Part shown: piece after piece, positions 1 through 64,000 of the stretch
Numbering within the stretch: the first letter of the stretch is position 1
Layout of the letters: each line of letters starts with the position of its first letter
Assembly (NCBI RefSeq): GCF_002975435.1
Contig: NZ_PCPT01000003.1
Coordinates: 372,001 to 436,000 of the forward strand
Direction: 5' to 3'
Origin: Arthrobacter sp. MYb227
GTDB taxonomy: Bacteria; Actinomycetota; Actinomycetes; Actinomycetales; Micrococcaceae
DNA: 64,000 nt
Made by a program: the position numbers and the translations under genes
Notes under the pieces: model-generated
The model's input: the letters and a program-made list of their open reading frames with translations, nothing else
The model's database searches: none
What the model was told of the DNA's origin: nothing

Positions 1-2
1 AG

Positions 3-743
3 CTGGCCAAGGCCGCGGCCATGATCGGTGTTGGCGTGTCGATCGAGCACCTGCGCACGGTTCACCACATCCTGCCGGAAACCGGGGACGGCGCTAACCT
101 TCCCGAGGGTGCACCGGTCTCGGTGAAGGAAGCAGTGCTTCCCTTCGCTCGCTTCCGCACCCCGGAGGGCAAGGTCGTTGACTCGCTGCTCGGCCCGGAA
201 ATGCGCTCCACCGGTGAGGTCATGGGCATCGATAAGTACTTCGATACCGCCTTCGCCAAGTCCCAGGCCGCGGCGAACTCGCCGCTACCAACGTCCGGCA
301 AGGTCTTTGTCTCGGTGGCCAATAGCGATAAGCGCTCGATCGTGATCCCGGTCAAGCACCTGGCAGACATCGGGTTCGAGATCCTCTCAACCGGTGGCAC
401 CGCCGAGGTGCTGCGCCGCAACGGCATCCCCTCCACCGTGGTCCGCAAGGTCCACGAGGGCGAGCTCGAAGGCGAACGCAATATTGCCGAGCTGATCACC
501 GACGGTGAAATCGCGTTGATCCTCAACACCCCCTCGGGTGGCGAATCACGCGGCGATGGTTATGAGATTCGTGCCGCAGCCGTTTCGGTGGGCACCCCGA
601 TCATCACCACCGTTGCCGAATTCGGTGCAGCGATCCAAGCGATCGATGCCATGCGTCACTTCGAATGGGATGTCACTTCCCTGCAGGAGCACGCCGAAAC
701 GCTTATTGCAGCAACCGCAGCACGGGATGCAGCAAATGCCTAG
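3..743 (+). CDS. carB: carbamoyl-phosphate synthase large subunit, C-terminal part
   Basis: The 5' end lies outside the window; 246 C-terminal residues are present. CarB makes carbamoyl phosphate from ammonia (supplied by CarA from glutamine), bicarbonate and two ATP, for pyrimidine and arginine synthesis. The fragment holds the end of the second ATP-grasp half and, from about residue 97 of the fragment, the MGS-like allosteric domain (SGKVFVSVANSDKRS, then EILSTGGTAEVLRRNG), which in the family binds effectors such as UMP. Its stop codon overlaps the start of pyrF by 8 bases (ATGCCTAG), so the two are translationally linked in a pyrimidine operon. Nothing unusual in what is visible. Confidence 0.95.
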   Translation: MAKAAAMIGVGVSIEHLRTVHHILPETGDGANLPEGAPVSVKEAVLPFARFRTPEGKVVDSLLGPEMRSTGEVMGIDKYFDTAFAKSQAAANSPLPTSGKVFVSVANSDKRSIVIPVKHLADIGFEILSTGGTAEVLRRNGIPSTVVRKVHEGELEGERNIAELITDGEIALILNTPSGGESRGDGYEIRAAAVSVGTPIITTVAEFGAAIQAIDAMRHFEWDVTSLQEHAETLIAATAARDAANA

Positions 744-1605
744 CAACACCAGCACCACGCCGAGCCAGCGCGCCGCCTTCGGGCAGCGCCTGGCTTCGGC
801 CATGGCCGCCCACGGTCCGCTGTGTGTTGGCATCGACCCGCACCCCGGGTTGCTGACCGCGTGGGGTTTGAATGATGACGTGGCGGGGCTGCGCAGCTTC
901 TCGCTCACCGTCGTTGAGGCAATGGCCGGGCAGGTTGCCGCGCTCAAGCCGCAGGTTGCACTCTATGAACGTCACGGTTCACGCGGACTAGCAGTGCTTG
1001 AGGAAACTCTTGCCGCCATGGCTGCTGCAAACCTGTTGAGCATTGCCGATGCCAAGCGTGGAGACATTGGTTCAACCATGGCCGCCTACGCCGATGCCTG
1101 GCTGGGGGAGGGCAGCCCGTTGGCCGCCGATGCTGTCACGCTGAGCCCCTACCTGGGCTACGAGTCGCTGCGTCCGGCGCTTGAGCTTGCCGCTGCCACC
1201 GGCCGCGGTGTGTTCGTGCTCGGGTTGACCTCCAACCCCGAGGGTAAGGCGGTTCAGCATGTGGGTGGCGATCAGTCGGTTGCCAAGCGCATTATCACCG
1301 CTGTTGGTGCGGATAATGCTGCCGAGAACCTTCCCGGGGTGCCGTTTGGCTCCACCGGGTTGGTCATTGGTGCCACGGTTGGTGCGGCGCTTGAAGATCT
1401 GGGTATTGATCTTGCAGCTTCCGCAGCTCCCATTTTGGCTCCGGGTCTTGGTGCCCAGGGTGCAACCGGTGCTGAGATGAAGGCTGCCTTTGGGGCGTTT
1501 TGGCCGCAGGTGCTAGGCACCTCAAGCCGCGATATCCTCAAGGCCGGTCCGGATGCCAAGGCGTTGCTCAATGCAGCACTGCGCACCCGTGACTCGCTGA
1601 TCTAG
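736..1605 (+). CDS. pyrF: orotidine 5'-phosphate decarboxylase
   Basis: Converts OMP to UMP, the last step of de novo UMP synthesis, in the cytoplasm. The 289-residue product has the active-site block DAKRGDIGST at about residues 105-114 (catalytic Lys/Asp) and the actinobacterial long form (type 2, near 280 residues) rather than the short form of about 230. The reading frame is open further upstream inside carB, but ATG 736 is chosen because it gives the usual N-terminus and an 8-base overlap with the carB stop, typical of translational coupling. A strong hairpin 50 bases downstream ends the unit. Confidence 0.95.
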   Translation: MPSNTSTTPSQRAAFGQRLASAMAAHGPLCVGIDPHPGLLTAWGLNDDVAGLRSFSLTVVEAMAGQVAALKPQVALYERHGSRGLAVLEETLAAMAAANLLSIADAKRGDIGSTMAAYADAWLGEGSPLAADAVTLSPYLGYESLRPALELAAATGRGVFVLGLTSNPEGKAVQHVGGDQSVAKRIITAVGADNAAENLPGVPFGSTGLVIGATVGAALEDLGIDLAASAAPILAPGLGAQGATGAEMKAAFGAFWPQVLGTSSRDILKAGPDAKALLNAALRTRDSLI

Positions 1606-1655
1606 GCGCCGATTGGCAGCTGCTGCCTCGGGCTCCAGCTGCCAGGTGTGCAATG

Positions 1656-1712
1656 TGTGCGTCGGCAGTGACTCTGTGAAAACAGGATCACTGCCGACGC
1701 ACAGCTATTTTA
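1656..1712 (+). terminator. terminator after pyrF
   Basis: A perfect 16-bp inverted repeat (1656-1671 with 1688-1703, arm TGTGCGTCGGCAGTGA) with a 16-base loop is followed by GCTATTTT. It closes the carB-pyrF unit. Confidence 0.8.
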
Positions 1713-2210
1713 AGTTCGGTGCAAGATTCGCACCCCGCCGGCGCACCAAAACACCGTCCCGCGTGTCGCGGGCTCATGCGCATGCTCCTCCATGAACTAC
1801 CGGCGGGCCACTACGGAGGCCTGCAATACATGCTTTCACTTCCCAGCCACGTATTCACAGGAAATTCATGGTTCAGCTGAGCGGGAAAACCAGCGGCCGA
1901 AAGGGATGCGAGCTTGCTCACCCCCCGGCTACCGCTAGGGCTATAACGTGGTGGTGCGAACCATTGCGCAAGTGCTGATTAGCGCAGTGCCAGATGCACA
2001 AACTTCCCCGGTTTTCCGCATGTTTTCGCTCGGTGCGGTAACGGTTCAACGGATTTTTACCCCAAGTTCACATCGATGCAGGTCGGTGCGGGGAGAACAC
2101 CCAAAATCGTGAGGTTTCCAACAATTGGACCTCACCCGCACTCGGGCGCGTCTGATTTCAGCTATTTTTTTGTGTTTGTGGTAGCCACAGGCCGAAAACC
2201 CATTGCATCA
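1713..2210. other. long intergenic stretch with hairpin-forming sequence, no gene
   Basis: I see no convincing reading frame or known RNA here. Between 1717 and 1806 there are nested inverted repeats: GGTGC/GCACC around 1718-1734, CCCGCG-TGT-CGCGGG near 1758-1772, and CCCGCCGG (about 1735) pairing with CCGGCGGG (about 1800), which would enclose the previous hairpin. A second GC-rich pairing (AGCGGCCG with CGGctaCCGCT) lies near 1890-1940. This could be a small structured RNA or folded DNA debris; no family is recognised. Confidence 0.35.
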
Positions 2211-2216
2211 TAGGCT
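2211..2216 (+). promoter_or_regulatory. -10 box of the mihF-gmk promoter
   Basis: TAGGCT at this place matches the TANNNT box seen before many genes in this window. Transcription from about 2223 would give a leader of about 65 bases before mihF. No good -35 is visible. Confidence 0.4.
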
Positions 2217-2287
2217 AGATTTGGTTATCTTCAGTTCAGGGCGTACTGCCCTAGTGCTGAAACCTACAGATGAACGGCGGCAAGAGC

Positions 2288-2623
2288 ATGGTACTGCGAG
2301 AACTCTCAGACGAGGATCGTATCCGGGCACGGGCAAAGGCATTGGCTGCACGCACACGCCGGGCCGAGATCAAGAACCAATTTGGCTCCGGCAAGCTCAG
2401 CATCACCGAAGTCCTAGACCTAGTACCCGACGACGAGGCCATCGGACGACTACGCGTGATGGACCTGTTGGAGTCGGTTCCGGGTGTCGGTGAAATCCGT
2501 GCACACACCCTTATCGATAGACTAGGGATCTCACCCAGCCGCCGTCTGCGCGGACTGGGGCGCAAACAGCGCATCGCGTTGGTGGAACATTTCCAGCAAT
2601 CGCCTCCCAAATTGAAAGAGTAA
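2288..2623 (+). CDS. mihF: integration host factor, actinobacterial type (mIHF)
   Basis: A 111-residue nucleoid-associated DNA-binding protein of the actinobacterial IHF family, unrelated in fold to the IHF/HU of enterics. Visible features are the basic helical N-terminus ([19 protein letters not shown]), the helix-hairpin-helix-like [22 protein letters not shown] and the conserved end [12 protein letters not shown], which matches the mycobacterial short form. GTG/ATG choice: ATG 2270 would add six residues (MNGGKS); ATG 2288 starts [10 protein letters not shown], which resembles other family members and is preferred. Its TAA overlaps the gmk ATG by one base, the standard mihF-gmk pair. Family role: chromosome compaction and recombination. 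Confidence 0.9.
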
Positions 2624-3213
2624 TGAAGCACACCATGACGCATAGTGCCCATCCTTCGGTCACAGTCCTTGCCGGTCCCACGGCGGTCGGTAAGGGAACG
2701 ATCTCGACCTTCATTCGAGACAATTACCCGGAGGTGTGGCTCTCGGTTTCCGCGACCACGCGCAATCCTCGCCCGGGCGAGGTTGATGGTGTTCACTACT
2801 TCTTTGTCGGTCCCGAGAAGTTCGGTGAACTTGTCGAAAGCGGGCAAATGCTTGAGTGGGCGGTCGTGCACGGGCAGAACAGCTACGGCACGATCCGCAC
2901 CAAGGTTGCAGAGGCCGTAGCCGCCGGAAAGCGTGTGCTGCTGGAAATTGACCTGCAGGGTGCCCGCCAGGTCAAAGAGAATCTTCCCGAGGCAAAATTC
3001 GTGTTCCTGGCCCCACCAAGCTGGGATGAATTAGTGCGCCGACTCATCGGACGAGGTACCGAAACACCCGAGGAGCAGCAGCGTCGGCTAGAAACCGCTA
3101 AACTAGAACTTGCTGCCGAATCCGAATTTGACGTGACCATCGTCAACGACGAGATTTCGCGCGCGGCTAACGAGCTGGTTACCCTCATGGGTTTGACCCC
3201 GCACGAGCACTAG
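2623..3213 (+). CDS. gmk: guanylate kinase
   Basis: Phosphorylates GMP to GDP with ATP in purine nucleotide synthesis. The 196-residue protein has the P-loop GPTAVGKGT near residues 18-26, the GMP-binding stretch [19 protein letters not shown], the YGT segment, [12 protein letters not shown] and the lid [18 protein letters not shown]. The start overlaps the mihF stop by one base; ATG 2635 is a possible alternative start. Short run of Ts follows the stop codon but no strong hairpin. Confidence 0.96.
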
Positions 3214-3341
3214 AAGTTTTTTGCCGGCGGGATTTTTGTGCGCCACAGGAGTATGTGTTAGAAGCATGTGCCAGTGGCGACGCAAAGATCTTGCCAGCAC
3301 CCCCCCCGAATGATCCACCGTCTAGTTAATTTGGAGGCTTC

Positions 3342-3605
3342 GTGAACACGAACCTTGAAGGCATCATCAGCCCGTCCATCGACTCGCTGCTGACCACCAC
3401 CGATTCGAAGTACGCCTTGGTGATCAACTCCGCCAAGCGCGCACGCCAGATCAACGCCTACTACGCCCAACTGCACGAGGGCCTCTTCGAGTACGTTGGC
3501 CCGCTGGTTGACACTCGCCTGAATGAGAAGCCGCTTTCCATCGCCCTGCGCGAAATCAACGAAGGCCTGCTCAACGTCACGAAGATCGAAGAAGTAGCAG
3601 AGTAA
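3342..3605 (+). CDS. rpoZ: RNA polymerase omega subunit
   Basis: Omega helps assemble and stabilise the core RNA polymerase by binding beta-prime. The 87-residue product shows the family core [23 protein letters not shown] and the acidic C-terminal tail. The GTG start is fixed by a strong Shine-Dalgarno GGAGG at 3333-3337. It follows gmk in the usual actinobacterial order gmk-rpoZ-coaBC-metK, with a 128-base gap that may carry its own promoter. Confidence 0.95.
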
Positions 3606-3636
3606 TACTCCGCTAGGCAGTAACCCCGGGCTAGCC

Positions 3637-3665
3637 CAGGCCCATCCAACTAAACGGGGGGCCTG
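3637..3665 (+). terminator. possible hairpin between rpoZ and coaBC
   Basis: CAGGCCC (3637-3643) pairs with GGGCCTG (3659-3665) across a 15-base loop, next to the short palindrome GGGCTAGCCC at 3628-3637. No T run follows, so it may be a weak or Rho-type pause rather than a terminator. Confidence 0.3.
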
Positions 3666-3705
3666 AGCCCGCAAGGGGGCTGGCCGGCTCCGAAGAAGAG
3701 TATCG

Positions 3706-4968
3706 GTGGTAGCAGTGAAGCGCATTGTTCTTGGTGTATCCGCAGGGATCGCCGTCTACAAGGCAGCTTTGCTGCTACGGCTGTTTAAAGAGGCCGGGCA
3801 TCACGTCGATGTCATCCCCACCGAGGCGTCCCTAGAATTCGTGGGGCTCGCCACCTGGGAGGCACTGAGCGGCAACCCGGTGCGCACCTCCGTCTTTGAG
3901 GCGGTAGACACCGTGAACCACGTGCGCTTGGGCCAGGAAGCGGACCTGGTGCTCATCGTTCCTGCCACCGCCGATGTGATGGCCCGCGCCGCCGCCGGGA
4001 TGGCCAACGATTTACTCACCGGCACGCTGCTGGCAACTCACGCACCGGTTCTCATGGCACCTGCCATGCACACCGAAATGTGGGAGCACCCGGCAACCCA
4101 AGCCAACGTTGCAACGCTGCGCGCACGCGGCGTGCACGTCATCGATCCGGCCGTCGGCCGACTGACCGGTAAGGATTCCGGCGCTGGGCGACTGCCGGAG
4201 CCAGCAGAGATCTTTGCGCTGGCCTCCACCTATTTGAACGATGCGGCTGCCTCAGAGGGTAGCTCCTTCGACACGGCGCTTCCGCTGGCTGGCAAGATCA
4301 TCGCGATTTCCGCAGGTGGCACCCGCGAACCGCTAGACCCGGTGCGTTTTTTGGGCAACCGTTCCTCGGGTCGGCAGGGCATCGCCTTGGCCAAGGCCGC
4401 GCTGGCCCAAGGTGCCCAGGTGCGTTTCATCGCCGCCCACATGGATCAACCGGCACCGGCGGGTGTCGAGCTGAGCCATGCCTCCACGGCCCGCGAACTC
4501 CAGGTCGCCGTCAATCAAGCGGCACACGGGGCAGATGTGCTGATCATGAGCGCGGCGGTTGCAGATTTCCGCCCGGCAGAATACCTCGACTCCAAGATCA
4601 AAAAGTCAGACGAGCATGCCGACCCGGTCATCACCCTGGTCCGCAACCCGGATATTCTTGCCATGCTGGTCGCCGAGCGCGCCACCGAGGGTGACTCCGG
4701 CACGCTTCCACAACTCATTGTTGGATTTGCCGCCGAAACCGGGGACGCGGAACATAGCGTGCTTGACTATGGTGCCGCCAAGCTCGCCCGCAAGGGCTGC
4801 GAACTGCTGGTCGTCAACGAGGTGGGGGAGAACCTCACCTTCGGCACCGATGAGAATTCCATCACCATCTTGGCTGCCGATGGCAGCGCCCCGGTGCATG
4901 CTGCAGGTTCCAAGGACGACGCTGCACGCGCCGTCATCGACGCGGTCATCGCGGCGCTGACTCGCTAA
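3706..4968 (+). CDS. coaBC: bifunctional phosphopantothenoylcysteine synthetase/decarboxylase
   Basis: Joins 4'-phosphopantothenate to cysteine (CoaB) and decarboxylates the product (CoaC) in coenzyme A synthesis. The 420-residue protein has the FMN-binding CoaC half first (VLGVSAGIAVYKAALLL; catalytic His region VNHVRLGQEADLVLIVPATADVM; APAMHTEMW) and the CoaB half from about residue 190 (ISAGGTREPLDPVRFLGNRSSGRQG, MSAAVADFRP, VGFAAETGD). GTG 3706 follows GAAGAAGAG; GTG 3715 is an alternative. The decarboxylase motif reads PAMHTEMW where E. coli has PxMNxxMW, and the usual lid cysteine is absent (DSGAGRLPEP); see findings. Confidence 0.95.
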   Translation: MVAVKRIVLGVSAGIAVYKAALLLRLFKEAGHHVDVIPTEASLEFVGLATWEALSGNPVRTSVFEAVDTVNHVRLGQEADLVLIVPATADVMARAAAGMANDLLTGTLLATHAPVLMAPAMHTEMWEHPATQANVATLRARGVHVIDPAVGRLTGKDSGAGRLPEPAEIFALASTYLNDAAASEGSSFDTALPLAGKIIAISAGGTREPLDPVRFLGNRSSGRQGIALAKAALAQGAQVRFIAAHMDQPAPAGVELSHASTARELQVAVNQAAHGADVLIMSAAVADFRPAEYLDSKIKKSDEHADPVITLVRNPDILAMLVAERATEGDSGTLPQLIVGFAAETGDAEHSVLDYGAAKLARKGCELLVVNEVGENLTFGTDENSITILAADGSAPVHAAGSKDDAARAVIDAVIAALTR

Positions 4969-4987
4969 GTCCCGCAAGCCACGCGGC

Positions 4988-5015
4988 GGCGGCGGTGCAA
5001 ACACGCACTGCCGCC
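4988..5015 (+). terminator. hairpin after coaBC
   Basis: GGCGGCGGTGC (4988-4998) pairs with GCACTGCCGCC (5005-5015), one G-U pair and a 6-base loop, 20 bases after the coaBC stop. No clear T run. Confidence 0.55.
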
Positions 5016-5137
5016 ACGTCATCTTGCGTCGTGAAATGTCATAGGGGATGAGCGCCCGCGTCACGAACGCTTCATACGCACTTCATCCAACCCATCCGGA
5101 TTCGGGTCGCGACTCTGCCAGCGAGACAAGTTGACGG

Positions 5138-5143
5138 TACAGT
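5138..5143 (+). promoter_or_regulatory. -10 box of a leaderless metK promoter
   Basis: TACAGT ends 6 bases before the GTG start of metK, so transcription would begin at or next to the start codon. No Shine-Dalgarno precedes the GTG. No SAM riboswitch can fit between promoter and gene. Confidence 0.5.
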
Positions 5144-5149
5144 AGCAAG

Positions 5150-6355
5150 GTGACTTTAGAATCCTCGCAGCTGCGCCTCTTCACCTCCGAATCGGTTACG
5201 GAGGGCCATCCGGATAAGATTTGTGATCAGATCTCCGATGCCATCCTCGACGCCATGTTGGCCCAAGACCCCAACTCGCGTGTCGCCGTGGAAACCCTCA
5301 CCACCACCGGTCTGGTGCATGTTGCCGGCGAGGTGACAACCAACGGGTACGTCGAGATCCCGGAGATCGTGCGCCGCACCATCCTGGACATCGGCTATGA
5401 CTCCTCAGCCAACGGCTTTGACGGTGCCCGCTGTGGCGTTTCGGTGTCCATCGGACAGCAGTCCCAGGAGATCTCCGACGGCGTCTTCAACTCACTGGAG
5501 GTCCGCGAGGGCACCGCCGTTGACCCGCGCGACGCGCAGGGCGCCGGGGACCAGGGATTGATGTTCGGTTACGCCTCGGACGAGACCGAAACCCTCATGC
5601 CCACCCCGATCCACCTGGCGCACCGCCTCTCCGAGCGGCTCACCCAGGTCCGCAAGTCCGGCCTGCTGGAATTGCTGCGCCCGGACGGCAAGACCCAAGT
5701 CACCGTCGGCTACGACGGAGACACCCCCGTTTCGGTGGAGACCATCGTGGTTTCCTCCCAGCATGCGGCCGAATTCTCCCTTGAAGACCTCAAGGACGGG
5801 CTGCTGGAGCACGTGGTCACCCCGGTGCTGGCCAACGCCCCGCTGGATACCACCAACACGCGTATCATCTTGAACCCGTCGGGCCCGTTCATTATCGGTG
5901 GCCCGGTCGGCGACGCAGGCCTCACCGGCCGCAAGATCATCGTTGATACCTACGGCGGTTTTGCCCGCCACGGCGGCGGCGCATTCTCCGGCAAGGATCC
6001 GTCCAAGGTTGACCGTTCGGCTGCCTACGCCATGCGTTGGGTTGCCAAAAACGTTGTGGCTGCCGGTCTTGCTCGCCGCGTCGAGGTCCAGGTTGCCTAC
6101 GCCATCGGTGTTGCTCGTCCGGTGGGACTGTATGTGGAGACCTTCGGCACCGAGAATGTTGACCCGGTGAAGATCACCGCCGCCATCAATGAGGTCTTCG
6201 ACCTGCGTCCGCTGGGCATCATTGAAGACCTCGACCTCTTGCGCCCTATTTACCAGAAGACCGCTGCGCACGGCCACTTTGGTCGCGAAGATGCCGATTT
6301 CACCTGGGAAGCACTTGACCGTGTTGACGCACTGAAGGCCTACTTCGGCGCCTAA
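5150..6355 (+). CDS. metK: S-adenosylmethionine synthase
   Basis: Makes S-adenosylmethionine from methionine and ATP. The 401-residue cytoplasmic enzyme shows the family blocks [23 protein letters not shown] (start), [12 protein letters not shown], the P-loop-like [16 protein letters not shown] near residues 278-293 and IGVARPVG. The GTG start gives the normal N-terminus. It is preceded by a coaBC hairpin and its own candidate promoter, so it is probably transcribed alone, and it ends at a hairpin at 6374-6394. Confidence 0.97.
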
Positions 6356-6373
6356 TACACAGTGCGTGAGCTG

Positions 6374-6394
6374 CCGCGTCCCCTTGGGACGCGG
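6374..6394 (+). terminator. terminator after metK
   Basis: CCGCGTCCC-CTT-GGGACGCGG, a perfect 9-bp stem with a 3-base loop, 18 bases after the metK stop. Confidence 0.65.
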
Positions 6395-6431
6395 TTGAGG
6401 TGTTTGCTGCACCCTTGTGACGTACGTTTTG

Positions 6432-6476
6432 GTGGCCTCCACTCACGCTGGTAAAGCAAGCGTGATTGGAGGCCAC
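6432..6476 (+). terminator. second long hairpin between metK and priA
   Basis: GTGGCCTCCACTCACGCT (6432-6449) pairs with 6459-6476 along 18 bp with one mismatch and a 9-base loop. It lies 37 bases after the first hairpin. Either a tandem terminator or a structure in the priA leader. It argues against coding use of the long open stretch upstream of priA. Confidence 0.5.
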
Positions 6477-6599
6477 GGCCGTATCCGCAGCACTTTTGGC
6501 GGTGCATGGCCCCCAGGGTGTTGCCCATTGGTCGGTGCCGCGTGTCAGAATCTGAGTGAAGAAGAATACCAAGTCCTTGGAAGGGGATGTACAAGCACC

Positions 6600-8780
6600 G
6601 TGAACCAGATCAATCAGCCTTCGTTGCTGGCAGGATTCGATCTGAGTACCGAGCTGCCCGGCATCCCACACATGGCTGCCCACCTACCGGTGGCCCGCGT
6701 CGTGATCGAATCATCAATACCGCATCTGGATAGACCCTTTGACTATCTAGTGCCGGTCCAGCTCGATGCGGATGCGCACCCCGGGGTGCGGGTCAAGGTC
6801 CGCTTTGCGGGGCAAGAACTTCTGGGATTCATCACCGAACGCCTGGAACATGGTGAGCCGGGGATCAAATTGCAGCCATTGCGCGCCGTAGTTTCACCCG
6901 AAGTGGTACTCAGTGCCCCGGTACTTGCCACCGCACGCGCGGTGGCCGAACGCTACGCCGGAACCTTGTGGGACGTCTTGCGGGCCGCGGTCCCCCCACG
7001 CATGGCTCGGGTCGAAAAAGAAGTGTTTGAAGAGAGCAAGCAGCGCCATCACGCAACCGCTCAGGCCACACATAAGACCCCGATAGAGCCAGTCGGTGAG
7101 CACGAATCACCTCTGACACAACCCGCCCAGGAACCCGGTGCCAGCCAGCCGGCCGCGCGGGGCGAGCAGTCTTCAATTTCCGGTGTTGGTGGGCCCGAAC
7201 AGCTTGACGCGCTACACAGCCCCTCGCTTGCCGAATACGAGGGTGGCGCACATTTTGCCGCGGAATTAGCCGCCGGTAACTCTCCGCGCGCGGTACTCAG
7301 TGCGATTCCCAACCGGCCGGGCCATTGGCCGGCGTTGCTGCTTGAGGCGGCGCTTGCAACTATGGAATCCGGTCGCGGGGCATTGATCGTGGTTCCAGAT
7401 TCACGTGATCTGAGCCGGCTGTGCACGCTGCTCGATGCACGCTTGGGCACCGGCGGTTATGTGCGGCTCAGCGCCGAGGACGGGCAAACCCCGCGCTACC
7501 GGAACTTCCTCAAGGCCGCCCGCGGGCACGCGCAATTGGTGGTTGGCACCCGAAATGCAGCATTTGCTCCGGTCAAAAATCTGGGCTTGGCAATGATTTG
7601 GGACGATGCCGATGCCTCACATGCCGAACCGCGCGCCCCCTACCACCATGCCCGCGAGGTTTTACTACTACGCAGCGAGGTGGAAAAGGTCGGCATGCTG
7701 GTGGCAGCACCGGGGCGCAGTGCCGAGGCCCAACGGTTGATTCGTAGTCATTGGGCCACCGAGCTGAAGGCAAACCGCGTTCTCTTGCGTGCTCATGCCC
7801 CGCGCGTGATTGCCGCAAGCGATGAGTTTGAGCAAAACCGTGACCCGCTCCTTCACGCCGCCAGGCTCCCGGCGGCTGCTTGGCGCGAGGCAAAAAAAGC
7901 GCTGCAACACGGTCCGGTGCTGGTTCAGGTGGCACGCACCGGCTTTATGCCGGCGCTACGTTGCGAACGTTGCCGCACCTCGGCACGCTGCCAAGAGTGC
8001 ACAGGTCCGCTGGCGCTCAAGGACGCGCGTGAGGCTCCTTCCTGTGGCTGGTGTGGCAAGGTTGCAGCCGGCTGGTCCTGCACCGAATGCGGTTTCATGC
8101 GTTTGCGTGCCGCGAGTATTGGTGCCGATAGGACCGTAGAGGAGCTTGGCCGTGCCTTCCCGAATGTGAACGTTGTTGCTGCCACCGGCGCCAAACCGAT
8201 TTTCGAGGTGCCGGATATTCCGGCGTTGATCGTCGCCACCCCGGGGGCCGAACCGGTGGCCGAGCATGGGTATGCGGCGGTGCTGCTGCTCGATGGGGAC
8301 CGGATGCTTTCTCGTGAGGCGTTACGCACCGGCGAAGAGGTACTCAACCGTTGGATGGGCGCCGCCTCTTTGGCGCGCGGTACTCAGGGTGCTCCGGGAG
8401 TTCCCGGCGGCGGTACCGTGGTGTTGGCCGGAGATCCAAGTGAGCCAGCTCGTGCGCTGATTCGTTTTGATGCGGGGGTATATGCCGATGCAGAGCTTGC
8501 CGAACGCCGGGAATTGCAGTTGCCTCCCGCGGTGCGTACCGCGTTGATTCAGGGTCCGGCGGTGACCGCCGATAAGTTTATCGAGGCGCTGAACTTTGGT
8601 GATCAGGTCCGTGTGCATGGTCCGGTGCTGGAAGATGATGCCGAGCACCGTTGGCTACTGTTCTATTCCTATGCCGATGGCTCGATGGTGACCAAGAAAC
8701 TACGTAGCGTGCGTGCCACCTTCAGCGCCGCCAAGGAGCCGATCCTCGCGATTCGCATCGACCCGGACGGGATCCTCTAG
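6600..8780 (+). CDS. priA: primosomal protein PriA, helicase-inactive actinobacterial form
   Basis: PriA restarts stalled replication forks. This 726-residue protein has the N-terminal 3'-DNA-binding domain (VARVVIESSIPHLDRPFDYLVP), a weakly conserved central region, paired Cys clusters for zinc (CERCRTSARCQEC, then CGWCGKVAAGWSCTEC at about residues 460-505) and a C-terminal domain. The Walker A P-loop GxGKT and DExH box of E. coli PriA are not seen (the equivalent reads AIPNRPGHWPALLLEAAL), as in other actinobacteria, so ATPase/helicase activity is unlikely. GTG 6600 is chosen for the GGAAGGGG at 6579-6586; longer upstream starts run into a hairpin. Residues about 145-200 are a low-complexity linker rich in Gln, Pro and Glu. 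Confidence 0.9.
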   Translation: MNQINQPSLLAGFDLSTELPGIPHMAAHLPVARVVIESSIPHLDRPFDYLVPVQLDADAHPGVRVKVRFAGQELLGFITERLEHGEPGIKLQPLRAVVSPEVVLSAPVLATARAVAERYAGTLWDVLRAAVPPRMARVEKEVFEESKQRHHATAQATHKTPIEPVGEHESPLTQPAQEPGASQPAARGEQSSISGVGGPEQLDALHSPSLAEYEGGAHFAAELAAGNSPRAVLSAIPNRPGHWPALLLEAALATMESGRGALIVVPDSRDLSRLCTLLDARLGTGGYVRLSAEDGQTPRYRNFLKAARGHAQLVVGTRNAAFAPVKNLGLAMIWDDADASHAEPRAPYHHAREVLLLRSEVEKVGMLVAAPGRSAEAQRLIRSHWATELKANRVLLRAHAPRVIAASDEFEQNRDPLLHAARLPAAAWREAKKALQHGPVLVQVARTGFMPALRCERCRTSARCQECTGPLALKDAREAPSCGWCGKVAAGWSCTECGFMRLRAASIGADRTVEELGRAFPNVNVVAATGAKPIFEVPDIPALIVATPGAEPVAEHGYAAVLLLDGDRMLSREALRTGEEVLNRWMGAASLARGTQGAPGVPGGGTVVLAGDPSEPARALIRFDAGVYADAELAERRELQLPPAVRTALIQGPAVTADKFIEALNFGDQVRVHGPVLEDDAEHRWLLFYSYADGSMVTKKLRSVRATFSAAKEPILAIRIDPDGIL

Positions 8781-8858
8781 TCCGCTGAAATGTGCGGCGG
8801 CGCGGCACCACCGGATAGCTCAAAGATCCTTGGGGCTCAAGAGCACCTCCCGGCGGTT

Positions 8859-8864
8859 TACACT
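8859..8864 (+). promoter_or_regulatory. -10 box of leaderless promoter
   Basis: TACACT ends 6 bases before ATG 8871 and there is no Shine-Dalgarno; this also supports that start over the in-frame ATG at 8790. Confidence 0.45.
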
Positions 8865-8870
8865 GTGTTT

Positions 8871-9383
8871 ATGGAGAATCCAGCAGCAGATCCAAGCGCT
8901 ACGTGGGCTCCTGTGCGTACGCGGTCTTACACAAACGTCATTAGTAGGCTTGTGAGGTTCACCAGCCATCACAAGTCTGCTCCTGAGCGACCGAAGCAGT
9001 ACCCAGATGTGTTGGCGATTGACTTTGACTGGCCGGATTATGCCGCGGACAGGTTGGACCAGGACGAACCACAGTTGTTGTGTAGCTACGTGAACAATAT
9101 GCAGCTACAAACGCTCGTGTACTCGGCTCCCGAGCTGACTCGAGCGGTCTTCGAGCACGGGGGCGGATTATTGTGGGGAGCGTGGGTAGTACCCGCTTGG
9201 ACCGCTTCGACAATCACCGATATTGAAGCCAAAATGCGTGAACGCATGACCGAGCTGCATCGACTTGCCGAGCACGATCAAGAGTTTTACCAGTCGTTGG
9301 AAATCTTGGGTGTTGTTGAAGATTCCGTCCGCAACGCCATGACGTTGCGCCATGCCGCGGCACCTTTCATTGAGGTCCTCTAA
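8871..9383 (+). CDS. hypothetical protein, 170 residues
   Basis: Not recognised. The product is soluble, without signal peptide or membrane segment, with an acidic middle (ADRLDQDEPQLL), a Trp-rich stretch (GGGLLWGAWVVPAWTAS) and a charged helical C-terminal half (DIEAKMRERMTELHRLAEHDQEF). The frame is open for 197 codons, but ATG 8871 is chosen because of the promoter box just before it. It is convergent with the hydrolase at 9390; the two stops share a small hairpin. Codon use resembles the neighbours. It may be lineage-specific. Confidence 0.6.
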   Translation: MENPAADPSATWAPVRTRSYTNVISRLVRFTSHHKSAPERPKQYPDVLAIDFDWPDYAADRLDQDEPQLLCSYVNNMQLQTLVYSAPELTRAVFEHGGGLLWGAWVVPAWTASTITDIEAKMRERMTELHRLAEHDQEFYQSLEILGVVEDSVRNAMTLRHAAAPFIEVL

Positions 9384-9390
9384 GGACCTC
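9372..9390. terminator. small hairpin spanning two convergent stops
   Basis: GAGGTCCT-CTA-AGGACCTC: the loop and right arm contain the stop of the plus-strand gene, and the right arm reaches the stop of the minus-strand hydrolase. An 8-bp bidirectional terminator candidate. Confidence 0.45.
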
Positions 9391-10385
9391 TAGTCGCCCA
9401 GATTTTGTGAGGGCCGAGTATGGAGAATCCGGGGCATTCCCTTGGGTTTCCACGGGTTCTCGGTGGTCAGGAATTCGTTGATCAGCGCGGCGGCCTCGGG
9501 GGCTTTCTCGTAGTGAATCAGGTGTCCGACATCGGCAATGACCCGCATGAGACCGCGTGGGAAGCTGCGGGCAAGCGCCTTTTGTGCCGGAATCGAGCCC
9601 AGCTCATCCTTTTCGCCCACCACCAGCAACGTCGGGTTATTGATACGTGCCGCGACATCGCGCACCGTCTGGGTGATTGAGGCACCGTAGGCCTCGCGTA
9701 ACGTGGCACGCGAGGTGAAGCCCGAGAAATACCGCCGGTGCTGATCAAAGACATAGTGGCGCATCGCCGGGTCCTTAGATTTGAGCATTGCCAGCGAGGT
9801 GATATCGGTGATCAGGCGTGAGCGCAACAGGCCCTCACCTAGTTTTTTGGGCAGGATGGCACCGGCCCAGTAGTACAGGCCAGCTGCCTTGGACATCAGC
9901 GCTTGGTCACCTTCAAGTGCCGGCTCGCAGATGGGGTTGATCAGCACCAATTGCGAAAAATGAGCGGGATACTTGGCTAAGTAGTCCGAGGCGACGATTG
10001 AACCAAATGAGTGGCCCAGCAAAATGGTCTGCTCATCCAGCCCCAGGTCTTCGCGTAACGCGGCAATGACCTGGCCGTAACCCACCGCGTCATGTGCCGG
10101 GATGCCCTCGTCAAGAGGTACTGAAGCGTCATGCAGCGCTGCCGCGGCACCAAAGGGTGTCGAGGTGCCAAAACCGGGAAGATCCGGAACGATCACCGTG
10201 TAGGCAGGCAGTTCTTCGATGAGGCGAATCAGCCCGTGATGATCCCCGCGGAACCCATGCACGGCCAGGATGACTCCGCGACTGGGTTGCTGGGCAAGGT
10301 ATGTCCAACATTGCACGGTAGAACCGTGAATCTGATGAGTACTGCGAAGAGCTGGGCGGGTGGGCGCAAAGGGCTGGGCGTGCAT
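9390..10385 (-). CDS. alpha/beta hydrolase
   Basis: A 331-residue alpha/beta-hydrolase. Visible are the oxyanion-hole region AVHGFRGDHHGL near residue 42, the nucleophile elbow GHSFGS near residue 124 (Ser), a likely acid residue after LLVVGEKDE, and the catalytic His in VGHLIHYEKAPEAA near the C-terminus. No signal peptide, so probably cytoplasmic. The substrate cannot be read from the sequence; the fold resembles proline iminopeptidase/haloalkane-dehalogenase-like enzymes. It lies downstream of the SorC regulator on the same strand but has its own promoter box ending 6 bases before the ATG. Confidence 0.85.
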   Translation of the reverse strand: MHAQPFAPTRPALRSTHQIHGSTVQCWTYLAQQPSRGVILAVHGFRGDHHGLIRLIEELPAYTVIVPDLPGFGTSTPFGAAAALHDASVPLDEGIPAHDAVGYGQVIAALREDLGLDEQTILLGHSFGSIVASDYLAKYPAHFSQLVLINPICEPALEGDQALMSKAAGLYYWAGAILPKKLGEGLLRSRLITDITSLAMLKSKDPAMRHYVFDQHRRYFSGFTSRATLREAYGASITQTVRDVAARINNPTLLVVGEKDELGSIPAQKALARSFPRGLMRVIADVGHLIHYEKAPEAAALINEFLTTENPWKPKGMPRILHTRPSQNLGD

Positions 10386-10391
10386 GTATCT

Positions 10392-10397
10392 AGCCTA
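10392..10397 (-). promoter_or_regulatory. -10 box of leaderless hydrolase promoter
   Basis: Read on the minus strand, TAGGCT is followed by 6 bases and then the ATG at 10385; no Shine-Dalgarno. Confidence 0.45.
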
Positions 10398-10442
10398 GTG
10401 GCACGCTCTACAAGAGGATGCGCAGGCGAGGGGGTAGAAGTC

Positions 10443-11483
10443 TTAGCCGGGGGAATTGAGCAGATCAAGTGCGGTTCCCTCATCGAGGACCAGGTCGGTG
10501 ATCAGCCCTCCGGCGAGCGCCGCGCGTAGGGCGCTGAGTTTACCGCGGCCCGAGACGATGCACAGGCGCCGGGGGATTGCTCGCAGGCTGTGCAGGGATG
10601 GGCCGGTGGCTCGTTCGTTGATTTCGATGCCTTCGTCATTGCCCAGGGCGTCGAAGAAGCGGGTTGCTACGTCTCCGACGACTCCGTGGGCGCGGAGGGC
10701 CTGGTCTTCCGTGGTGGTGAGGTAGCCGCCGCGGTGGACCTGGGAGGGGACTGCGGCGGCGGTGGTGCCGAGGCTGAAGACCGCCAGTCCCATGCCCTCC
10801 TGGATTTTGAGCACGCGTTGGACCGAGCCTTCGCGCCACATGGCTTCGCGGGTGCTGGCTTGGTCGAAGAAGGCGGGGACCGGGAATTGTTCGACGCGGG
10901 CGGTAAAGGCGGTGCCGAATCGTTTGAGGATGTCCGAGGCGTAGGTGAGTCCCGTGGTTTGTGGGTTTGCTGCGCCGTTGAGTTGGACGATGACTGTGTC
11001 GTGGGTGGGTTTGCGGGGTAGTGCGTTGGAGAGTGCTTGGATTGTCGATCCCCAGGCGATGCCGACCGTCATGCCGGAGGAGACGAGGTTTGAAAGGACG
11101 TGGGCGGCGTGCGAGGCGACGCGGTCGAGGATTTCGTGTTCTCCGAGGGATCCATCGGTGGGTACTACCGTCACATTGATTTCGAAGATACGTTCGAGTT
11201 CTTGGATGAGTACCGGGGTTTTGGCACCTACCGCGTTGATTTCGATGGTGACCAGGCCGGTGCGCCTGGCGTGGGCGAGCAGGCGCGAGACCGTGGAGCG
11301 CGAGACGGCGAGCTCCTTGGAGATGGCTTCCATGGTGAGGTGTTGGAGGTAGTAGAGCTGGGCGGCACGTAGTGCGTCGCGTTCGCGGGGAACCGCGTGG
11401 CTGATTGTTCCGGCGGGGGGTTTGGTATGCACGTTTTTTGCACCGGGGGTGGTGGAAAAGTCGGTGGTTAGGTGCTGTTTCAT
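10443..11483 (-). CDS. SorC/DeoR-type sugar-binding transcriptional regulator
   Basis: A 346-residue regulator with an N-terminal helix-turn-helix (AQLYYLQHLTMEAISKELAV then SRSTVSRLLAHARRTGLV, about residues 43-80) and the C-terminal sugar-phosphate-binding domain of the SorC family (GIAWGSTIQAL, GLAVFSLGT, IVSGRGKLSALRAALAGGLITDLVLDEGTA). ATG 11483 is chosen because GAAAGG lies 12-17 bases before it and the N-terminus then fits the family; the frame is open much further upstream. It is divergent from glpD and the perfect palindrome at 11503-11516 sits between them, so it probably controls the glycerol genes in response to a phosphorylated three-carbon compound. That role is inferred from position only. 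Confidence 0.85.
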   Translation of the reverse strand: MKQHLTTDFSTTPGAKNVHTKPPAGTISHAVPRERDALRAAQLYYLQHLTMEAISKELAVSRSTVSRLLAHARRTGLVTIEINAVGAKTPVLIQELERIFEINVTVVPTDGSLGEHEILDRVASHAAHVLSNLVSSGMTVGIAWGSTIQALSNALPRKPTHDTVIVQLNGAANPQTTGLTYASDILKRFGTAFTARVEQFPVPAFFDQASTREAMWREGSVQRVLKIQEGMGLAVFSLGTTAAAVPSQVHRGGYLTTTEDQALRAHGVVGDVATRFFDALGNDEGIEINERATGPSLHSLRAIPRRLCIVSGRGKLSALRAALAGGLITDLVLDEGTALDLLNSPG

Positions 11484-11502
11484 ATACCGAAACGGCCTTT
11501 CG

Positions 11503-11516
11503 TGCACATATGTGCA
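11503..11516. promoter_or_regulatory. candidate operator of the SorC regulator
   Basis: TGCACATATGTGCA is a perfect 14-bp palindrome in the 219-base gap between the divergent regulator and glpD. It lies 20 bases upstream of the regulator start and just upstream of the likely glpD -35 box. Confidence 0.55.
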
Positions 11517-11522
11517 TTTAGG

Positions 11523-11552
11523 TTGACGGGAGTGTGCTGCACTGACCAGACT
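11523..11552 (+). promoter_or_regulatory. candidate glpD promoter
   Basis: TTGACG (11523-11528) and CAGACT (11547-11552) are separated by 18 bases. The palindrome at 11503-11516 lies immediately upstream, where an activator could contact RNA polymerase. Confidence 0.5.
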
Positions 11553-11702
11553 AACTCGTATCCGGTGCGATGCGCCTTCCTCCCTTGGAGGCTTGGCAGG
11601 ATCAAGCGCTTCCTGCCTTGTGAAGGGTTGATGGTGTCGCATCGTAACCGGATACCGATGAAGTTTGAAGCACGTATCTAAGCACCATGGAAGGGCCTCA
11701 CA

Positions 11703-13415
11703 GTGGAAGCCGCAACCGATCATCGTTCACAACTCGCTGCCTTGCGCGAACGCCCCGGAGCCAAGGTGCTCATTGTCGGTGGTGGAATTAACGGTGTAGC
11801 CACCTTCCGCTACCTTGCCATGCAGGGCGTTGATGTGGCCCTCGTTGAACGCGGGGACTATTGTCAGGGCGCCTCGGGTGCTTCCTCGCATATGATCCAT
11901 GGCGGTATCCGTTATCTGGAGAACGGTGAATTCCGCTTGGTGCACGAATCGGTGCAGGAACGTAACTCGCTGCTGGAGATTGCCCCGCACTACGTCAAGC
12001 CGTTGCAGACGACAATCCCAATCTTTTCTACCTTCTCCGGGATCTTGTCTGCCCCCATACGCTTTTTGACACATAAGTCGGGTAAGCCCACCGAGCGTGG
12101 TGCCGTGCTGATCAAGGCCGGGTTGGTGCTCTATGACATCTTTGCCGGTGCCGGAAGCTCGACGCGCAACACTCCGTGGCACAAGTTCCGTGGGGCCAAG
12201 GCCTCGCTGGCCGAGTTGCCGCAGCTACGCGATGATGTGAAATACACGGCAACCTACTTTGATGCCTCGGTCCACAACCCCGAGCGGCTCACCCTCGATG
12301 TGCTCCGTGATGGGCTTGAGTCACATGCTGCGGCTCGCGCCAGTAACTATGTCTCCCTGGTGGGCCATGATGCTTCCGGTGCACGCCTACGTGATGAGCT
12401 CACGGGTGAGGAATTCACTTTTGCTGCCGAGGTGATTGTTAATGCAACAGGTGCTTGGGTGGATCTGACCAACCAGGCAATCGGCACCCCGAGCCATTTC
12501 ATGGGTGGGACCAAGGGCAGTCACATCGTGTTGGATCACCCGGAACTGCTTGCCGCGTGTGCGGGGCGGGAAATTTTCTTTGAGCATTCAGATGGTCGCA
12601 TCGTCCTGATCTACCCCATGGGAGATCGCGTGCTGGTTGGCACCACAGATATCAACGCGGATATGAATGTCCCCGCGCGATGCACCGATGAGGAGATCAG
12701 CTACTTCTTTGACCTCATCCACCATGTCTTCCCCCGCATTACGGTGACCGAAGAACAGATTGTGTACAAGTTCTCCGGTGTTCGCCCGCTACCACGGCAT
12801 GATGACACGGCCCCCGGCTTTGTCTCACGCGACTACCGGGTGGAGCGCACCGAGCTGGCCAGCGACACCACCATGCTCTCGCTTGTCGGTGGCAAGTGGA
12901 CTACTTTCCGCGCGTTGGCCGAAACCTTGGGCCAGCAGGTACTCGGCGAGTTGGGTGTTACCCAAGAAAAGAGCACCCGCGGCGTAGCAATCGGTGGGGG
13001 TAAAAACTACCCGAACAGCCTCAAGGAACAAAATGCATGGCTTGCGGCCAGGACGGATCGGGCAAGCCGCGATCGTCTTGAGGTGCTACTTGAGCGTTAT
13101 GGTAGCCGCGCCGATGATGTGTTGGCAATCATGGGCGACAATGATCCGGTGCTCGAGCAGAGCAGCGAACTTTCGGCAGCGGAATTGCTTTACTTGGCGG
13201 CCCACGAACAGCTTGGCACGCTGGTTGACGTGTTCATTCGACGCACCTCGCTGGCATTCCGGGGGCTTGTCACCCAGGAACTCATGGCTGTCTGCGCTGA
13301 AATTCTTGCACCAGCGCTGGGCTGGGATCAGGTAATGATCCAAGAACAGATCACCGAATGCACCCGCGTATTGGAGCAGGAACATGGTGTGCGCTTTGCC
13401 CAGGCACATGCCTAA
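11703..13415 (+). CDS. glpD: glycerol-3-phosphate dehydrogenase, FAD-dependent
   Basis: Oxidises glycerol 3-phosphate to dihydroxyacetone phosphate and passes electrons to menaquinone at the membrane. The 570-residue protein has the FAD-binding GGGINGVATFRYLAMQG at about residues 26-42, GASGASSHMIHGGIRYLENGEFRLV, and late blocks YPMGDRVLVGTTD and SLVGGKWTTFRALAE; the C-terminal about 130 residues form the DAO-C helical domain. GTG start after GGAAGGG (11690-11696). First gene of the glycerol block glpD-glpF-glpK, with hairpin 13428-13477 behind it, so glpFK probably have a further promoter. Confidence 0.95.
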   Translation: MEAATDHRSQLAALRERPGAKVLIVGGGINGVATFRYLAMQGVDVALVERGDYCQGASGASSHMIHGGIRYLENGEFRLVHESVQERNSLLEIAPHYVKPLQTTIPIFSTFSGILSAPIRFLTHKSGKPTERGAVLIKAGLVLYDIFAGAGSSTRNTPWHKFRGAKASLAELPQLRDDVKYTATYFDASVHNPERLTLDVLRDGLESHAAARASNYVSLVGHDASGARLRDELTGEEFTFAAEVIVNATGAWVDLTNQAIGTPSHFMGGTKGSHIVLDHPELLAACAGREIFFEHSDGRIVLIYPMGDRVLVGTTDINADMNVPARCTDEEISYFFDLIHHVFPRITVTEEQIVYKFSGVRPLPRHDDTAPGFVSRDYRVERTELASDTTMLSLVGGKWTTFRALAETLGQQVLGELGVTQEKSTRGVAIGGGKNYPNSLKEQNAWLAARTDRASRDRLEVLLERYGSRADDVLAIMGDNDPVLEQSSELSAAELLYLAAHEQLGTLVDVFIRRTSLAFRGLVTQELMAVCAEILAPALGWDQVMIQEQITECTRVLEQEHGVRFAQAHA

Positions 13416-13427
13416 TGCCTTCCGCTA

Positions 13428-13477
13428 GTTGGTGGGGGCATCAGGCACGCCTGAGGGTAGCTGGCGCACCCACCAAC
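13428..13477 (+). terminator. nested hairpin after glpD
   Basis: GTTGGTGGG (13428-13436) pairs with CCCACCAAC (13469-13477) and encloses a smaller perfect hairpin TCAGGC-AC-GCCTGA at 13441-13454. No T run. Confidence 0.5.
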
Positions 13478-13737
13478 CGGTGACTCGCACCGCCTAGCAA
13501 GCCCGGCTACGCGGGTCACGGACCGCGAGCAGCAGTTCTGTGCCAGTACCTGTGCTCATGCTCTTAGCATCATCACTCACATCTTCTCGAAAATCATTGT
13601 GGCTAGCGTGCGCCAAAAAATAGTTTTGTGCCTCTGCCGCCTCAGCTATGCGTCTCGACCCGCGGCTGGTCCGCTGCCCCGTGGGGGGGCAGAACAAGGT
13701 TTTCCCTCCGTATCTCACATACGAAAGAACACGTTCC
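13478..13737 (+). other. glpF leader region
   Basis: Gap between the glpD hairpin and glpF. It holds a hairpin CTGCCCC/GGGGCAG at 13674-13692 and a spaced repeat CGTAT-CTCAC-ATACG at 13709-13723 just before the glpF ribosome-binding site, possibly a weaker site for the glycerol regulator. No clear -35/-10 pair and no reading frame. Confidence 0.3.
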
Positions 13738-14466
13738 ATGACAGTGCAGGTTTTCACCGCCGAAATATTGGGCACCATGCTCATGATCCTGATGGGTGGG
13801 GGTGTAGTTGCAAACGTCCTGCTGGCCAAGACCAAGGGGAACGGTGGCGGTACCCTCATGATCAACTTCGGCTGGGGCTTGGCGGTATTCGCCGGTGTCT
13901 GGGTGGCCGCGGCCTCCGGGGCCCACCTAAACCCCGCGGTTTCCCTCGGCATTTTCGTCAATGCAGATGCCGCCGAGTTCGCCCCGGGAGTGGCAAAAAG
14001 TCTTGCTGTGCTCCTCGGCTATTTTGGTGCCCAATTCATCGGCGCTATGCTCGGCGCGCTGCTGTGCTATCTGACCTACAAACAACACTTTGATGCCGAG
14101 CAAGACCCGGCACTGAAACTTGCGGTCTTCTCAACCGGCCCGGCGATCCGCCACTACGGATGGAACCTACTGACCGAAATTATCGCAACGTTCGTGCTGG
14201 TGCTCGTCATCGCCGGATTTGGCACCACACCGCATGGACTTGGACCGCTGGCCGTGGCTCTGCTCGTGGTGGGCATTGGCGCCTCACTGGGTGGACCCAC
14301 CGGGTATGCGATCAACCCGGCCCGAGATCTTGGCCCCAGAATCATTCATGCATTACTACCGATCAAGAACAAGGGGTCCAGCGATTGGTCCTACGCGTGG
14401 GTTCCGGTACTCGGTCCACTCACCGGTGGCACCCTCGGTGGACTCGGCGCCATGGCCATGTTCTAA
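13738..14466 (+). CDS. glpF: glycerol uptake facilitator, aquaporin family
   Basis: A 242-residue MIP-family channel letting glycerol diffuse across the membrane. About six membrane segments are visible, with the two pore-lining NPA motifs HLNPAVSLG (about residue 64) and INPARDLGPR (about residue 190). The frame is open earlier, but ATG 13738 gives the normal N-terminus (MTVQVFTAEILGTMLMILMGGGVV) and follows GAAAGAA. It sits directly before glpK, so glycerol is taken up and phosphorylated by the same unit. Confidence 0.93.
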   Translation: MTVQVFTAEILGTMLMILMGGGVVANVLLAKTKGNGGGTLMINFGWGLAVFAGVWVAAASGAHLNPAVSLGIFVNADAAEFAPGVAKSLAVLLGYFGAQFIGAMLGALLCYLTYKQHFDAEQDPALKLAVFSTGPAIRHYGWNLLTEIIATFVLVLVIAGFGTTPHGLGPLAVALLVVGIGASLGGPTGYAINPARDLGPRIIHALLPIKNKGSSDWSYAWVPVLGPLTGGTLGGLGAMAMF

Positions 14467-14624
14467 CACCCCCATAACAAGCAATAACGCAGCTTCGCTA
14501 CACACTCTTATAGAGTTTCCACATAGTAGTTCACCTACCCAGCACCGAGAATGGCCTCGGCTCCGGGGCAGGCATACACCAGGCAGGGTCGGATCCGGCT
14601 CGTCGTTGAAAGGGACCAACGCAC

Positions 14625-16139
14625 ATGTCCAAGTACATCATCGCCATCGATCAGGGAACTACTAGCTCCCGTGCCATCGTCTTTGACCACGACGGCACCA
14701 TCGTGTCCACCGGCCAAATGGAACACCAACAGATTTTCCCGCAGGCCGGCTGGGTTGAACACGATGCCAACGAAATCTGGAACAACGTCCGCGAGGTCAT
14801 CGCCGTGGCCCTTGCCGGTGCCAGCCTCACCCGGCACGACATCGTCGCGGTGGGCATCACCAACCAGCGCGAAACAACGGTGGTGTGGAACAAACGCACC
14901 GGGATGCCAATCTACAACGCCATTGTCTGGCAAGACACCCGCACTCAGCACATGGTTGACGAGCTTGCCGGGCACGGAGGAATCGACCGCTACAAGCAGC
15001 GCGTCGGACTACCGCTGGCCCCTTACTTCTCCGGCACCAAAATCAAGTGGATCCTCGATAACGTGGAAGGCGCCCGCGAGGCAGCCGAAGCCGGAGAATT
15101 ACTCTTTGGCAATACCGACACCTGGGTCACCTGGAATCTGACCGGAGGAACCGATGGCGGCGTGCACATCACCGATGTCACAAACGCCTCGCGCACCCTA
15201 TTCATGGACCTAGAAACCCTTGACTGGGATGCACAAATCCTCGCCGACTTCGGTGTCCCTGCATCCATGTTGCCGGCCATCAAGTCGTCCTCCGAAATCT
15301 ACGGACATGTGCACTCCTCCCAGCTTCTGCGCGAGGTACCCATTTCTGGGATCCTCGGGGATCAGCAGGCAGCAACCTTCGGCCAGGCCGCCTTTGGCGC
15401 CGGGGATGCCAAAAATACTTACGGCACCGGCTGCTTCCTGATCTTTAACACCGGAACCGAAATTGTGCGCTCCAGTAATGGGCTACTGACCACATTGGGC
15501 TACAAGCTCGGCGACGCGGACCCGGTGTATGCACTTGAGGGATCAATCGCGGTGGCCGGATCACTGATCCAGTGGTTGCGCGATAACATCGGCATGATTG
15601 CCACGGCTCCCGAGGTCGAGGCGCTTGCGGCGGAAGTCAGCGATAACGGCGGGGTCTATATAGTCCCGGCATTCTCCGGACTCTTTGCACCCTATTGGCG
15701 TTCCGACGCCCGAGGTGCCATCGTCGGGCTGACACGGTTTGCCAACAAGCACCACATTGCCCGTGCCGCACTTGAAGCAACCGCCTTCCAAACCCGCGAA
15801 GTACTCGATGCGGTCAACGCCGATGCCATGGTGCCCCTGACCGAGCTGAAAGTCGATGGCGGGATGGTTGCCAACGATGCGCTGATGCAATTCCAGGCCG
15901 ATCTGTTGGGTGTTCCGGTGATTCGCCCGAGGGTCACCGAGACCACGGCACTGGGTGCCGCCTACGCCGCGGGTCTTGCCGTGGGGTTCTGGAAGGATCT
16001 GGGGGAGCTGGGTGCTAATTGGTCCGAAGACAAACGTTGGGAACCAACCATGGAACCGGCCGAGCGCGAACGCCAAATGCGATTGTGGAAGAAGGCAGTG
16101 ACCCGCACCTTCGACTGGGTTGATGAGGACGTACGCTAG
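14625..16139 (+). CDS. glpK: glycerol kinase
   Basis: Phosphorylates glycerol with ATP, trapping it and supplying GlpD. The 504-residue FGGY-family kinase starts [21 protein letters not shown] (ATP-binding phosphate-1 motif), and has [27 protein letters not shown], the [14 protein letters not shown] phosphate-2 motif and [20 protein letters not shown] adenosine motif. GAAAGGGA lies 9 bases before the ATG. Behind it is a strong terminator. The phosphohistidine loop and other regulation cannot be judged by eye. Confidence 0.97.
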
Positions 16140-16161
16140 GCAACCCATAGCTATGCCTCCA

Positions 16162-16210
16162 GCCTGTAGTGGATCCGAGTCTGCGGCTTCCACTACAGGC
16201 GACTATTTTT
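16162..16210 (+). terminator. terminator after glpK
   Basis: GCCTGTAGTGGA (16162-16173) pairs perfectly with TCCACTACAGGC (16189-16200), followed by GACTATTTTT. Confidence 0.8.
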
Positions 16211-16215
16211 CTCAA

Positions 16216-16354
16216 CACCTTGATCTATTGGTCGTGGGCACCAGCAGTGCCCGCGCCGTGGCCCCTTGATTCGATGTGTGCCGTACGGTGGCCGTTCATT
16301 GCTCTTCTGGACGATGTTTTCGGCGGAAACGGTAGTCACCCACGCACCTCGTGA
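16216..16354 (+). pseudogene. possible relic of an FAD-dependent oxidoreductase N-terminus
   Basis: One frame reads HLDLLVVGTSSARAVAP then stop; a second frame, shifted once, continues with FIALLDDVFGGNGSHPRTS then stop. Together they resemble the Rossmann start (VVGxG) and the later EKxxxFGGN segment of ketosteroid-dehydrogenase-like flavoproteins at about the right spacing. The stretch is only 46 codons and has no start or body, so it is at best a fragment of a decayed gene, and chance similarity is possible. From 16355 to 16610 I see no gene, repeat or clear promoter. Confidence 0.3.
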
Positions 16355-16610
16355 ATTACAAGCACCGGATATGCCATTGCTGCGCGTGGGGCAGAAGGGT
16401 GACTCCTATCCGCTTGAGCTTCAGTGATGCATCCATGACTTGGGCAAGTCTCAGCGGCTGTCAGTTTCCGTGACGTTCCGGCTGCGAAAGGTGCATAAAG
16501 TATTTAGAATGCCATCCACAATGATCGTTTATTCATGTTTTCATTGACCTCGGCTCGACGCTCTTGGCATGCTTGTGGTGGCACGCTCGTCATCTCACGA
16601 ATGGATAACC

Positions 16611-17189
16611 ATGCGAAAACTCGTGTATTACGTGGCTACAACACTTGACGGCTATATCGCTGGCCCGAACGGCGACGATCCAAGCGGTGCGGACTACTTT
16701 CCGCTCACGCCCGATGTCATCGAATTCATCATCGGACAGTACCCCGAAACGCTCCCCGGGCCTGCACGTACCGCGATGGGCATCGATGGCCCCCACAAGG
16801 TATTCGACACCGTCTTGGAAGGACGAGTGTCGTACGAGATCGGGCTTGCAGCTGGAATGACCGACGCGTACCCACACCTTCGCCACCTCGTTTTTTCAAC
16901 CACACTAAAAAGTCAGAACCCGGTTATCGAGATTGTCCGTGATAACGCACAGAAACGCGTCCGCGCACTTAAAGCCGAGGAAGGCAAAGACCTGTGGCTG
17001 GTGGGAGGCGGCAAACTGGCCCACTCCCTGCTGCCAGAAATCGACCGACTCGTACTGAAACAGAACCGGTCCATCATCGGATCTGGAATACCTCTCTTCA
17101 ACGGCCCCTTCCAGCCCCATATGTTCCAGCCGGTTGCAGAGACATTGCTCGACTCGGGCGTTCGCGTTCTCACCTACGATCGCGCCTGA
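16611..17189 (+). CDS. dihydrofolate reductase-like protein (RibD C-terminal domain family)
   Basis: A 192-residue protein of the DHFR/RibD-C fold. It begins RKLVYYVATTLDGYIAGPNGD, typical of this family, and ends with the NADP-binding DLWLVGGGKLAHSLLPE and LVLKQNRSIIGSGIPLF. Members are small cytoplasmic reductases, mostly of unknown substrate; it is not the folate-pathway FolA. ATG 16611 fits the family start, though the frame is open from 16569 and no clear Shine-Dalgarno is seen. Isolated between glpK and leuS; from 17190 to 17376 nothing is recognised. Confidence 0.85.
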   Translation: MRKLVYYVATTLDGYIAGPNGDDPSGADYFPLTPDVIEFIIGQYPETLPGPARTAMGIDGPHKVFDTVLEGRVSYEIGLAAGMTDAYPHLRHLVFSTTLKSQNPVIEIVRDNAQKRVRALKAEEGKDLWLVGGGKLAHSLLPEIDRLVLKQNRSIIGSGIPLFNGPFQPHMFQPVAETLLDSGVRVLTYDRA

Positions 17190-17376
17190 ACCATTTCTCG
17201 GCAAACCCATCAGGGAATGGTAGCCGTTGACTGGAATACCTCAGCTGTCCCCGTGAACGCCTTCTTGCCGGATCCGCAAAGCATTTCGGGTTTCTTCGGG
17301 TCGATTCTCCATCTAAACATCAGCTATCGTCTCCGGGGGCCGCATGATCAAGTGGGGCAATGTATTTGCATTGCGA

Positions 17377-17382
17377 TACACT
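17377..17382 (+). promoter_or_regulatory. -10 box of the leuS leader promoter
   Basis: TACACT is followed by 7 bases and the ATG of the leader peptide at 17390, so the transcript would begin at the peptide itself. No good -35 is visible. Confidence 0.5.
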
Positions 17383-17389
17383 GTAAAAC

Positions 17390-17416
17390 ATGAACGTTGA
17401 GCTTTTGCTAACCTAG
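17390..17416 (+). CDS. candidate leucine leader peptide of leuS (MNVELLLT)
   Basis: An 8-residue reading frame with three consecutive Leu codons (CTT TTG CTA, 17402-17410), none of them the CTG/CTC preferred in GC-rich genomes. It begins 7 bases after a TANNNT box and its stop codon ends in the first base of a strong hairpin, with a terminator-like hairpin right behind. The next gene is leucyl-tRNA synthetase. This arrangement is what ribosome-mediated attenuation by charged tRNA-Leu would need. Evidence is positional; translation is not shown. Confidence 0.6.
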   Translation: MNVELLLT

Positions 17417-17442
17417 CCGTATGGGATTTACACCCGTACGGC
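17416..17442 (+). promoter_or_regulatory. first hairpin of the leuS leader
   Basis: GCCGTATGGG (17416-17425) pairs with CCCGTACGGC (17433-17442), 10 bp with one G-U pair and a 7-base loop. Its left arm begins 6 bases after the last Leu codon, so a ribosome stalled on the Leu codons would cover it. Confidence 0.6.
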
Positions 17443-17443
17443 C

Positions 17444-17469
17444 AGCCCCTTGCATGCAAGGGGCTTTTG
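17444..17469 (+). terminator. attenuator-type terminator before leuS
   Basis: AGCCCCTTG-CATG-CAAGGGGCT is a perfect 22-base palindrome (17444-17465) followed by TTTGTGTG, one base after the first hairpin and about 110 bases before leuS. It would stop the leader transcript unless prevented. I could not identify a clear antiterminator by eye. Confidence 0.65.
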
Positions 17470-17578
17470 TGTGTCACGACTTGGCTCAAAATAATGAATT
17501 TGACGCATTCGCACCACCACAGCATGCCCAACAACGTTCCAACATACGCGCACGATGAATAAGAAGGCGAACACGATA

Positions 17579-20095
17579 GTGAGCACTGAGCCTACCGGCA
17601 CCGAAACCGCGGACCACGAGTCCACCGCAGCGGCCTACAGCTTCCAGGAGATGGAAGCCAAGTGGGCCCCGGTGTGGGACGAGCTAGGTGTCTTCACCCC
17701 CACAGATGATGGCAGCAAGGAACGCCGCTACGTCCTAGACATGTTCCCGTACCCCTCCGGCGACCTACACATGGGTCACGCCGAAGCCTTCGCCATGGGA
17801 GATGTCGTCTCACGTTTCTGGCGCCAGCAGGGCTACGACGTCATGCACCCGATCGGCTGGGACTCCTTTGGCCTGCCGGCCGAGAACGCAGCTATCAAGA
17901 ACAACGTGCACCCCAAAGAGTGGACGTACAAGAACATCGACACTCAGGCCGCCAGCTTCAAGCGCTACGCGATCTCCGCCGACTGGGATCGCCGCCTGCA
18001 CACCTCGGACCCGGAATACTACCGCTGGACCCAGTGGCTGTTCACCCGCTTCTACGAAAAGGGCCTTGCCTACCGCAAGAACCACCCGGTGAACTGGTGC
18101 CCGAAGGACCAGACCGTGCTGGCCAACGAACAGGTAGTCAACGGTGCCTGTGAACGTTGCGGCACCCTGGTGACCAAGAAGTCGCTGAACCAGTGGTACT
18201 TCAAGATCACCGACTACGCAGATCGCCTGCTCGATGACATGGAAGAGCTGCACGGGCACTGGCCCGAGCGCGTGCTTGCCATGCAGAAAAACTGGATTGG
18301 CCGCTCCGAGGGCGCCCACGTTGACTTCATCATCGAAGCCACCGACACCTTAGAAGCGCACAAGACCACGGTCTTCACCACCCGCCCGGACACCCTGCAT
18401 GGGGCAACGTTCTTTGTTGTCGCTGCCGATGCCGAGCTGGCCAACGAACTGGTCACCGACGAGCACCGTCAGGCCCTGGAGGACTACCAGGAACAAGTCA
18501 AGGCGCTGTCGGAGATCGAACGCCAGGCGACCGAGCGCGAAAAGACAGGGGTGTTCACCGGCCGTTACGCGATCAACCCGCTCAACGGGGCGAAGCTGCC
18601 GGTCTGGGCCGCCGACTACGTGCTGGCCGAATACGGCACCGGTGCCATCATGGCCGTGCCCGCGCACGACCAGCGCGACCTTGACTTTGCACGCACCTTT
18701 GATCTGCCGATCCGCGTGGTGCTTGACACCGGCGAGGAAGACCCGGCAATCAGCGGTGTCGCGACCGCCGGAGAAGGCACTCTGGTCAACTCCGGTGAGC
18801 TCGACGGCCTGCCCAAGGAAGCGGGCATTGCCCGGGCCATTGAAATTGTTGAGGCTGCCGGAACCGGCGAGAAGTTCGTCAACTTCCGCCTGCGTGACTG
18901 GCTGCTGAGCCGCCAGCGTTTCTGGGGCACCCCGATCCCGATCATCCACTGCGAATCCTGTGGTGAAGTCCCGGTTCCGGATGATCAGCTGCCGGTGCGC
19001 CTGCCCGATAACCTGCGTGGCGAAGAATTGGCGCCCAAGGGCACTTCCCCGTTGGCAGCGGCCAGCGACTGGGTCAACGTGCCGTGCCCGAAGTGTGCGG
19101 CACCTGCCAAGCGCGATACCGACACCATGGACACCTTCGTGGATTCCTCCTGGTACTTCCTGCGCTTCGTCTCCCCGCACTTCACCGAGGGTCCGTTTGA
19201 CCCCAAGGCCGTGCGCGATTGGATGCCGGTGGGCCAGTACGTCGGTGGCGTTGAGCATGCGATCCTGCACCTGCTCTACTCGCGCTTCTTCACCAAGGTC
19301 ATCTATGACCTGGGCCTGATCGATGTGCAGGAGCCGTTCAGCGCCCTGTTGAACCAGGGCCAGGTGCTCAATGGCGGTAAGGCCATGAGCAAGTCGTTGG
19401 GTAACGGCGTGGATCTTGGCGAGCAGCTTGATAAGTACGGCGTTGACGCGGTGCGTCTGACCATGATCTTCGCTTCCCCTCCGGAAGACGATGTTGACTG
19501 GGCGGATGTTTCCCCGGGTGGTTCGCAGAAGTTCTTGGCTCGCGCCTGGCGCGTGGCTCAGGATGTCACCTCGGAGCCCGGCGTGGATCCGGCCGCCGGA
19601 GACAAAGCCCTGCGCCACGTGACCCACAAGACGGTTCATGAGGCGGCGAACCTGCTCGAAGGCGGCAAGTTCAACGTCGTCATCGCCAAGGCCATGGAAC
19701 TTGTCAACGCGACCCGCAAGGTGATCGACTCCGGCGCTGGCGCCGCGGATCCAGCCGTTCGCGAGGCCGCCGAGGCAACCGCAATCATCCTCTCGCTCTT
19801 CGCCCCCTACACGGCAGAAGACATGTGGGCAGCACTTGGTCATGAGCCAGCCATCGCCAACGCCGGTTGGCCGGTAGTTGACGAGGCGCTGCTGGTGGAA
19901 GATACAATCACCGCGGTAGTGCAGATCAAGGGCAAGGTCCGTGCTCGCCTCGAGGTACCGGTAGACATTACCGCCGAAGACCTTGAAGCCCTGGCACTAG
20001 CCAACGAATCGGTCATCCGTTTCCTCGACGGCGCGGCGATCAACAAGGTCATCGTGCGTGCCCCGAAATTGGTGAACGTGGTACCGGCTTCCTAG
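17579..20095 (+). CDS. leuS: leucyl-tRNA synthetase
   Basis: Class I synthetase that charges tRNA-Leu. The 838-residue cytoplasmic protein has the HIGH-type motif [11 protein letters not shown] near residue 64, the inserted CP1 editing domain in the middle ([15 protein letters not shown]), and the KMSKS-type AMSKSLGN near residue 600, then the anticodon-binding domain and short C-terminal domain. GTG 17579 is chosen because GAAGG lies 11 bases before it; ATG 17555 would add 8 residues and has no clear ribosome-binding site. The leader peptide and terminator just upstream suggest control by leucine supply. Confidence 0.96.
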
Positions 20096-20103
20096 TGAGC
20101 CTG

Positions 20104-20109
20104 TAACCT
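20104..20109 (+). promoter_or_regulatory. -10 box of leaderless degV-family gene
   Basis: TAACCT, then 6 bases, then ATG 20116; only 8 bases after the leuS stop. Confidence 0.45.
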
Positions 20110-20115
20110 AGCACT

Positions 20116-21246
20116 ATGAACGCCGACCAGTTGCCCACCCAGGCCCCCTGGCCCAAACGCCCGGGGGCCTGGGTGGGCAAACTGCGTCAGCGCATCGAAC
20201 GCGCCGAACCCTCAGAAACGGTTCTTCCCGCACCCATCGGTGTTGTCACTGACTCCGCTGCCGCGCTTCCCGAAGCTTGGGTCAAAGAGCACGCACACTA
20301 TTTGCGTGTGGTACCCATGCCAGTGATGATCGATACCCAGATTTTCTCCGAGGGCACCGACGATGTACCCACCGAACTAGCCCTGGGGCTGGCGATGGGC
20401 AAAGCCGTACGCACTTCACGTCCGGCACCGGGCCAAATGCTACGTGCCTACCAGGATCTGGCCGCCGCTGGCTGCACCCAGATCATCTCCATCCACCTTT
20501 CCGGTGCCCTGTCTGGAACCGTTGATGCCGCGCGGCTCGGCGCCCAACAATCCCCGGTCCCGGTTACCGTTATCGATTCACTCACCGTCGCGTTGGCCGA
20601 AGGCTTCGCGGTGATGGATGTTGTCCAGGCGGCCGCCACCGGAGCAAGCATCGAAGAGCTCACCGTGATGGCGCAGCACGCAGCGAAAAATCACGTCTAT
20701 TTTGCCGTGCCTTCACTTGAGCAGCTGCGCCGCGGTGGGCGAATTAGCGCGGTTGCCTCGATGTTAGGCACGCTGCTCAACGTCAAACCCATCCTGAGCG
20801 TCTGCGATGGACATATCGTAGCCACCGAAAAGATCCGTTCGCACGCTCGCACACTGGCCCGGTTGGTTGCCATTGCACGGGCCGAGGCCGAAGCGCGTGG
20901 GCCCGAGGCGCGCCTTGCTGTGCACTATTTTGGGAATGAATCGGCCGCCGAAGAAATCGTTCACGAACTCGCCGGTGCTTCACGCACCGAGGTACTGAGC
21001 GTTCCGGTTCCCGCGGTGCTTGGAGCACACACGGGTGCCGGGGTACTAGCCGTTGCGATATCCGGCGGTACCCCGCCACCACCACCCGTAGATCCAAAAC
21101 CAACTCCCAAAACTGCAGCGGTGAAGCCCGAACCCAGAAGTCGAAGTGCTCCGGCCCGCCGCGAACCGCGGGCCAAGCATGGAACTGCCGACGTGGCTGA
21201 TCCTGAGTCCCTGTCTGAACCCGAGACTCCCTCGCCACACAGCTAA
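20116..21246 (+). CDS. DegV family fatty-acid-binding protein
   Basis: DegV proteins (FakB in firmicutes) bind a fatty acid for phosphorylation by FakA; no kinase gene is near, so the role here is open. Of 376 residues, about 40-310 form the DegV fold: IGVVTDSAAALP, TSRPAPGQML, IISIHLSGALSGTVDAAR, SLEQLRRGGRISAVAS, NVKPILSVCDG and a late GAHTGAGVLAVAI. The last 65 residues are a Pro-, Arg- and Glu-rich, probably disordered tail, unusual for the family. ATG 20116 follows a promoter box but places an 18-bp inverted repeat inside the first 22 codons; a start downstream of it (for example GTG 20173) is the alternative. Confidence 0.85.
   Translation: MNADQLPTQAPWPKRPGAWVGKLRQRIERAEPSETVLPAPIGVVTDSAAALPEAWVKEHAHYLRVVPMPVMIDTQIFSEGTDDVPTELALGLAMGKAVRTSRPAPGQMLRAYQDLAAAGCTQIISIHLSGALSGTVDAARLGAQQSPVPVTVIDSLTVALAEGFAVMDVVQAAATGASIEELTVMAQHAAKNHVYFAVPSLEQLRRGGRISAVASMLGTLLNVKPILSVCDGHIVATEKIRSHARTLARLVAIARAEAEARGPEARLAVHYFGNESAAEEIVHELAGASRTEVLSVPVPAVLGAHTGAGVLAVAISGGTPPPPPVDPKPTPKTAAVKPEPRSRSAPARREPRAKHGTADVADPESLSEPETPSPHS
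20131..20180 (+). repeat. 18-bp perfect inverted repeat at the start of the degV-family gene
   Basis: TTGCCCACCCAGGCCCCC (20131-20148) and its exact reverse complement at 20163-20180, with a 14-base spacer. It may be the leuS terminator, since it begins 36 bases after the leuS stop, or a structure that controls translation of the next gene. No T run follows. Confidence 0.75.
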
Positions 21247-21410
21247 GCGCACTTTACTGGTGTGTGATTCTTGGTGCCATGCCATTGGCTACTATTTTGA
21301 ACCACGCTTGGCAACAGCATGTGTATGAAATTACGTTGAATCAGCCCGGCTTCTCCGCACAGCACGCCTAGTTCTCCACAGTCCTGAGCACTCGCCAGCA
21401 AAGCACCCCC

Positions 21411-22223
21411 ATGGTGAGTTCAACTAGATTCATGGGCAGGCACGACTGGGCCAACGATGAGGCACCTTCCATCCCGGCACCGGTGCCGGGGCGCTTGCGC
21501 GTGCTTATTGGCAGGTCCGCAGTCATCGTACTGGTCATCGGAATCCTGAGCTGGATTTCTATTTCTTTGCTCTTCAACCCGCCGCCCGATGGACCACTTG
21601 AGGTACAAAGCGTTGAACTATCATCGGCACCGGCGGCACCCCAGGGTAAAGGTTCCCCAGACTCTTTCACAGATAAGCCAGCGGCCACCGGGACCACCCA
21701 ACTCAACACCGAGCCATCTGGCAGCAGCGCCTCGGGACCAACAGACAAGTTGATTCTTCACGTCATCGGTGCGGTCAAGACCCCTGGCGTCTACGAGCTG
21801 GAGCCCGGTTCGCGGGTTCGCGATGCAGTATCCAGTGCCGGGGGATTGAACAGCAATGCAGCACCGGAGAACATCAACCTTGCGGCTCAAGTCACCGATG
21901 GTCAACAGGTGCGCATCCCCAAACGTGGAGAAAACCCACTCCCCGCAGCCGCGGTCCCAGATCCACCGGCATCTGAAACAACACCAGCATCCGATGCTTC
22001 TACGCAAGGTCAACCCGACGCGAGTGGTTCAAAAATCAATATCAATACCGCCGACAGCACGGCGTTACAGGTGCTGCCGGGCATTGGTCCGGCACTCGCC
22101 CAGCGCATCATTGACTTTAGGCAAAGCAACGGAGCGTTCACTTCCGTGGTGGAACTCGATGCTGTAAGCGGCATCGGCCCGGCACTCCTGGGCAAGATTC
22201 GGGACCGGGTTGAGTTCAAGTGA
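21411..22223 (+). CDS. comEA: ComEA-like DNA-binding competence protein
   Basis: Membrane-anchored receptor that binds double-stranded DNA during natural transformation. The 270-residue protein has a single membrane helix near residues 28-48 (VLIGRSAVIVLVIGILSWIS), a linker, an SLBB domain (LHVIGAVKTPGVYELEPGSR and following, about residues 115-175), a Pro/Ser-rich linker and two C-terminal helix-hairpin-helix motifs (NINTADSTALQVLPGIGPAL and LDAVSGIGPALLGKI). It overlaps comEC by 4 bases (GTGA), so both are made together. No clear promoter or Shine-Dalgarno is seen at ATG 21411. Confidence 0.92.
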   Translation: MVSSTRFMGRHDWANDEAPSIPAPVPGRLRVLIGRSAVIVLVIGILSWISISLLFNPPPDGPLEVQSVELSSAPAAPQGKGSPDSFTDKPAATGTTQLNTEPSGSSASGPTDKLILHVIGAVKTPGVYELEPGSRVRDAVSSAGGLNSNAAPENINLAAQVTDGQQVRIPKRGENPLPAAAVPDPPASETTPASDASTQGQPDASGSKININTADSTALQVLPGIGPALAQRIIDFRQSNGAFTSVVELDAVSGIGPALLGKIRDRVEFK

Positions 22224-24742
22224 GCCTTAGGCAAAACCCCAAGGCGGCACTCTTGGCAGTGCTTGAAAAACTGCCGGGGCATGATCGAATCCCCAAAACA
22301 CTAATAAAAAAGCTTACCTCCCTCTCCGTGCTGCCTTCAGAAGCATCTATAGCGCCGTTACGCCTTGACCTGCGCGGCTTGTGGTCACTGATAGGGGCTT
22401 GGAGCGCGGCACTGCTCGGTGTGCGCATCGAGCAAACCCGGCAAGCAACACTGGCAGTTGGCTGCCTCATACTGGCGGGGATAGCCGTCATGCTCCTGCT
22501 GCGCAAACGCCATGGAGTACTTGGCACCCAGAGCACTCCACTTTTCGCTGCACCGGCTCTGATGTGTGCTGCAGCCGGACTGGTCCTGGTCCACATGTTG
22601 CTGAGCGGTGCAACGCTCCTTCCGAACCAGTTGAGCTCGACGCTACAAAAATCTGACGTTGCCCGCGTGCAACTGGTCTTGGAGCAAACCCCACAGCAGG
22701 GAACCGTCATCGATAAGTTTTCCGAAGGAGCCCAAGAGAAGATCTCCTACAGGGCTCAGGCAACACTGAAAATGATCAAGGTTGGGGATACGTGGGTTCG
22801 GCTCAACGTCCACGTTGTACTGAATTATCCGCAGGAGAAAGCTCCCACCGTTGCACCACCGCTCAGGGACAGCACGATTGAAGTACTGGCTCGTTTTCAA
22901 GCGACGCCGGTTGGGCAACGAAACAGGTTCAGGCTCACAGCAATAACTCCAGTGCGCCTGATTGATGAGCAGAAACCAGCATCTCTTGACGCCCGGCTGC
23001 GCTCCACCTTTATTCGGGCTGCCCAGGTGCTCCCAGACCCCGGCCGCGCATTACTTCCGGGGATGGTCTTTGGGGATCGCAGCGGGCAAAGCCAGGAGCT
23101 CGGCGATGCCATGAAGGCCTCGGGCCTTTCTCATCTTTCGGCGGTTAGCGGCGCAAATTGTGCAATGGTGCTGGGCGTGGTGACCTTATTGCTGCGTTTT
23201 GCCGGAGTTCCGCGCAGTGCAACATTCATCTGCGGGCTCGCGGCCTTGGCAGGGTTTGTGATGCTTGTCGGCTTCGAACCTAGCGTGCTACGCGCGGCGG
23301 TTATGGGTGGTATCGCCGCGTTCGCCGTACATTCATCGCGCGGACGCAACGCCCTGTCCGCCTTGTGCTTGGCGGTTGTCATCTTGCTTGTGGCAGATCC
23401 TTATCTGGCCGGTGAAGCCGCATTTCAACTCTCCGCGCTGGCAACCGCCGGTATCGTCATGATTGGGCGCAAACTAGCGGTATCCCTGAAACGCAGGCTG
23501 CCCGAATTTTTGGCCGAGGGCATAGCGATCGCGCTTGCCGCACAGATCGCTTGCCTGCCGGTACTGGTGAGCCTAAGCCCGACCTTTTCGCTCTACTCGG
23601 TGCCGGCAAACCTGCTGGTTGCCCCCTTGATCCCGTGGATCACTATAACTGGCACCGCAGCTGTCATACTGCTGTCTCTGCTTCCACCGCTCGGCATGGC
23701 CCTGCTGTGGGCCGGAGGAATTCCCGCCACATGGGTGGGAAGCATGGGGATGTGGGTCGCGGCCTTACCTGGTGCACTGCGGCCCTGGCCGGTAGGCGTT
23801 GTGGGATTGGCGTTAGCTTGGGGGATTTTCATTGCTGTCTTCTTTTCGCTCGGTTATGCGCCTGGGCGCGAAGGAACCTGGCACGCAAAACTACCTTCGG
23901 GTGTCCAAGCGCTCACCGTCGGACTATTGATGGGCCTCACGCTGCCGGTGACAGCCCTGTTCCCCATGCCGCGGGTCGATTGGCTGATTGTCGCCTGCGA
24001 TGTGGGGCAGGGAGATGGAATCGTGATCAATACCGGTGACGGGCGAGCCATAGTCATCGACACGGGCCGTGAACCGCAAGACATTGATGCGTGCTTGCAG
24101 CGGCTACGGGTCAACGAGATTGCAGCACTTTTCATCACACACCAACATGCCGATCATGATGGTGGAATCGCCGGGGTTGGAACCAAGCGGCGGGTAGCAG
24201 CAATCTACTACTCAATTCTTGATGCCCCCGCCTCCCCGCCGATTCTCCAGGGGCACCGCGGCACCCAGCTTGCCGCAGGTGCCCATGGGGAAACCGGCAA
24301 CGTCTCCTGGCGGGTGATCGCCCCCGCCGGCGGCGACGCGATGAGTGATGAGAACGACGCCTCACTTGTCACGCGCTTCGAAATCAAAATCCCTGGCACC
24401 GAACGCACCATCAGCTTTTTGGAAACCGGGGATATGCAAGAAGTACCGATGGGGGAGTTACTGGCACATGGGAAAATTCAGCCCGCCGATATTCTCAAGA
24501 TCGCTCATCATGGTGCACGCAATGGAGGAACCGAGATCATTGGCCGGGTGAGACCGGTAGTTGCGCTGATCTCGGTGGGAAAATCGAACACCTATGGGCA
24601 CCCGAGTCCGCAGATCATTCGGGCCCTTGAAAACGCGCAGATTCCCGCGCTACGTACCGATGAACACGGAAGCATAGTGTTGGGTTGGGAACATGATCGG
24701 CTGAGCATTTCCACGCTATCCACCCGCCAGGTCAAGCAATAG
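22220..24742 (+). CDS. comEC: ComEC/Rec2 competence channel protein
   Basis: Inner-membrane channel for single-stranded DNA uptake. The 840-residue protein has N-terminal membrane helices and a soluble insertion, the Competence domain (about residues 260-550, LLPGMVFGDRSGQ, GLSHLSAVSGANCAMVLG), and a C-terminal metallo-beta-lactamase-like domain (VACDVGQGDGIVINTGDG, ITHQHADHDGG, ILKIAHHGARNG) thought to degrade the non-transported strand. All metal-ligand motifs look intact. GTG start overlaps the comEA stop. Whether the organism is transformable cannot be told from this pair alone; no pilus genes are in the window. Confidence 0.93.
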   Translation: MSLRQNPKAALLAVLEKLPGHDRIPKTLIKKLTSLSVLPSEASIAPLRLDLRGLWSLIGAWSAALLGVRIEQTRQATLAVGCLILAGIAVMLLLRKRHGVLGTQSTPLFAAPALMCAAAGLVLVHMLLSGATLLPNQLSSTLQKSDVARVQLVLEQTPQQGTVIDKFSEGAQEKISYRAQATLKMIKVGDTWVRLNVHVVLNYPQEKAPTVAPPLRDSTIEVLARFQATPVGQRNRFRLTAITPVRLIDEQKPASLDARLRSTFIRAAQVLPDPGRALLPGMVFGDRSGQSQELGDAMKASGLSHLSAVSGANCAMVLGVVTLLLRFAGVPRSATFICGLAALAGFVMLVGFEPSVLRAAVMGGIAAFAVHSSRGRNALSALCLAVVILLVADPYLAGEAAFQLSALATAGIVMIGRKLAVSLKRRLPEFLAEGIAIALAAQIACLPVLVSLSPTFSLYSVPANLLVAPLIPWITITGTAAVILLSLLPPLGMALLWAGGIPATWVGSMGMWVAALPGALRPWPVGVVGLALAWGIFIAVFFSLGYAPGREGTWHAKLPSGVQALTVGLLMGLTLPVTALFPMPRVDWLIVACDVGQGDGIVINTGDGRAIVIDTGREPQDIDACLQRLRVNEIAALFITHQHADHDGGIAGVGTKRRVAAIYYSILDAPASPPILQGHRGTQLAAGAHGETGNVSWRVIAPAGGDAMSDENDASLVTRFEIKIPGTERTISFLETGDMQEVPMGELLAHGKIQPADILKIAHHGARNGGTEIIGRVRPVVALISVGKSNTYGHPSPQIIRALENAQIPALRTDEHGSIVLGWEHDRLSISTLSTRQVKQ

Positions 24743-24840
24743 TTCTTCCTTTCAGCCCGCGTTCCCGATGGGCACAACGTTGCTATCTGGTTGCGGATAG
24801 TATTTAGGGGGTTGTTCGATCACTACGTAAGGGTTTTGTC

Positions 24841-25839
24841 ATGGCTGCGGCACGCGGCGCTACGAAGAGCGCAGGCATTTCTTGGCGAGTACTCTCCCCG
24901 GCTCCATTGATCCTGCTTCAAGGATCCGAAGAATTACTGGCGTCGCGCTCCTTTGAACGTGTTCGGGCGTTACTGCGTGCCGAAGGCGAGGTTGAAGTCA
25001 TTGGCTTCGAGGCAAACGCCTACGAACGTGGTGAACTCCTACTGGCCTCCAGCCCGTCGTTGTTTAGCGAAACCAAACTCATTGAAGTGCGCGGTCTTGC
25101 AAATATGAACGAGGACTTCCTAGAAGACACCCTCGCGTATGCCAAGGCGCCGGCACCGGAGACAACATTGGTCATGCATCACAGCGGGGGAGTGCGTGGC
25201 AAAAAATTGCTCGATGCACTCAAGGCCGCCGGTGCAGTACTCGTGGATTGCCAGCCGTTGAAGCGGGACTCCGACAAGGTTGATTTTGTTTCCCAGGAAT
25301 TCAAGGCTGCCAAACGTAGGCTGAGCTCAGAGGGTGCACGCGCCCTGGTCGCTGCCTTAGGTAGCGACCTTTCCGAGCTTGCTGCAGCATGTTCACAACT
25401 GATTCAGGACACTACCGGTGCCATCGATCAGGAAGTCGTAGACAAATATTATGGCGGCCGGGTTGAGGCAACCGGTTTCAAGGTTGCCGATGCAGCCATG
25501 ATGGGCCGAGCAGATATTGCTCTTTCCACGCTACGCCATGCGCTGGCCACCGGTACCGACCCGGTACCCATTGTTGCAACCCTTGCCATGAAGCTGCGGC
25601 AGGTGGCAAAGGTTGCTGGTGCCAGAAAATCCGCGGGTCAACTTGCCAGCGAACTAGGTATGCCGCCGTGGCAGGTGCAGGCGGCCCAAGAACAGGCCCG
25701 TTACTGGAATGCAGATGACCTCAGCCGTTGCATTCGTCTTGTTGCCGAGGCCGATGCCCAGGTCAAGGGGGCCTCAAGAGATCCCAAATATGCCGTTGAG
25801 CGTGCGGTGACGCAGATTGCCTTGGCGGCGCGTCGTTAG
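24841..25839 (+). CDS. holA: DNA polymerase III delta subunit
   Basis: Delta opens the beta clamp within the clamp loader. The 332-residue protein shows the family start PLILLQGSEELLASRSFERV (an AAA+ fold without a working P-loop), ETTLVMHHSGGVRGKKLLDALKAAGA, and the C-terminal helical domain (IALSTLRHALATGTDPVPIV, RYWNADDLSRCIRLVAEADAQVKG). It follows comEC at 98 bases, as is usual (comEA-comEC-holA-rpsT). The start ATG 24841 leaves an N-terminal extension of about 20 residues, and a later start is possible. Confidence 0.92.
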   Translation: MAAARGATKSAGISWRVLSPAPLILLQGSEELLASRSFERVRALLRAEGEVEVIGFEANAYERGELLLASSPSLFSETKLIEVRGLANMNEDFLEDTLAYAKAPAPETTLVMHHSGGVRGKKLLDALKAAGAVLVDCQPLKRDSDKVDFVSQEFKAAKRRLSSEGARALVAALGSDLSELAAACSQLIQDTTGAIDQEVVDKYYGGRVEATGFKVADAAMMGRADIALSTLRHALATGTDPVPIVATLAMKLRQVAKVAGARKSAGQLASELGMPPWQVQAAQEQARYWNADDLSRCIRLVAEADAQVKGASRDPKYAVERAVTQIALAARR

Positions 25840-26866
25840 ATCCGTTCCCTGTTTCTAGCGCGGTCGGGGGAAAGCCGTGTAGCCGAGGCCATGGGTGCTG
25901 GACCTTTGGCGGTTAATCGGGGTTCGGGCAGTTGCCCAAAGACTTTCAGGAAGCGCAATCTTACGATCCGGCTTGCTACGTATCTATTCCACAACCCGTT
26001 AAAGAACAGGATCAATGGGCTGGCGTTGAATATTGCCGCGCGTCGCTTGGATAATGCGCTCCGAGCTAGAGCCTGGTCCAGGCCAAGGCTAGCACCAGGA
26101 GAATTCCACCTACCTACTGCCGGCTTCTGCCACGGTGTTTTGTAGGCCAAATAGCTCAGCGCAAAGGGCAATCCCCGCGCCGAGGCTCAGCTGACTGCCG
26201 AGAAAACTACCAAAGCCGTGTTCGGCGACTAATAGGTCGGCTAAAAGCATTGCGTCGGGACGGGGGCGCGCAACAAGAGAATTTGAGAAATTTGGCCGAT
26301 CGAGACTACGGCACCAAACCCTATGGCATTCACCGATGCTCGAATGAGTAGTAACAAGTAGAGGCATACGCGTCAATCAGTGGTGCGCCACCGAATGGGC
26401 TAAATAGTGTGCCTGGGCATGTTGTAAAGCTTGTAAATAGCTCGTTGTGGTTATTGCCCGGGGGTCTGATCCACGAGCATTTCCACTGGCACACACCCCG
26501 AAAATGGTTTCAGCACGAATCACATGGCGAGTACCGCGACAAGCATGAGTTCCGGGATCAGAATCCACGAGTTGATTGAGGCAGAACACCACCATGCGTT
26601 GCGTCGCTTGTGTGCGGTATGCAGTTCTCAAAACTTTGGGCACACTATTTTTTCACGGTAGTTGTGTCTTCTCGGTCGGTGGTTGCTCAACCATTTCGTG
26701 CCAGTAGGTTACTACCGAATGAGAGCATAAGCATTTTTTCGAATGTTTCGCGCATATTTGTTGGGCGCTTGCCCGGCTACCGGGCTCGACGACTGCGTGA
26801 AGAAACAGCGTGCAAGGCCGTGGCGCGAAGTGCCTCACAAGACTGCACTTGAGGTATTAAACAGCT
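25840..26866. other. gene-poor kilobase between holA and rpsT
   Basis: About 1 kb where neither strand shows a convincing gene: only short frames with poor codon use (the longest are minus 25836-26171 and minus 26110-26376, of about 110 and 88 codons). No tRNA, terminal repeat or known RNA was seen. In related genomes holA and rpsT usually lie close together (from memory), so this may be a decayed insertion. Confidence 0.4.
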
Positions 26867-26900
26867 AGGCGCTCCTTCCCGTGATGAGGAAGGAGCGCCT
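26867..26900 (-). terminator. terminator of rpsT
   Basis: AGGCGCTCCTTCC (26867-26879) pairs perfectly with 26888-26900 across 8 bases, 20 bases beyond the rpsT stop. Confidence 0.75.
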
Positions 26901-26920
26901 AATAAAACTGGGGATAAAGC

Positions 26921-27181
26921 TTAGAGGGCGTTAACCTTCTTGGCGATAGCCGACTTGTGGTTTGCTGCGTTGTTCATGTGCAGCACACCCTTGGTGGCAG
27001 CCTTATCGATCTTGCGGCCTGCAACAACCAGTGCAGCCTCGGCAGCAGCCTTGTCTTCGGCTACAACGGCAGTGTTAACTGCGCGGATAGCCGTCTTCAG
27101 CTCGGACTTGACTGCAGCGTTACGCTGGCGTGCCTTCTCGTTGGTGAGAATGCGCTTCTTCTGGGACTTGATATTTGCCAC
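26921..27181 (-). CDS. rpsT: 30S ribosomal protein S20
   Basis: Small, very basic protein binding the 5' domain and helix 44 of 16S rRNA. The 86 residues match the family: [20 protein letters not shown] at the start, [16 protein letters not shown], and [19 protein letters not shown] at the end. It is on the opposite strand to holA and lepA. GAGAG lies about 13 bases before the ATG, and a perfect hairpin follows the stop. Confidence 0.97.
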
Positions 27182-27453
27182 TGTTTTAAACTCTCTTGCT
27201 CATCGCTTATATGGTCGGTGAGGGATATCTTCCGGGCCATCGACTGAGCGGCGTGGGGATACCTATGGCGACCCGGGAGAAGTGCCCGTCGACCTGCGCG
27301 GACACACAAGAAGTAATACTATCAGGTTCACCGCCAACTCACGATTCTTTTTGAGCAATATGCACGTGACGCCCATCAAGTTCCTCTCACAGCTGTGTGC
27401 CTAAATCATCCCAAGGCCCCACTTCAACGCTGGATTAGAGCATTATGGCGGAA

Positions 27454-28080
27454 TTAGTTGGAGCTCAGGGCCTGCGCGACACGGGCAAAGCGATCCTTGC
27501 TCAGCACTGCCCCTTCGCGTCGAATGCCCTGTGCGCGAAGTCGAATGACTCGGTCAACCTTGACCTCGCTGGCTCGACCCTGCTTATCCCAGGGACCAGA
27601 ACCAATATCCACGTAGTCCCTATCGCGGCGCTGGACGTTGTTGTGATCCTTCGAGGTCATCATCAGGGCTAGCAGGTATTCACCGTCCCGGCCCACCAGC
27701 AGTACCGGACGATCTTTGCCCTGCGCATAATCCTCTTCATAGGGGATCCATGCCCACACGATTTCGCCGGGGTCTGGCTGCCCGTCGGCGACAGGGTTAT
27801 AAGTGGGCCTAACGGTTCCTTGGTAATCCCCGGGATAATTGCCATTTTCCCAGCCATGCAAGGCACCCGACTCGCACTGCCCAACATTGGGGCTTGAGTG
27901 TGTTTTTCGGGGTTGGGGTACAGGCTTTTGGGCGTTTGCTCGGCCCGTTGGGGTGCGCGGCTGATCTCCCGGAGCTGTCGGCTTGCTTCCCGGTTTGGCT
28001 TTTGTAGTGTTCTGAGATTTGAGGAATCCGTCGAGAACTTTACCGAGAAATCTGAGGACTTTATTGCTGTTGAACTTCAT
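27454..28080 (-). CDS. PemK/MazF-like protein without antitoxin
   Basis: The 208-residue protein has about 100 N-terminal residues that look disordered (Pro-, Lys-, Thr-rich) after a short amphipathic start, then a PemK/MazF-type beta-barrel: DPGEIVWAWIPYEEDYAQGKDRPVLLVGRDGEYLLALMM, then SKDHN. MazF-type toxins cut mRNA, but no antitoxin gene lies on either side (upstream is its own promoter box, downstream is rpsT). The same gene between rpsT and lepA is common in actinobacteria (from memory), so a housekeeping rather than toxin role is likely. A TAGTTT box ends 6 bases before the ATG. Confidence 0.75.
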   Translation of the reverse strand: MKFNSNKVLRFLGKVLDGFLKSQNTTKAKPGSKPTAPGDQPRTPTGRANAQKPVPQPRKTHSSPNVGQCESGALHGWENGNYPGDYQGTVRPTYNPVADGQPDPGEIVWAWIPYEEDYAQGKDRPVLLVGRDGEYLLALMMTSKDHNNVQRRDRDYVDIGSGPWDKQGRASEVKVDRVIRLRAQGIRREGAVLSKDRFARVAQALSSN

Positions 28081-28086
28081 CTGGCC

Positions 28087-28092
28087 AAACTA
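28087..28092 (-). promoter_or_regulatory. -10 box of leaderless PemK-like gene
   Basis: On the minus strand TAGTTT, 6 bases, then ATG 28080. Confidence 0.45.
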
Positions 28093-28210
28093 TCAGGAGC
28101 AACACCACTAATTAAGTGTGCGACACCAGCGCTCAGACATGGGAGAATGGCCATTGCAAAGCAATTTGCACACAACTTCTTTCCACTTCCTTATTAGCGA
28201 GGTCCCTTAC

Positions 28211-30055
28211 GTGTCACCCATGGCCCGCACCGCACCGGTGCCTGCCGCGACAGATCCGGCGATCATCAGAAACTTCTGCATCATCGCCCACATCGACCAC
28301 GGCAAGTCGACCCTGGCCGACCGCATGTTGCAGCTCACCGGAGTCGTTTCCAACCGAGATATGAAGGCCCAGTACCTGGACCGGATGGATATCGAGCGCG
28401 AGCGCGGCATCACCATCAAGTCCCAGGCCGTCCGCATGCCCTGGGAGGTCGAGGGAAAGGCTTATGCCTTGAACATGATCGACACACCCGGCCACGTTGA
28501 CTTCACCTATGAGGTCTCCCGCTCACTGGCAGCCTGCGAAGGCGCAATCCTGCTGGTGGACGCGGCTCAGGGCATCGAAGCTCAGACGCTAGCGAACCTG
28601 TACCTGGCGATGGAACACGAGCTGACGATCATCCCGGTGCTGAACAAGATCGACCTGCCCAACGCGCAGCCCGAGAAGTACGCTGCGGAGATCTCCAAGC
28701 TGATTGGCTGCGAGCCCGAGGACATCCTCCAGGTTTCGGGCAAGACCGGCATGGGTGTCGAGGAACTGCTGGACAAGGTCGTTCGCGACCTGCCAGCTCC
28801 CGTGGGCAACCCCGACGCCCCGGCACGCGCCATGATCTTCGACTCCGTGTATGACACCTACCGCGGTGTGGTTACCTACGTCCGCGTGGTCGACGGCAGC
28901 CTGAGCCCACGCGAAAAAGTCCAGATGATGTCGACCGAGACCGTCTACGAACTGCTGGAAATCGGCGTCTCCTCCCCGGAACCGGTCCCCACCAAGGGAC
29001 TGGGCGTCGGTGAGGTCGGCTACCTGATCACCGGCGTGAAGGACGTGCGCCAGTCAAAGGTTGGCGACACTGTCACCAACTTCGCCAAGCCCGCCACCGA
29101 GTCCCTCGGCGGCTACGAGGACCCCAAGCCCATGGTGTTCTCCGGCCTGTACCCGATCGACGGTTCGGACTACCCGGCATTGCGCGATGCACTGGATAAG
29201 CTGCAGCTCAACGACGCCGCGCTGACCTACGTTCCGGAAACCTCCGTGGCACTGGGCTTCGGCTTCCGCGTGGGCTTCCTCGGACTATTGCACCTGGAAA
29301 TCACCCGTGAGCGCCTGGAAGCCGAGTTCAACCTCGATCTAATTTCCACCGCACCGAACGTGGTGTACGAGGTGATGACCGAGGACAAGAAGATGGTCAC
29401 GGTCACCAACCCGAGCGAATTCCCGGACGGGAAGATCCTCGAGGTTCACGAGCCGATGGTTGCCGCCACGATCCTGGCACCCCACGAGTTCGTCGGCGCC
29501 ATCATGGAACTGTGCCAGTCCCGCCGTGGCACCATGCGCGGCATGGATTACCTCTCCGAGGAACGCGTGGAGCTGCGCTACTGGCTGCCGCTGGCCGAAA
29601 TCGTCTTTGACTTCTTCGACGTGCTCAAGTCCAAGACCCGTGGTTATGCATCGCTTGACTGGAAGGCCGACGGCGAGCAGATCTCCGATCTGGTCAAGGT
29701 CGACATCCTACTCCAGGGCGAACAGGTTGACGCGTTCTCCGCGATCACCCACCGTGACAAGGCCTACGCCTACGGCACCATGATGACGGTGAAGCTGCGC
29801 GAGCTGATCAACCGCCAGCAGTTCGAGGTGCCGATCCAGGCAGCCATCGGCTCACGCATCATCGCCCGCGAGACCATCCGCGCGATCCGCAAGGACGTGC
29901 TTGCCAAGTGCTACGGCGGCGATATTAGCCGTAAGCGCAAACTGCTTGAAAAGCAGAAGGAAGGCAAGAAGCGCATGAAAATGGTTGGTCGCGTGGAGGT
30001 CCCGCAGGAGGCGTTCATCGCCGCACTGTCCTCCGAAGAGCCCAAGAAGAAGTAG
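28211..30055 (+). CDS. lepA: elongation factor 4 (LepA)
   Basis: Ribosome-binding translational GTPase, thought to act in back-translocation or 30S assembly. The 614-residue protein has G1 [15 protein letters not shown] (about residues 21-35), the G2 threonine in [10 protein letters not shown]3 DTPGHVDF, G4 NKIDLP, then domains II, III, the EF-G-like domain V and the LepA-specific C-terminus ending [21 protein letters not shown] 28211 is chosen for the GAGG at 28199-28202; ATG 28220 is only three codons on, and an open frame reaches back to 28118. hemW follows after 2 bases. Confidence 0.96.
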
Positions 30056-30057
30056 CA

Positions 30058-31287
30058 GTGGCAGCTGCGTTGCCCCTCGGGGATCCGGCACCAGCGGACG
30101 GCTCGCTTCCGGCAAGCTGCGCCGTTGGTGCCATGGACCGAACCTTTTCGGTCTATGTGCATATTCCGTTTTGCGCAGTGCGCTGCGGGTATTGCGACTT
30201 CAATACCTACACCGCGCATGAGCTGGGCTCCGGCTCCAGCCAGGACACCTATGCCGAAGCGGTCTCCCAAGAGATCGTTTTTGGTGCCAAGGCCCTGCTT
30301 GATTCGGGAGTTCCCACTCGTGAGGTCTCCACCGTCTTCTTTGGTGGCGGCACACCCACCTTGCTGCCGGCCGAAGACCTCGTGCGCGTACTTGACGAAA
30401 TTCGTACCCAATGGACGTTGGCAGAAAATGCCGAGGTCACTACCGAAGCGAATCCCGACTCGGTCACGCGCGAATCACTGCAGGTACTCAAGGATGGCGG
30501 GTTTACCCGCGTCTCAATTGGTATGCAGTCGGCCGTTCCGCATGTTCTGAAAACCCTTGACCGTACCCATAACCCCGATCGGGTTGGTATGGCGGTTGCG
30601 TGGGCCAAGGAAGCTGGCCTGAAGGTCAGCGTGGATTTGATCTATGGCACCCCGGGGGAGTCGATCGAGGATTGGCGCACCAGTGTAAACACCGCGCTGT
30701 CCTACGATCCGGATCATATTTCCGCCTATGCGCTGATCATCGAGGAGGGCACCCGGCTTGCCGGGCAGATCCGCCGCGGTGAGGTAGCAAATATTGATGA
30801 TGACGACCACGCCGATAAGTATCTGATTGCCGATGAGCTCTTCGGTGCTGCGGGTTACTCCTGGTATGAGGTCAGCAACTGGTCCAAGGACGAAGCCTCA
30901 CGTTGCATCCACAACCTCGCCTACTGGCGTGGGGGAGACTGGTGGGGTGCCGGTCCCGGGGCGCATTCACATGTTGGCGGATTGCGTTGGTGGAATGTGA
31001 AGCATCCCGCCGCGTACCAACAGCGTATCGATGCCGGAACATCCCCGGCAGCCGGTCGCGAAACACCGGATGAAGATGCAAGGTATCTGGAACGCGCAAT
31101 GTTGCTCACGCGCATCGTTGATGGAATGGATACAGCTGAGCTACTGCCCGAGGGCCGTACGGCCATTGCTGGACTGATTGCCGATGGCCTGGTGGTTCCC
31201 GAAGCCGCGTTCGCGAAGAAGGTTGTGCTGACTTTGCAGGGCAGGCTGCTGGCCGATGCCGTTTTGCGTAGGTTATTGAACTACTAA
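30058..31287 (+). CDS. hemW: radical SAM heme chaperone HemW
   Basis: Formerly called a coproporphyrinogen III oxidase-like protein; it binds and delivers heme and does not make it. The 409-residue protein has the radical-SAM cluster CAVRCGYC near residues 39-46, FFGGGTPTLL, and the HNLAYW heme-binding motif (HNxxYW) kept by true HemW. GTG 30058 lies 2 bases after the lepA stop, so they form one operon; the first 25 residues are poorly conserved and ATG 30133 (MDRTFSVYVHIPFC) is a plausible real start. A 21-bp terminator follows. Confidence 0.92.
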   Translation: MAAALPLGDPAPADGSLPASCAVGAMDRTFSVYVHIPFCAVRCGYCDFNTYTAHELGSGSSQDTYAEAVSQEIVFGAKALLDSGVPTREVSTVFFGGGTPTLLPAEDLVRVLDEIRTQWTLAENAEVTTEANPDSVTRESLQVLKDGGFTRVSIGMQSAVPHVLKTLDRTHNPDRVGMAVAWAKEAGLKVSVDLIYGTPGESIEDWRTSVNTALSYDPDHISAYALIIEEGTRLAGQIRRGEVANIDDDDHADKYLIADELFGAAGYSWYEVSNWSKDEASRCIHNLAYWRGGDWWGAGPGAHSHVGGLRWWNVKHPAAYQQRIDAGTSPAAGRETPDEDARYLERAMLLTRIVDGMDTAELLPEGRTAIAGLIADGLVVPEAAFAKKVVLTLQGRLLADAVLRRLLNY

Positions 31288-31297
31288 ACGCTTCAAT

Positions 31298-31348
31298 CGA
31301 CTTTGCCCGTGTTTCCCATTCGTTGGGAAACACGGGCAAAGTCGTTTT
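31298..31348 (+). terminator. terminator after hemW
   Basis: A perfect 21-bp inverted repeat (31298-31318 with 31324-31344) with a 5-base loop, followed by TTTT. It starts 11 bases after the hemW stop. Confidence 0.88.
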
Positions 31349-31441
31349 CGAATACCTGGGAGGAACGACTCGCGTGCCTACGGCGCCCTCTGGTCCAGAA
31401 TCTATTGCCACTTGGGTCGTGACGATCTCAGGGAGTCGGTT

Positions 31442-31894
31442 CTAGCGCGTCCAACGCTCCCACGAATCATCGGCAGCTTGTAGCCACCTTCGTTGATGAG
31501 TCCGGTTCCCGATCACCAGATAGTTTCGTGCCGAGGATAGTGCACCGCCCATATCTGTTGGAGCAAATTCTATGAGCACTAGAAGAACTAGCAGAGGCAA
31601 CCAGAAAGTCGTCGCAAGGGCGATCAGCAGACCCCACTTCCAGCCGGGATCACCCTCAGTCTTATATTTTGTAGCTCTGAACCCAGCGGTTCTGGTGCCA
31701 AGCGTGCGTCCATGAGAGTACAGCGCCCAGTTACCCACAATTGCCAGCACCACCCAGCCAACCGGCAGAAGGAATGGTAAGTCTGGCGCGAAGACGAGGC
31801 TGCCCACAGCGGGCGACCAAATAATCAATGAATCAGTAACAGCTGCAACGAACCATGAAGGGATATCACCCGGATGCTGTTCGTTGTCAGTCAT
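31442..31894 (-). CDS. RDD family membrane protein
   Basis: A 150-residue membrane protein with three hydrophobic segments (about residues 15-35, 42-60, 88-108) and the RDD signature features: Asp within the first helix (VAAVTDSLIIW) and GRTLGTRTAGFR after the second. RDD proteins are of mostly unknown function, sometimes acting as small transporters. A TAATTT box 6 bases before the ATG suggests a leaderless transcript. Neighbour of a second small membrane protein of the same strand. Confidence 0.7.
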   Translation of the reverse strand: MTDNEQHPGDIPSWFVAAVTDSLIIWSPAVGSLVFAPDLPFLLPVGWVVLAIVGNWALYSHGRTLGTRTAGFRATKYKTEGDPGWKWGLLIALATTFWLPLLVLLVLIEFAPTDMGGALSSARNYLVIGNRTHQRRWLQAADDSWERWTR

Positions 31895-31900
31895 AGAAGA

Positions 31901-31906
31901 AAATTA
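31901..31906 (-). promoter_or_regulatory. -10 box of leaderless RDD gene
   Basis: On the minus strand TAATTT, 6 bases, ATG 31894. Confidence 0.45.
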
Positions 31907-31955
31907 CGGTATGTGTGCTGGATCTAATAAACCGTGCTCAGAAGGCAAGATACGA

Positions 31956-32005
31956 CAAGACCCTCTGAAATATCCATCATGTGATGAATTATTTAGAGGG
32001 TCTTG
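31956..32005 (-). terminator. terminator of the DUF4870 gene
   Basis: CAAGACCCTCT (31956-31966) pairs perfectly with AGAGGGTCTTG (31995-32005); the 28-base interior has a further small repeat CATCA-TG-TGATG. It lies 26 bases past the stop. Confidence 0.65.
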
Positions 32006-32030
32006 CAAAAGCAGTTGTGTTCGGCCGTGA

Positions 32031-32447
32031 TTACTTGAACAGACGTAGGTTGAACCCGTAACGGTACGGACGAGATTTATTTGCGTTGATGCCTGCCTTG
32101 ATGCCGCTAATTGTCAGGAAAATCCAGATAATCACGGAGAGTACCGCAAAGACCCAGCCGATGCCGGGAAGTATCGCCAGCAGGTTGGCGACGATGGCAA
32201 GCACAGTGAGTGGAAGTGTGAAATTCAGCGCTTCCTTAGATTCCTGAGCGGTGAAGGGGCCACGAAAGCGGTAGACGTAGTAGATGATCGCCGAGGGGAT
32301 ACACCCGAGGATCGCACCGAAGTGGGCAATTGTTGCCCACTGGCGGTCTTCGGAGGGAGTCAGCGGCTGCGGGGCATCCGAGGAGCCTTCAAACCCGTTC
32401 GGCTTGCCGTCTCCTGAGCCCGTTGAGCCTCGTACCTCGTTGACCAC
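32031..32447 (-). CDS. DUF4870 domain membrane protein
   Basis: A 138-residue protein with a hydrophilic Gly/Ser/Pro-rich N-terminus of about 30 residues, then the DUF4870 core: EDRQWATIAHFGAILGCIPS, IIYYVYRFRGPFTAQESKEALNF and two further membrane segments. Function unknown in the family. GTG start with AGGA 8 bases before it. Convergent arrangement is absent; it reads toward the RDD gene and has its own terminator. Confidence 0.8.
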   Translation of the reverse strand: MVNEVRGSTGSGDGKPNGFEGSSDAPQPLTPSEDRQWATIAHFGAILGCIPSAIIYYVYRFRGPFTAQESKEALNFTLPLTVLAIVANLLAILPGIGWVFAVLSVIIWIFLTISGIKAGINANKSRPYRYGFNLRLFK

Positions 32448-32651
32448 TGGCAGATTCCTGTCCGTCGTTGAATTGCTAAACCGGTTGTAAGTTTATCGCC
32501 TATCGGCATCTGGTTTTGCTCAAGTGCAGCTATCGCTGATGCGCCGTGTCGCTTAATGGCGTAATGCCGTGTTGAAAGTGTCAGAAAACCGTGGTCAGCT
32601 AGGAATTATCCACAAAATCGTGACAAAACTCACGAGCAATATAGTGCGTGA

Positions 32652-33515
32652 TCAGTCTTGGTAGTCGCCGGCGGTGAGGAAATCAATGACCTCTTCTACT
32701 CGACCCAATAGTGATGGCTCTAGATCCACGTAGCTGCGCACCTGACCCAAGATCCGTTCCCAGCCTTGGGCAATATCCAGTTGCTCGGCGTGCGGCCACC
32801 CCAATCCCTGGAGGATTCCGGTTTTCCAATCGGTACCCCGCGGCACCACTGGCCATGCTTTGATTCCAAGGACTGCGGGGCGCACCGCCTGCCAGACATC
32901 GACGTAGGGGTGCCCAACAATCAGTACGTTTCCTGCTGCCCCCGGGACTCGCATGGCTTCGGCCGCAATCTTTGCTTCCTTGGTTCCGGCTATCAGGTGG
33001 TCAACTAGGATGCCTAGCTTGCGTTGCGGGCCCGGAGCGAAATCGCGGATTAGCGCGGCAAGATCATCAACACCATGCAGCGGCTCAACCACTATGCCTT
33101 CCACGCGCAGGTCATGACCCCAAACCTTTTCCACCAGCTGGGCATCGTGTTTACCTTCAACCCAGATGCGGCTGGCGCGAGCGGTTCGCGCCCGATGGTT
33201 TTCTACGAGGCGTGAGCCCGAGGCACTGCGCGCTGTTCCGTGGTTGATCGGTGCCGCTGGGACGGGTTCGGTAATTTCTACTGGTTCACCCTCGAGCAGG
33301 AAACCGAAACCGGTGCGGAAGGATTTGCTGCGTCCGGCACGATCTTCCAACGCCATGACCCGCATTCCGCCGGCTTTTTCGGTGCTGATCACTTCGCCGA
33401 CCCAGCCGCTTTCGACGTCTTCGAGCAGCAGACCTAGGCTCACCGGGACCTTACGCAGCGTGCGGCGGGCAGGTGCACTCATATCTTGTGCGCCCCAAGA
33501 GTAATTTGCCATCAT
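32652..33515 (-). CDS. DUF3097 family protein
   Basis: A 287-residue soluble actinobacterial protein of unknown function. The middle has a TOPRIM-like motif (IWVEGKHDAQLVEKVWGHDLR, about residues 116-136) and LGILVDHLIAGTKEAKIA; the N-terminal 60 residues resemble a small beta-domain. It lies back to back with hrcA, a pairing I recall from many actinobacteria, which hints at a role with nucleic acid or stress, but no function is assigned. Start MMANYSW: GAAAGTGA precedes the first ATG. Confidence 0.85.
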   Translation of the reverse strand: MMANYSWGAQDMSAPARRTLRKVPVSLGLLLEDVESGWVGEVISTEKAGGMRVMALEDRAGRSKSFRTGFGFLLEGEPVEITEPVPAAPINHGTARSASGSRLVENHRARTARASRIWVEGKHDAQLVEKVWGHDLRVEGIVVEPLHGVDDLAALIRDFAPGPQRKLGILVDHLIAGTKEAKIAAEAMRVPGAAGNVLIVGHPYVDVWQAVRPAVLGIKAWPVVPRGTDWKTGILQGLGWPHAEQLDIAQGWERILGQVRSYVDLEPSLLGRVEEVIDFLTAGDYQD

Positions 33516-33633
33516 TTCACTTTCAGAGAACGAGGATGCGCGTACCGTATCCGGTGGCGCTGTTTGAGCGGGTGTGGTGAACGCGGCACCACTGCCTTAG
33601 CACAAACCATGCTAACAACTCAGCTTGTCGTAT

Positions 33634-33639
33634 TAGACT
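33634..33639 (+). promoter_or_regulatory. -10 box of the hrcA promoter
   Basis: TAGACT ends exactly where the CIRCE element begins, so HrcA bound there would cover the transcription start. Confidence 0.5.
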
Positions 33640-33665
33640 TAGCACTTGGACGTGTCGAGTGCTAA
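33639..33665. promoter_or_regulatory. CIRCE element, HrcA operator
   Basis: TTAGCACTT-N9-GAGTGCTAA matches the CIRCE consensus TTAGCACTC-N9-GAGTGCTAA in 17 of 18 positions. It lies 78 bases before hrcA, implying autoregulation of the hrcA-dnaJ-rsmE operon. Confidence 0.93.
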
Positions 33666-33742
33666 GCGTGATCTGCCTATTCGCGCGCGTCTAGCCCCAT
33701 ACATCGTTCAGACCAATATCGTGACAGTCAGGAGGGGGAACC

Positions 33743-34756
33743 ATGAGCGAACCACGCAGGCTCGAAGTGCTTCGAGCCATCGTTGAAGACTACGTTCAGT
33801 CCCGCGAACCGGTAGGTTCGCGTGCCCTCTTGGAACGGCACAACCTCGGTGTTTCGGCGGCCACAATCCGCAACGACATGGCATCCCTTGAAGAAGAGGG
33901 GTTCATTGTTGCCCCGCATACCTCATCCGGGCGTATTCCCACCGAAAAGGGCTACCGCCATTTCGTGGACCAAATCGGGGATATAAAGCCGCTCTCTTCC
34001 GCTGAACGCCGGGCCATTGCGGCCTTGATTGAGGGTTCACACGACCTCAACGATGTGCTGGAGAATACCGTTCGACTGCTTGCCAGCATCACCCAGCAGG
34101 TAGCGCTGATTCAGGTGCCGCACTATTCGGATGCCACAGTGCGACACATCGAACTTGTGGGGTTGGGCGCCGGGCAAACCCTTGTGGTGCTGATTGCCTC
34201 AAGTGGCAAGGTTGAACAGCGCGTAATCTTACTGACAGCGGAAACCGGCGAGGAAGAACTCCTGCGACTACGCGCTATCTTCCTAGGTGTACTGGCAAAA
34301 CGTCCCATTGCCGATGTCGCGAAACTCTGTGGCGGGGCCAGCGATCTTGTTGAACCACGGATGCAGAATAGCGCCCGGGCTGTTGCCGAGGCGCTTGCGG
34401 CACTTGCGCGCAATAATACTGTTGACCGGATGGTCATGGCCGGCACCGCTAACTTGGCACGCGCCAATCAAGACTTCCCCTTGAGCATTACCCCGGTTCT
34501 TGAGGTCCTTGAGGAACAAGTGGTGCTGCTGCAATTGTTCTCCGAACTTGAACAAGATGCGCACGGTATCGCCGTTGGCATCGGCACCGAAAACCAATAC
34601 GGGGCGCTGACCGAGGCCTCGGTTGTAGCAACCGGATACGGCCCGGGGGAGCGCTCGATGATCGGTGTGCTGGGCCCCACCCGGATGAACTACCCCACCT
34701 CAATGGCGGCTGTACGCGCCGTTGCACGATATCTTTCCCGCATTTTGGCCAGCTAA
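33743..34756 (+). CDS. hrcA: heat-inducible transcription repressor HrcA
   Basis: Represses chaperone genes by binding CIRCE. The 337-residue protein has the winged-helix N-terminus (RRLEVLRAIVEDYVQSREPVG, then VSAATIRNDMASLEEEGFI, about residues 5-55), HTSSGRIPTEKGYRHFVD, and the C-terminal GAF-like and dimerisation parts, ending with GVLGPTRMNYPTSMAAVRAV. AGGAGGGGG precedes the ATG by about 6 bases. A CIRCE copy upstream shows autoregulation. dnaJ follows at 63 bases, in the order usual for actinobacteria. Confidence 0.96.
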   Translation: MSEPRRLEVLRAIVEDYVQSREPVGSRALLERHNLGVSAATIRNDMASLEEEGFIVAPHTSSGRIPTEKGYRHFVDQIGDIKPLSSAERRAIAALIEGSHDLNDVLENTVRLLASITQQVALIQVPHYSDATVRHIELVGLGAGQTLVVLIASSGKVEQRVILLTAETGEEELLRLRAIFLGVLAKRPIADVAKLCGGASDLVEPRMQNSARAVAEALAALARNNTVDRMVMAGTANLARANQDFPLSITPVLEVLEEQVVLLQLFSELEQDAHGIAVGIGTENQYGALTEASVVATGYGPGERSMIGVLGPTRMNYPTSMAAVRAVARYLSRILAS

Positions 34757-34819
34757 CGCGCACTACATGTGCAAGGCCAGGATCAATTTTTTGAAGTATG
34801 AAAGGACACAGCGAGCACT

Positions 34820-35950
34820 GTGAGCACCCACTACGAAGTCCTGGGCGTCAACAAGGACGCAACAGGCGAAGAAATCAAGAAGGCCTACCGAAAGCTGGCC
34901 CGCAAGCTACACCCGGATGTAAACCCGGGCGATGACGCTTCGGAGCAGTTTAAACTTGTCACCCGCGCCTACGAGGTGCTCTCCGATACCGAGAAGCGCG
35001 CCAACTACGATGCCACGGGCAACGAAAACGGCACCGGCCAGCAGGGCTTTGGTGGCGGTGGCGGGTTCGGTGGTGGATTTGGCGATATCTTTGAGCAGTT
35101 CTTCGGCGGAGGCCAGGCCCAGGGCCCGGCCTCACGCGTGCAGCGTGGCCGCGATGCACTGATCACCGCGACCATCGACCTTGCCGATGCGGTTGCGGGA
35201 ACCGTGTACCCGCTGGAAATGGAAACCGCGGTCACCTGTACCACCTGTGAGGGTAGCTGCTGCCGTCCGGGCACCTCGCCGGTCACCTGTACCATCTGCC
35301 ACGGTGCCGGCCAGGTTCAGCGCCCGGTCCGTTCCTTCCTGGGCCAGATGATGACCGTTGAAACCTGTGCGGCTTGCCGCGGTTTTGGTACCACTATCCC
35401 GGATCCATGCATCGATTGCAGCGGTCAAGGCCGGATCCGCGAACGTATCTCCAAGCAGCTCAAGGTCCCCGCGGGCGTTGCCAGCGGCACCCGCATCCAC
35501 CTGGCAAATCAGGGTGAGGCAGGTCCGGGCGGTGGCCCCAACGGCGATCTATATGTTGAGATCGAGGTGCGCCGTCACAAGGTCTTCGAGCGCGAGGGAG
35601 TGGATCTGCACGCACGCATGAACGTCCCCATGACCGCCGCGGCGCTCGGTGCTGATTTGAAACTTGAAACCTTCGATGGTGAGCAGACCATCGAGGTCGA
35701 ATCCGGAGCCCAGTCCGGTGACACGGTTCGCCTGTCCGGCTACGGTGTCCCGCGACTGCGCGGTGGTAAGCGCGGAGACATCATCGTGCACCTGCATGTC
35801 GAGACCCCCACCAAGGTGGATGCTGCACAGCGCGAGTTGCTGGAGCAACTTGCCAAGCTACGTGGCGAGGAGTTCGCCGAGGGCCGCATGGAAAATAGTG
35901 GAGGAATGTTCTCACGCCTGCGCGGCAAACTAGGCAATCTGGGCTCATGA
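34820..35950 (+). CDS. dnaJ: chaperone DnaJ (DnaJ2 type)
   Basis: Co-chaperone stimulating DnaK ATPase. The 376-residue protein has the J-domain with HPD ([20 protein letters not shown], about residues 26-45), a Gly/Phe-rich linker, four Cys pairs ([32 protein letters not shown]) forming two zinc sites, and the C-terminal substrate domains. The first repeat departs from CxxCxGxG (it has Cys in the last place). Its place beside hrcA and not dnaK marks it as the second DnaJ of actinobacteria. GTG start after AAGGACA; it overlaps rsmE by 4 bases. Confidence 0.95.
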
Positions 35951-36756
35951 GCAACCAGTGCTTCTTCATGGACCACGGAACCCTCGGTAACCCGCAGGTC
36001 GGCAGCGAGCTGATCTTGCAGGGTCCCGAGGCGCACCACGCGGTGAACGTCAAGCGTGTGCGCGCCGGTGAAATGATCGACCTTGTCGATGGCACCGGGG
36101 TACGCGCCAGCGTCCAGGTTGTTGACACAGATAAATCATCGTTGCGTGCAACCGTCAGTTCGATTGAACATGAAGAAGCAAACTCGGTGCACATCACCCT
36201 GGTGCAGGCACTTGCCAAGGGAGATCGAGATCTGCAAGCCGTGGAATCTGCGGTGGAGCTTGGAATCGATGCGGTGCGTCCGTGGCAATCTGAACGTGCA
36301 ATTGTGCGTTGGAATGAGGCAAAGGCTGCCAAAGCGCTGGGAAAGTGGGAAGCGACGGTGCTCGCCGCGCTCAAGCAATCCCGGCGCACCTTCCTCCCCA
36401 AGGTAGCCCCGATGCTTACCACCTCCGGGCTAGCCAAGGAACTTGCTCAGCGCACTTCTTCGCATGTTCCGGTGCTGGTTTTAGTGCTTCACGAACGCGG
36501 TACAGATTCGGTTGCGGGCATCGTGCAGGATTGGACGTCAGAACTTGCGGCCACTGCGGTTTCCGATGATCCGGCAGCGCCGCGCCCAGAGGTGATCTTG
36601 ATTGTTGGTCCCGAGGGCGGTATTTCCGATAGCGAGCTTGATAAGTTCATCCAGGCAGGTGCGAAAGTTGCCTTGTTAGGTAAACACGTATTGCGTGCCT
36701 CAACCGCAGGACCTGCTGCACTGGTCTTGGTCCGCCACCTACTCGGTCAGTTGTAA
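35947..36756 (+). CDS. rsmE: 16S rRNA m3U1498 methyltransferase
   Basis: SPOUT-fold enzyme methylating U1498 of 16S rRNA with S-adenosylmethionine. The 269-residue protein has the N-terminal PUA-like domain ([22 protein letters not shown]), [26 protein letters not shown]-type [11 protein letters not shown] and the cofactor-binding knot region [14 protein letters not shown], then [20 protein letters not shown] overlaps the dnaJ stop (ATGA), so the heat-shock operon includes it. A 46-bp palindrome follows. Confidence 0.94.
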
Positions 36757-36800
36757 GGACTTTACAACCCCAAATTTTCGGGTGACCACAACACATAAGT

Positions 36801-36846
36801 AAGTAGCTGAGGCTCCCACACTCGAGTGTGGGAGCCTCAGCTACTT
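36801..36846. terminator. 46-bp perfect palindrome, shared terminator
   Basis: Two 23-base arms meet without a spacer (axis between 36823 and 36824, centre CTCGAG). It lies 44 bases after the rsmE stop and 26 bases after the stop of the convergent lipoprotein gene, and GATTTTAAA follows, so it can end transcripts from both sides. Confidence 0.85.
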
Positions 36847-36872
36847 GATTTTAAAGCACCAAAACAGCATTG

Positions 36873-37820
36873 CTACTTGGTGAGCGTAAATACCTTGGAT
36901 TCGCGAGCTACCTCTAGCCCCTGAGCGGCGTCGACACCCCACGCGCTGAAAACATATTCTCCGGGTTCCAACTGGTAGCTGAAGGTGAATTCATTTGTAT
37001 CTAGCCCCGGAGTGCCGGGATGCAGTTTTCCGGTGGCAACCAGTTCGCCGAGCTTAGCGGCCTTCTTTTCGGAATTAGGTTCATGACGTCTAATTTCCCA
37101 GTATTCGCCACCCGAGAAATCGGCCGAGAGTCCATGAAAGGTAACCTGCCCGGCCGCGCGTTTGCTGCCCCACTGTGGGTCGATGATCCACAGTGGGGCA
37201 GCGAGCTTTACATCTCTGGTGAAATTCTGGTCGAGCGAGATTTGTCCAAAGGCAAGAAAATCGCTCGATCCCTCAACGAGTATTCGTACACTCGGTTCAA
37301 GGCCATCGGTGAGAATCCCCGAGTTGGAAGCCGCCGCCGTAGCCGTATAGACAAGCTGAGCAATTGAGCGTTCCGCCAATCCCGCATCCAACGTCGCGCC
37401 GAAGGCCTTCTTATCAATGTCCAGGGTAATGACGTTCTCGGAGTTCACCGAGACTCCAACAGATGGGCTGGAACGCCAAAGATTGAAATACGCCGGGTCA
37501 ATGGGCTTGGACGAAAGCATATGGGAGACCGCACCGGCAATTGGATCACCGGTTCCGGCAATATTGACGAATTCTCGGTAAAGCCGAACCGTGTCATCAG
37601 ACTCGGCTAGCCAGTAGACAGGTGCCAAACGGTTGGTGCTCAGTGATTCCATCTCGATCGTTGATAACGGGGCGAGGCTCGAGCTGATGTTCGCCTGAGC
37701 CTCGGGCATCGAAAATTGTTCACCTTCCGCACCAACACCGCAGGCCGCGAGCGTGCCAAACAGCGAGATGAGCACCAAAACCGCAACACGGGTTTTAGTT
37801 GTACGACGGAATCGGGACAT
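36873..37820 (-). CDS. GerMN-domain lipoprotein
   Basis: A 315-residue exported lipoprotein: basic start, hydrophobic stretch and lipobox TLAAC with Cys at residue 27. Residues about 60-170 resemble a GerMN domain (RLAPVYWLAESDDTVRLYREF ... PIAGAVSHMLSS ... VGVSVNSENVITLDI ... AQLVYTATA), found in envelope lipoproteins; a second immunoglobulin-like part (DVKLAAPLWIIDPQWG ... EPGEYVFSAWGVD) follows. Function unknown. A 15-bp inverted repeat lies inside the reading frame. Single gene, convergent with rsmE. Confidence 0.75.
   Translation of the reverse strand: MSRFRRTTKTRVAVLVLISLFGTLAACGVGAEGEQFSMPEAQANISSSLAPLSTIEMESLSTNRLAPVYWLAESDDTVRLYREFVNIAGTGDPIAGAVSHMLSSKPIDPAYFNLWRSSPSVGVSVNSENVITLDIDKKAFGATLDAGLAERSIAQLVYTATAAASNSGILTDGLEPSVRILVEGSSDFLAFGQISLDQNFTRDVKLAAPLWIIDPQWGSKRAAGQVTFHGLSADFSGGEYWEIRRHEPNSEKKAAKLGELVATGKLHPGTPGLDTNEFTFSYQLEPGEYVFSAWGVDAAQGLEVARESKVFTLTK
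37164..37202. repeat. 15-bp perfect inverted repeat inside the lipoprotein gene
   Basis: GCTGCCCCACTGTGG (37164-37178) and its exact reverse complement (37188-37202) flank 9 bases. The encoded stretch is AAPLWIIDPQWGS, so the repeat falls in ordinary coding sequence. Confidence 0.75.
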
Positions 37821-38182
37821 CGAAATTAGTAGCTTTCTTAAACGAACGGTGCTTAAAACAGCGGTACCTGACCCTCGGGGGAGACGACGGTCAAGTTACC
37901 AGCTTTGCATAAACAGCCACGCAGAAGAGCGTGAAAAGCGGATTTTGTAAGGACTGTTGCCCGATTGATATGTTGCACCGATCTACCACCACACACCGAG
38001 ACCGAATCTCAACCTCATATATGTAGCATTTAAAGCGACATACACCACGTGCTGACGTGCTATTCAATGCCTACGGCCGAGGCGCACAGGATAAGATAAT
38101 AATCGTGCAGGGGATCGGTGGCCACGGAAAGACCGTGCGCACTACAGTTGCCAGTACAGAATGCGGAGGCGACAACAGTCGT
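37821..38182. other. divergent intergenic region between lipoprotein gene and phoH
   Basis: Holds the promoters of both genes. On the plus strand TAAGAT (38092-38097) is followed by 7 bases and a GTG at 38105 that is in frame with phoH, so a leaderless longer form is possible. Otherwise no repeat or operator is clear. Confidence 0.4.
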
Positions 38183-39283
38183 ATGGATCACGAGATGAGC
38201 CAAGCTGACCAGGGCCGGGGAACCGATGCCGTGGTCAGCTTCGAGACTTCGGATCAGATGGTTGCCACCCTTGGGGCACACGATGAACTCTTGCGTGTGA
38301 TCGGTGGAGCATACCCGGGGGTGGAATTGCATGCTCGCGGCAACGAGCTTCGAGTCACCGGGGAGGCAATATCTGCCCACAAGGCACTGCGCGTCATTAC
38401 CGAGGCCCGCGCGCTTGCTGATCGTGGGACCAGAATCTCTGCGCAGACAATTGAGCAACTCATTCGCATGCTCGAGGGAACAAATTCAAACGATCCGCAA
38501 TCGGTGTTAGGGCTCAAAATCCTCTCCGGGCGTGGCAAGGCCATTCGCCCCAAGACGGTAAACCAGAAGTCCTATGTAGATGCCATCGATGAGAATACTG
38601 TCATCTTTGGTGTGGGGCCCGCCGGTACCGGTAAAACCTATTTGGCGATGGCCAAGGCAGTTGCAGCATTACAGGCCAAAGAGGTAAGTCGCATTATCCT
38701 CACCCGGCCTGCGGTAGAAGCCGGGGAGAAACTCGGCTTCTTGCCCGGTACGCTCACCGACAAGATCGACCCTTACCTGCGTCCACTTTACGATGCACTG
38801 CATGACATGTTGGAACCCGATTCGATCCCGCGATTACTTGCTGCGGGAACCATCGAGGTAGCCCCACTTGCTTATATGCGCGGGCGAACGCTCAATGATG
38901 CATTCATCATCCTCGATGAGGCACAAAACACCACACCCGAACAGATGAAGATGTTTCTGACTCGACTTGGCTTTGGTTCAAAGATTGTGGTCACCGGAGA
39001 TATCACCCAGATTGATCTGCCAGGTGGCACCAAGAGTGGTTTACGAGTCGTGGCAGAAATCCTTGAGGGCGTCGATGACATAGCCTTCTGCGAACTCGAT
39101 GCAACCGATGTGGTGCGCCACCGCCTTGTTGGTGCCATCGTTAGCGCCTATGAACGCTGGAGCGTTCGTCAAGATCCAAACTTTAACCGTTCGGCAGCGC
39201 GTGCACGCCGCGCCACATCGGCACGAAACAAAAACGTCAAGAATCCGGGCACCAAGCCCAACACACAGGAGAACGCATCATGA
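38183..39283 (+). CDS. PhoH family ATPase
   Basis: A 366-residue PhoH-like protein: an N-terminal KH-like part, then the P-loop GVGPAGTGKTYLAMAKAVA and Walker B DAFIILDEAQNTTPEQMKMFLTRLG, with RIILTRPAVEAGEKLGFLPG and VVTGDITQIDLP between and after. The family links to RNA metabolism, and the gene is placed with ybeY and era in a conserved RNA/ribosome operon. ATG 38183 follows GGAGG (38165-38169); GTG 38105 after a TAAGAT box is the main alternative. The tail is basic (about 40 residues). It overlaps ybeY by 4 bases. Confidence 0.92.
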   Translation: MDHEMSQADQGRGTDAVVSFETSDQMVATLGAHDELLRVIGGAYPGVELHARGNELRVTGEAISAHKALRVITEARALADRGTRISAQTIEQLIRMLEGTNSNDPQSVLGLKILSGRGKAIRPKTVNQKSYVDAIDENTVIFGVGPAGTGKTYLAMAKAVAALQAKEVSRIILTRPAVEAGEKLGFLPGTLTDKIDPYLRPLYDALHDMLEPDSIPRLLAAGTIEVAPLAYMRGRTLNDAFIILDEAQNTTPEQMKMFLTRLGFGSKIVVTGDITQIDLPGGTKSGLRVVAEILEGVDDIAFCELDATDVVRHRLVGAIVSAYERWSVRQDPNFNRSAARARRATSARNKNVKNPGTKPNTQENAS

Positions 39284-39753
39284 GCGTAGAGGTCAACAAC
39301 GAGTCCGAAATCGAGGCGGACCTGGCACGGATCAGTGAGTTGGGGCGCAAAATCCTGTCCGAACTTCACGTTCACCCGGAAACCGAAGTCTCGATCATCC
39401 TGATGGATGAGGAACCCATGAGTGCACTGCACGTTGAATGGATGGACCTCGAGGGCCCCACGGATGTGATGAGCTTCCCCATGGATGAGCTACGCCCGGG
39501 CCGCCCCGGTAGCCCCACGGAAGCCGGAATGCTTGGCGATATTGTGATTTGCCCGCAGGTAGCCACCAAACAGGCGGCAGAGGGTGGACACAGCGTAGAA
39601 GATGAAATCTTGTTGCTCACGACCCACGGAATGCTGCACCTTTTGGGCTTCGATCATGCAGAACCCGACGAAAAAGAAATCATGTTCACCCTTCAACGTC
39701 AGCTGCTTGAAGGATTCCTAGGCCGCCCGGCACCGCGGGAGACGATGAACTAG
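39280..39753 (+). CDS. ybeY: endoribonuclease YbeY (rRNA maturation factor)
   Basis: Metal-dependent RNase acting in 16S rRNA 3'-end maturation and ribosome quality control. The 157-residue protein has the zinc-binding HGMLHLLGFDH near residues 112-122 and the family stretches LHVEWMDLEGPTDVMSFPMD and LGDIVICPQVA. ATGA overlap with phoH and a one-base overlap (TAGTG) with the next gene show tight coupling. Confidence 0.96.
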   Translation: MSVEVNNESEIEADLARISELGRKILSELHVHPETEVSIILMDEEPMSALHVEWMDLEGPTDVMSFPMDELRPGRPGSPTEAGMLGDIVICPQVATKQAAEGGHSVEDEILLLTTHGMLHLLGFDHAEPDEKEIMFTLQRQLLEGFLGRPAPRETMN

Positions 39754-41063
39754 TGATCGCGACTATTCTCGCGCTCTGCGCGCTGGTGTTCATCATCTGC
39801 GCGGCAATTCTCACCGCCGCCGAGTCGGCATACCTTTACCTTTCGCGCCAGCAGGCCGAAGTCCTCCGCAACGAATCCTCCTCGGTTCACCTGAGCAATA
39901 TTCTTTCCGACACCATTAGCCACACCCATGCGGTGCGTTTTTGGCGCATCTGGTTTGAAACAGCCTCGGCAGTGGCGCTGGGCATTCTTTACCACGACAT
40001 CTTGGACAATGTCTTCCTCGCCGGTCTACTGGCAACCATCACCATGGCCGGCGTTAGTTTTGTGCTTGTCGGTGTTTCACCGCGTCGTTATGGTCGCTCC
40101 CATGCCGATGCGGTGGTGCGCGCAACCGCACCGTTGATCCGCTTCCTACGATTGGTGCTCGGCCCGATTCCCACCTGGTTGGTGAGCATTGGCCAAGCAA
40201 TTGCGCCACATGCCGTGGCCGAGGATGAGGGGTTCTTATCCAAGGAACGCCTCCGCGATCTTGTCGATCGTGCTTCGGAAGGCGATGGCCTTGAAGATGA
40301 TGCGGCGGAGATTATTAACTCGGTGATTGACCTTGAAGACACCTATGTGCGCTCGGTCATGGTTCCTCGCACCGAGATGAAGACCATCGACAAGGGCGAA
40401 GATCTCAATGCTGCAATGGAGCTATTCCTGAATTCTGGGTGTTCCCGAGTGCCAGTGATTGGTGAGGATGCCGATGATATTTTTGGCATTATTTACCTCA
40501 AGGATGTCGCCTATAAGCTGCACCGCCAGCCGGGCAGCAGCGCGCGGGTTGAAGATTTGGCCCGCCCCACCCGTTATGTTCCAGAATCAAAGCTTGTTGG
40601 TGAATTACTTCCCGAATTACAGCGAGAATCCACACATATGGCAATCGTGATCGATGAATATGGTGGAACCGCGGGGCTTGTCACCCTCGAGGACCTCATC
40701 GAAGAAATTGTTGGTGAGATTGATGACGAATATGACCGCACACGCAATGAGATCGAGGACAATGAGGACGGCAGTTACACGGTTTCGGCTCGAACCTCGA
40801 TCGATGAGCTTGAAGAACTCTTTGACATTGAGATTGATGAGGACGAGGTAGACACCGTCGCGGGGCTGCTGAGCAAGGCACTGGGAACCGTCCCGGTGCT
40901 CAGTTCGCAGGCCACCTCACACCGTCTAGAGATGAAGGTCGTTGCCTTGAGCGGACGACGCAATCGCATTGGAAAGATTCTGGTGCGCAAGGCTGAAGAA
41001 AAAACTATTACCGGCGAGCAGCCCGCCGTTGACGATACACAGCATTACAAGGAGCAAGCATGA
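39753..41063 (+). CDS. CNNM/CorC-type transporter-associated protein with CBS domains
   Basis: Often annotated hemolysin family protein. The 436-residue protein has an N-terminal DUF21/CNNM membrane domain (about residues 1-150), a CBS pair ([20 protein letters not shown] and following; [29 protein letters not shown], about 205-325), and a C-terminal CorC_HlyC domain. Family members handle magnesium or cobalt efflux. GTG start within the ybeY stop; overlaps era by 4 bases. The combination phoH-ybeY-CNNM-era is a standard actinobacterial operon. Confidence 0.92.
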
Positions 41064-42031
41064 GCCGGAACACCCACACCCCCGCACTGATGCCCGATGG
41101 CGGTTGGCCGAAGGACTTCCGTTCCGGCTTCACCTCTTTCGTGGGCCGTCCCAACGCGGGCAAGTCGACGCTGACCAATGCGTTGGTGGGCCAGAAGGTG
41201 GCAATCACCTCTTCCAAGCCGCAGACCACCCGGCACACCATCCGAGGTATCGTGCACCGCGAGGACGCTCAGCTGATCCTTGTTGACACCCCCGGTTTGC
41301 ACCGCCCGCGTACCCTGCTGGGCCAGCGCCTCAACGACCTTGTTGCAGAGACACTTTCCGAGGTCGATGCGATTGGTTTCTGCCTGCCGGCCAATGAGAA
41401 GATCGGTCCGGGTGACCGCTTTATCGCCACCCAATTGGCACAGCTACAGAAAAAGCCAATCATCGCGATCGTGACCAAGGCCGACACCGTCGATAAGGCG
41501 GCTCTGATGCAGCAGCTCATGGCGGTTGCCCAGCTGGGTGTTGACACCCTGGGCGAGGCCGGCTGGGCAGCTGTGGTGCCGGTTTCGGCTACCAAGGACT
41601 TCCAGGTCAAGGAGGTTGCCGACGTCCTGGCCAAGCAGATGCCGCTTTCCCCACCGCTGTACCCGGATGGTGAGCTGACCGATGAGCCCGAGGCCAAGAT
41701 GGTCGCCGAGCTGATCCGTGAGGCAGCTCTTGAGGGCGTGCGCGATGAGCTTCCACACTCGTTGGCCGTCGTTGTTGAGGAAATGGTTCCACGTGAGGGC
41801 CGTCCGGAGGATAATCCGCTACTTGATGTACGCGTGAATCTCTATGTGGAACGCTCGAGCCAGAAGGCAATTGTCATCGGTAAGGGCGGTGCGCGCCTGC
41901 GTGATGTGGGAACCCGCTCACGTAAGGGCATCGAGGCGTTGCTGGGTACCAAGGTCTACCTCGATCTGCACGTGAAGATCGCCAAGGAATGGCAGCGCGA
42001 TCCCAAGCAGCTGGGCAAGCTCGGCTTCTAA
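41060..42031 (+). CDS. era: GTPase Era
   Basis: Ribosome-assembly GTPase that binds the 3' end of 16S rRNA. The 323-residue protein has G1 GRPNAGKSTL (about residues 29-38), G2 TSSKPQTTRHTIRG, G3 VDTPGLHRPR, G4 TKAD and the C-terminal KH domain with IVIGKGGARLRDVGTRSRKG. Last gene of the overlapping phoH-ybeY-CNNM-era operon; a perfect terminator starts 13 bases after its stop. In many actinobacteria leuA, recO and uppS follow, as here after two extra genes. Confidence 0.97.
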   Translation: MSRNTHTPALMPDGGWPKDFRSGFTSFVGRPNAGKSTLTNALVGQKVAITSSKPQTTRHTIRGIVHREDAQLILVDTPGLHRPRTLLGQRLNDLVAETLSEVDAIGFCLPANEKIGPGDRFIATQLAQLQKKPIIAIVTKADTVDKAALMQQLMAVAQLGVDTLGEAGWAAVVPVSATKDFQVKEVADVLAKQMPLSPPLYPDGELTDEPEAKMVAELIREAALEGVRDELPHSLAVVVEEMVPREGRPEDNPLLDVRVNLYVERSSQKAIVIGKGGARLRDVGTRSRKGIEALLGTKVYLDLHVKIAKEWQRDPKQLGKLGF

Positions 42032-42043
42032 TTATTCACACCC

Positions 42044-42084
42044 TGAAGTTGGTTCCGAACCCAGGCGGTTCGGAACCAACTTCA
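42044..42084 (+). terminator. terminator after era
   Basis: TGAAGTTGGTTCCGAACC (42044-42061) pairs perfectly with 42067-42084 across 5 bases, then TTTAAAAC. Confidence 0.85.
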
Positions 42085-42132
42085 TTTAAAACAAAATCTG
42101 GGGTCTTTGAGGCTCCTCGCCTGCGCGATATC

Positions 42133-42531
42133 TTACGAATCTAACTTTTGTTGGAGAAAGCCAGCAATTTCTTGGGATCTAGCGGCAATTAGTGCATGAT
42201 ATTCACGCTCTTCAGCGGGCATGGAGGCATCTGCTGCCAACATCAAATCTGCTTCCACGTCCGCTAGCGAATCAATGATCAGATGCCAGTCACTTCCTGA
42301 GAGCTCGATCTGCGAGATTTTCTCGGCAGGCGGCCAATTGTCCAATGCTTCAATATCCGTGGGCCAGTCTGGATGTGCCTGCCAGCCGGTTTCTCGAATG
42401 TGGCTACAGCGTTTCACCCGTGCGGGTTCATCCATGGAAATAGCTGCCACATTATCGATAGTTCCGTCTATGAGAAGCCAGTCGATTGTTGGCATCTGTA
42501 TTGTTTGAAGTTTAAGATCATTTTCGCTCAT
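42133..42531 (-). CDS. hypothetical protein, 132 residues
   Basis: Not recognised. Acidic, soluble, no signal peptide; Trp-containing segments (PTIDWLLIDGT, GWQAHPDWPTDIEALDNWPP) and a helical acidic C-terminal half (SLADVEADLMLAADASMPAEEREYHALIAARS). A TAGTAT box ends 6 bases before the ATG and supports expression. It is convergent with era and lies between the usually adjacent era and leuA, so it may be an insertion of limited spread. Confidence 0.6.
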   Translation of the reverse strand: MSENDLKLQTIQMPTIDWLLIDGTIDNVAAISMDEPARVKRCSHIRETGWQAHPDWPTDIEALDNWPPAEKISQIELSGSDWHLIIDSLADVEADLMLAADASMPAEEREYHALIAARSQEIAGFLQQKLDS

Positions 42532-42537
42532 GGGCCA

Positions 42538-42543
42538 ATACTA
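42538..42543 (-). promoter_or_regulatory. -10 box of leaderless hypothetical gene
   Basis: On the minus strand TAGTAT, 6 bases, ATG 42531. Confidence 0.45.
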
Positions 42544-42745
42544 GGACGGGCAGAGCTCGGGGGAAACGCTGAAGCATGAGCTCACATGACCGGCAAACAA
42601 GACGAAGTTCCCTAGTAATGGGGGAGTCATTGTGCCTTGGCTTCCTCTGTTGCGCAGTTGTGACTAGAACCCAGTGACGAGTACCGAGCCAACCAGATCA
42701 ACCCGTGTTTTCCCGTCAGTTTAGTGGTGCCCGCAGGCCCACTGT

Positions 42746-42751
42746 TACAGT
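42746..42751 (+). promoter_or_regulatory. -10 box of leaderless amine oxidase gene
   Basis: TACAGT, 6 bases, ATG 42758; no Shine-Dalgarno. Confidence 0.5.
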
Positions 42752-42757
42752 TGCCGC

Positions 42758-44086
42758 ATGGAAAAATTCGATACGATTGTCGTCGGAGCCGGCGTAGCCG
42801 GACTCACTGCAGCACGCCTGCTGGCCCAGGCCGGGCACAGCGTCCTAGTACTTGAGGCACGCAATCGCATTGGTGGACGTACCCATTCCGAGCGCGCCGA
42901 AGGTTTCACCACCGACCGTGGTGCCTCCTGGATACACGGCATCGATGGCAACCCGTTGACCGAGGTGGTCAATGACTTCGGTATGCGCAGCGTCGAATTC
43001 ACCGTCGGTAGTTACCAAGCCCTGAGCCGGCCCATCGCCTACTATGGACCCGCGGGAGAACGCCTAAGTCAGGAAGCAAGCCAAGCGTTCGGCGATGACA
43101 TCAGCACCTTTGATAGCCATTTGGCTGACACTATCGGTGTCTCGGTCCTGGGCAGTACTTACGCGGATGCCATCGAAAAAACCCTCACCACGCTGGATTG
43201 GGAAGCTGATCGCTCCGAGCGTGTGCGAGAGTTCCTGCACCACCGTTCGGAAGAACAGTACGGCGTGGCCGCCGAGTACCTCGACGCACACGGCCTCGAT
43301 GATGATTCGGTTCAGGGCGACGAAGTAGTCTTCCCAGATGGATTCGGTCAGCTTGCAACGAATCTAGCCGCGGGCTTGGACATCCGGCTCGGCCATGAGG
43401 TCAACCGGGTCGAATGGTCGAGCCAGGGTGTGACGGTGCATGCCAACCATGGTGGATTCAGTGCTGATCGGGTAGTAGTCACGGTTCCGATTGGGATCCT
43501 GAAATCAGCTGACTTCGTCTTCTCTCCAGCCCTGCCCGAACCGCTGGGCAACGCCATCGCGGGATTCGAGATGAACAACTTCGAGAAGGTGTTCCTGCGC
43601 TTTGCCAACAAGTTCTGGGATCAAGACGTCTATGCGATCCGGCAACAGGGCGAAGCCGGCAAGTGGTGGCACTCCTGGTATGACCTGACTGACCTACACG
43701 GGGTTCCGACCCTGCTTACCTTTGCCGCCGGGCCAAGCGCCATCGCGACCCGTCAGTGGAGCGAGGAGCAAATTGCCGAATCGGTACTCGAGGCCCTGCG
43801 CGGCATCTATGGGGAGAAGGTCGAGCGCCCGGAGCACGTGCTTGTCACGAATTGGCAGGATGACCCCTATTCCCGCGGCTCTTACGCGTATATGAAACCG
43901 GGTTCGGTCCCCGAGGACCACGATCTACTGGCCACTCCTGTCGGCGGCGTGCTGCACCTCGCGGGCGAGGCGACCTGGGGAGAAGACCCGGCAACGGTAA
44001 CTGCGGCGTTGCGTTCGGGGCACCGGGCGGCCGAAAACATCCTCGGCCGGGAGCTCTCGTTTGGGGCATTGCCGGATCCGTTCTAA
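42758..44086 (+). CDS. flavin-containing amine oxidase (polyamine oxidase-like)
   Basis: A 442-residue FAD enzyme of the monoamine/polyamine oxidase family. The dinucleotide-binding fold starts at residue 5 (TIVVGAGVAGLTAARLLAQAG), followed by LEARNRIGGRTHSE and GASWIHGIDGNPL; the C-terminal FAD motif is HLAGEATWGEDPATVTAALRSGHRAAENIL. It lacks a signal peptide. The substrate-binding Lys of polyamine oxidases cannot be placed by eye, so amine, polyamine or another CH-NH substrate is possible. Single gene with its own leaderless promoter; no terminator seen. Confidence 0.88.
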   Translation: MEKFDTIVVGAGVAGLTAARLLAQAGHSVLVLEARNRIGGRTHSERAEGFTTDRGASWIHGIDGNPLTEVVNDFGMRSVEFTVGSYQALSRPIAYYGPAGERLSQEASQAFGDDISTFDSHLADTIGVSVLGSTYADAIEKTLTTLDWEADRSERVREFLHHRSEEQYGVAAEYLDAHGLDDDSVQGDEVVFPDGFGQLATNLAAGLDIRLGHEVNRVEWSSQGVTVHANHGGFSADRVVVTVPIGILKSADFVFSPALPEPLGNAIAGFEMNNFEKVFLRFANKFWDQDVYAIRQQGEAGKWWHSWYDLTDLHGVPTLLTFAAGPSAIATRQWSEEQIAESVLEALRGIYGEKVERPEHVLVTNWQDDPYSRGSYAYMKPGSVPEDHDLLATPVGGVLHLAGEATWGEDPATVTAALRSGHRAAENILGRELSFGALPDPF

Positions 44087-44355
44087 TCGCGCGCTGCCTC
44101 GCCCTCAGGGATGATCAGATATCCAGCAGTCCCGTAGGCTTTCCCCGGCAGGTCCTTGCATGAAGAGGGGCTTGTCGGGCGAAGCAAGTGGTTGGCCGGT
44201 TCGAGTGGTTCGGGCGGCAGTCAAGCAACAGCCGCGCCAATGACGAATTTGGTGCCGCGAACCGGGAATGTTGCCGAGGTAATCTGCCGCCGACCAAAGA
44301 TGTCCACAATGTGACACAGTTGTTCAACAAATCACAGACAGCGGCCACACGGTGC

Positions 44356-44361
44356 TATGTT
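44356..44361 (+). promoter_or_regulatory. -10 box of the leuA leader promoter
   Basis: TATGTT, 6 bases, then ATG 44368 of the leader peptide. Upstream (44087-44355) I see nothing else except the small repeat TTGTT-C-AACAA at 44320-44330. Confidence 0.5.
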
Positions 44362-44367
44362 AAACAA

Positions 44368-44427
44368 ATGCATTTCGGACTACTACAGCTACTAAGCCGC
44401 CGCGGCGAGACCCACATAGGACTCTAA
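44368..44427 (+). CDS. leucine leader peptide of leuA (MHFGLLQLLSRRGETHIGL)
   Basis: A 19-residue peptide starting 6 bases after a TANNNT box. It has LLQLL coded by CTA CTA CAG CTA CTA (44380-44394); CTA is the rarest Leu codon in GC-rich actinobacteria, which would sharpen ribosome stalling when charged tRNA-Leu is short. The stop lies 84 bases before leuA. Leucine leader peptides before leuA are known in actinobacteria; the identification here rests on codons, promoter spacing and position. Confidence 0.72.
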   Translation: MHFGLLQLLSRRGETHIGL

Positions 44428-44460
44428 GGCGTCCTTAGGCCGACCCCTCGCTGCGGAGTC
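44400..44460 (+). promoter_or_regulatory. leuA leader RNA, mutually exclusive pairings
   Basis: CCGCGGCGAG (44400-44409), just downstream of the Leu codons, can pair with CTCGCTGCGG (44447-44456) over 10 bp with one G-U. Inside lie CTAAGG/CCTTAG (44424-44438), and GACTC (44420-44424) can instead pair with GAGTC (44456-44460), competing for base 44456. A ribosome stalled on the Leu codons would cover the first arm. No T-run terminator is visible before leuA, so the mechanism is unclear. Confidence 0.5.
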
Positions 44461-44496
44461 AAACATCGTCCCGGCCCCCTTTCTCCCGATACATAG

Positions 44497-46251
<1,755 letters not shown>

Positions 46252-46279
46252 TAATGTTGTGCCGGTAACGCCCGGTCCT

Positions 46280-46322
46280 GCTGGGGGTCTGGAGCATCGA
46301 GTTGATGCACCAGACCCCCAGC
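46280..46322 (+). terminator. terminator after leuA
   Basis: GCTGGGGGTCTGG-A-GCATC (46280-46298) pairs with 46304-46322, 18 bp with one A-A mismatch and a 5-base loop, then TTTG. Confidence 0.75.
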
Positions 46323-46344
46323 TTTGTTTGAGATGATAGTAAAC

Positions 46345-47097
46345 GTGTCACGAAGTGGGTTTGCAGCTAGAAGTTACCGCGCGCGCGGAATCATTTTGCG
46401 TACCCAAAAACTTGGTGAGGCCGATCGCATCATTACCCTGCTAAGCCCCGAACTCGGAGTGATTCGGGCCGCCGCCAAGGGAGTACGGCGTACCCGGTCC
46501 AAGATGGGTGCGACACTTGAACCCTTCATGGAGGTCGACGCGCAACTCTTGGTGGGAAAATCCCTACATACGATCACTCAGGCACAGTTACGCAACCCCT
46601 ACGGGCAAAAATTGGTTGCCGACTATGCTGCTTATACGGCGGCTCATGCAATGGTGGAAACTGCCGAGCGACTTACAGACTCGGAAGCCGATACAATTGC
46701 AGCACAATACCGGCTACTTCATGGAGCCATTGCCGCGCTGGCCCGCGGGGGATTAGAACCCGGAACCGTCTTGGACTCCTATCTTTTACGTGCCCTAGCC
46801 ACTGCCGGTTGGGCACCAAGCTTTACGCACTGTGTGCGTTGCGGCATCGAAGGCCCCCATCAGGCAATCAATATTCCGCTTGGCGGGGTTGTTTGCCATG
46901 ACTGCCGACCCGCAGGTTCCTTATCCCCCTCACCACAAACAGTACGGCTGCTTGCCGCCTTGTTGGAGGGTGACTGGGACACCGTGAACACCAGTGACAT
47001 CAATGCCCGCGGCCAGGCCGGAAACATCGTTGCCGCCTATCTGCAGTGGCACCTAGAACGAGCAGTTAAATCCCTCAAAATTGTGGAGAGAAGATGA
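46345..47097 (+). CDS. recO: DNA repair protein RecO
   Basis: Recombination mediator that loads RecA with RecF/RecR. The 250-residue protein has the N-terminal OB fold ([52 protein letters not shown]) and a zinc-type Cys cluster CVRCG ... CHDC near residues 170-195. GTG 46345 is chosen because the product then begins with the usual short tail; ATG 46324 and 46333 are open in frame. It overlaps uppS by 4 bases. Confidence 0.94.
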
Positions 47098-47906
47098 AAA
47101 AACCCACCAAGATCACGGGCAAACCCGGAGCAGCACGCCCCGATGCCCACCCACAGGGATTCATCATGCCCTCCATCCCCGCCGAATTTATCCCTCAGCA
47201 TGTGGCAATCGTGATGGATGGCAATGGGCGCTGGGCCAACCAGCGCGGGTTGCCACGCACCGAAGGTCACCGCGCCGGGGAAGCTGCACTACTCGATGTG
47301 ATGGCTGGTGCCATCGAAATGGGCATCAAGCACGTATCTGTCTACGCATTTTCCACCGAGAACTGGAAGCGCAGCCCCGAAGAAGTCCGTTTTCTGATGG
47401 GCTTTTCTCGCGATGTGCTGCGCCGTCAGCGAGACACGTTGAACAGCTGGGGCGTTAAAATTCGTTGGGCAGGTCGTGAACCACGGTTGTGGCGTTCGGT
47501 GGTCAACGAGCTCAAGGCGGCCGAGGAGTTGACGGTGGGCAATGAGACCTGCCAACTGACCATGTGCGTGAACTACGGTGGTCGGGCAGAAATTGCCGAC
47601 GCGGTGCAGGCCATTGCCGCAGAGGTTCAGGCCGGGCGACTCAAACCCTCTGGCATCTCCGAAAAGACCGTGGCAAAGTACCTTGACGAACCGACGATGC
47701 CGGACGTCGATCTATTCATGCGCACCAGTGGTGAGCAGCGAACCTCAAACTTCATGCTCTGGCAATCCGCCTACGCGGAAATGGTCTTCATTGATGACCT
47801 GTGGCCGGATGTTAACCGCTCAACTCTGTGGGCAGCCGTTCAAGAGTATGCAAGCCGCGACCGCCGCTATGGTGGGGCTATTGATAAGCCCACGCCCCGG
47901 GGCTAG
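47094..47906 (+). CDS. uppS: isoprenyl transferase (polyprenyl diphosphate synthase, cis type)
   Basis: Condenses isopentenyl diphosphate onto allylic diphosphates to make the C50/C55 lipid carrier of wall synthesis. The 270-residue protein has [27 protein letters not shown] (catalytic Asp, about residues 36-62), [14 protein letters not shown], and [21 protein letters not shown] near the C-terminus. ATGA overlap with recO, the usual actinobacterial pair. Chain length cannot be told; the product may be decaprenyl or undecaprenyl diphosphate. Confidence 0.95.
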
Positions 47907-48156
47907 CTAGCGAGCCGCCCTAGAAGCGATCGGGCTAAGCCGTCCTTGGGCGTAGTGCTGTGCTATCTCCCCGGGTAGAACATCGCAGAATTCGATTTGT
48001 ATTGGGTAGGCGACGCTACTCGGTGCATATATATCCGAGGCCGTGCTAAATCGCGAGCATCCGGCATTGTGCAATCTGGGATGTAGCCAGCGCACCACTC
48101 CAGCAATGCGCTAGAAACGTATGGTCCGTCTTGCCCCCCCATAAGCCGACCGAAGT

Positions 48157-49341
48157 TCATTCGCTGGGTAAGTAGCCAGCTGCCCAATGATCAAGGCCGG
48201 CATAGGCGATGGAACGCGGCTTCGGGAGTGAGGTAAAAACGTCATGCATCGAGCCCTCGATAATCACGTTTGTCACCTCTCGCCCCAGACCCAGGCTTCG
48301 TTCACGAACCACCTGTACCTCGATCACTGTGTCATTGTGCAACATTGATTCGTCAAAGCTGGTGCCCAAGTGAGTGGTGCGTGAGGTGAGCACGAGGATC
48401 GGGATCTTAATATCAAGTCCCTTGGCGACAAGCCGGTGCCCCGCCAAAATAGCGGTCATCCATCCAGCTGTTGGGGGGAAGGACACCGGGGGACGCCACC
48501 GCGGGTGTAAATCCCAGGAGCCGCGGCCTAACCGACTGAGCGATCGCCAGTAGTTATCGAACTCAGGTAGGTGCAGGCTGGCCCGGGGGCGGCGTTTTGC
48601 TATGGGTTCCAACAATCCCTGGGTCGCATAACGCACGAGGTAGCTTCCCTGCATTTCAAGCCACGGGCTGTTGAGGATCAGCGCGCTAAAGGCCTTGGGG
48701 TTCCGGTTCACCCACAGGCTTGCTATGAGTCCGCCGGTTGAGTGGGCGACGCAGACTCCCGGCAGATCGTTACCTTCTAGTTCACGGATTCTTTCCAGTG
48801 CTGCCGAAATGTCTTCGTCATATTCGTTTAAGTCCGTGGTGAAGCCCGGGTCTTGGTGATGGGCGCGCAGACTTCGCCCGTATCTGCGAAGATCAAGCGC
48901 GTAGAAAGCGTAGCCACGTGAGGTCCAATATGTTGCAAGTTCGGCGTTGTAGAAATAGTCACTCCAGCCATGAATAGCCAACACAAATCCTTGGGGATGG
49001 CTACGAGTAGCTGGCGCATCGTGAGCACTTACGCCGAGCATCCTCCCCAGGAGCTTATTCTTCTGCGCCAGTTGGCCGATCCAGCGCGGCCACGCGGACA
49101 GAGCGTTTGTGGACACCGGTACGTTTGAAGTGCCGGATTCCCGATAACGTATCAGCGTGGCTGTCAGCTCGCCTTCTTCATCGGACCCCAGGGGAAGGGA
49201 TGTGTAGCTAAAACCCGTCCCAAGGATATCCGGGAGCCATTGGCCGACCGCTGTTGTTTCACAATACTCGGGCCACGTAGCCGTGGGGTCTAGCTCCGGG
49301 TCGATGGGGGAGCTGGGATTTGGCGAAGACGCATGCGACAT
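48157..49341 (-). CDS. alpha/beta hydrolase (monoacylglycerol-lipase-like)
   Basis: A 394-residue soluble hydrolase of the serine aminopeptidase S33 / lysophospholipase group: VLAIHGWSDYFYNAELATYWTS near residue 122, nucleophile elbow VCVAHSTGGLIASLW (Ser in HSTGG), acid-region KIPILVLTSRTTH and catalytic His in IIEGSMHDVFTS near the end. No signal peptide. The reading frame runs back over pyrD, but ATG 49341 is chosen because TATGCT lies 6 bases before it. Divergent from pyrD with overlapping promoter space. Substrate unknown. Confidence 0.85.
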   Translation of the reverse strand: MSHASSPNPSSPIDPELDPTATWPEYCETTAVGQWLPDILGTGFSYTSLPLGSDEEGELTATLIRYRESGTSNVPVSTNALSAWPRWIGQLAQKNKLLGRMLGVSAHDAPATRSHPQGFVLAIHGWSDYFYNAELATYWTSRGYAFYALDLRRYGRSLRAHHQDPGFTTDLNEYDEDISAALERIRELEGNDLPGVCVAHSTGGLIASLWVNRNPKAFSALILNSPWLEMQGSYLVRYATQGLLEPIAKRRPRASLHLPEFDNYWRSLSRLGRGSWDLHPRWRPPVSFPPTAGWMTAILAGHRLVAKGLDIKIPILVLTSRTTHLGTSFDESMLHNDTVIEVQVVRERSLGLGREVTNVIIEGSMHDVFTSLPKPRSIAYAGLDHWAAGYLPSE

Positions 49342-49347
49342 GTGATG

Positions 49348-49353
49348 AGCATA
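49348..49353 (-). promoter_or_regulatory. -10 box of leaderless hydrolase gene
   Basis: On the minus strand TATGCT, 6 bases, ATG 49341. It lies within the 60 bases separating this gene from pyrD. Confidence 0.5.
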
Positions 49354-49401
49354 ACTGGGTTGAAGTTGTTTGGACGAAGCGCAACGGGAAGACTGGAGTT
49401 T

Positions 49402-50490
49402 ATGCGCATCTATCCCACGATTTTCCGTGTGCTCTTCTCCGGTATGGATCCGGAAAAAGCTCACCACTTTGCCTTCAACGCCATCCGCATTGCCGAAAAG
49501 ACCGGTGTCTCGGCTATTGCCCGTAAACTTTCGGCCCCGGCCCCGTCGCTGCGCCGTACCGTTATGGGGATCGATTTCCCCTCGCCTTTCGGCCTTGCCG
49601 CGGGGTTTGACAAGGAAGGCGCGGGAATTCCTGCCCTCGCCGACTTGGGTTTCGGCCACGTTGAGGTGGGAACCATTACCGGTGCCGCCCAGTCAGGTAA
49701 CGAACAGCCACGACTCTTCCGGCTGATCGAAGACAAGGCAGTCATCAACCGCATGGGCTTCAACAATGATGGTGCCCACGCCGTAGCCCCACGCACCCGT
49801 GCCGCCCGCGAACTGCTGAACCGTCGCTTTGGTGCCCACCGCCCGGTCATCGGCATCAACATTGGCAAGACCAAGGTTGTTGAACTTGAGGATGCCGTCG
49901 AGGACTACCTGGTCTCCACCCGCGAACTTGCTGCCCACGCCGACTACCTGGTGGTCAACGTGTCTTCCCCCAACACCCCGGGGTTGCGTCTGTTGCAGAG
50001 TGTTGAATCGTTGCGCCCATTACTTTCGGCGGTTGGTACCGAGGCGGACCGTGTCGCCGGACGACATGTGCCACTGTTGGTGAAGATCGCTCCGGATCTA
50101 AGCGACGAAGATCTTGCTGACGTTGCAACACTTGCTCAGGAACTGAAGCTTGATGGAATCATAGCCACCAACACCACCATTGGTCGCGAGGGGCTTTCTT
50201 CCGATGCATTCAAGGTGGCCGAGATTGGCGCCGGAGGCCTCAGTGGTGCTCCACTGAAGGCACGTTCCCTTGAGGTTCTCAAGGTCTTGCGCTCCAAGGT
50301 TCCTGCGGAGATGACGATTATTTCCGTGGGTGGTGTCAGTACCGGTGAAGACGTCATCGAACGCTTGCAGGCAGGTGCGGATCTGGTGCAGGGTTACACG
50401 GCTTTCCTCTATGAGGGCCCATTCTGGGTGCGCAGCATCAATAAGAAGCTTGCTGCGGCCGTGGCCAAGGGCGTTTCACTGAGCAAGTAG
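49402..50490 (+). CDS. pyrD: dihydroorotate dehydrogenase, quinone-dependent (class 2)
   Basis: Oxidises dihydroorotate to orotate, passing electrons to menaquinone. The 362-residue protein begins with a short membrane-associating helix ([25 protein letters not shown]), typical of class 2, then [32 protein letters not shown], the active-site Ser in [13 protein letters not shown], and FMN-binding [28 protein letters not shown] 49402 follows GGGAAGA and GGAG; ATG 49333 is open in frame but would make a 23-residue extension overlapping the divergent gene. Strong terminator behind. Confidence 0.95.
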
Positions 50491-50521
50491 TTAGTTTTCT
50501 GCGGTCGTCAGCGGCCGGGGT

Positions 50522-50558
50522 AGTGGGGGGCGGTATCTGTCAGATGCCGCCCCCCACT
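50522..50558 (+). terminator. terminator after pyrD
   Basis: AGTGGGGGGCGGTATCTG (50522-50539) pairs with 50541-50558, 18 bp including one G-U, almost without a loop. Confidence 0.75.
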
Positions 50559-50655
50559 GCGATAAATAGGCCCAAATGCTCCTCGACGTATGCAGAAACC
50601 ATCACCTCATGCAGCGCCGCTGAGCAGCAGGAGAGAGTATGTGGGCTTAAGGAAG

Positions 50656-50692
50656 GCGTGTGTTGAACCAATGTTTCTGGATCAACACACGC
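50656..50692 (-). terminator. terminator of the DUF3043 gene
   Basis: GCGTGTGTTGA (50656-50666) pairs perfectly with TCAACACACGC (50682-50692); 31 bases past the stop at 50724. Confidence 0.6.
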
Positions 50693-50723
50693 CCGTGTGG
50701 ATTACTGAACGCGGTCAAGCGTT

Positions 50724-51305
50724 TTAGCGCGGATCGGCACCGCGAGCGATCTGCGGCTTGGGCAGGCGCATCTTGCGGAACTGCATGCCACGCATGACCC
50801 CATACCAGGTGACTCCGCGTTCGACGCTGCCAAAGCGGGAGATGAGGCCCTTCTTCAGGCCGCGGGTCATGATGAATGAATCGATGGCAACCAGGGCCAC
50901 CAGGGCCCAGAGGCCGTAGGTGACGAGCATCGACATCTGAAGGTTTTTGGTGGTGGCAAACGAAAGAATCAGGAAGCCGAATACCGCAAACATCAGGTAT
51001 TCGCCGAGCATGAAGCGACGATCAACGAAGTCGCGTGCGAAGCGTTTCTGCTCGCCACGATCGCGCAGCGCCATGTAGCGCTCGTCGCCGGTTTCATTGG
51101 CCAAGCGCATGCGGTTCTGCGCTTCGACACGCTGTGCACGCTGCACTTCACGCTGAGCCTTGCGGTCGGTAGGCACCAGGGGCCGCTGACGGCTTGCTTC
51201 CTGGGTCTTCCGCTTGGGAGTAGGGGCATTCTTGCCGGTGGTCTTTGTGGTCTCTTCTGTGGGCGCTTCTACGGAAGCTGCCTGATCTTTCTTGCGTCCA
51301 AACAC
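50724..51305 (-). CDS. DUF3043 family membrane protein
   Basis: A 193-residue actinobacterial protein of unknown function. The N-terminal 90 residues are highly charged (Lys/Arg/Glu/Thr) with KNAPTPKRKTQEASRQRPLVP typical of the family, then DRRFMLGEYLMFAVFGFLIL and a second membrane segment (MLVTYGLWALVALVAIDSFI) and a basic tail. GTG start with TAGACT 6 bases before it. It is back to back with a dipeptidase gene. Confidence 0.85.
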   Translation of the reverse strand: MFGRKKDQAASVEAPTEETTKTTGKNAPTPKRKTQEASRQRPLVPTDRKAQREVQRAQRVEAQNRMRLANETGDERYMALRDRGEQKRFARDFVDRRFMLGEYLMFAVFGFLILSFATTKNLQMSMLVTYGLWALVALVAIDSFIMTRGLKKGLISRFGSVERGVTWYGVMRGMQFRKMRLPKPQIARGADPR

Positions 51306-51311
51306 CCATCC

Positions 51312-51317
51312 AGTCTA
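51312..51317 (-). promoter_or_regulatory. -10 box of leaderless DUF3043 gene
   Basis: On the minus strand TAGACT, 6 bases, GTG 51305. Confidence 0.5.
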
Positions 51318-51362
51318 GCCCGGTCGCGGCCCGCCTTTCTCATTCTTACCCCTGCACGGTTG

Positions 51363-51368
51363 TAAGCT
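51363..51368 (+). promoter_or_regulatory. -10 box of leaderless dipeptidase gene
   Basis: TAAGCT, 7 bases, ATG 51376. Confidence 0.45.
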
Positions 51369-51375
51369 TTCGGTT

Positions 51376-52785
51376 ATGACTACCAAGAACACCGCCAATT
51401 CGGCGTCATTCGGTGTGGATCGCGAAGCCCTGAGCTCCCACATTGATACAGATTTCACCCGCATCGTTGAAGAACTGAGCAATCTTGTGGCCATTCCGGG
51501 CATCGCCTGGGAGTCATTTGATGCACATCAGCTCGACCGCAGTGCCGAGGCTGTGGCCCAGCTTGTTCGCGATGCAGGAATGGAACATGTCGATATTCTG
51601 CGCGTGCCCACCGATAGCGGGGCCATGGGTGGGCCGGCAATTGTTGCCAACCGTCCGGCACGCGATGGCAAACCTACAATTCTGCTTTATGCACACCATG
51701 ATGTGCAGCCCCCGGGTGATGAAGAACTGTGGAACACCAAACCCTTTGAAGCAACCGAGATCGACGGACGACTCTTTGGCCGCGGGGCAGCAGATGACAA
51801 AGCCGGAATCATGGTGCACATTGCCGCGCTGCGTGCGGTCTTGGCCAAGGTCGAAGAATTTGGCCTGGGCGTAACGTTCTTCCTCGAAGGTGAGGAAGAG
51901 GCAGGTTCACCGAGCTTCCGCAATTTCCTTGAGACCCACCGTGACCGTCTTGAAGCAGATGTAATCGTCGTTGCCGATTCCTCCAACTGGAAGGTCGGAG
52001 TTCCGGCACTCACTACCTCACTGCGCGGCATGGCCGGGGGAGTGGTTGAGGTGCGCGTGCTTGATCATGCCGTGCACTCGGGAATGTTTGGCGGACCGGT
52101 GCTTGATGCACCAACCATTGCAGCTCGACTGATTTCCACCTTCCATGATGAGCAAGGCAATGTTGCAATCGCCGGACTTGTCTCAAACGATCATGCGGAG
52201 ATTGACTACCCCGAGGCAGACTTCCGTACCGACTCTTCGGTGCTCGATTCTGTACAGCTTGCCGGTACCGGCAAGATTTCCGATCGCCTGTGGAACAAAC
52301 CTGCGCTGTCGATCATTGGCATGGACGTCCCTACAGTTGCTGTCTCATCGAACACGATGATTCCTGCCACCCGTTTTAAGTTGAGTCTTCGTTTGGCCCC
52401 GGGACAGGATCCTGCCGAGGCAGTTGAAGCAGTACGAGTCCATATCCTGGCTCAGGATCTACGTGGCGCTCAGGTGACCTTCGAATCAGATGAGTCGGGT
52501 CAGGCGTTTGCAACTGATACCTCGGCAGCAGCCGCACAGGCGAGCCTATGGGCTCTGGGTGAAGCGTGGGGAGTCCCCGCAGTAGAAACCGGCATTGGCG
52601 GTTCCATCCCGTTCATTTCCGACCTTCTTGAGGTCTTCCCCGCGGCCCAGATCCTGGTCACCGGTGTTGAAGACCCGGATTCGCGTGCCCACTCGGCAAA
52701 TGAGTCTCTTCATTTAGGTGATTTCCGTCATGCCATTTTGGCCGAAGCTTTGCTGCTTGCTCGTTTAAACAACCACGGATTGTGA
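51376..52785 (+). CDS. M20 family dipeptidase
   Basis: A 469-residue cytoplasmic zinc peptidase. Metal and catalytic blocks are ILLYAHHDVQPPGDEE (His-x-Asp), GRGAADDKAGIMVH (bridging Asp), FFLEGEEEAGSPSF (Glu-Glu) and the late His in DPDSRAHSANE. The dimerisation lid lies between about residues 215 and 370. Such enzymes act on dipeptides with broad range; the exact substrate is unknown. Neighbour to erpA and the cytochrome oxidase genes with no functional link evident. Confidence 0.9.
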   Translation: MTTKNTANSASFGVDREALSSHIDTDFTRIVEELSNLVAIPGIAWESFDAHQLDRSAEAVAQLVRDAGMEHVDILRVPTDSGAMGGPAIVANRPARDGKPTILLYAHHDVQPPGDEELWNTKPFEATEIDGRLFGRGAADDKAGIMVHIAALRAVLAKVEEFGLGVTFFLEGEEEAGSPSFRNFLETHRDRLEADVIVVADSSNWKVGVPALTTSLRGMAGGVVEVRVLDHAVHSGMFGGPVLDAPTIAARLISTFHDEQGNVAIAGLVSNDHAEIDYPEADFRTDSSVLDSVQLAGTGKISDRLWNKPALSIIGMDVPTVAVSSNTMIPATRFKLSLRLAPGQDPAEAVEAVRVHILAQDLRGAQVTFESDESGQAFATDTSAAAAQASLWALGEAWGVPAVETGIGGSIPFISDLLEVFPAAQILVTGVEDPDSRAHSANESLHLGDFRHAILAEALLLARLNNHGL

Positions 52786-52891
52786 CGCCGATAGACCCAC
52801 CGCGACAACCAACGCGGGCTCGTCGTACGATAGATACTGAGGGGCCACGCTTGAGGCGTAGCCCAAGTGAGCAGTAAATGGAGGATCAAGC

Positions 52892-53266
52892 ATGACAGCT
52901 GCACCCAACGAAACCACAGCAGACCCAACCGAACTGCCGACCCACGAGGTCGCACTTTCGGATGTTGCTGCAGACAAGGTCCGTTCACTGCTTGAACAGG
53001 AAGGCCGCACCGATCTTCGTTTGCGCGTCGCCGTTCAGCCAGGGGGATGCTCGGGCCTGATCTACCAGCTTTACTTCGATGAGCGCCTTCTGGAAGGCGA
53101 CGCGGTCAAGGATTACGACGGTGTCGAGGTAGTTGTAGACAAGATGAGCGTGCCGTACTTGGCTGGCGCTTCGATTGATTTCGAAGACACCATTGCCAAG
53201 CAGGGTTTCACCATCGACAACCCAAGTGCCGGCGGATCTTGCGCCTGTGGAGATTCCTTCCACTAA
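52892..53266 (+). CDS. erpA: iron-sulfur cluster insertion protein (A-type, ErpA/HesB)
   Basis: Carries and inserts Fe-S clusters into apoproteins. The 124-residue protein has the A-type Cys ligands GGCSG (about residue 51) and CACGDSF near the C-terminus. GGAGG lies at 52879-52883. It immediately precedes the cytochrome aa3 genes ctaC-ctaD-ctaF, an arrangement I recall from other actinobacteria; it may serve the Rieske protein QcrA encoded further on. A terminator separates it from ctaC. Confidence 0.93.
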   Translation: MTAAPNETTADPTELPTHEVALSDVAADKVRSLLEQEGRTDLRLRVAVQPGGCSGLIYQLYFDERLLEGDAVKDYDGVEVVVDKMSVPYLAGASIDFEDTIAKQGFTIDNPSAGGSCACGDSFH

Positions 53267-53280
53267 GTCGGGAACCAAAT

Positions 53281-53325
53281 ACACCGCTCAAACGTTGAGA
53301 CTTCTTCACGCTTGGGCGGTGTTTT
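53281..53325 (+). terminator. terminator after erpA
   Basis: ACACCGCTCAAACG (53281-53294) pairs with CGCTTGGGCGGTGT (53309-53322) with one G-U and one mismatch, then TTT. Confidence 0.65.
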
Positions 53326-53473
53326 GGTCGGCATTCGAGCGCCCGAGAGGGTAAGCTCTACGATAAGTAGTAAAACTATGGTTTTCTTCGACCTCATCAG
53401 CGTTGATTCAAATGAGTCCGACCGCTGGGCCGTCGAAGACTCATTCAGCACCAACAAAGAGGAAGGGCCGTCT

Positions 53474-54346
53474 GTGAGTTCGCAAGACCGAACCAGCAGC
53501 CGCCGCAAAGGCAGAGCCAAAGTCTTGGCTATTGCTGGCGCCGGCGCGTTGTTGTTGACGGGATGTTCAGCGGAAGTCCAGCGAGGTTGGCTCCCAAACG
53601 TCGAACGTGACACCACCAACCACACCGGTATGATCCAGGATCTCTGGGTAAACTCGTGGATTACCATTTTGGCAGTAGGCCTGTTGACCTGGGGCTTGAT
53701 GCTTTGGTGCATCATTGCCTACCGTCGCCGTAAGGGCGATACGGGTTACCCGCGTCAGCTCAGCTACAACCTACCCATTGAGATCTTCTACACGGCCGTG
53801 CCGTTGGTTCTCGTCCTGACGTTCTTCACGTTCTCGGACCAGACCGAAAAGACCCTCAATACCAAGGTTGATTCCGAGCTTGTGGTCGACATCCGCGCCA
53901 AGCAGTGGGCATGGGACTACAACTACAGCTACAAGGGCCAGGAAAAGTACGACGCTACCGTTCAGGCACGCCTGACCGGTAAGGAAGGCGTCCGCGATAC
54001 CCTGCCTAACCTGTACCTGCCGGTTGGCAAGACCGTGACACTCGAGCTGAATAGCCGCGACGTTATCCACTCGTTCTGGGTTCCTGCATTCTTGCAGAAG
54101 CTTGACATGATCCCGGGCAAGACCAACTACATTTACCTGACGCCACAGGTCGAAGGCGACTTTGACGGCAAGTGTGCAGAGCTCTGCGGTGAATACCACT
54201 CGGAGATGCTCTTCAACGTCAAGGTAGTTTCCGAGGCTGAATTCGAAGCAAAGCTGGCCACCATGCAGGATGGTCACTTGGGCGAGGAATACGACCGTAA
54301 GCCGGGCGAAGTCAACCAGGTTTCAGCCCACGCGGAAGGGAAGTAA
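53474..54346 (+). CDS. ctaC: cytochrome c oxidase subunit II
   Basis: Carries the CuA centre that receives electrons from cytochrome c in the aa3 oxidase. The 290-residue form starts at GTG 53474, preceded by AAAGAGGAAGGG, and has a lipoprotein signal peptide (ALLLTGC, Cys 31), two membrane helices (about 65-90 and 110-130) and the periplasmic cupredoxin with GKCAELCGEYHSEML, which holds the CuA Cys-x3-Cys-x3-His-x2-Met ligands. The frame is open 54 codons further upstream but that part would precede the signal peptide. ctaD begins 6 bases after. Confidence 0.94.
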   Translation: MSSQDRTSSRRKGRAKVLAIAGAGALLLTGCSAEVQRGWLPNVERDTTNHTGMIQDLWVNSWITILAVGLLTWGLMLWCIIAYRRRKGDTGYPRQLSYNLPIEIFYTAVPLVLVLTFFTFSDQTEKTLNTKVDSELVVDIRAKQWAWDYNYSYKGQEKYDATVQARLTGKEGVRDTLPNLYLPVGKTVTLELNSRDVIHSFWVPAFLQKLDMIPGKTNYIYLTPQVEGDFDGKCAELCGEYHSEMLFNVKVVSEAEFEAKLATMQDGHLGEEYDRKPGEVNQVSAHAEGK

Positions 54347-54352
54347 TCCATC

Positions 54353-56071
54353 GTGACTACTTACGAATACGCAACCGACGAAGCTAAGAGCCTCGCGCCG
54401 CGCGTGGTGCCGGTATCCAAGGGACGGATCTTCGTCAACTGGATCACCTCCACCGACCACAAGACCATCGGGTACATGTACCTGATCTCGTCGTTTATTT
54501 TCTTCTGCATCGGCGGCGTGATGGCTCTTGTCATCCGTGCCGAACTGTTCGAACCTGGTATGCAGATCCTGCAGACCAAGGAGCAGTACAACCAGCTGTT
54601 CACCATGCACGGCACCATCATGCTGCTCATGTTTGCAACCCCGCTTTTCGCTGGTTTTGCAAACGTCATGATGCCACTGCAGATTGGTGCCCCGGACGTT
54701 GCATTCCCACGTCTTAACGCACTGGCCTTCTGGTTCTTCTCCTTCGGCTCGACCATTGCGCTGGCCGGCTACCTCACCCCACAGGGTGCGGCATCCTTCG
54801 GCTGGTTCGCATACGCGCCACTGTCGAACACCACCTTCAGCCCCGGCGTCGGCGGAGACCTCTGGGTCTTCGGTCTGGCACTCTCGGGCTTCGGTACCAT
54901 TCTTGGTGCAGTAAACTTCATCACCACGATCATCTGCCTGCGTGCACCGGGTATGACCATGTGGCGTATGTCGATCTTCACCTGGAACACCCTGATCACA
55001 GCGATCTTGATCCTGATGGCTTTCCCGCCGCTGGCAGCTGCGCTGTTCGCACTGGGCGCAGACAGACGGTTCGGAGCACACGTGTTCGACCCGGAATCCG
55101 GCGGCCCAGTTCTCTGGCAGCACCTGTTCTGGTTCTTCGGTCACCCAGAGGTTTACATCATTGCGCTACCGTTCTTCGGTATCGTTTCTGAAATCTTCCC
55201 GGTCTTCTCCCGTAAGCCGATCTTCGGCTACAAGGGTCTGATCTTCGCAACCATCTCCATTGCGGCACTGTCCGTAGCGGTATGGGCGCACCACATGTAC
55301 GTCACCGGCTCGGTTATGCTTCCGTTCTTCGGCTTCATGACCATGCTGATTGCCGTGCCTACAGGTGTGAAGTTCTTCAACTGGATCGGTACTCTCTGGC
55401 GCGGATCGATCACCTTCGAAACCCCGATGCTCTGGAGCATCGGTTTCATGGTGACCTTCCTCTTCGGTGGCCTGACCGGTATCATTCTGGCGGCTCCGCC
55501 GCTAGACTTCCACGTTTCGGATACCTACTTCGTTGTAGCGCACTTCCACTACGTGGTCTTCGGTACCGTGGTATTCGCGATGTTCGCCGGATTCTATTTC
55601 TGGTGGCCCAAGTGGACCGGCAAGATGCTCAACGAGCGCCTGGGCAAGATTCACTTCTGGCTGCTGTTCATCGGCTTCCACGGCACCTTCCTGATCCAGC
55701 ACTGGCTGGGCGTTATGGGTATGCCACGTCGTTACGCCGACTACATGCCTGAAGATGGTTTCACCACCATGAACCAGTTCTCGACAGTCTTCTCGTTCGT
55801 CCTGGGTATGTCCATGATTCCGTTCTTCTGGAACGTGTGGACCACTCACCGCAACGGCAAGAAGGTTCTTGTTGATGATCCGTGGGGCTTCGGTGCGTCG
55901 CTGGAATGGGCAACCTCTTGCCCACCACCACGCCACAACTTCCACTCCATCCCACGTATCCGCTCCGAGCGCCCGGCTCTTGACCTGCACCACCCGGAAT
56001 TGAGCGCACGCTCTACCCCGGACAACGCAGTAGCCAAGATCTTCGGCCCGGCAGACCAGAAGGACAAGTAA
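54353..56071 (+). CDS. ctaD: cytochrome c oxidase subunit I
   Basis: Catalytic subunit of the aa3-type oxidase, reducing oxygen at heme a3-CuB and pumping protons. The 572-residue protein has about 12 membrane helices; visible are the heme a His in [27 protein letters not shown] (CuB His and cross-linked Tyr), [10 protein letters not shown] (two CuB His), and [10 protein letters not shown] (heme ligands). GTG start at 54353. Soluble tail of about 60 residues. Second gene of ctaC-ctaD-ctaF. Confidence 0.97.
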
Positions 56072-56072
56072 C

Positions 56073-56474
56073 GTGAAAGTTGAATCTTGGCTTTTCCTGG
56101 GCGGACTGTTCTTCTTTACGCCGGTAGGAATCGTTTACGGCATCATGGTCGAGTGGAAGGAACCCGTGGGGTTCTTGGCACTGTTCATGCTGGCAGCAAT
56201 GTCCTGCATGGTGGGCTGGTACCTGCTCGTCACCTCTCGCCGCGTCGGTCCTCGTCCCGAAGACCGCGTTGACGGTGAAATCCACGAAAACGCTGGCGCC
56301 ATTGGCCTCTTCGCTCCCTGGAGCTGGCAGCCAATGCTACTGGGCACCGGTGCCGCAATCGGCTTCGCCGGTTTGGCACTGGGCTGGTGGGTTTTGTACA
56401 TCGGCGTCGGTGTAACCATCATTGGCTTGGTTGGCTGGGTTTACGAATACAGCCGCGGAGACCACGCTCACTAA
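56073..56474 (+). CDS. ctaF: cytochrome c oxidase subunit IV, actinobacterial type
   Basis: Small membrane subunit of the actinobacterial aa3 oxidase. The 133-residue protein has about four membrane segments (WLFLGGLFFFTPVGIVYG, GFLALFMLAAMSCMVGWYLL and two in the C-terminal half) and the family signature IGLFAPWSWQPMLLGTGAA. GTG start 1 base after the ctaD stop. A 19-bp terminator follows. Confidence 0.92.
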   Translation: MKVESWLFLGGLFFFTPVGIVYGIMVEWKEPVGFLALFMLAAMSCMVGWYLLVTSRRVGPRPEDRVDGEIHENAGAIGLFAPWSWQPMLLGTGAAIGFAGLALGWWVLYIGVGVTIIGLVGWVYEYSRGDHAH

Positions 56475-56501
56475 TCTGAGTGTGTACGAACCGTAGTTTC
56501 T

Positions 56502-56550
56502 AAATGGTCGGTGTTTTCCCCTCACAGGGAAAACACCGACCATTTGTTTT
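56502..56550 (+). terminator. terminator after ctaF
   Basis: AAATGGTCGGTGTTTTCCC (56502-56520) pairs perfectly with 56527-56545 across 6 bases, then GTTTT. Confidence 0.85.
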
Positions 56551-56616
56551 AACAATCAATACTCATGGGCGAGAATTGATCTGTGGGCGCAGCTAGCTGC
56601 CCGGAGCGGAGAACTT

Positions 56617-57399
56617 GTGAAACCCTATGCACCGCAACCACCGGTTCACGGCCAACTCGATGAAAACTCATCGGTTGGAAAGTACCGGCAGATTCGTGAG
56701 ATCCTCCGCAATCATGCCCGGACCGTCTGCAAGCCCGGCTACAAGCTACCCCCAGAACGCGAACTTGCCGACCTTTTCGGCGTTGCGCGCAAGACCTTAC
56801 GCCAAGCCATTGACTCGCTGGTTGAGGATCAGGTACTCACCCGAGTGGTTGGGGTCGGCACCTATATCGCCCACACCAAGGTTGACCTGCAGATCCGCTT
56901 GAACTCCTATAGCGAAGAGATGATTCGCCGTGGCATGGTGCCGGACTCCCATGTACTTCGCTTTGACGAGGTGCCGGCCTCCGGAAGCCTCTCACGGCAT
57001 ATGCAGATCGACGAGGGCGCCCCGGTTGTACGTTTCCGTCGTCTGCTCTTGGCCGATGGTAAGCCCATGAGTCTTGATGATAATTTTCTGCCCAGTGCTC
57101 TGGTTCCCGGTTTCGTCAACGGCCCACCTCCAATATCTCTTTACCAGTCACTCAACGAACGTTACGGGTTGGTGCTGGAATGGGGCGAGGATCAAATTGA
57201 AAGTACCGCCGCAACTCCGGAAAATGCCGGTCTGCTACAAGTTGATCCCGGTTTCCCGCTCTTGAAGATCACTCGCTACGCATTTGTTGGCGATGGACTG
57301 GTTGACTATTCGGTCTCGGTGTACCGCTCCGATCGCTACAAACTCTTTGTGCCGCTACAGCGCCAAGGAACCCGCTCACCTCGCTACGCCCAGTTCTAG
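56617..57399 (+). CDS. GntR-family (HutC subfamily) transcriptional regulator
   Basis: A 260-residue repressor-type protein with the GntR winged helix (KYRQIREILRNHARTVCKPGYKLPPERELADLFGVARKTLRQAIDSL, about residues 22-70) and the UTRA ligand-binding domain (EEMIRRGMVPDSHVLRF, VVRFRRLLLADGKPM, and the late YRSDRYKLFVPLQRQ). This is the DasR/NagR-like class that often binds a phosphosugar. GTG start after GGAGCGGAGA. It stands alone between the two respiratory clusters, so its target is unknown; a nearby gene or the respiratory operons are possible. Confidence 0.87.
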   Translation: MKPYAPQPPVHGQLDENSSVGKYRQIREILRNHARTVCKPGYKLPPERELADLFGVARKTLRQAIDSLVEDQVLTRVVGVGTYIAHTKVDLQIRLNSYSEEMIRRGMVPDSHVLRFDEVPASGSLSRHMQIDEGAPVVRFRRLLLADGKPMSLDDNFLPSALVPGFVNGPPPISLYQSLNERYGLVLEWGEDQIESTAATPENAGLLQVDPGFPLLKITRYAFVGDGLVDYSVSVYRSDRYKLFVPLQRQGTRSPRYAQF

Positions 57400-58065
57400 C
57401 CGCATAAACCTCTCAAATCGTCGTTTACACGCCGTTGAGAGCCATGGGGTCCTGCTGCGCCGCTAGCACATCGGTAAAAACGGGAATTTTCTGACCTACT
57501 GCACCACAGATGACACGAAACTCTGGCTCACAGATTCGGGCCTACGCTGCTGCGTTCCCCTAAAGGACAGCGAGCCAGCGCATTTGCCAGGATCCGGCGT
57601 AACGATACTCGAATTCATCGAAAGCTCGAACGCCAGGTGCAAAGCCCCGCCGCAAACCTTCAAATAGCAGCATTCCTTGGGTACCTCCACGAACTCGCCT
57701 TAGTGGACCCTGCGCAGCGGCTCAGTCTGTCGGGATTCGGCCTGCCAGGCTCCGAGCAAACTTTTCTAACCGACCGGAGCTGCAAGATAGAGCTTGCCCC
57801 GGACGTCTCGGCACTAGTGCTGCTGGCACTTAGCTGCCAAGCGCCTCTCAGCTGCCATGTTGTGCAGCGTTCGCGTTGTGTAGTAGCCAGATTTCGAGGA
57901 GTCCCAATATCCCCACGTGACATCCTTGCACCCACGTGGCAGTAGGTGCGCTCACTGCTGAAGCGTAGGTGACGCTGCGCTGGATATGAGCCCCCCACCA
58001 TGCCCGGTAGGGGAGTGGTGGTGCAACGATCACTCGAACTCGAGGAGCCACGAGCGAAGGAAGGT
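57400..58065. other. gene-free stretch between the GntR regulator and qcrB terminator
   Basis: No convincing reading frame on either strand; short frames such as plus 57637-57945 have unusual composition. One weak hairpin CTCTCAA/TTGAGAG lies at 57412-57440 after the GntR gene and may be its terminator. Possibly decayed DNA. Confidence 0.35.
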
Positions 58066-58111
58066 TAAATGCGTGTGGGGCCCGTCCGTAGACGAGCCCC
58101 ACACGCATTTA
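58066..58111 (-). terminator. terminator of the qcrB operon
   Basis: TAAATGCGTGTGGGGC (58066-58081) pairs perfectly with 58096-58111, and the interior CGTC-CGTA-GACG can extend the stem. It lies 16 bases past the qcrB stop. Confidence 0.85.
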
Positions 58112-58126
58112 GTTCTTAGCGGTTAC

Positions 58127-59797
58127 TTAGTGACCGATCGAATCCTGTTCGGATCCTTCGACCTCTGCGTGACCGTGTGCAGCCTTGGCTGCGGCCAACT
58201 CGGATGGAGTCACCGGAGCGACGCGATCCTCGAAGAAGAACTTGGACAGTGCACCACGACGCTTTTCCTTAGCCGAAATGTGACCAGCGGCATCCGGCTG
58301 AGCCGGGATGACCTTGCGGTCTTCGAACACTGCGAGATTGTAGCGCTTGTAGACATCGAGGTCTTCGTGCTTCTCCGAGAAGCCACCTTCCGGCGACATC
58401 TCGATGATTCCGGCTTCGCGACCGTGCAAGACGATTTCGCGATCCTTACGCTGCAGCGATAGCGCCAAACGGCGGGTAACGATGAAGCCGAGGATCGGGC
58501 CGATGACGAACAGCACGCGCAACCAGTAGGTTACATCGTTCAGCGAGACCAGGAAGTGTGTTGCGATCAAGTCAGAGGACGCAGCTGCCCACATCACCGA
58601 GTAGGAGATGACGCCAGCAACGCCAACTGCCGTACGGAACGGCGCGTTACGCGGACGATCCAACAGGTGGTGTTCGCGGCTGTCCTTGGTGACCCAGCGT
58701 TCGATCCATGGCCAAACGAACATCAGCGTGAAGATGATGCCCGCCGGGACCAATGCCGGAAGCAGAACGTTCAGGCTCAAGGTGTTCCAACCCCAGGGGA
58801 GCGGGATGAGCCATTCGAAGGAGAAGTTACCAAGCATGCCTGGCATCAAGCGCAGCGCGCCATCAACGAATCCGATGTACCAGTCAGGCTGGGTGCCTGC
58901 GGAAACCGGGGACGGGTCATACGGACCGTAGTTCCAGACCGCGTTGATAGTGAACAGACCCGAGATGAAGGCCACGATGCCGAAGACGATGAAGAAGAAG
59001 CCGCCGGCCTTCGCTGCGTAAACCGGACCAACTGGGAAGCCAACAACGTTGTCGTTGGTGCGGCCCGGGCCAGGGTACTGGGTGTGCTTGTGCACAACAA
59101 CCATGAACAAGTGCAGCGCAATCATGAGCAACATGATGGCAGGCACGATCATAATGTGCAGCGAGTACAGACGTGGGATCACGACGGTACCGGGGAATTC
59201 TCCACCGAAGAGGAAGAACGAGATGTACGAACCGATCACCGGGATCGACTTGACCACACCATCGATAATGCGCAGACCGTTACCGGAGAGCAGATCATCG
59301 GGGAGTGAGTAACCGGTGAAGCCTGCAGCCATCGCAAGGATGAGCAGAACGCCACCAACAACCCAGTTCAGTTCACGAGGCTTACGGAATGCACCGGTGA
59401 AGAACACGCGGAGCATGTGAACCGATACGGCAGCAACAAAGAGAATTGCCGACCAGTGGTGAACCTGGCGCATGAACAGACCGCCACGCACGTCGAAGGA
59501 AATATCCAACGTCGAGGCGTAAGCAGTGGACATGCCAATGCCCTTGAGCGGGTTGTACGAACCGTTGTAGATGACGTGTGCCATCGACGGATCGAAGAAG
59601 AACGTCAAGAAGGTGCCGGAGATCAGCAGCAGTACAAAGGTGTACAGGGCCACTTCGCCGAACATGAATGACCAGTGGTCAGGGAAGATCTTGCGACCAA
59701 ATTCCTTGACCATTGCTGACCCGCCGGTACGCTCGTCAACAAAGTTGGCGATCTTACCGGTCTTGGTCTTTGGGGTGTACTCAGTAGTGGTAGCCAT
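58127..59797 (-). CDS. qcrB: cytochrome bc1 complex cytochrome b subunit
   Basis: Quinol-oxidising membrane subunit of the bc1 complex, with two b-type hemes. The 556-residue protein has about eight membrane helices; heme and quinone-site motifs visible are MRQVHHWSAILFVAAVSVHMLRVFFTGA, SLHIMIVPAIMLLMIALHLFMVVVHKHTQYPGPGR, and the PDWY variant of PEWY (GTQPDWYIGFVDGALRLMPGM). The soluble tail of about 110 residues is typical of actinobacteria. Its ATG overlaps the qcrA stop by one base (TAATG). Confidence 0.96.
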   Translation of the reverse strand: MATTTEYTPKTKTGKIANFVDERTGGSAMVKEFGRKIFPDHWSFMFGEVALYTFVLLLISGTFLTFFFDPSMAHVIYNGSYNPLKGIGMSTAYASTLDISFDVRGGLFMRQVHHWSAILFVAAVSVHMLRVFFTGAFRKPRELNWVVGGVLLILAMAAGFTGYSLPDDLLSGNGLRIIDGVVKSIPVIGSYISFFLFGGEFPGTVVIPRLYSLHIMIVPAIMLLMIALHLFMVVVHKHTQYPGPGRTNDNVVGFPVGPVYAAKAGGFFFIVFGIVAFISGLFTINAVWNYGPYDPSPVSAGTQPDWYIGFVDGALRLMPGMLGNFSFEWLIPLPWGWNTLSLNVLLPALVPAGIIFTLMFVWPWIERWVTKDSREHHLLDRPRNAPFRTAVGVAGVISYSVMWAAASSDLIATHFLVSLNDVTYWLRVLFVIGPILGFIVTRRLALSLQRKDREIVLHGREAGIIEMSPEGGFSEKHEDLDVYKRYNLAVFEDRKVIPAQPDAAGHISAKEKRRGALSKFFFEDRVAPVTPSELAAAKAAHGHAEVEGSEQDSIGH

Positions 59798-60846
59798 TAG
59801 TTCTTTCCACGCTCCCAGTAGCTCGGGCCAACCGGTTCCTGGAAGTCGCTGCGTGCGACGAGGAAGCCGTTAGCGTCAACCATGATCGGCAGCTGTGGCA
59901 GTGCACGACCCGCGGGGCCGAAGATGACCTTGCATTCCTCGGTGAGGTCGAACGTCGACTGGTGGCACGGGCACAGAAGGTGGTGCGTCTGCTGCTCGTA
60001 GAGAGCAACCGGGCAACCAACGTGGGTGCAGATCTTGGAGTAGGCGACAATGCCGTCTACGTGCCAGTTTTCGCGGCCCTCGGAGATCTTCATCTTCTGT
60101 GGATCCAGACGCATCAGCAGAACAACGGCCTTGGCCTTTTCGTTCAGCATGTTTTCGGCTTCGTCCAAACCCTCGGGAATGACGTGGAAAGCCGAACCGA
60201 TCTGAACATCTGCCGCCTTGATGGGGGTACCAGACGGGTCGCGGGTAAGGCGAACGTTGGTGTCCCACATGGTGTGGCGAAGCTGTTCGATCATTTCGTT
60301 TGCGTTCTTACCCGAACGGTCAAGGTCGCGGAACATGAACACTGCCGGAATTGGTGCCAAAGCAATGGCACCGATCAGGGTGTTACGGATCAGCGGACGA
60401 CGCTTGATGCCGGTCTCTTCAATCACCTGGTTGATGATGTTTTCTGCATCGACGCGATCTGCCTCGGGGCGGATCGGGTGGCGCATTTCAGAGATTTCGT
60501 GGTCAGGCATCAGGGTCTTAGCCCAGTGAACGATGCCAACACCAATACCAAGCATTGCAAATGTGGTGCCAAGGCCGAGCATCGAGTTCTGGATACGGAT
60601 TTCCGTGATGTTATCCGGACGTCCGAGAACGAAGTAAGCAATAAAGAACGACAGCGTTCCGATGATGGAGATGATAAAGAGCAGCGCTACCTGACGCTCT
60701 GCTCGCTTCTCTGCTCGCGGGTCGGTATCTGCCAAGCGCTTCCGATGCGGCGGAAGGCCGGGGTCCTGGAACTTATCCAGGTCTCCCGCGCCAGCCTTAG
60801 CAACGGTGCCCGAATCGTCCGGACTGCCGTGACTATGGTCGCCCAT
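59797..60846 (-). CDS. qcrA: cytochrome bc1 complex Rieske iron-sulfur subunit
   Basis: Transfers electrons from quinol to the diheme cytochrome QcrC. The 349-residue protein has three predicted membrane segments after a hydrophilic start (actinobacterial form; about residues 55-78, 93-112, 150-170) and the Rieske cluster ligands CTHVGCP and CPCHQSTF near residues 275-300. ATG 60846 is chosen because GGATGAGAGA precedes it by about 7 bases; ATG 60876 would add ten residues. Between qcrC (69-base gap) and qcrB (overlap). Confidence 0.95.
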   Translation of the reverse strand: MGDHSHGSPDDSGTVAKAGAGDLDKFQDPGLPPHRKRLADTDPRAEKRAERQVALLFIISIIGTLSFFIAYFVLGRPDNITEIRIQNSMLGLGTTFAMLGIGVGIVHWAKTLMPDHEISEMRHPIRPEADRVDAENIINQVIEETGIKRRPLIRNTLIGAIALAPIPAVFMFRDLDRSGKNANEMIEQLRHTMWDTNVRLTRDPSGTPIKAADVQIGSAFHVIPEGLDEAENMLNEKAKAVVLLMRLDPQKMKISEGRENWHVDGIVAYSKICTHVGCPVALYEQQTHHLLCPCHQSTFDLTEECKVIFGPAGRALPQLPIMVDANGFLVARSDFQEPVGPSYWERGKN

Positions 60847-60915
60847 GTTGTCTCTCATCCTTTTCTCAAGATTCATTAGTACGTAGTGATTTCGACGGGG
60901 TTAGCCGTCAGCGAC

Positions 60916-61704
60916 CTAGGAAGGACGCGAAGTGAGCCAGATGGTGAAGGCAATAATGATGCCCAAACCAAAGGTCCAGATGAAGAGACCTTCAGCGACC
61001 GGACCAAGCGAGCCCATTGCGGCACCGCCAGGCGAACCCTGGGATTCGATCTCCTTCAGGAAGGTGATGACGTCACGCTTCTCTTCGGGGGTGATGTTCG
61101 AGTCACTGAAGACGGGCATGTTCTGCGGGCCAGTGACCATGGCTTCGTAGATATGCTTTTCCGAGACACCAGCAAGTGCCGGTGCAAACTTTCCACGCGT
61201 TAGAGCGCCACCCGCTGCGGCGGCATTGTGACACATTGCGCAGTTCACGCGGAATACGGTTCCGCCTGCAGCGGAGTTGCCCTTGGACGTATCGAGTACG
61301 TCGGCCAGGGGGATGGATGGTCCGGCACCCAAGCTAGCCACGTAAGCGGAGAGCTGGGAGATCTGTTCGTCATCGAACTGGACCGGCTTGGCCTGAGCCT
61401 GGGGGCCCTGCATCTGCATCGGCATACGGCCGGTTCCGACCTGGAAGTCGACTGCAGCGGCGCCAACACCAATCAGCGAAGGACCGTCAACGGATCCTTC
61501 TGCATTCAAGCCGTGGCAGGTGGCGCAGTTTGCGATAAAGAGCTTGTTGCCTTCCTCGATGTCGCTAGCGGTGTATCCAGTGGCTGCCTTGGCCTCGTTG
61601 ACACTGCCGGCTGCCATATACAGGCCTCCGGTGATGAGCAGACCCATCAGTAGCAGTGCGACGGCGGCGAGTGGATGGCGGCGCCTTTGCGAAAGAGCCT
61701 TCAC
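60916..61704 (-). CDS. qcrC: cytochrome bc1 complex diheme cytochrome c subunit
   Basis: Membrane-anchored cytochrome with two c-type hemes that passes electrons straight to the aa3 oxidase, replacing a soluble cytochrome c in actinobacteria. The 262-residue protein has an N-terminal membrane anchor (LAAVALLLMGLLITGGLYMAA), heme sites CATCH and CAMCH, and a C-terminal membrane helix (GLFIWTFGLGIIIAFTIWLTS). GTG 61704 is chosen for the GAGGA about 9 bases before; ATG 61719 is an alternative. Follows ctaE by 69 bases. Confidence 0.95.
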   Translation of the reverse strand: MKALSQRRRHPLAAVALLLMGLLITGGLYMAAGSVNEAKAATGYTASDIEEGNKLFIANCATCHGLNAEGSVDGPSLIGVGAAAVDFQVGTGRMPMQMQGPQAQAKPVQFDDEQISQLSAYVASLGAGPSIPLADVLDTSKGNSAAGGTVFRVNCAMCHNAAAAGGALTRGKFAPALAGVSEKHIYEAMVTGPQNMPVFSDSNITPEEKRDVITFLKEIESQGSPGGAAMGSLGPVAEGLFIWTFGLGIIIAFTIWLTSRPS

Positions 61705-61773
61705 TTGCTGGTTCCTCACTTATTTCTTAGAACTGGGAGCTGCCGAACGAAGTCCGGCAGCCTTTGACGTGCG

Positions 61774-62412
61774 CTACTTCAGGAAGTAGATGATGATGAA
61801 CAGGGCGATCCACACGACGTCGACGAAGTGCCAGTAGTAAGACACAACAATCGCACCGGTTGCTTCGTAGTGACCGAACTTACGTGCAAGAAGCGCACGT
61901 CCGATGATCAGCAAGAAGGCGATGAGGCCGCCGGCCACGTGCAAGCCGTGGAAACCGGTGGTCATGTAGAAGACCGAGCCGTAAGCGTTGGAGTTCATGG
62001 CAATGCCGTGAGCAACCAACTCGGTGTATTCGTAAGCCTGAACGGAAACGAAGATGGCACCGAGGATGAATGTCAGAACGAACCATTCAACCATTCCCCA
62101 TTCCTTCAAGTTGAACAGTCCGCCGGTACGACGAGGCTTAAGATCCTCGGCACGGAAGACACCCAACTGGCAGGAGAATGAGCTCGAGACCAGGATGATC
62201 GTATTAATAAGTGCGAACGGAACGTTGAGTTTCGCGGTTTCGGTCGCCCACATTTCCGGCGATGCAGCACGGAGTGTGAAGTACATGGCGAAAAGCGCGG
62301 CAAAGAACATGAGCTCGCTGGCAAGCCAGACGACAGTTCCTACCGACACCATGTTGGGACGGTTCGGCGCAGGGTGCGCCGGGGCATTTAGGGCATGAGT
62401 CGCAGTTGTCAC
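61774..62412 (-). CDS. ctaE: cytochrome c oxidase subunit III
   Basis: Membrane subunit of the aa3 oxidase. The 212-residue protein has about five membrane helices, with [22 protein letters not shown] and [46 protein letters not shown] and [21 protein letters not shown] at the C-terminus, all family blocks. GTG 62412 is chosen because CATAAT lies 6 bases before it. First gene of ctaE-qcrC-qcrA-qcrB, the actinobacterial bc1-aa3 supercomplex operon, while ctaC-ctaD-ctaF sit apart on the other strand. Confidence 0.95.
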
Positions 62413-62418
62413 AGAGCC

Positions 62419-62424
62419 ATTATG
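62419..62424 (-). promoter_or_regulatory. -10 box of the ctaE-qcrCAB operon
   Basis: On the minus strand CATAAT, 6 bases, GTG 62412; leaderless. Confidence 0.5.
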
Positions 62425-62546
62425 TCTATAAAAGTGCCTCTGACACCAATGCATTGCCCCCCGCGTGGCGCGTTTTTTGGCCTCTTCGCGTGTATAACCG
62501 CGGAAACACGCGGGATTAACATTTCAGACTTTCTACGATTCGTAGA

Positions 62547-62552
62547 TAACCT
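62547..62552 (+). promoter_or_regulatory. -10 box of leaderless trpD
   Basis: TAACCT, 6 bases, GTG 62559; no Shine-Dalgarno and no tryptophan leader peptide. Confidence 0.5.
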
Positions 62553-62558
62553 AGAGGC

Positions 62559-63611
62559 GTGTCAACGATTCGAGCGCAACAAAAGTTCCCCACATGGCCA
62601 ACAATTCTCTCTAGCCTGATCGCCGGCAGCGACCTAGGCAGAGACCAAGCGTACTGGGCCATGGGCGAGGTGATGACGGGTAATGCCACCGACTCCCAGG
62701 TAGCCGGTTTCCTCATCGCTCTGCGCTCCAAAGGCGAGACGGTTGACGAACTCACTGGCCTAGTTGAGGCCATGCTGGCCAATGCGAGACCGCTCACCAT
62801 CGAAGGTGACCGATTAGACATTGTCGGAACAGGTGGCGACCGACACAATACGGTCAATATCTCCACCATGGCATCCCTGGTGTGCGCCGGAGCCGGTGCC
62901 AAGATCGTCAAACACGGAAACCGCGCAGCCTCATCGGCGGCAGGATCCGCTGACGTACTCGAGGCACTGGGTGTGCGTCTAGATATGCCCATTGATCGGC
63001 TTGAAGATGTTCTTGATGCGGCAAATATTACTTTTTGCTTCGCCCAGGTTTTCCATCCCTCGATGCGCAACGCCGCGGTGCCACGTCGCGAGCTTGGCGT
63101 TCCCACCGCATTCAACTTCATGGGACCGCTGACCAACCCCGCGCAACCGACCGCTTCGGCCATCGGCTGTGCCGACCTGCGCATGGCACCACTGATGGCA
63201 GGGGTGCTTGCGGCGCGTGGTGTGCGTGCATTGGTCTTCCGCGGTGAAGATGGCCTTGATGAATTCACCACCACCGCACTGAACCGCGTGTGGGAGGTAC
63301 GTGATGGAATCGTCCACGAATCAGTCTTGGATGCCCAGGATCTGGACATGCCACGGGTAACACTTGAAGATTTGCGTGGGGGAGACGCGGCCTTTAACGC
63401 TCAGGTGGTTCGCGACATCCTGGATGGTAAAACCGGTCCAGTGCGTGATGCAGTGGTTTTGAATGCGGCGGCAGGTCTGGTTGCTCTTGAATCAACTGCC
63501 AACGGCTCACTGCTCGAGCGCATGCGGGTGGCCAAGGAACGTGCCGAGGTAGCCATCGACTCGGGAGCCGCCAGGCATGCGCTGAATGCATGGATTGAGG
63601 CTACTGCGTAG
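62559..63611 (+). CDS. trpD: anthranilate phosphoribosyltransferase
   Basis: Joins anthranilate to phosphoribosyl pyrophosphate in tryptophan synthesis. The 350-residue protein shows the family glycine loop [17 protein letters not shown] (about residues 86-102), [58 protein letters not shown] and DEFTTT. It is alone here, away from other trp genes, and divergent from ctaE. The GTG start fits the promoter box just before it. Hairpin 63628-63673 closes it. Confidence 0.95.
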
Positions 63612-63627
63612 CCGCGACGCTCACTTT

Positions 63628-63673
63628 GCTGTGGCGCGCCATTCCCCAAGGCGGGTGACCGGCGCGCCACGGC
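63628..63673 (+). terminator. terminator after trpD
   Basis: GCTGTGGCGCGCC (63628-63640) pairs with GGCGCGCCACGGC (63661-63673), one G-U, 20-base loop, followed by TGTTT. Nothing is recognised from 63674 to 63824. Confidence 0.7.
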
Positions 63674-63824
63674 TGTTTCTAGGCCCTCAAACCGCATTGG
63701 CGCACTCGTGCTCATTTATCTCGCCCAAGCCCCTCAGTGCGTCGCCAACCACTTCAAATCGACTCCCATCTGACATTTTTACTCATCTGGATGGCTGCAA
63801 CGCTTGATCACTTCTTAGTTAACC

Positions 63825-63876
63825 AACGATGGGGTGATGTTTCGGTCGCCCTAGACCGAAACATCACCCCATCGTT
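63825..63876 (-). terminator. terminator of the Lrp/AsnC gene
   Basis: A perfect 23-bp inverted repeat (63825-63847 with 63854-63876) with a 6-base loop, 30 bases past the stop of the minus-strand gene that enters from the right edge. Confidence 0.85.
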
Positions 63877-63905
63877 ATGAGTGTGCAAATTACTTACTTG
63901 TAGTC

Positions 63906-63998
63906 TTACTCCAAGCCGAGAGAAAACGCTGCATCAAGGTCATGGCTTGAATATGCCCTAAAGGCAATATGCGTCTGAGTGCCCGTGATTCCGGGGAT
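63906..63998 (-). CDS. Lrp/AsnC family transcriptional regulator, C-terminal end
   Basis: Only the last 30 codons are in the window, ending in TAA; the rest lies beyond 64000. The fragment IPGITGTQTHIAFRAYSSHD, then LDAAFSLGLE, matches the C-terminal end of the RAM ligand-binding domain of Lrp/AsnC proteins (the LPGVxxTxTxIAL...F.LG pattern). It is convergent with trpD. Effector and targets cannot be inferred. Confidence 0.7.
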   Translation of the reverse strand: MPGITGTQTHIAFRAYSSHDLDAAFSLGLE

Positions 63999-64000
63999 CT

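Follow-up and report, generated by a model that had tools for sequence, protein, structure and literature searches.

The enterobacterial trp, leu and phe attenuators place their control codons in a short open reading frame (ORF) with a terminator before the gene, and have a further helix that is mutually exclusive with this terminator. For leuS, attenuators were predicted in 2005 in Streptomyces coelicolor and S. avermitilis (PMC1262725), and the S. lividans leuS leader, leuL2, was described from RNA-seq in 2021 (PMC8079986). As far as the available portions of these two papers go, a leuS-specific leader peptide is therefore not as unusual as the original prediction on the present locus had supposed, and no leuS attenuator was found for Micrococcaceae in the open-access full-text literature accessible in part. 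Attenuators with branched-chain codons in a leader ORF also precede ilvB genes, as in the accessible accounts of C. glutamicum ilvBNC, the ilvB-II motif and M. tuberculosis ilvB1 (PMC11857589, PMC10272879, PMC13236596). Replacement of LVVI by AAAA abolished induction in the M. tuberculosis ilvB1 leader, according to the available text (PMC13236596), and the substitution of possible regulatory codons of S. coelicolor ilvB is reported in the accessible part of PMC1262725 to have had no effect, a result that we count against the main attenuation reading proposed below. The LEU element before leuA (PMC1262725) shares a Leu-run leader peptide with the leuS element, but differs from it by a pseudoknot, by pairing of the Leu codons with the leuA Shine-Dalgarno sequence and by having no typical terminator (PMC8079986).

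The window analyzed here is a stretch of 64,000 nucleotides of Arthrobacter sp. MYb227, in which an element of this kind lies directly before leuS. The original description of its parts (TACACT, 7 nt, ATG, MNVELLLT, hairpin, 1 nt, palindrome, T-rich run, leuS) proved exact to the base, and they are located as follows.

17377-17382, + strand: -10 box TACACT (TAnnnT) of a predicted leaderless promoter, 7 nt upstream of ATG 17390
At or next to the A of ATG 17390, + strand: predicted transcript start, from the placement of the -10 box
17390-17416, + strand: leader ORF MNVELLLT, ATG AAC GTT GAG CTT TTG CTA ACC TAG, stop TAG at 17414-17416
17402-17410, + strand: putative regulatory Leu codons CTT TTG CTA, at -14, -11 and -8 from hairpin 1
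17416-17442, + strand: hairpin 1, GCCGTATGGG / CCCGTACGGC, 10 bp with one G-U, 7-nt loop
17443, + strand: 1-nt spacer (C) between hairpin 1 and terminator
17444-17475, + strand: predicted intrinsic terminator, perfect 22-nt palindrome AGCCCCTTGCATGCAAGGGGCT at 17444-17465, tail TTTGTGTGTC
17561-17567, + strand: Shine-Dalgarno-like AAGAAGG of leuS, 11 nt upstream of GTG 17579
17579-20095, + strand: leuS, leucyl-tRNA synthetase, putatively regulated gene, GTG start, TIGR00396 966 bits (cut-off 548)

The first base of hairpin 1 is the G of the leader stop codon TAG, and GTG 17579 is likely the start of leuS, preferred over ATG 17555 given the AAGAAGG 11 nt upstream of the former. The RNA from 17384 to 17480 (97 nt) folds at -40.6 kcal/mol against -24.2 (sd 3.3) in 200 shuffles, none of which was equally stable (z -5.0). 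A simple terminator scan scored 17444-17465 as terminator-like, and three terminator-like sites were found on both strands of 17100-17700 with 0.6 expected. The terminator tail, at 17466-17475 in the window and in relatives, is kept past the T run, as in TTTTGTGTGTC and TTTTCATGTC. A UG step lies 6-9 nt 3' of the terminator stem in 131 of the 136 parsed leaders described below, and perhaps reflects a pause at the release point.

Judging from the published portions available, the element shares with the Streptomyces leuS attenuator its gene, a Leu-rich ORF that is leaderless (by prediction here), a hairpin and a U-tract. As in Streptomyces, a Leu-run ORF directly precedes leuS, and a hairpin stands between this ORF and a terminator with a T-rich tail.

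The conservation of the element was assessed without any RNA model in genomes chosen for their LeuS. This protein was found in 59 of 59 genomes, the window's own among them, and the upstream regions were read in 50 of these, at loci picked by LeuS homology alone and free of the spacing bias of the covariance model R1 described below. The leader precedes leuS in all 15 same-genus genomes, with the peptides MNVELLLT, MNVALLLT, MNAVLLLS and MNAVLLLT, and MSKMMLLP at locus L017. A parser searching for TAnnnT, a short Leu ORF, a hairpin, 0-3 nt and a terminator passed 36 of the 50 loci and none of 300 block-shuffled copies, which places the element above chance. A Leu codon 8 nt before hairpin 1 (-8) earns no reward from this parser and is nevertheless present in 30 of the 36 passing loci. 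A comparison of leuS upstream regions, as proposed with the original prediction, found the Leu run and both hairpins kept. The sequences are related, and these and the following counts are accordingly not independent of one another.

Among the best 80 of 587 LeuS relatives, R1 finds the element in 49, and a parser favouring -8 likewise passes 49. It is present, within these best 80, in Paeniglutamicibacter sulfureus, Arthrobacter, Pseudarthrobacter, Paenarthrobacter, Sinomonas, Zafaria, Actinomadura, Planobispora and others. Within the same best 80 of 587, no leader was found before leuS in the records of Kocuria, Rothia, Nesterenkonia, Micrococcus and Yaniella, nor in four records named Glutamicibacter (L233, L250, L258, L260); these leader-free Micrococcaceae have probably lost it. 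A record titled Sporosarcina beigongshangi (L268) carries an Arthrobacter-like leuS with this leader, at 82% LeuS identity, and is probably mislabelled or contaminated.

The covariance model R1 was built from 21 leaders hand-picked out of 36 (alignment A1, MAFFT) and includes the codon-to-hairpin spacing, so that its matches lean to that geometry. In the window's own genome, the present element is its one match at E <=1. In the family, R1 matches 79 of 149 genomes and 18 of 32 genera, once in each genome, and all 78 family matches that were read (all but that of G145) lie before leuS. The other 70 family genomes are without a match, although weak ones may be missed, which makes leuS attenuation dispensable and was counted against the main reading. 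Matches were found in 107 of 297 genomes of the order and in 26 of 396 of the phylum. LeuS follows in 67 of the 71 loci L053-L123, 48 having the window's short type and 19 a distant long one, and in 84 of the 100 loci L124-L223 (48 short, 36 long). It begins 60-420 nt past the element start in 131 of these 151 R1-found LeuS loci; in the remaining 20 the LeuS match begins inside or beside the element and runs on into LeuS, because the long query held leader residues or a contig end clipped the stretch. The leader occurs before two very different LeuS types (L083, L086, L102-L110 and others), which hints either at gene replacement behind a kept leader or at a spread of the leader.

Although built from genomes of 2.8-4.8 Mb, R1 also finds the peptide MRAVRLLLSEPR in five genomes (G532, G606, G617, G787 and G595) of one family, in which a sixth genome has MRAVRLLLSGPR; the six measure 6.1-9.9 Mb. 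In the available text of PMC8079986, MRAVRLLLSEPR is letter for letter the leuL2 peptide of S. lividans, and the five genomes are probably Streptomyces, to judge by this match and by their size; a single model thus finds the window element and these probable Streptomyces leaders. MRAVRLLLSEPR also occurs in four genomes of another class (L111, L114, L116, L119). Compared with the six larger genomes, the window peptide is three codons shorter, TAG replacing a sense codon, its hairpin 1 is shorter and its LeuS is of the other type. CTTAGCTAG in Micrococcaceae matches CTTAGCGAG in these six genomes, which indicates that a single change shortens the peptide and leaves the RNA unchanged.

The geometry of the element was analyzed in 136 leaders parsed from 201 LeuS loci, of which 191 gave two-hairpin candidates, 182 an ORF and 160 distinct leaders before the final selection (29 kept from L003-L052, 40 from L053-L123 and 67 from L124 on). 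The long-type LeuS query held residues translated from the L048 leader, and some long-type upstream windows were cut at the leader; true elements were missed in several of these loci for this reason, and the cut loci count among the 24 dropped and the ten that gave no candidate (e.g. L102, L105, L106, L107, L109, L110). L048, L118 and L188 were likewise dropped, and some of the dropped loci are without the element. TAnnnT stands 6-7 nt upstream of the start codon in 135 of the 136 leaders, a count biased upward since the parser rewards the box and leaders free of it are discarded. The Leu codon nearest to hairpin 1 occupies position -8 in 109 leaders. In the 115 leaders registered on a Leu at -8, Leu is also found at -11 in 102 and at -14 in 95, while the amino acids encoded by the flanking codons at -17, -20 and -5 vary. 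The Leu codons themselves are exchanged synonymously, with CTC, CTG, TTG and CTT at -11 and CTC, CTT and CTG at -14. At -8, CTT dominates (93, against 13 CTA, 8 CTC and 1 CTG), above its share of the Leu codons of leuS (14%) or of 38 long window ORFs (17%; stop to stop and uncurated), so that the RNA sequence may also play a part there.

The stop codon is not fixed, being at -2 in 70 and at +7 in 38 of the 136 leaders. Hairpin 1 and the terminator are separated by 0 nt in 47 leaders, 1 in 63, 2 in 17 and 3 in 9, this 0-3 nt range being the parser limit, with nothing above 3 allowed. Hairpin 1 itself spans 16-77 nt (sd 11.0). Along the chain, 28-87 nt separate the last Leu codon from the terminator; through the folded hairpin 1 this distance has a median of 9 nt (range 3-19, sd 1.7). 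The stop codon lies at a median of 31 nt from the terminator both in early-stop leaders (before the hairpin, n=87) and in late-stop ones (+6 to +11, n=46), hairpin 1 being longer in the latter (median 38 vs 28 nt); it lies within 27 nt in 47 of the 136 leaders and within 15 nt in 1.

Both hairpins covary, as the covariation search proposed with the original prediction bears out. In A1 (21 sequences), 94.9% of the cells are paired and 11 of 16 pairs show two-sided changes, with 0 of 500 shuffles as good and slid controls reaching 38-52%. In A2 (100 sequences), which was fitted to the R1 structure, the values are 95.6% and 15 of 16 pairs, again with 0 of 500 shuffles as good, and each of the ten pairs of hairpin 1 shows two-sided variation.

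The same layout was found before a gene other than leuS or before a contig end in 16 of the 100 loci L124-L223 and, among the phylum matches, in L120, L121 and L123, a shared geometry that is partly selected since R1 favours such spacing. Citramalate synthase (cimA) lies downstream in six of them (L179, L182, L190, L196, L218, L219); TIGR00977 is the best NCBIfam match, under its cut-off, of the fragments in L179, L218 and L219, and the other three were assigned by likeness. Five of these six leaders parse, all with ATT (Ile) at -8, in LLIT, LVIT and IIIP; one cimA leader carries three consecutive Ile codons. Acetolactate synthase (ilvB) follows in nine loci (L206 checked by profile, the others by likeness). 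Six of ten parse in this set, taken with L207 at a contig end, and have Leu at -8 after GTA (Val) at -11, so that the ilvB control codons read Leu-Val-Leu (LVL); L213, L215 and L217 are off by 1-2 nt, and L214 is misparsed. Before leuA, L121 parses with MSQNLLLT at -14/-11/-8 and L120 fails to parse. L123, where the contig ends, looks like a real element, and L122 like a false match. The same layout would thus carry control codons naturally swapped by pathway: Leu for leuS and leuA, Ile for cimA and Leu-Val-Leu for ilvB.

Two further leaders were seen in the window's genome. A second leader in the window, at 44356-44427 before leuA (44542-46239), looks leaderless (TATGTT, 6 nt, ATG 44368) and encodes MHFGLLQLLSRRGETHIGL; it resembles both the LEU element (PMC1262725) and the leader of S. 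lividans leuA, MRFGLLLLSCRGEGL (PMC8079986), as presented in the accessible text. The ilvB leader, MQIRTEVLLVIKR (L304, 1205-1246), precedes a large hairpin with a terminator next to it, and R1 gave no match at E <=5 in this ilvB region.

These features argue, with good confidence, that the element controls leuS by ribosome-mediated transcription attenuation, with charged tRNA-Leu as the signal sensed. This reading builds on the conservation, the covariation, the synonymous Leu codons, the codon swap by pathway and the fact that the element stays with leuS. It upholds the main proposal, that leuS has a leucine attenuator: promoter box, Leu codons and the two hairpins are all kept, and the codons change with the downstream pathway. 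A leaderless transcript would start at the ATG of the 8-codon ORF and its three Leu codons would be translated. By default, with ample leucyl-tRNA, the ribosome would pass the Leu codons and leave hairpin 1 melted or without effect, the terminator would fold and transcription would end ~110 nt upstream of leuS. When leucyl-tRNA is scarce, the ribosome would wait at a Leu codon, hairpin 1 would fold directly ahead of it, the terminator would fail and leuS would be transcribed. This polarity corresponds to that of the ilvBNC and ilvB1 models, in which stalling favours the first hairpin, as given in the available text (PMC11857589, PMC13236596).

Pairing was calculated at equilibrium in the 115 leaders for successive ribosome positions, with an assumed ribosome cover of 12 nt (the A-site codon plus nine bases). 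Such a cover hides none, one and four bases of the hairpin 1 arm with the A site at -14, -11 and -8, respectively. The median pairing of hairpin 1, 0.99 when ribosome-free, was 1.00, 0.89 and 0.40 at these three positions and 0.00 from -5 on, and that of the terminator remained at 0.98-0.99 at every position. By this calculation, hairpin 1 alone of the two hairpins responds to the position of the ribosome. The place at -8 is the last from which a codon still permits hairpin 1, a limit that would account for the control codons going no further. The constant pairing of the terminator at equilibrium means that the switch must be kinetic or steric, invisible in silico, and was counted against the attenuator. 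A UG also lies 10-13 nt 3' of hairpin 1 in 97 of the 136 leaders; this and the UG after the terminator stem are raw counts, no more than compatible with hairpin 1 being a polymerase pause hairpin.

A classical antiterminator, that is a helix sharing terminator bases and forming on stalling, as proposed for C. glutamicum ilvBNC or as in the trp operons, is an alternative switch. Antiterminator hairpins have been named for two Streptomyces leuS leaders (PMC1262725) and, in C. glutamicum ilvBNC, the antiterminator hairpin lies directly before the terminator, an adjacency like that of the window element, and overlaps it by GCC, with support from mutations (PMC11857589), both according to the portions available. 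The leuS family is without such a conserved overlap. The flanks of hairpin 1 in the 115 leaders are less complementary than when reshuffled (-2.16 vs -2.63 kcal/mol, 200 of 200 shuffles being stronger), and the leader pairs with the terminator no better than shuffles do. A boundary-sharing antiterminator was rejected as a family feature on this flank test, although hairpin 1 can be extended into the terminator in a few members (L043, L175, L177, and L041 by eye), in which one is possible. Hairpin 1 and the terminator, but no additional helix, were recovered by a covariation scan of 98 well-filled columns, outside the long inserts, in 100 sequences. Beyond these two, the highest-scoring column pairs fall within the -10 box, whose register shifts, and scattered weaker pairs (z 4-6; e.g. 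42-170, 46-55, 24-220) make no helix. A conserved trp-type helix exclusive with the terminator was thus not found in these tests, and with the enterobacterial attenuators the leuS family shares the control-codon ORF and the terminator but not this helix. The original prediction had itself noted the lack of a clean antiterminator at the window's locus, which holds for the family in the flank, pairing and covariation tests, and the classical switch appears unlikely. Two other structures were encountered: the Leu codons (CUCCUU-like) could pair with the AGGGG arm of the terminator in many members, but this was rejected as a median of 0.4 of shuffles are as good and its logic would also be inverted, and single folds show a third hairpin from GUGUGUC, 3' of the terminator and past the decision point.

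Less probable still is the mechanism originally advanced, in which a ribosome stalled over the left arm of hairpin 1 would block termination by freeing the right arm or by abolishing the hairpin. A ribosome on the third Leu codon does cover ~4 nt of the arm, at which point the median pairing falls to 0.40, but hairpin 1 stays paired at the first two Leu codons, a non-stalled ribosome covers the arm more than a stalled one and melts it, and the pairing and covariation tests reveal no conserved partner for the right arm once it is freed. The original polarity is reversed in the present proposal: a ribosome waiting at the Leu codons would let hairpin 1 form, and one codon further on would remove it.

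An unregulated plain terminator or decayed leader, such as the terminator of an upstream gene, would agree with the calculated independence of terminator pairing from the ribosome. The gene upstream of leuS in the window, at 16569-17189 between glpK and leuS, is DHFR-like (RibD_C, Pfam E 2e-6) and occurs upstream in only 1 of the 136 parsed loci, the window's own, and GlpK in 56 of them; among the 63 loci with ~1.5 kb of upstream DNA, 32 have neither. In these neighbourhoods the element goes with leuS, independently of any one upstream gene. Its keeping of this place, together with the survival of the Leu codons through synonymous changes and their replacement by Ile or Leu-Val-Leu before cimA and ilvB, makes a plain terminator very improbable. 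A riboswitch or T-box, to which a structured leader before an aminoacyl-tRNA synthetase gene might point, is hardly credible, as the codons and the frame are what is kept, and Rfam gave no family at gathering score in the whole window and, at E <=5 in 17300-17620, two minus-strand matches only, far under their gathering scores.

For the ribosome-mediated attenuator, the way in which a waiting ribosome would defeat the terminator may lie in a relay, a tentative hypothesis that we regard as possible and rather doubtful, in which hairpin 1, once folded, keeps the stalled ribosome close up to the terminator. The folded hairpin would take up the length of chain that separates the Leu codons from the terminator, and the stalled ribosome would abut the terminator and RNA polymerase and keep the final base pairs open. 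A ribosome that has moved one codon beyond the last control place would melt hairpin 1 and free the terminator; at the stop codon it would stand a median of 31 nt off and block less. Counting covered bases, the effective distance between ribosome and terminator on stalling is estimated at nearer 14-17 nt. According to the accessible text of PMC4824070, ribosomes near a terminator repress it in E. coli, 10-15 nt from the A site to the hairpin being argued to be needed for full terminator folding, with a fitted limit of 27 nt. Taken with the 9-nt geometry, these distances suggest that the folded hairpin 1 would put the stalled ribosome in the repressing range. The stop codon would mostly fall outside this range, but the 47 of 136 leaders in which it lies within 27 nt blur the relay and led us to lower our confidence in it. 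Tandem hairpins raised termination in M. smegmatis gyrA, as reported in the part of PMC8355165 available; this fits the ribosome-free state but indicates that a neighbouring hairpin does not by itself have to counteract a terminator. With a comparable reserve, the leaders could represent an antiterminator-free class in which hairpin 1 would serve as a folding ruler, setting the distance between codon and terminator at ~9 nt whatever its own length (16-77 nt). In the open-access literature on steric antitermination and on citramalate synthase leaders, accessible in part, neither the relay model nor such leaders were recognised.

The kind of element described here is already known, and its novelty lies in its presence in Micrococcaceae and in a strict geometry that suggests a variant mechanism. 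On covariation and codon evidence, the leuS attenuator known from Streptomyces now reaches Micrococcaceae and further families of actinobacteria, and its layout recurs with different codons ahead of other genes for branched-chain amino acids. R1 can be used to annotate such leaders, which Rfam did not match here. The codon places at -14, -11 and -8, the short gap and the absence of a conserved antiterminator lead to a sharp question, whether a ribosome plus a neutral hairpin can defeat a terminator; if the relay is true, these actinobacteria would possess a portable cassette, set before leuS, leuA, cimA and ilvB with codons exchanged at the same three places.
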